Below, piece after piece: positions 1 to 16,856 of a stretch of 16,856 nt of DNA. The position numbers were made by a program, and so were the translations under genes. The notes below the pieces were generated by a model. It was not told the origin of the DNA. It did not search any database and worked only from the letters and a program-made list of their open reading frames with translations. How positions within the stretch are numbered: the first letter of the stretch is position 1; every line of letters starts with the position of its first letter. Source of the DNA: Akkermansia sp. (GTDB taxonomy: Bacteria > Verrucomicrobiota > Verrucomicrobiia > Verrucomicrobiales > Akkermansiaceae); contig JAFNWZ010000002.1 in the NCBI GenBank assembly GCA_017379255.1, positions 1 to 16,856 of the forward strand. The letters are read 5' to 3'.

Positions 1-208
1 CTGATACAACAAAAAAAAGACCCAATGCAACCTCTCCAAAATGTAGAGCAAAAGTCCATGACCTGATATCAGGAATGAGCTCCTGCACTAGCCGCGGGGT
101 AATATAGTTCGAGTCATGCAAAGAGCAATGCACCATGACAATCGTTAAAATGCAGACGAACTTTAAAGAGTTAAGAAAATCGGATTCTTTTTTATCTATT
201 GTAACCAT
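1..208 (-). CDS. Acyltransferase family 3 membrane protein, N-terminal part (cut by window edge)
   Basis: Reading the minus strand from the ATG at 208-206 gives 69 codons without a stop up to the window edge. Residues about 12-28 form a first membrane helix (FLNSLKFVCILTIVMVHCSL) of the type that opens acyltransferase-3 proteins, with the His in the usual place near its end. The visible part ends in GEVALGLFFVVS, which matches the family's second conserved block (gVdlFFvlSG). Such integral membrane enzymes move acetyl or other acyl groups onto surface polysaccharides, peptidoglycan or secondary products; which substrate is used here cannot be seen. There is no Shine-Dalgarno. The 38 bp leader has a TAGAAT box (247-252) but no good -35 in the present orientation; see the inverted repeat at 256-411. 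The family call is firm from two motifs, the specific role unknown. Confidence 0.75.
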   Translation of the reverse strand, partial: MVTIDKKESDFLNSLKFVCILTIVMVHCSLHDSNYITPRLVQELIPDIRSWTFALHFGEVALGLFFVVS

Positions 209-255
209 ATTCAGTGCAAAGCAAGCTTAACATTCTACCGTCCGCGATTCTACAC

Positions 256-411
256 TTTCATAATCCGTAAAAACTGGCTTTGCTTAGGGGCTACGTTAAG
301 ACAATAACAGCTTATCAGGCTATGCCCATGGCCTAAAACGAAACGATGTACCGAGTGTCGCAATTTTCTTGAAATCAAACAGGTTGTGAGCTTGACTTAC
401 GGATTATGAAA
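256..411. repeat. 15-bp inverted repeat bracketing a 126-bp segment (candidate invertible promoter)
   Basis: TTTCATAATCCGTAA at 256-270 recurs exactly, in inverted orientation, at 397-411. Between them are 126 bp (271-396) with no coding capacity. TTGACT at 392-397 sits at the inner edge of the right repeat, five of its bases inside the segment and the sixth being the repeat's first base. TAGAAT (minus strand, 247-252) lies just outside the left repeat. If 271-396 were inverted, the minus strand would read TTGACT, 17 bp, TAGAAT, followed 38 bp later by the acyltransferase ATG. As drawn, TTGACT instead faces right, 17 bp from TAAAAA (415-420). This is the layout of invertible promoters known from gut Bacteroides. 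Inversion itself is inferred, and no recombinase gene is in the window. Confidence 0.55.
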
Positions 412-420
412 CCATAAAAA
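392..420 (+). promoter_or_regulatory. Promoter-like -35/-10 facing right, straddling the inverted repeat
   Basis: TTGACT (392-397), a 17-bp spacer that contains the right inverted repeat, and TAAAAA (415-420). Transcription would start near 427 and run into non-coding DNA and then antisense to the lipoprotein genes at 695-1344. The -10 is only a fair match (four of six). Confidence 0.4.
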
Positions 421-478
421 ATGCCACGAACCCAGCACAAAGGCAAGCAAGGCTGGTCGGCGATACCGGTCAATGTGT

Positions 479-620
479 GCTTTGCTCGTACGCAAAGCGG
501 TGTATTTCCGCTATTTCACGCAGCGATTCATACAGCGCTGCATGGAACCGGCAAAGCGGCGAGCACAGCAGCGGGCATGAATGCTTTCGCGGACTTCATC
601 CCCGCATGTAGAGGTCGGCT
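479..620. repeat. Hairpin and possible decayed ATTTCAT hairpin array
   Basis: GCTTTGC/GCAAAGC (479-485/492-498, loop TCGTAC) is followed by ATTTC, ATTTCA, ATTCAT and CTTCAT words spaced by short GC-rich, partly palindromic pieces such as CAGCGCTG. The style resembles the intact array at 10830-11737, including a GGCAAAGC core found in one of its hairpins. The resemblance is by eye and may be chance. Confidence 0.25.
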
Positions 621-694
621 CACATGGGCACAAGTGGCTTTTCAAGCGAGGGCATAATCCTCCATGTGAGCCTCACTACTGCAAGCTGAGAATC

Positions 695-850
695 TTACCT
701 CCGCCAGCCGTGGTAGTGGCCTATGTGATGGAATCCGCCTGCGTGACGGAAACCATGGCCATGGTGATGGTGGTGCAGGCAATGGCAGCTGCTCAGGCAG
801 AGCGCGGCTACCGTCATGACGATACTCCATTTAAAAAATTTCTTGTTCAT
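695..850 (-). CDS. Small histidine-rich lipoprotein (51 aa)
   Basis: The ATG at 850-848 opens a 51-residue frame ending in TAA at 695. The N-terminus MNKKFFKWSIVMTVAALCLSSC is a lipoprotein signal: basic start, hydrophobic core, and lipobox LSS-Cys22. The mature part is only about 30 residues and contains eleven histidines, including a run of five, with Gly, Tyr and Trp, ending HGWRR. The first six residues and the SSC lipobox match the neighbour encoded at 886-1344, whose stop lies 35 bp upstream, so the two probably form an operon and share ancestry at least in their signal peptides. A histidine-rich surface peptide of this kind could bind Ni, Zn or Cu; that is inference from composition. 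No Shine-Dalgarno is seen. It is short, but the signal peptide and context make a chance frame unlikely. Confidence 0.65.
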   Translation of the reverse strand: MNKKFFKWSIVMTVAALCLSSCHCLHHHHHGHGFRHAGGFHHIGHYHGWRR

Positions 851-885
851 GGTGTGGAATCGGGGTTAACTGTTCATCTGTTCGA

Positions 886-1344
886 TTAAGCGCGACGGGA
901 AACAGGGCGTTTTTCTTCCCTCTTGTTCTGGGCCATCGGCTTCTTGTTATTCTGCGGCTTGTTCTGAGCCACGGGCTTGTGGTTATTCTGCGGTTTATTC
1001 TGAGCCACGGGCTTGTGGTTGCTGGCCGGCTTGTGCTGCACCACGGGCTTCGGCTGCGGCGCAGGTTTGTGCTGCACTACGGGCTTCGGCTGCGGCGCAG
1101 GTTTATGAACGACCACTGGTCTGGGTTTCGGCGCGGGCTTGTGAACCACCACCGGCTTCGGTGCAGGCTGGTGCACCACTACTTCCTTGTGCACGACTTC
1201 CTTATGCACCACCGGACGGTAGACAACCGGTCGGGCAGCAACATGGCTGTTCACGTGGTGGACAAAGCTCACATGGTCGCAGCTGCTGAAGCATACACTC
1301 ACGACCGCGGACAGTAACATCATCTGAAAAAACTTCTTGTTCAT
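886..1344 (-). CDS. Lipoprotein with His/Lys/Pro-rich 12-residue repeats
   Basis: A 152-residue protein begins MNKKFFQMMLLSAVVSVCFSSC; Cys22 after FSS is the likely lipidated residue. The mature chain has no folded-domain look: a Val/His start (PVVYRPVVHKEVVHKEVVVH), then repeats of the types VVxHKPAPxPKP and HKPVAQNKPQNN, and a basic tail. It is strongly cationic, proline-rich and low in aromatics, so probably extended. A role as an envelope spacer or as a binder of cell-wall polymers, nucleic acid or metal is possible, but no specific function is recognised. The ATG at 1344 is chosen because it begins the signal peptide; no Shine-Dalgarno precedes it. The small His-rich lipoprotein follows after 35 bp. 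Confidence 0.75.
   Translation of the reverse strand: MNKKFFQMMLLSAVVSVCFSSCDHVSFVHHVNSHVAARPVVYRPVVHKEVVHKEVVVHQPAPKPVVVHKPAPKPRPVVVHKPAPQPKPVVQHKPAPQPKPVVQHKPASNHKPVAQNKPQNNHKPVAQNKPQNNKKPMAQNKREEKRPVSRRA
911..1103 (-). repeat. 36-bp in-frame minisatellites inside the lipoprotein gene
   Basis: Two families of 36-bp tandem units encode 12-residue repeats. One occupies about 911-1018 (three copies, the first diverged), the other 1032-1067 and 1068-1103 (nearly identical). Thirty-six is divisible by three, so gain or loss of copies would change protein length without breaking the frame. Confidence 0.7.
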
Positions 1345-1451
1345 GGTAAAAGGGTGACAGGGTGTTGTGCCTGTACATTTACCAAGCGCAGCAATCTTTG
1401 CTATTTATTTGAAGTTTTCAATCTTTTTTTTTTTAATTTCTACCCGCTTCG

Positions 1452-3143
1452 TCATTCATCATCGGAAGATAAGTCCCATGCCTCAAAAGCGCCTGTTTCG
1501 ATACAGTAGCAGACAGGGCAGGCAAGGCCATTCTGCAGAGTGATAAGATGGATGTGCCTGTCAGATTTCCATCCATAATGACTGTAGCGCTCCACCCCGG
1601 GATGGGGCAGACGAATCGGAGTGGCTGATTTCCAGCTGAAATCCGGTTTATCAAGAGCATCAACGGGGACAAGAAGGAATCCCTCTTTCAACGAAACCGG
1701 CAGAAGGAGCCAATTCCCGGAAGGTGACCAGGGAGCATCCGCGACCAGCACTCCCCGGCGCAGATTCCGGGTCTGATACTCCAGCAAGCGGCCAGCAGGA
1801 GTCTTGATACGGATGCGGTCGGCATAACCCCAGCAGTTTTTCAAACCGGGCTTCTCATCGCGTCGGAATCCAAGCTCCACCCAGCCCTTGCCGCCGGGGT
1901 GGGCAACGCGGCGCACCACATCGATAAAGGGGGCGGAAATATCGCAGTATTCATCCTCCGCCCTGCCTTTGCGCACAGCCAGTACCAGATTCACCGCGCC
2001 CACCTGCTCACAGTAATCCACCATGCCGCACACCCCGGGATGCTCCAGATCGGCAGCCTCCTCCACAATCAGGCGCACATAGTCCCCCTTCATCAGCTCC
2101 GCATACCGGGCAATTTCATCCCTGACTTCCGACTCTGTCACCGGCACTCCATACTGGTCAAAATCCACCCCTCCGTCCTTCCGGGGATGCAGCCCGAACG
2201 CCGTACACACATCACACCCGCCGACCTGCATCTCTTCCTCGCGCAAGGAGTAGGTCGAGCTTGTCCACGACTCGGAATATCGCATCGGCTCAGTCACCAT
2301 TTTGCGCAGTGGCGGCAACACCTCAAAAATGGGTTCCAGCTCGCACAACCGTTCCGCAGAGCAAAGCGCTTCCGGCAGCACAGGATTCGAGTATGGATAG
2401 CCTTCCTCCAGGAAACTCGTGTTCAGATGCCTCTCAAAATCAGGCAGTAGTTTCAGCAGGCGTTCCTGCGATAAATCCTCCTCCTTGAGCATGGCCGCCA
2501 ATTGCACCCGGCAGGTACGCAGCATGACCAGCGCTCGGGCTTCATCGCGCTCCCCTGCGGCCAGGCAGAATTGTTTGAACCACAGCAAAGGGCGGATATA
2601 TTCCCACTCCCGGCAACGCGGCAACAGAGTTTCCTCCAATCGCAACTTATCCAGAATATCCAGGAACTTCCGGATTTCTGCACGTATTTCCAGCGACAAA
2701 GCCACGTGCCTGCTGTATTGGCGAATCATTTCCCGCGCCGACACCACATCGGCAAGCACCACCTGTTTCTGAAAAAAATTACATACTCCCTTTTCTGCAA
2801 GAAGCGTATTCCAGAACCGGTACTCCTGCCACGCAGCGGCATCCAGTCTCAAAAGGAGATCCTGTTGTTCCCCGGCTCGTTCGCCACAAAGATGCGCTAC
2901 CGCCACCTCCAGCTCCGACCGCTCGGCGCGCACAATCTCCAGCAACTGCTCTTCCGCTTCCTCATCCAGGCTGACGACTGAGTCAAGCTCCCACTCCAGT
3001 TCCAAGAGCAGCTTCTGAGGCACATGCAGCACCGGAGTGGCATCTTCAACCACCCTTTCCTCTGGTAAACAGGTCCCGCAGAAATATGCATTTGCCCCGC
3101 AGGACAGGCAAAACATTACGCAAAGCATGGCAACCATCCACAT
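1452..3143 (-). CDS. Large exported protein of unknown function with an ExbD/TolR-like segment
   Basis: 563 residues. MWMVAMLCVMFCLSCGANA is a signal peptide with an ANA cleavage site after residue 19; the CLSC makes lipidation at Cys15 a less likely alternative. Residues about 25-290 are Leu/Glu/Arg-rich and helical, probably coiled-coil or repeat-like. Around 315-390, GVDFDQYGVPVTESEV, YVRLIVEEAADLEH, MVDYCEQVGAVNLVLAV follow the order of the periplasmic ExbD/TolR domain. The last third is beta-rich, with SPSGNWLLLPV resembling a beta-propeller blade. Three CxxC pairs occur (FCGTC at 22-25, CDVC near 310, CPVC near the C-terminus), suggesting disulfides or metal sites. No close family is recognised; the ExbD-like reading is tentative. 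A TATGCT box at 3156-3161 lies 12 bp before the ATG, with no clear -35. It is divergent from nrdA. Confidence 0.75.
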   Translation of the reverse strand: MWMVAMLCVMFCLSCGANAYFCGTCLPEERVVEDATPVLHVPQKLLLELEWELDSVVSLDEEAEEQLLEIVRAERSELEVAVAHLCGERAGEQQDLLLRLDAAAWQEYRFWNTLLAEKGVCNFFQKQVVLADVVSAREMIRQYSRHVALSLEIRAEIRKFLDILDKLRLEETLLPRCREWEYIRPLLWFKQFCLAAGERDEARALVMLRTCRVQLAAMLKEEDLSQERLLKLLPDFERHLNTSFLEEGYPYSNPVLPEALCSAERLCELEPIFEVLPPLRKMVTEPMRYSESWTSSTYSLREEEMQVGGCDVCTAFGLHPRKDGGVDFDQYGVPVTESEVRDEIARYAELMKGDYVRLIVEEAADLEHPGVCGMVDYCEQVGAVNLVLAVRKGRAEDEYCDISAPFIDVVRRVAHPGGKGWVELGFRRDEKPGLKNCWGYADRIRIKTPAGRLLEYQTRNLRRGVLVADAPWSPSGNWLLLPVSLKEGFLLVPVDALDKPDFSWKSATPIRLPHPGVERYSHYGWKSDRHIHLITLQNGLACPVCYCIETGAFEAWDLSSDDE

Positions 3144-3191
3144 GGATTTGATTCAAGCATAAATGTGTTGCGCAGGCAAGTTCATTTACCC

Positions 3192-3232
3192 TTGTAACAT
3201 ATTTGTAACATTTTTGAGAGCCTGTTTGTAAT
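3192..3232. promoter_or_regulatory. Three direct TTGTAA repeats in the divergent nrdA region
   Basis: TTGTAACAT occurs at 3192-3200 and 3203-3211, exactly 11 bp apart, and TTGTAAT at 3226-3232, 23 bp further. Spacing near one and two helical turns in an AT-rich divergent intergenic region suggests a same-face protein binding array. The cognate regulator is unknown. Confidence 0.3.
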
Positions 3233-3258
3233 AATTCTACTTTTTCCCACCATTTTGC

Positions 3259-3286
3259 TTGACTTTTCAAGATGAGCGGGTAAACT
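3259..3286 (+). promoter_or_regulatory. nrdAB promoter
   Basis: TTGACT (3259-3264), 16-bp spacer, TAAACT (3281-3286). The start would lie near 3293, leaving a leader of about 24 nt with a GTGGAG ribosome site (3310-3314) before the ATG at 3317. This contrasts with the leaderless-looking starts of neighbouring genes. Confidence 0.6.
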
Positions 3287-3312
3287 GACGACACGCATAC
3301 AAGATATAGTGG
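3265..3312. promoter_or_regulatory. Pair of NrdR-box-like sites
   Basis: ATACAAGATATAGTGG at 3297-3312 fits 13 of 16 positions of the NrdR box acaCwAtATaTwGtgt. A more degenerate copy sharing CAAGAT begins at 3265, exactly 32 bp upstream; NrdR boxes normally occur as pairs about three helical turns apart. The sites cover the promoter spacer and the early transcript, fitting repression by dATP-bound NrdR. No nrdR gene is in the window. Confidence 0.5.
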
Positions 3313-3316
3313 AGAC

Positions 3317-5842
3317 ATGAAGATACGGAAACGAAACGGAGCGGTAGAGGAATACCGCAGGGAAAAGATAGAGCGGGTCATCCGGCTGGCATTAGAAAGC
3401 GCAGGTATCATGGACGCCTGCGCCGAGACAGGACGCCTGGCAGCAGATATCGAAGGCACGCTGCTGGGCAACGGCGAAGAAGTGGTGGCGGTAGAAAGCA
3501 TCCAGGACCAGGTGGAGGCCGCACTTATGGTGGCAGGCTATTACGAAGCCGCCAAGAATTTCATTCTCTACCGCAACGAACGCAGCCGCGCCCGCGCTGC
3601 CCGCGAACAGCTGCTGGGGCATTTCGCAGACCGAGCCGCGCTGGAAAGCGTCCTCAAGGAACTGCAACAGGAATTCCCGGAAGAAGAATACGCCCTGCCC
3701 CAGCTCACGGCGCGCTTCCGCAGCTTCAGCAAAAGCGGCCAGAGCGATGAAGCCGGGCTGGGCTGCCTCATCAAGGCCGCGGCAGAGCTCACCACGCGCG
3801 ATGCCCCGAACTGGGAAATGGTAGCCGCGAGGTTCTGGCTGCTGCGCTTCCGTGCCCAGCTTGTGCGACACGAGGCCGAAGCAGGCATCACCAGCCTGTA
3901 CGACAAACTCACCCACCTGAGCAAGGAAGGAGTCTATGGCTCCTACATCCTGACGCATTACACCAAGGCAGAGATTGACAGCTGCGAACAGATGCTGCGC
4001 CCCGAGCGAGACAAGCTCTTCAACTACTCCGGGCTGGAGTTGCTGCACGGGCGCTACCTCATCCGCACGCATGCCGGGGCGGTGCTCGAAAGCCCGCAGG
4101 AAATGTTCCTGGGCATTGCCCTGCACCTCGCCATGAACGAGCAGCACGACCGCCTGCAGTGGGTACAGCGTTTCTACGATATGCTCAGCACGCTGAAAGT
4201 CACCATGGCCACCCCCACGCTGGCCAATGCCCGCAAACCCTTCCACCAGCTTTCCTCCTGCTTCATCGACACCGTACCGGACAGCCTGGACGGCATCTAC
4301 CGCAGCATCGACAACTTTGCCCAGGTCAGCAAATACGGCGGCGGCATGGGGCTCTACTTCGGCAAGGTACGCGCCAGCGGCAGCGCTATCCGCGGTTTTC
4401 CCGGTGCCGCAGGAGGCGTCATCCGCTGGATACGCCTGGCCAATGACACCGCCGTGGCCGTGGACCAGCTGGGGGTACGCCAGGGAGCGGTAGCAGTATA
4501 CCTCGACGCCTGGCACCGTGATTTGCCGGAATTCCTGGCGCTGCGCACCAACAACGGCGACGACCGACTCAAGGCACACGATGTGTTCCCCGCTGTGTGC
4601 TATCCCGACTATTTCTGGCAGCAGGCGCGCGACAACATCGAGGGCGACTGGTATCTCATGTGCCCGCACGAAATCAAGAGCGTGAAGGGTTATGCCCTGG
4701 AGGACAGCTACGGCGATGAATGGGAGGAACGCTACCACAGCTGCGTGGCCGACAGCCGCATCCACAAGCGCATCGTCCCCATCAAGGACCTCGTGCGCCT
4801 CATCCTCAAGAGCGCCGTGGAAACCGGCACCCCCTTTGCCTTCAACCGCGACCTCGTCAACCGGGCCAACCCGAACAAGCACCGCGGCATCATCTACTGC
4901 AGCAACCTCTGCACCGAAATTGCGCAGAATATGAGCGCGATTGAATCCCTGACGCAGGAGGTACAAACCGTGAATGGCGAAACCGTGGTGGTGACCACCA
5001 CAAAGCCGGGAGATTTCGTGGTCTGCAACCTGGCCAGCCTCTCACTCGGGCGCATCGATGTGCGCAACCCTCAGGAAGTGGAGGAAATCACCCGCAACGC
5101 CGTGCGCGCGCTGGACAACGTGATTGACCTGAACTTCTACCCCCTGCCCTATGCCGAGCTCACGAACCGCTCCATGCGTCCCATCGGTCTGGGCGTGAGC
5201 GGCTACCACCACATGCTTGCAAAACTCGGGCTGCATTGGGAAACCCAGGAGCACCTCGACTTTGCAGACCAGCTCTTTGAGCAGATTAACCACGCCGCTA
5301 TTGCCGCCAGCTGCGAAACCGCCCGTGAAAAGGGATCCTATGCCGCCTTTGAGGGCAGCGAATGGCAGACCGGCGCCTACTTCGACCGCCGCGGCTACAC
5401 CGCCCCGCACTGGCAGGAACTGCGACAGCGCGTCGCCATCCACGGTCTGCGCAATGCCTGGCTGCTCGCCGTGGCTCCCACCAGCAGCACCAGCATCATT
5501 GCCGGCACCACCGCCGGCATCGACCCAGTCATGAAACTCTTCTTCCTGGAGGAAAAGAAGAGCGGGCTCATGCCCCGCGTGGCGCCGGAACTCACCCTGC
5601 AGACCCTCTGGCTGTACAAGAACGCCCACCACATCGACCAGACCTGGTCGGTGCGCGCCGCCGGGGTGCGCCAGCGCCACATCGACCAGGCGCAGAGCAT
5701 GAACCTCTACATTACCCATGAATACACCCTCCGCCAGATACTCAAGCTCTACATCCTCGCGTGGGAATGCGGGGTGAAGACCATCTATTACATCCGTTCC
5801 AAAAGTTTAGAAGTAGAAGAATGTGAATTATGTGCCAGTTAA
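3317..5842 (+). CDS. nrdA: Ribonucleoside-diphosphate reductase class Ia, alpha subunit
   Basis: 841 residues, normal for a class I large subunit. It reduces ribonucleoside diphosphates to deoxyribonucleotides together with NrdB in the cytoplasm. Residues about 1-95 are an ATP-cone (KIRKRNGAVEEYRREKIERVI), the allosteric activity site, so dATP inhibition is expected. Catalytic residues can be placed: redox Cys315 (SSC) and Cys570 (VVCNLASLSL), thiyl-radical Cys532 with Asn530 and Glu534 in NLCTE, the PTSSTSIIAGTTAGIDP loop, radical-transfer Tyr824-Tyr825 (IYYIR), and the swinging tail pair Cys836/Cys839 (CELC) that passes electrons from thioredoxin. ATG 3317 is supported by the promoter and GGAG site. 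The stop overlaps nrdB by 13 bp, indicating translational coupling. Confidence 0.97.
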   Translation: MKIRKRNGAVEEYRREKIERVIRLALESAGIMDACAETGRLAADIEGTLLGNGEEVVAVESIQDQVEAALMVAGYYEAAKNFILYRNERSRARAAREQLLGHFADRAALESVLKELQQEFPEEEYALPQLTARFRSFSKSGQSDEAGLGCLIKAAAELTTRDAPNWEMVAARFWLLRFRAQLVRHEAEAGITSLYDKLTHLSKEGVYGSYILTHYTKAEIDSCEQMLRPERDKLFNYSGLELLHGRYLIRTHAGAVLESPQEMFLGIALHLAMNEQHDRLQWVQRFYDMLSTLKVTMATPTLANARKPFHQLSSCFIDTVPDSLDGIYRSIDNFAQVSKYGGGMGLYFGKVRASGSAIRGFPGAAGGVIRWIRLANDTAVAVDQLGVRQGAVAVYLDAWHRDLPEFLALRTNNGDDRLKAHDVFPAVCYPDYFWQQARDNIEGDWYLMCPHEIKSVKGYALEDSYGDEWEERYHSCVADSRIHKRIVPIKDLVRLILKSAVETGTPFAFNRDLVNRANPNKHRGIIYCSNLCTEIAQNMSAIESLTQEVQTVNGETVVVTTTKPGDFVVCNLASLSLGRIDVRNPQEVEEITRNAVRALDNVIDLNFYPLPYAELTNRSMRPIGLGVSGYHHMLAKLGLHWETQEHLDFADQLFEQINHAAIAASCETAREKGSYAAFEGSEWQTGAYFDRRGYTAPHWQELRQRVAIHGLRNAWLLAVAPTSSTSIIAGTTAGIDPVMKLFFLEEKKSGLMPRVAPELTLQTLWLYKNAHHIDQTWSVRAAGVRQRHIDQAQSMNLYITHEYTLRQILKLYILAWECGVKTIYYIRSKSLEVEECELCAS

Positions 5843-6873
5843 CCCGCAGACCGCTCTTTAACCCGCAGGGCGACACCGATACCGCCGCCCGCCGCATCAT
5901 CAACGGCAATACCACCAACCTCAACGACTTCAACAACATGAAGTACGCCTGGGTGAGCGGGTGGTACCGCCAGGCAATGAACAATTTCTGGATTCCCGAG
6001 GAAATCAACCTCGCCGCCGATGTGAAGGACTACCCGCGCCTCAGCCCCGCCGAGCGCCGCGCGTTCGATAAAATCCTCTCCTTCCTCGTGTTCCTGGACA
6101 GCATCCAGACCGCCAACCTCCCCTCCGTGGGTGAATACATCACCGCCAATGAAGTGAATCTCTGCCTCTGCATCCAGGCTTTCCAGGAAGCCGTGCACAG
6201 CCAGAGCTACAGCTACATGCTCGACACCATCTGCGAGCCCCAGCAGCGCCAGGAGGTGCTCTACCAATGGAGGAACGATGAACACCTGCTGCGCCGCAAC
6301 ACCTTCATCGGCAACCTGTATAACGAATTCCAGCAGCACCGCACACCGGAAAACTTTGCCCGCACCCTCGTGGCAAACTTCATTCTCGAGGGCGTGTATT
6401 TCTACAGCGGCTTCATGTTCTTCTACAACCTGGGCCGCAACAACAAAATGCCCGGCAGCGCCCAGGAAATCCGCTACATCAACCGCGATGAAAGCACCCA
6501 CCTCTGGCTCTTCCGCAACATCATCCGCGAACTGCAGCGCGAAGAACCCCAGCTCTTCACCCCGGAAAAGGTGGATGAATACCGCGCCATGATCCGCGAG
6601 GGTGCCGAGCAGGAAATCGCCTGGGGGTGCTACGTCATCGGCGATGATATCCCCGGTCTCACCACCGACATGGTGCGCGACTACATCCGCTACCTGGCCA
6701 ACCGCCGCTGCCTGGATTTAGGCTTCGCCCCGGTCTACGACGGCTACGAAACCGAACCGCCCGCCTGCGCCTGGGTCAGCCAGTTCAGCAACGCCAACCT
6801 CATCAAGACTGATTTCTTCGAAGCCCGCTCCACCGCCTACGCCAAGAGCACCTCCCTGGTGGATGATTTATAA
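5830..6873 (+). CDS. nrdB: Ribonucleoside-diphosphate reductase class Ia, beta subunit
   Basis: 347 residues; the ferritin-like small subunit that houses the dinuclear metal centre and tyrosyl radical used by NrdA. All ligands are visible: Asp90 (FLDSIQ), Glu120 and His123 (QEAVHSQSY), Glu187 (FILEGVYFYSGF), Glu221 and His224 (RDESTHL). The radical tyrosine is Tyr127, four residues after His123 as in E. coli R2, so this is the tyrosyl-radical type rather than class Ic. The C-terminus STSLVDDL is the flexible tail that docks on NrdA. It starts inside the end of nrdA (13-bp overlap) and surely shares its transcript. No obvious terminator follows; the next promoter begins about 70 bp downstream. 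Confidence 0.97.
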   Translation: MCQLTRRPLFNPQGDTDTAARRIINGNTTNLNDFNNMKYAWVSGWYRQAMNNFWIPEEINLAADVKDYPRLSPAERRAFDKILSFLVFLDSIQTANLPSVGEYITANEVNLCLCIQAFQEAVHSQSYSYMLDTICEPQQRQEVLYQWRNDEHLLRRNTFIGNLYNEFQQHRTPENFARTLVANFILEGVYFYSGFMFFYNLGRNNKMPGSAQEIRYINRDESTHLWLFRNIIRELQREEPQLFTPEKVDEYRAMIREGAEQEIAWGCYVIGDDIPGLTTDMVRDYIRYLANRRCLDLGFAPVYDGYETEPPACAWVSQFSNANLIKTDFFEARSTAYAKSTSLVDDL

Positions 6874-6944
6874 AATCTCCCCCCTTCCCCCAGTAAGATT
6901 ACCTGCTGAGAATACAGTCAACCTCTCATGCATTGCGCTTTCTA

Positions 6945-6973
6945 TTGCCAAACCGAAACAGTTATGATAGAAT
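6945..6973 (+). promoter_or_regulatory. Promoter of the RlpA-like gene
   Basis: TTGCCA (6945-6950), 17-bp spacer, TAGAAT (6968-6973). Only 7 bp separate the -10 from the ATG at 6981, so the transcript would begin at or next to the start codon. This supports 6981 as the true start although its frame is broken. Confidence 0.6.
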
Positions 6974-6980
6974 GCGCGGC

Positions 6981-7497
6981 ATGAGGGGGGCTTACACGCA
7001 CTATCACCATCCTGCTTGCAGCGGCCATTCTGTTGCCGGGCACCGGGTGCACCTGGCTGAACAAGGACACATACAACCCTGCCACTGATACCCGGCCAGA
7101 ACCCAAACTGAAAAAGACAACCTATACCGTCAACGGCAGACGCTACCGCCCCATGGGCATGCTCCAGGCTCTGGAATACAGCGAAACGGGCGAAGCCTCC
7201 GTCTATGAAGGAGGCAACACCCGCGGAGCACTGGGAGAGCGACTGCCGTACGGTGGTATGTACGCCGCGCACCGCACCCTGCCCATGCCCTGCATGGTAC
7301 GGGTCACCAGCCTGTCCACCGGCAAAAGCTGCGTGGTACGGGTGAATGACCGGGGGCCCTTCCACCGCCGCCGCATCATCGACCTCAGCCCCGCTGCCGC
7401 GCGCGCCATCGGTTGCAGATGGGGAGTACACAAGGTCAGGGTTGAAACCGTCTCCGTAGGCGATGGTCCCAACAGACGCCCGCACCCGGAAGAATAA
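6981..7497 (+). CDS. RlpA-like double-psi beta-barrel lipoprotein, start apparently frameshifted
   Basis: RlpA-type proteins are septal lipoproteins, some acting as lytic transglycosylases on denuded peptidoglycan. The domain is clear: ASVYEGG, GERLPYGGMYAAHRTLP, VRVNDRGPFHRRRIIDLSPAAARAIG. The His of AAHRTLP and the Asp of NDRGPF are the residues needed for lytic activity in characterised homologues. There is no SPOR domain. The uninterrupted frame starts only at TTG 7033, inside a signal peptide. Upstream in that frame the codons read LTRTITILLAAAILLPGTGC, an ideal lipoprotein signal, but a stop at 6982 precedes any start. The ATG at 6981 is one base out of phase: six Gs at 6985-6990 with one fewer would join ATG AGG GGG CTT to this signal. 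So the gene is off, phase-variable, or affected by a sequencing error. Confidence 0.7.
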
Positions 7498-7563
7498 TAC
7501 CCTGCCATGCCTGGCCGGCATATTTTACATACGAGAAGGCCCCCTCTCATGCATTCCATAATG

Positions 7564-7592
7564 AAAAAAGAACAGCGCCCACTGGGCGCTGT
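7564..7592 (-). terminator. Terminator of the amino-acid ABC transporter operon
   Basis: On the minus strand ACAGCGCCC and GGGCGCTGT (7584-7592 / 7572-7580) form a perfect 9-bp stem with a 3-nt loop, followed by TTCTTTTTT. It lies about 30 bp past the ATPase stop. Confidence 0.85.
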
Positions 7593-7620
7593 CCTTATAA
7601 TGCCATCGTGATAAAACGCT

Positions 7621-8352
7621 TCAACGCAGCGAAAAGAAATCACGTATGCGGGAATTGTCGCTGGCGGAGATAACGCTGGGAGGCGCATCCACCACCACTT
7701 TGCCGTCAGCCAGGAACACAATACGGTCTGCAAGCTCCATGGCGAAGTCCGTATCGTGCGAAACCACAAGCATAGTCATACCATCTTTGGCCAGTTCACG
7801 CATAAGGTTTTCCACCTCGCCCACCATTTCGGGATCCAGGGCGGAGGTAGGCTCATCAAAAAGGAGCACCTCGGGGTTCATCGCCAGTGCGCGCACAATA
7901 GCCACGCGCTGCTTCTGCCCGCCGGAAAGCTGCGAGGGATACGCCCTGGCCTTATCGTGAAGACCAATGCGGTGCAGCAGGTGCAGCGCCTGGGTTTCCG
8001 CCTCGGTCCGGGTCATCAGGCCGCTTTTCACAGGTGCCAGGGTAATATTGTCCAGGATGGTCAGGTTGGCAAAGAGATTGAAATGCTGGAACACCATCCC
8101 CACCTTGGCACGGTAGTGGTTCAACCCGTTTTCACTACGGTCCACCGGCTGGCCATGGAAAAGCACCTCGCCCCCGGTCGGAGTCTCCAGGAAATTCATG
8201 CAGCGCATCACCGTGCTCTTGCCGGCACCGCTGGGGCCCAGCAGGAATACGACCTCACCCCTGGTCACGCCGACGGACACCCCGTCAATCACGCGGTGGT
8301 CGCCGAATTGCTTGACCAGCCCACGTACTTCTAAAATCGTATCAGCGTTCAT
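7621..8352 (-). CDS. Polar amino-acid ABC transporter, ATP-binding subunit (GlnQ/HisP type)
   Basis: 243 residues, the normal length for this family. ABC landmarks in order: Walker A GPSGAGKST (39-47), Q-loop FQH (Gln89), signature LSGGQKQR (142-149), Walker B LLFDEP (163-168), D-loop SALD, and switch His199. It hydrolyses ATP on the cytoplasmic face to drive amino-acid import. FLETPTGGEVLFHGQ and the closeness to GlnQ/ArtP/HisP place it in the polar amino-acid group; the substrate (glutamine, glutamate, arginine or other) cannot be fixed. It overlaps the permease gene by 11 bp, and a strong terminator follows. Confidence 0.93.
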   Translation of the reverse strand: MNADTILEVRGLVKQFGDHRVIDGVSVGVTRGEVVFLLGPSGAGKSTVMRCMNFLETPTGGEVLFHGQPVDRSENGLNHYRAKVGMVFQHFNLFANLTILDNITLAPVKSGLMTRTEAETQALHLLHRIGLHDKARAYPSQLSGGQKQRVAIVRALAMNPEVLLFDEPTSALDPEMVGEVENLMRELAKDGMTMLVVSHDTDFAMELADRIVFLADGKVVVDAPPSVISASDNSRIRDFFSLR

Positions 8353-9823
8353 TCTTCTTCAGATAGTTTTCAAGTTTCTTCAGCAACTGGCTCAGACACA
8401 CCACCACCACCAGGTAGGTAAGTGCCACGGCAATAAGCGGCAGGAAAGCGTCATAAGTCTGGCTGCGGATGATATCGCCACCCTTGGTCAGATCCTGCAA
8501 GGCAATGTAACCGCACACAGAAGTCTCCTTGAGCAGCACAATAAACTCATTGCCCAGGGCCGGTAGCACATTCTTGAAGGCCTGCGGCAGAATCACCGAG
8601 CGCATCGTAGTGCCATAGCTCAGCCCCAGGCTGCGCCCTGCCTCCATCTGGCCGCTATCCACCGCCATGATGCCCGAGCGGATAATCTCTGCCACATAGG
8701 CACCGCTGTTCACACCGAACGCAACAATGGCCACCAGAACCTTGCTCACATCCACTGAGCCGAATATCACAAAGTAGATAATGAGCAGCTGCACCACCAC
8801 CGGCGTGCCGCGCACCACCGTCAGGTAAATATGACACAGGAAATTCAGTACCTTGTAGCGGCCGGTCTGGTCATGCGCACTGCGCACCACCGCCACCAGG
8901 AACCCGATGCACAGGCCCATGAGCACCGCGCAGGCCGAAATCTCAATCGTCACCAGGAAACCATTTACCAGGTATTTCCAGCGGTTATCCTTCACAAAAT
9001 TGGTCTGGAACGAATCCTGCATGCGTTTCCACAGCCCCTTCTCCTCCTCCGGCACCGCAGGCACCGCCAGCGGCTTGCCATCCGCATCCAGGTAGCGGGC
9101 CCAGATAGCCGACATCGTGCCATCGGCCTTCATTTCCGCCATGGTCTTGTTGAACATGGCCAGCAGCTCCGGCCGGCTCTTGCTGATAGCCATGGCATAC
9201 TCCTCAGAAACCAGGGATTCCGGCAGAATCACAAGCCCCTTATTGCGCGCCACATGCTCCTCAGAGGGGGCACTGTCCAACACCACGGCATCAATCTTCC
9301 CCGTCACCAGCGAGGCCACCGCCAGAGCACCATCCTGGAAGCGCTCCGGCTCCTGGATGTTCTCCGTCATGTACATATCACCCGTGGTGCCGTGCTGCAC
9401 CCCGACGCGCTTCCCCTTCAGATCCGCCGGGCCGACAATGGAGCTGCCCTCGCGCACAATAATCACCTGGTCGGCTTTCACATAACTGGTGGTAAAATCA
9501 ATCTGCTTCTTGCGGTCTTCCGTCACCGTGATACCTGAGGCCGCCACATCAGCCTTCCCGGTCTGCACAGCGGCAATCACGGAATCAAACGCCATATCCT
9601 CAATCACCAGCTCCAGGTCATTGCGCTTCGCAATCTCGCGCACCATATCGGCATCAATCCCCACAATACTTGACCCCTGGTAGAACTCATACGGGGGGAA
9701 GGTGGCATTGGTTACCATAATCAGCTTGCTGCGCTCAGCCTCTTTCTCTCCACAGGCAGTGAAGAAAAGAGCCATGAACGCCAGCATCACTGCCAGCCAT
9801 TTCTTATATACTATACCGGGCAT
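8342..9823 (-). CDS. Polar amino-acid ABC transporter, fused substrate-binding lipoprotein and permease
   Basis: 493 residues from the chosen ATG. MPGIVYKKWLAVMLAFMALFFTAC is a lipoprotein signal with Cys24 as the lipid site. Residues about 30-255 are an SBP family 3 domain (NATFPPYEFYQG, GIDADMVREIAKRNDLELVIEDMAFDSVIAAVQTGKADV split over the two lobes). After a linker containing WKRMQDSF, residues about 290-485 are a HisM/GlnP-type permease with TVVRGTPVVVQLL and the EAA loop EAGRSLGLSYGTTMRSVILP, which contacts the ATPase. Fusion of binding protein and permease is known, for example in GlnP of lactic-acid bacteria. An upstream TTG at 9850 in frame would spoil the signal peptide, and the promoter's -10 overlaps that extension, so 9823 is preferred. 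Confidence 0.92.
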   Translation of the reverse strand: MPGIVYKKWLAVMLAFMALFFTACGEKEAERSKLIMVTNATFPPYEFYQGSSIVGIDADMVREIAKRNDLELVIEDMAFDSVIAAVQTGKADVAASGITVTEDRKKQIDFTTSYVKADQVIIVREGSSIVGPADLKGKRVGVQHGTTGDMYMTENIQEPERFQDGALAVASLVTGKIDAVVLDSAPSEEHVARNKGLVILPESLVSEEYAMAISKSRPELLAMFNKTMAEMKADGTMSAIWARYLDADGKPLAVPAVPEEEKGLWKRMQDSFQTNFVKDNRWKYLVNGFLVTIEISACAVLMGLCIGFLVAVVRSAHDQTGRYKVLNFLCHIYLTVVRGTPVVVQLLIIYFVIFGSVDVSKVLVAIVAFGVNSGAYVAEIIRSGIMAVDSGQMEAGRSLGLSYGTTMRSVILPQAFKNVLPALGNEFIVLLKETSVCGYIALQDLTKGGDIIRSQTYDAFLPLIAVALTYLVVVVCLSQLLKKLENYLKKNER

Positions 9824-9831
9824 GCGCGCGA

Positions 9832-9860
9832 AGCATACCACATAACGCAAAGAAATGCAA
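9832..9860 (-). promoter_or_regulatory. Promoter of the amino-acid transporter operon, leaderless type
   Basis: On the minus strand TTGCAT (9855-9860), 17-bp spacer, TATGCT (9832-9837). Eight bases separate the -10 from the ATG at 9823, so the mRNA would start at the start codon or within a base or two. No Shine-Dalgarno is present, consistent with this. Confidence 0.6.
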
Positions 9861-10171
9861 AGTTAAAAACAGGCAACCGGAAATTTATGGAGCAGTTTCA
9901 TGCCCCCTCCCATTTCCCTGAGCATCTGCTACCATTTTCCCCCCGCGGTGCAACGTTCTTGCAGGCAGGAATTTCTGCTTGTTCACAGATGCGTCCGGCG
10001 CGGACTCCGGAAGCGCACAATCCGCGCCATTGCGGAGAATTTTTCCCCTGACTTGAAGAATTATCTTGCAAAAATCACAAAGCAGGTTATGATGAGTATT
10101 GCAGAAAGGCAGCTTTGCGTTGCCTGCCTGCCCAGAAAACCAAACCAAACCAATAGAAAGAGGTAATAACC
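9861..10171. other. Divergent intergenic region upstream of hpf
   Basis: No gene is supported; open frames on both strands here are unremarkable. Contents are the transporter promoter at the left edge, a small stem TCCGC/GCGGA (10021-10025/10032-10036) followed by GAATTTTT, the hpf promoter, and a leader of roughly 70 nt. Confidence 0.5.
10066..10093 (+). promoter_or_regulatory. hpf promoter
   Basis: TTGCAA (10066-10071), 16-bp spacer, TATGAT (10088-10093). The transcript would start near 10100 and carry a leader of about 70 nt. A Shine-Dalgarno-like GAAAGAGG (10156-10163) sits 8 bp before the ATG. Confidence 0.55.
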
Positions 10172-10765
10172 ATGCCGAGTGATACTAATATTACTGTTAC
10201 GGGCCGTCATATTGAAGTGACTGATGCCATCCGCGACTTCGCCACCAAGAAGATTGAAGCCATCCATATAGACTACCCGAAGATTGTGGAAGCACGCGTA
10301 GTGGTGGATGTGCAGAAAGACCGCCAGATGGCCGAAATCGTACTCTTCTGCGCCGATCATATCACCATCCAGGCATCTACCTCTTGCGATGATCTGTATG
10401 CCGCCATCGACGAGACCATCACCAAGATCATGCGTCGCATGCGCAAGCACAAGACCCGCCTCATGAAGCACTACCGCCCGCACCGCTCCAAGAGCATCCG
10501 CAAGCTGGACGAAAAGGTGTACGAGGAAGATGTGCTGGACTATGACGACACCGATGCCCCGGAAGACCCGAAACCGGTACGCATCTCCCGCGAGGGCTAC
10601 GACCTGCGCACCATGTACAAGGAAGATGCCATCATGGAGCTGGAAATCTCCGGCAAGCCCTTTGTGCTGTACCGCAACGCCCGCCGCAACGTGCTGCAGA
10701 TTGTCTACCGCCTCCGCCCGGGCGAATACTCCATCATTGAGCTGGGCAACGAGCTGAAGGCATAA
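10172..10765 (+). CDS. hpf: Ribosome hibernation promoting factor, long form
   Basis: 197 residues. Residues 1 to about 105 are the S30AE/YfiA domain (ITVTGRHIEVTDAIRDFATKKIEAI, then a basic helix IMRRMRKHKTRLMKHYR) that binds the 30S decoding region. After an acidic linker (EEDVLDYDDTDAPED), residues about 137-197 form the C-terminal dimerisation domain (ISREGYDLRTMYKEDAIMELEISGKPFVLYRN). Long-form HPF dimerises 70S ribosomes into 100S particles when growth slows. The start is supported by the GAAAGAGG site. A single-gene unit: own promoter, own terminator. Confidence 0.93.
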   Translation: MPSDTNITVTGRHIEVTDAIRDFATKKIEAIHIDYPKIVEARVVVDVQKDRQMAEIVLFCADHITIQASTSCDDLYAAIDETITKIMRRMRKHKTRLMKHYRPHRSKSIRKLDEKVYEEDVLDYDDTDAPEDPKPVRISREGYDLRTMYKEDAIMELEISGKPFVLYRNARRNVLQIVYRLRPGEYSIIELGNELKA

Positions 10766-10794
10766 CGCATATTTTACGAACTCTGGCAATTTTC

Positions 10795-10832
10795 CGGGCC
10801 GCGCTGAAATCCAGCGCGGCCCGCTTGCTATT
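10795..10832 (+). terminator. hpf terminator
   Basis: CGGGCCGCGCTG / CAGCGCGGCCCG (10795-10806 / 10812-10823) is a perfect 12-bp stem with loop AAATC, followed by CTTGCTATTT. It ends where the hairpin array begins. Confidence 0.8.
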
Positions 10833-11737
10833 TATCGGCATTACATGCCGATAAATCATACCTGAGCGAAGCGAAGGTATTTCATACTCGCCTCCAGGCG
10901 AGTATTTCATGCGGCAAAGCCGCAATTCATACCGCAGTTTCTGCGGTATTTCATACACGCCAACGGCGTGTATTTCATTGAGGCCAGCGCAGCGGGCCGA
11001 CTGCCTGCCTGACGCGTCGAGAAATAGAAGGCACTGATTTCTCTACAAGCTTACGATACATGCATACACTCACCCTCGAAGCCGTACCGTCTCCGTATAC
11101 CCCCCACCATAGAACAGTCGCCCCGCTGGCGCGGGGGCTCAATGAAATACGCCCGGTGGGCGTATGAAATCCGGCGTTGCCGGATGAAATCCCTGGCTGA
11201 GCCATGGATGAAATACCGCTGCGCGGTATGAAATCCCGTCGCAGGCGCGCCGGGATGAGTGGTTTCCGGGCGCGATGATGGGAGCGGGCGTGTAATAGTC
11301 GCCCCGCTGGCGCGGGGCTCAATGAAATACGCCCGGCGGGCGTATGAAATCCGGCGTTGCCGGATGAAATCCCTGGCTGCGCCATGGATGAAATACCGCT
11401 GCGCGGTATGAAATCCCGGTGCTGGCGCGCCGGGATGAGTGATTTCCGGGCGCGATGATGGGAGCGGGCGTGTAATAGTCGCCCCCGCTAGCGCGGGGGC
11501 TCAATGAAATACGCCCGGCGGGCGTATGAAATCCGGCGTTGCCGGATGAAATCCCTGGCTGCGCCATGGATGAAATACCGCTGCGCGGTATGAAATCCCG
11601 TCGCAGGCGCGCCGGGATGAGTGGTTTCCGGGCGCGATAATGGGAGCGGGCGCGTAATAGTCGCCCCGCTGGCGGTGCATGAAATCCTTTGCTGGCGCAA
11701 AGGGTGAAATACCTTCGCTACGCTCAGGTATATAAAA
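10830..11737. repeat. Array of diverse hairpins joined by constant ATTTCAT/ATGAAAT linkers
   Basis: About 900 bp hold a chain of short perfect or near-perfect palindromes, each different in sequence, separated by the same 7-bp word. Left arm (linker ATTTCAT): stems at 10830-10856, 10858-10880, 10886-10903, 10911-10923 (GCGGC/GCCGC), 10931-10947 (ACCGCAG/CTGCGGT), 10955-10971 (ACACGCC/GGCGTGT). Right arm (linker ATGAAAT, the inverse): CCCCGC/GCGGGG, ACGCCC/GGGCGT, CCGGC/GCCGG, GGC/GCC within CCTGGCTGCGCCATGG, ACCGC/GCGGT, repeated in three large units, then CCTTTGC/GCAAAGG near 11686-11703. Because stem halves vary together while the linker is fixed, structure rather than sequence appears conserved. 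It lies between hpf and the 3' end of a minus-strand operon. I recall no named family. Confidence 0.85.
11117..11659. repeat. Three tandem 180-182 bp units within the hairpin array
   Basis: Units at 11117-11297 (181 bp), 11298-11477 (180 bp) and 11478-11659 (182 bp) each begin GTCGCCCC and carry the same six hairpins plus a linker ending GGGAGCGGGCG(T/C)GTAATA. A fourth copy starts at 11660 and breaks off after about 17 bp. Differences are few and often lie in stems or loops. Confidence 0.9.
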
Positions 11738-11775
11738 CAAAGCGGGCGGCCACCGGCACAGACCGGAAGCCGCCC
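11731..11775 (-). terminator. Terminator of the transglutaminase-like/thioredoxin-like operon
   Basis: On the minus strand GGGCGGC (11775-11769) pairs with GCCGCCC (11750-11744), with an inner CCGG/CCGG stem, followed by GCTTTGTTTTATA. It lies about 20 bp past the stop at 11794 and directly abuts the hairpin array. Confidence 0.75.
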
Positions 11776-11793
11776 CCGACAAAATCCAGGCAA

Positions 11794-13254
11794 TCAGAGC
11801 TTCTTCATAACCATCTCGCCAGCGCAGCCGAACCAACCATCGAAACACTGCACCTTGAAGCGCACTTCAACCCTGCCCTTAAGCGCACGCGGAACATCAA
11901 ACGTCACCGTCTTCGTATCCTTATCCGCAGGCTCATTGGCATCGCACACATGCTTACCATTGGCATACAGCTGGAATCCCTTGGAAGTCATGCGCCCCAT
12001 CTTGCAAGGCACCAGGGTGAACGAGTAGGCACCCGGGCCCTTTACCTGCTTGCCCACATTGACGCGCCATTCCTTTTCGAAACCAACCGTCATCTCACCG
12101 CTATCGTAGTAAGGTTCGTCAAACACGTACGGGAACTCATCATCCCAGTAATTAGCCCAGCGCAAAGCGCCCTTGCCGTATTCACTCTTGGGATCAATCT
12201 TCACCACCTGGCGGTATATCTGCACCAGCTTTTTGCGCAAAGCGGGTTCCTTGGTGGCATTGTACTTCTCGCGGTACACGTATGCGAGGCCGGAGTTCCA
12301 CTGCTGCTGGAGCTCATCCTTCAGCTTGCGGGACTTCATCACCTTCTCCACAAAGGCAATACCTTCATCGAACTTACGTTCATTGCCCTTGTACTTGGCA
12401 TCAGCCCCCTTACCACCATTCAGCACGGCGTTAATCTCATCGAACATCCCCATGTGGTCCATGCAATAGAGATAGCGGGCCATGGTTGCATGCTCCGGGT
12501 CCTTACGCTTCAGGATATCCTTCAGCATGTTATTGCGCACCGCATCCGGATACGGCATCATATCCAGCGCATCAGCAGCCGCCTTCGCGCCTTCAATGCC
12601 ATCCACCGTGCGAGCCTTTTCCACCATCTTCATGTACTTCGGCGCGCGCGCCAGTGTCTGCTTCACCGCTTTTTCCATAGCGGCGGCACTCAGCACGGTC
12701 TTGCCCGTGTAAATGCCCAGCAGCGTCTCATCAGAAGCCAGCAACACAGCCGCCGGAAGATTGAAGAACGGGCCGCAGGGCAGCAGCTTATCGCGGTCGT
12801 GCAGGTTCGGCACAACACCCACGCGTTCATCAATCTGACCGAACACCACCGGCAGACCCTTTTTCTCCAGCTTAGTCCATTCGCTCACCACCTTGCCAGC
12901 GCAGGGCAGCCAGTCAGAGCCATACCAGATGATGAGGGAAGGTACACCTTCCGCCTTAGCCTTGGCGCGGGCCTCCATATTATCCAGGAAACTCAGCGGG
13001 CTCGCAGCAGGTTCAGCCGGGGCCATTTCCTCCTCTTCCTCAGGTGCATCCTGGGCGGTGGAAGCCTCTGCGGCATCTGCCGCTGCCTCAGCCGCGGGCT
13101 TCTCTGCCTTCTTCTTCTTTTTGGCCTTTTTGCCCTTCTTTACTTTCTTTGCAGACTTGGCGGGAGCATCCAGCCCCAGCAAACCGGGGTCATAATAATA
13201 GACACCACCTGCAGCAAGCCCCAGCAGAATCAGGAATATGAAAAACTTCTTCAT
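11794..13254 (-). CDS. Thioredoxin-like membrane-anchored protein with C-terminal beta domain
   Basis: 486 residues. MKKFFIFLILLGLAAGGVYYY is a signal anchor. Residues about 33-52 are a poly-lysine stretch and about 53-85 an Ala/Glu-rich acidic linker, so the rest is held away from the membrane. Residues about 90-200 look thioredoxin-like (VPSLIIWYGSDWLPC, then LPCGPFFNLPAAVLL), but the usual CxxC is reduced to one cysteine, Cys118, so ordinary disulfide exchange is doubtful. A helical, TPR-like middle follows, then about 100 residues of beta sandwich (WRVNVGKQVKGPGAYSFTLVP, FQLYANGKHV) resembling carbohydrate- or ligand-binding modules. It begins 17 bp after the transglutaminase-like gene and shares its transcript and terminator. 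Family function is unknown. Confidence 0.75.
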   Translation of the reverse strand: MKKFFIFLILLGLAAGGVYYYDPGLLGLDAPAKSAKKVKKGKKAKKKKKAEKPAAEAAADAAEASTAQDAPEEEEEMAPAEPAASPLSFLDNMEARAKAKAEGVPSLIIWYGSDWLPCAGKVVSEWTKLEKKGLPVVFGQIDERVGVVPNLHDRDKLLPCGPFFNLPAAVLLASDETLLGIYTGKTVLSAAAMEKAVKQTLARAPKYMKMVEKARTVDGIEGAKAAADALDMMPYPDAVRNNMLKDILKRKDPEHATMARYLYCMDHMGMFDEINAVLNGGKGADAKYKGNERKFDEGIAFVEKVMKSRKLKDELQQQWNSGLAYVYREKYNATKEPALRKKLVQIYRQVVKIDPKSEYGKGALRWANYWDDEFPYVFDEPYYDSGEMTVGFEKEWRVNVGKQVKGPGAYSFTLVPCKMGRMTSKGFQLYANGKHVCDANEPADKDTKTVTFDVPRALKGRVEVRFKVQCFDGWFGCAGEMVMKKL

Positions 13255-13271
13255 GTCGGTAATCTATATAA

Positions 13272-15509
13272 TTAGCGGGTATATGTGACGAAATGGGAGA
13301 TATGGGCAAAATCAGGCTGGGCATTCTCAAACTCCAGCTTCACCCACTTGGCGCGGGTACCATCCGGGAATCTGGCCACCCATTCCTTGGGCATATCATC
13401 AATCTCTGCGCGCTTGAACCAGGTGGCACCGTCCTCACTGGTAGACACCACAGCCCTCTTCATGCGCCATTCATTGCCGTTTGTCTTGCGGATAATGCAG
13501 CCAGTTGTATGCCCGGGCTTCTGCAGCTCCACAATGAAGGTCGGCGTTTTCTCCTTGGCCGTGTGGCACTTGCCGCCCTCGGGCGTCATCATGGCCGCAT
13601 GCAGCATGGGCGTATCATAATTACTTGTAGTAGAAAGGCGCATCAGCACACCCTTGGCAGGCTTACCCGCCAGTTCGCCCGCCTTCTCAAGCGGCGCGGC
13701 CTTATAATCGGGCTTGGAAAGTGCCAGCGCTCCATTGGTCAGCGCCTGGAATGCAGGGGCGGAACGCGCCTGAGCCGCCGCAACAATCGCCTTATTATAG
13801 GCCGCTTGCATCTTCTTATTGCGCTCCTCGGCCGATTCGCCGGTAGCCCCGTCGCCACTGCCCGCTGCCTCTGCCGCCTTGGCAAAAGCCTTATTGAAGA
13901 GCTTGCTGCCCTCCGGCGTTGCCACATAGGTCTTGACTGCCCATTCCAGCAACTGGCCGAAGGTAGTACCATCGCCCTTCTGCATGTGGGCGGTAAACAT
14001 ATCGGTCAGATATGCCTGGCGGGCAGAATCATTCTGCAGGGATTCCGCCTGTTTCTGCACCAGCTCGTCGAGCTTCACCGCCCAGCTCGACGGCGTGGTA
14101 GCCAGGGCAATCTGCTCCAGTTTGTAGATATGCAGCAGCTTCTTCTCTGGCAGCTGCTTCACCACCTCTGCCAGGTCGGCAGCAGCATTCATGGCGGCCA
14201 CACCGTGGCCGTCATAATGCGGCAGCATCTCCTTCACCAGGTAATCATGGCATTCATCTGCAGAAACTCCGCGTTTCAGCATCAGCGCATGCAGGGGAGC
14301 GCGGAAGAACGGGTGCAGAGGAGAATCCTTCAGCGCCGAGCGCCACATCTTCTCTGCCTCTGAATCCTTACCCAGCGTCTCCAACGCGCGGGCGCAGAAA
14401 CTCTTGCGGTACGCACGCGCCACCTTCTTATCATCCGCAAACACCGCTTCCATCAGGTTGTACGATGTCGGCGCCTGGTGTCCGAAAATCATGTTGTGCA
14501 TACCGCCGTCCGGGCCGCCGAAACCGCCCACCCACTTGCCGCGCTCCGTGCGCACCGCATAAGCGCAGTGACCGGGCTGGCCGCAGGTGTAGGACGGAAT
14601 GCCATGCGCCATGGCAGCCACAGCTCCCAGGTGGGACATAGCGCCACACACACCACCGTTGAGCAGCGTAGCCTCTGCCCAGCTCTCATTGGCAAAAGGC
14701 AGGTTATACGCACCGCCCTGCACCGAATCACCGAACTTGGAGGTCCCGGTATATGTGGCTGACCAACAGGCAATGCCGTACTTATCCCAGGGCAGATTGA
14801 TAGCCTTGGCAGCAAACTCATACGAAGCATCATCCCAGTCCTGCCCGGGGTTAGCCACCACAAAACGCAGCTCCCACGGCTTCAGGTTCGGGTAATTCGG
14901 GTGCAGCAGCCCCTTCTTCTCCTGTTTCTGGAAGAACTTGTAGCGGCGCACGGGGTTATACTTATTGGGCAGAGCCGTTTCAAGCGCCGGCTTCTGCCAG
15001 GTTTCACCACCGCCCCAGCAGGAAGCCAGCGCCACAGCCAGCGCCTTGTTCTGCACCTTGCCCTTTTCCTCCGTCCAGATGCGGTACAGCACATCCACAC
15101 CAGTCTTTTTCTGCCAGGGAACCAGGCCGCAGGTCATGTACAGCTCCAGCCACTCGGCATCTGTCACAAATTTCTCAAGGAATTCGCACTTCTCCTTATC
15201 CTCGGCAGCATAGGCGGTCATCACCTCTGCCCCCGTCACCCGGATCAGTTCGTGCAGCATCCCCAGATGCACGGCTTCTGCATCCTTGTGGGTAATTTCC
15301 TTACCCTTCAGGGCCTCTACCACAGCCTTCTGCACCGCGGCATAGTCACCGCTCTCCAGCGCCTTGGTTACAGCACCCGGCAGCTTCTTGCTCTTCAGCG
15401 GAGCAAGCGCCAGCTTACTATCGGCAGCTTCCGCCAGCGCCATCGGCTCCAGCGCCGAAAGCGAGACCGCAAGCAAACCCAGCATCCATGCACATGTTCG
15501 TATTTGCAT
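13272..15509 (-). CDS. Secreted transglutaminase-like protein with C-terminal discoidin-like domain
   Basis: 745 residues. MQIRTCAWMLGLLAVSLSALEPMALAEA is a signal peptide with likely cleavage after an Ala near residue 28. The region 270-340 has the marks of a transglutaminase/papain-like core: NGGVCGAMSHLGAVAAMAHGIPSY with Cys288, PGHCAYAV with His314, and Asp334 in GGPDGG as a possible third member. Whether it acts as a cross-linker, protease or amidase is not determinable. The middle is helical repeats with charged segments. The last 130 residues (GVLMRLSTTSNYDTPMLHAA, RAVVSTSEDGATWFKR, WVKLEFENA) match an F5/8-type discoidin fold, usually sugar-binding. First gene of an operon with the thioredoxin-like protein. 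Confidence 0.75.
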   Translation of the reverse strand: MQIRTCAWMLGLLAVSLSALEPMALAEAADSKLALAPLKSKKLPGAVTKALESGDYAAVQKAVVEALKGKEITHKDAEAVHLGMLHELIRVTGAEVMTAYAAEDKEKCEFLEKFVTDAEWLELYMTCGLVPWQKKTGVDVLYRIWTEEKGKVQNKALAVALASCWGGGETWQKPALETALPNKYNPVRRYKFFQKQEKKGLLHPNYPNLKPWELRFVVANPGQDWDDASYEFAAKAINLPWDKYGIACWSATYTGTSKFGDSVQGGAYNLPFANESWAEATLLNGGVCGAMSHLGAVAAMAHGIPSYTCGQPGHCAYAVRTERGKWVGGFGGPDGGMHNMIFGHQAPTSYNLMEAVFADDKKVARAYRKSFCARALETLGKDSEAEKMWRSALKDSPLHPFFRAPLHALMLKRGVSADECHDYLVKEMLPHYDGHGVAAMNAAADLAEVVKQLPEKKLLHIYKLEQIALATTPSSWAVKLDELVQKQAESLQNDSARQAYLTDMFTAHMQKGDGTTFGQLLEWAVKTYVATPEGSKLFNKAFAKAAEAAGSGDGATGESAEERNKKMQAAYNKAIVAAAQARSAPAFQALTNGALALSKPDYKAAPLEKAGELAGKPAKGVLMRLSTTSNYDTPMLHAAMMTPEGGKCHTAKEKTPTFIVELQKPGHTTGCIIRKTNGNEWRMKRAVVSTSEDGATWFKRAEIDDMPKEWVARFPDGTRAKWVKLEFENAQPDFAHISHFVTYTR

Positions 15510-15515
15510 AGTGCT

Positions 15516-15544
15516 AGGATGCGCCTTTCCCCCGCAAAAGTCAA
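15516..15544 (-). promoter_or_regulatory. Promoter of the transglutaminase-like operon, leaderless type
   Basis: On the minus strand TTGACT (15539-15544), 17-bp spacer, CATCCT (15516-15521). Six bases separate the -10 from the ATG. The -10 is a weak match, so the call rests on the -35, the spacing and the pattern seen at other genes. Confidence 0.4.
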
Positions 15545-15576
15545 GCTAATTGCAGAATCTCGCATGCACTTAACCC

Positions 15577-15610
15577 AAAAAACGCTGCCTCCGTTTTTCC
15601 GGAGGCAGCG
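15577..15610 (-). terminator. Terminator of the PEP-CTERM gene
   Basis: CGCTGCCTCCG / CGGAGGCAGCG (15583-15593 / 15600-15610) is a perfect 11-bp stem. On the minus strand it is followed by six Ts (15582-15577), about 34 bp past the stop at 15644. Confidence 0.9.
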
Positions 15611-15643
15611 CTATTTAAGCATTTTTGGAATATAAACCTGATT

Positions 15644-16297
15644 TTAGCGGCGACGGCGGGCGCAAAGACCAGCCAGAGCCAGCAGGCTCAGGGTAGCGGT
15701 AGCAGGCTCGGGAACGGATTCCGTTGCACCAGGAGTGCTCATCGTCAGGCTGACCACGGGAACGTAGTTACCTTCCCAGCTGTTAAGGCCGCTGCTCTTG
15801 TAGGTACCCCAGCCACCAGGAATCTGCCCAGAGAAGCCGTTAGTCACAGCAACACCCCAGGTCATAGAAGCGGCCTTGTACTGATCAAAGGTAGCAAGGT
15901 CAGTAGCGGTGGTGTTCACGAAGAGGAACTGATAACGCTTTGTCGGGTCAATGGTGATGGCATCAAAAGAGAACTCCACAGCCGTATCGGCAGTGAAAGA
16001 AGCATCCTCGGAAACACCAAGATAAACACCTGTCGTACTGTCACCGGTATACTCATACACAGCCACGCGAGCAGCATCGCTAGAGCCACCGGAGCGGGTC
16101 TGAATAGTGATGGAATCCAGGTTCAGCAGACCAGTGAAATCAGCGGGGATATCGGTCGTCAGGTAAGTGGCATTGGCCGGAGCCAGAGTGAAACCATAGT
16201 AGTTACCCTGGTTGTTTTTATCAGGAGTGCTGGAGGTGTAGGTATCAGCTGCAGCCACACCAGCAAGAGCCATCAGAGCAATAATTGTCTTCTTCAT
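15644..16297 (-). CDS. PEP-CTERM sorted secreted protein
   Basis: 217 residues. MKKTIIALMALAGVAAA is a signal peptide. The body is Thr/Ser/Asp-rich and predicted beta (TSSTPDKNNQGNYYGFTLAP, DSITIQTRSGGSS, VAVYEYTG). The C-terminus is a PEP-CTERM signal: VPEP at about 195-198, a hydrophobic helix ATLSLLALAGLCA, and RRRR at the end. Exosortase cuts such signals after export and leaves the protein at the surface, usually with extracellular polysaccharide. The frame stays open upstream to 16438, but those 47 residues look non-coding and the signal peptide begins at 16297, which also fits the promoter position. No domain beyond the sorting signal is recognised. Confidence 0.85.
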   Translation of the reverse strand: MKKTIIALMALAGVAAADTYTSSTPDKNNQGNYYGFTLAPANATYLTTDIPADFTGLLNLDSITIQTRSGGSSDAARVAVYEYTGDSTTGVYLGVSEDASFTADTAVEFSFDAITIDPTKRYQFLFVNTTATDLATFDQYKAASMTWGVAVTNGFSGQIPGGWGTYKSSGLNSWEGNYVPVVSLTMSTPGATESVPEPATATLSLLALAGLCARRRR

Positions 16298-16307
16298 ATT
16301 TGTGTTG

Positions 16308-16336
16308 ATTATGTAGGTAGGAACAGTGCAGTGCAA
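16308..16336 (-). promoter_or_regulatory. Promoter of the PEP-CTERM gene, near-leaderless
   Basis: On the minus strand TTGCAC (16331-16336), 17-bp spacer, CATAAT (16308-16313), then 10 bp to the ATG at 16297. The 5' leader would be only a few nucleotides; no Shine-Dalgarno is present. Confidence 0.55.
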
Positions 16337-16392
16337 CGCCACTTCCTCGTACGGTGGAATGGTTGGCAGCCACACCTGCGCCACCATGGTAA

Positions 16393-16724
16393 CGCATTTC
16401 CTGTGCGATGTCCAGACTAAATTTTGCAAACTCTTCACTTTTGTATCATTTACATCAGCCAGAGAGAAACGACTTTAAACCCATACTTCACGCATCTCCG
16501 GGAATAAATATCAACAAAAAAACTATTTCATCCAGATGAGGTATTGTTCTATCCGGAAAGGAAACTTTAGCATACATAATTTAACCAGTATCCTTTTTTC
16601 CGGTGTTTCATGCAGATAAAATAACAGGAGTATAACCAAAATCATTATAGCCTTTTATAATGACCTTTCTTTGCCGAATACCGGGAATCGTTGTAAGGCC
16701 GTGGGACATCGCACAGGAAATGCG
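16393..16724. repeat. 21-bp perfect inverted repeat 290 bp apart upstream of the PEP-CTERM gene
   Basis: The 21 bp at 16393-16413 recur exactly inverted at 16704-16724. Each copy contains CGCA-TTTCCTG-TGCG: short inverted arms around an asymmetric 7-bp centre, the shape of a tyrosine-recombinase crossover site. At the right copy the arms extend to 8 bp (ACATCGCA/TGCGATGT). The enclosed 290 bp hold no gene. Inversion of this piece, or insertion of a small non-autonomous element, are both possible. Confidence 0.5.
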
Positions 16725-16819
16725 ATGTGCAGGCAGTGCCTAAAATCCACAGTCTCCCCCCGCAAAAAAAGAAGCCCCGCAGAAACCTGCGGGACTCCGG
16801 AAATCAAGAGTGGGAGCGT
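16414..16819. other. AT-rich non-coding region
   Basis: No gene of credible length or resemblance is seen. It includes an AT-rich 8-bp hairpin TCATTATA/TATAATGA (16642-16649/16656-16663), the right copy of the 21-bp inverted repeat, and the terminator of the gene entering from the right edge. Confidence 0.5.
16764..16793 (-). terminator. Terminator of the gene at the right edge
   Basis: CCCGCAG / CTGCGGG (16776-16782 / 16787-16793), 4-nt loop, followed on the minus strand by GGCTTCTTTTTTT. It supports a minus-strand gene ending about 27 bp upstream. Confidence 0.8.
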
Positions 16820-16856
16820 TCACATCTGCGGCTCGGCAGGAGCAGCTGGCGGCGGC
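16820..16856 (-). CDS. C-terminal end of a minus-strand gene (cut by window edge)
   Basis: Eleven codons, PPPAAPAEPQM, end in TGA at 16820-16822. The Pro/Ala tail is typical of an unstructured C-terminus, and a good terminator lies just downstream. Too little remains to name it, and the frame choice is inferred from the terminator and composition. Confidence 0.45.
   Translation of the reverse strand, partial: PPPAAPAEPQM

Follow-up and report, generated by a model that had tools for sequence, protein, structure and literature searches.

The locus analysed here raises the question of whether a short inverted repeat close to one end of an Akkermansia contig is an invertible promoter, which gene such a promoter would control and whether the switch can still turn. 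The window, by which we mean the whole stretch of 16,856 nucleotides under analysis, is contig C25 of the genome G000 (2.5 Mb in 457 contigs); the 76 genus genomes used for comparison are labelled Gnnn, contigs are labelled C, and an element is named after its genome and contig, as in G026C28. A sequence-only reading of the window had proposed a promoter inverton, lying in its OFF state, ahead of an acyltransferase gene. We consider it very likely that positions 256-411 are a promoter inverton with the -35 hexamer inside and the -10 hexamer outside the invertible segment, which would drive phase-variable acylation of a surface glycan. The argument makes use of the following features.

1-208, minus strand: N-terminal part (69 codons) of a membrane acyltransferase of the Acyl_transf_3 family, truncated where the contig ends
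247-252, minus strand: TAGAAT, the -10 hexamer, which lies beyond the invertible segment in a fixed place beside the acyltransferase; a distance of 17 bp to TTGACT is predicted for the inverted state only
256-270: left arm of the inverted repeat, TTTCATAATCCGTAA, containing AATCCG and, as centre triplet, CAT, which reads ATG on the opposite strand
256-411: invertible segment of 156 bp, pointing away from the acyltransferase as written (OFF)
342-397, plus strand: conserved promoter half ending in the -35 hexamer TTGACT (392-397), supported by BLAST and by column counts over 29 elements
397-411: right arm of the inverted repeat, complementary to 256-270 at 15/15 positions, doubling as promoter spacer
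421-654, plus strand: decayed remnant of an Xer-like tyrosine recombinase, frameshifted and without the catalytic C-terminal part
690-695: approximate right-hand boundary of the cassette; the match with the genome G040 restarts at 695 (94% over 472 nt)
3-824 of contig C334 in G000: probable C-terminal 273 codons of the acyltransferase (PF01757, 37.6 bits, profile positions 65-320)

First, the parts of the proposed switch are present in the window. The arms pair perfectly and enclose 126 nt, TTGACT stands at 392-397 as had been claimed, the acyltransferase start was correctly placed at 208 on the minus strand, and inversion would indeed bring TTGACT to 17 bp from TAGAAT (252-247, minus strand). 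In the orientation as written, the hexamer at the corresponding -35 position is AGTTTT, which matches TTGACA at 0/6 positions when compared by eye, so that the earlier remark about a poor -35 was justified. When the window was shuffled 200 times with dinucleotides preserved, one shuffle contained a perfect inverted pair of 15 bp whose starts were separated by 20-400 nt, and the window itself holds two, namely the arms and an unrelated 21-bp pair at 16393/16704. Allowing at most 3 mismatches, the arm occurs twice in the window against 0.18 copies expected, and 71 times in G000 against 15 for a reversed-pattern control. A second TAGAAT (237-232, minus strand) lies 18 bp from ATGAAA inside the arm; this spacing exists in both orientations and could support orientation-independent basal transcription. 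Since positions 1-1400 contain 2 promoter-like sites against 1.2 in shuffles, this second promoter may also be due to chance.

Second, the window element belongs to a family that occurs in a limited part of the genus. Searching the 76 genomes with a strict pattern (AATCCGTAA, 105-135 nt, TTACGGATT, with exact arms) identified 29 elements in 9 genomes, including six in G000, and thereby the further copies of the repeat that the sequence-only reading had suggested looking for; the reversed control of this pattern gave no element in the same genomes. All 29 elements have a half ending GCTTGACTTACGGATT, the last nine bases of which belonged to the search pattern while GCTTGAC did not, and GCTTGAC lies just inside one arm in 29/29 elements and is missing from the other. 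Within G000, the promoter half at 342-397 is 75-88% identical to its sister elements by BLAST, and of the four elements compared along their length the closest to the window copy were G026C28 (116/146 aligned positions) and G034C89 (115/144). The three bases beside CGGATT are of nine kinds over the 29 elements and are equal in both arms in 28/28, whereas position 6 is equal in only 12/28. Such a locus-specific, arm-matched triplet is what would be expected of a crossover region, because the two sites of a recombining pair have to be alike, while sites at other loci may differ. The outer half-sites of the window element, AAAGTG and AAACCA, fit the published AATCCG poorly, and AATCCG is found in 6 of the 10 arms of five elements in G005. 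We dropped an interpretation of CGGATT..AATCCG as two opposite arms, as the G005 sites read better as one site of the form CGGATT-NNN-AATCCG.

Two G000 elements fell outside the 29, those on C278 (diverged arm) and C443 (contig end). The latter shares 119 identical nt with C308 (L061 7803-7921 and L058 116-234), although the recombinase-side flanks of these two loci do show a few differences, which may reflect recent copying, exchange between loci or a mixture of strains.

Third, the position of the -10 hexamer follows a rule across this family. For the counts that follow, G000C121 was excluded on account of identical flanks on both sides, leaving 28 elements; the target side of G035C30 was reassigned by hand because it lacks a recombinase match and a surface-protein start lies on the other flank, and G000C65 and G015C24, which have a recombinase on neither flank, were counted as pointing towards their target. 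Counted from TTGACT into the target flank, TANNNT occurs at 17 bp in 24 and at 18 bp in three elements (27/28 in total), compared with 0/28 at these spacings on the other flank and at most 2 at any remaining offset from 12 to 39. The same holds for the 25 elements in which one flank contains recombinase sequence, evidence that amounts to 33 bits for the window copy and to only 21 bits for G034C89: TANNNT lies opposite the recombinase in all of them (22 at 17 bp and 3 at 18 bp) and on the recombinase flank in 0/25. This confinement of TANNNT to the target flank argues that the -35 lies inside and the -10 outside the segment; the -10 would stay with the gene while the -35 moves, and inversion would join the two. 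It also bears out the proposal that the DNA as written represents the OFF state. The earlier suggestion that the present orientation may give RNA antisense to the lipoprotein genes found little support. The side that the -35 now faces offers just TAAAAA at 17 bp, and TANNNT is found on the recombinase-type side in 0/28 elements, and we therefore regard antisense transcription into these genes as unsupported. We take the rule as shown for the nine-genome clade only. It is weaker in G005, in which the 17-bp hexamers near the likely targets of five elements are TAATAG, TAATTA or poor (TGAGCT, at an acyltransferase gene); a sixth AATCCG pair of that genome is due to chance and was left aside.

Moreover, the elements are found in both orientations. 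As assembled, 21 of the 28 point away from their target (OFF) and 7 towards it (ON). Among eight pairs with target flanks homologous from close to the element outwards, five agree in orientation (all OFF) and three are opposite, namely G034C89 versus G026C28, G034C89 versus G043C104 and G000C308 versus G035C31. For example, G034C89 (ON) and G026C28 (OFF) are identical at 125/144 positions of the core and at 86/103 over the first 100 nt of the target flank, and the genes farther out are not alike; G000C308 (ON) and G035C31 (OFF) precede similar surface proteins, and their cores match at 104/160 positions. In addition, the end of C121 carries an exact inverted copy (43/43 nt) of the recombinase-side flank, with arms of 16 nt (L056 6246-6443). 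Such a mirrored flank would fit reads in both orientations and may be an assembly trace of them, but it is no more than suggestive.

Twelve of the 28 targets begin with an MKLHLP-type leader of large repeat proteins and look like surface repeat proteins, and the five of these that were checked with Pfam gave PATR, Chlam_PMP or PEP-CTERM matches. Acyltransferases account for 7/28 targets including that of the window. The six others comprise one MBOAT and five Acyl_transf_3 proteins: the target of G034C89, about 280 nt from its element, and four more, among them one with an SGNH domain and two near-identical orthologues (G015C6 and G026C43, 94% identical over 998 nt and hence not independent). 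Among the nine remaining targets are two flavin oxidoreductases, which lie about 400 nt from their elements, a glycosyltransferase of the DXD type, a DUF6056 protein, another protein that matches DUF6567 below threshold, and proteins that have no Pfam match or were unscanned. A site of the same type also adjoins an Acyl_transf_3 gene in G005, with a poor -10 at 17 bp, and a Pfam scan of the likely G005 target L218 gave no match.

For the window itself, a surface or glycan gene downstream of the switch is represented by Acyl_transf_3 pieces, of which the N-terminal one by itself is below the Pfam cut-off (PF01757, E 5e-4, 19.6 bits against a curated cut-off of 31, profile positions 3-55). The piece on C334 probably continues it across a join that the assembly never made. 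Sequence comparison found no overlap between the contig ends of the window and C334, and their adjacency is suggested by the order of the PF01757 profile and by the next gene on C334, a primase-like gene (presumably dnaG) that also borders the empty site in the close relative G040. In that genome about 20 nt separate the end of the primase-like gene from sequence matching window position 695, and a cassette of acyltransferase, switch and recombinase would thus be present in G000 and absent from G040. No orthologue of the window acyltransferase was detected in the other 75 genus genomes (N-terminal piece at E 0.001, C-terminal piece at E 1e-8) in searches that begin with a loose first pass and that distant forms may escape. 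The substrate would be a surface glycan.

Further repeats were noted elsewhere in the window. The perfect 21-bp inverted repeat (16393-16413/16704-16724, 290 nt between arms) surrounds the start side of an ORF for a PEP-CTERM-like protein (15644-16438, minus strand); its arms show no relation to the CGGATT family and, except for one match with 3 mismatches, have no further copy in the genome, and it could be another kind of inverton. A 21-nt repeat (833-853/1327-1347, 95%) covers the minus-strand start of an HKP-rich lipoprotein-like ORF (886-1344), and in its 833-853 copy an ATG near 850 corresponds to that start, so that another short gene with this leader may lie there. Finally, overlapping ORFs at 10975-11850 repeat MAQPGISSGNAGFHTPAGRISLSP in a short-unit tract between genes.

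Fourth, the family points to a candidate enzyme. The gene that typically adjoins an element encodes an Xer-like tyrosine recombinase (PF00589, Phage_integrase), with relatives in 75/76 genus genomes at E 1e-40. A search of G000 for tyrosine recombinases, as had been recommended, returned nine family matches at this threshold, including a C337 copy cut by the contig end and five full-length copies of 334-345 aa on C121, C228, C359, C278 and C443. A recombinase profile run against a named genome collection matched 49 loci, 47 of them titled Akkermansia or Akkermansiaceae (40 of the 47 from ruminant gut sites, judging by title), the rest being one uncultured Akkermansia and one weak Massilia match. 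We propose that this recombinase would recombine the two arms and flip the segment between them, acting on a site composed of CGGATT, a 3-nt centre and an outer half-site beginning AA. With the -35 (TTGAC) just inside one arm, the arm as spacer and the -10 outside beside the target gene, the promoter TTGACT-17-TAGAAT would be assembled only when the -35 end lies next to the acyltransferase, and a surface glycan would as a result be acylated (probably O-acetylated) in a phase-variable manner.

The recombinase next to the window element is dead, and the switch may therefore be frozen. In blastn comparisons the remnant aligns at 504-561 (up to 84%) and 573-653 (77%), colinear with intact copies, and tblastn places its segments in two different frames, which is also seen in the three-frame translation. 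With this frameshifted and truncated gene as its neighbour, the element could be a fossil switch, a former inverton locked OFF after loss of its recombinase, with the acyltransferase silent or served by a weak basal promoter only. The centre triplet ATG is in keeping with such a history, as among the G000 elements compared it is shared only with that on C65, a contig that is likewise without a recombinase. However, the arms still match at 15/15 positions, the promoter half and the -10 still fit the family as if they had been kept, and the five full-length homologous recombinases are encoded in the same genome, with the CGGATT half-site in the elements adjoining C121, C228 and C359 and in the single visible arm at C443 (the element next to the C278 enzyme has CGAATT). 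We therefore regard permanent loss of switching as rather unlikely, though worth serious consideration. Given that its own copy has decayed, flipping of the promoter inverton that we favour would depend on a recombinase encoded at another locus of the genome, and the window copy, if it still flips, would be served by one of these homologues.

We also considered whether the element is a dispersed, MITE-like mobile repeat with terminal inverted repeats and no switch function. Repeats of about 155 bp with inverted ends are indeed dispersed in one genome, several of them beside an integrase-like gene, and the site in G040 is empty, but 27/28 elements keep a constant distance of 17-18 bp to the -10, their orientation varies before homologous flanks, and G040 is missing the whole cassette including the acyltransferase and not just the 156-bp element, which makes this explanation very improbable. 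A transcription-factor palindrome or chance repeat with a coincidental promoter match is scarcely credible, for although promoter-like hexamers are common enough (2 against 1.2, as given above), such an inverted repeat appeared in one shuffle of 200 and 28 further elements share the arms and the half-element, nearly all with the -10 in place. The family comparison thus contradicts it, and both of these explanations were rejected.

A promoter inverton at this locus is in line with what is known from the genus. The motif CGGATT..AATCCG is reportedly due to Jiang et al. 2019. The accessible text of PMC13343947 describes a cps1 inverton of Akkermansia with this motif and with reads in both orientations, links its ON and OFF states to the capsule and records both states in mice and humans. 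In the part of PMC11892184 available, 32 of the 39 invertons in inverton group 138 are from A. muciniphila, the inverted-repeat and promoter motifs of the group match earlier published ones, and an inverton of the group near autotransporter proteins changed orientation over mouse generations; the placement of the Akkermansia promoter motif is described there as promoter-like at lower confidence, having missed that paper's cut-off of p < 0.001. The window element resembles these published invertons in genus, in the CGGATT inner half-site, in its location at a surface or glycan gene and in its ON/OFF logic, and it too has a promoter element inside the segment that points out through one arm (TTGACT at 392-397 in the window, GCTTGAC in 29/29 elements). 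It differs in its acyltransferase target, in the decay of its own recombinase and in its outer half-sites (AAAGTG and AAACCA against the published AATCCG), and the relatives of its species are mostly MAGs from ruminant guts. Promoter invertons of Akkermansia are thus already published, and the window copy is notable as an orphan with an acyltransferase target. The accessible parts of PMC13343947 and PMC11892184 name no recombinase for these invertons, and the word recombinase does not occur in the former; PMC13055324, as far as its accessible text goes, concerns slippage in a G tract, and that of PMC8278651 only cites inversion work. In the library searched, we found no report that brings together Akkermansia, an invertible element, an integrase and an acyltransferase, and none of such a split promoter, which does not prove absence.

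Comparable systems outside the genus share some of these properties. In Bacteroides fragilis, the capsule promoters under the control of Mpi likewise form a large set of inverting promoters within a single genome, located ahead of surface-glycan genes. The enzyme Mpi belongs to the serine recombinases and acts on many sites, with each promoter wholly inside the inverting segment, whereas here most elements adjoin a tyrosine recombinase gene and only the -35 would move. Programmed DNA inversions in Streptococcus pneumoniae are reportedly tied to acetylation, in this case the O-acetylation state of peptidoglycan (PMC12324116); this system is from another phylum, and the likeness lies in a DNA inversion linked to an acetylation phenotype.

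Taken further, the family may represent a cassette system of one or more Akkermansia clades, in which only the -35 moves, a resident -10 marks the target and the arm serves as spacer, while a locus-specific 3-nt centre would keep loci apart and a shared half-site would permit action in trans; the window copy would then be an orphan that uses the enzymes of its sisters for phase-variable acylation of a surface glycan. We put this broader picture forward tentatively, giving it somewhat less than an even chance. Our findings would add acyltransferases to the capsule and autotransporter-like genes for which promoter inversion is known in Akkermansia, and they point to the tyrosine recombinase family most likely to be responsible. 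Moreover, the clade rule of a -35 inside and a -10 outside at 17-18 bp would make both the target and the ON/OFF state of an element readable from sequence, and the orphan element beside intact sisters would allow the action of a recombinase in trans to be tested directly.
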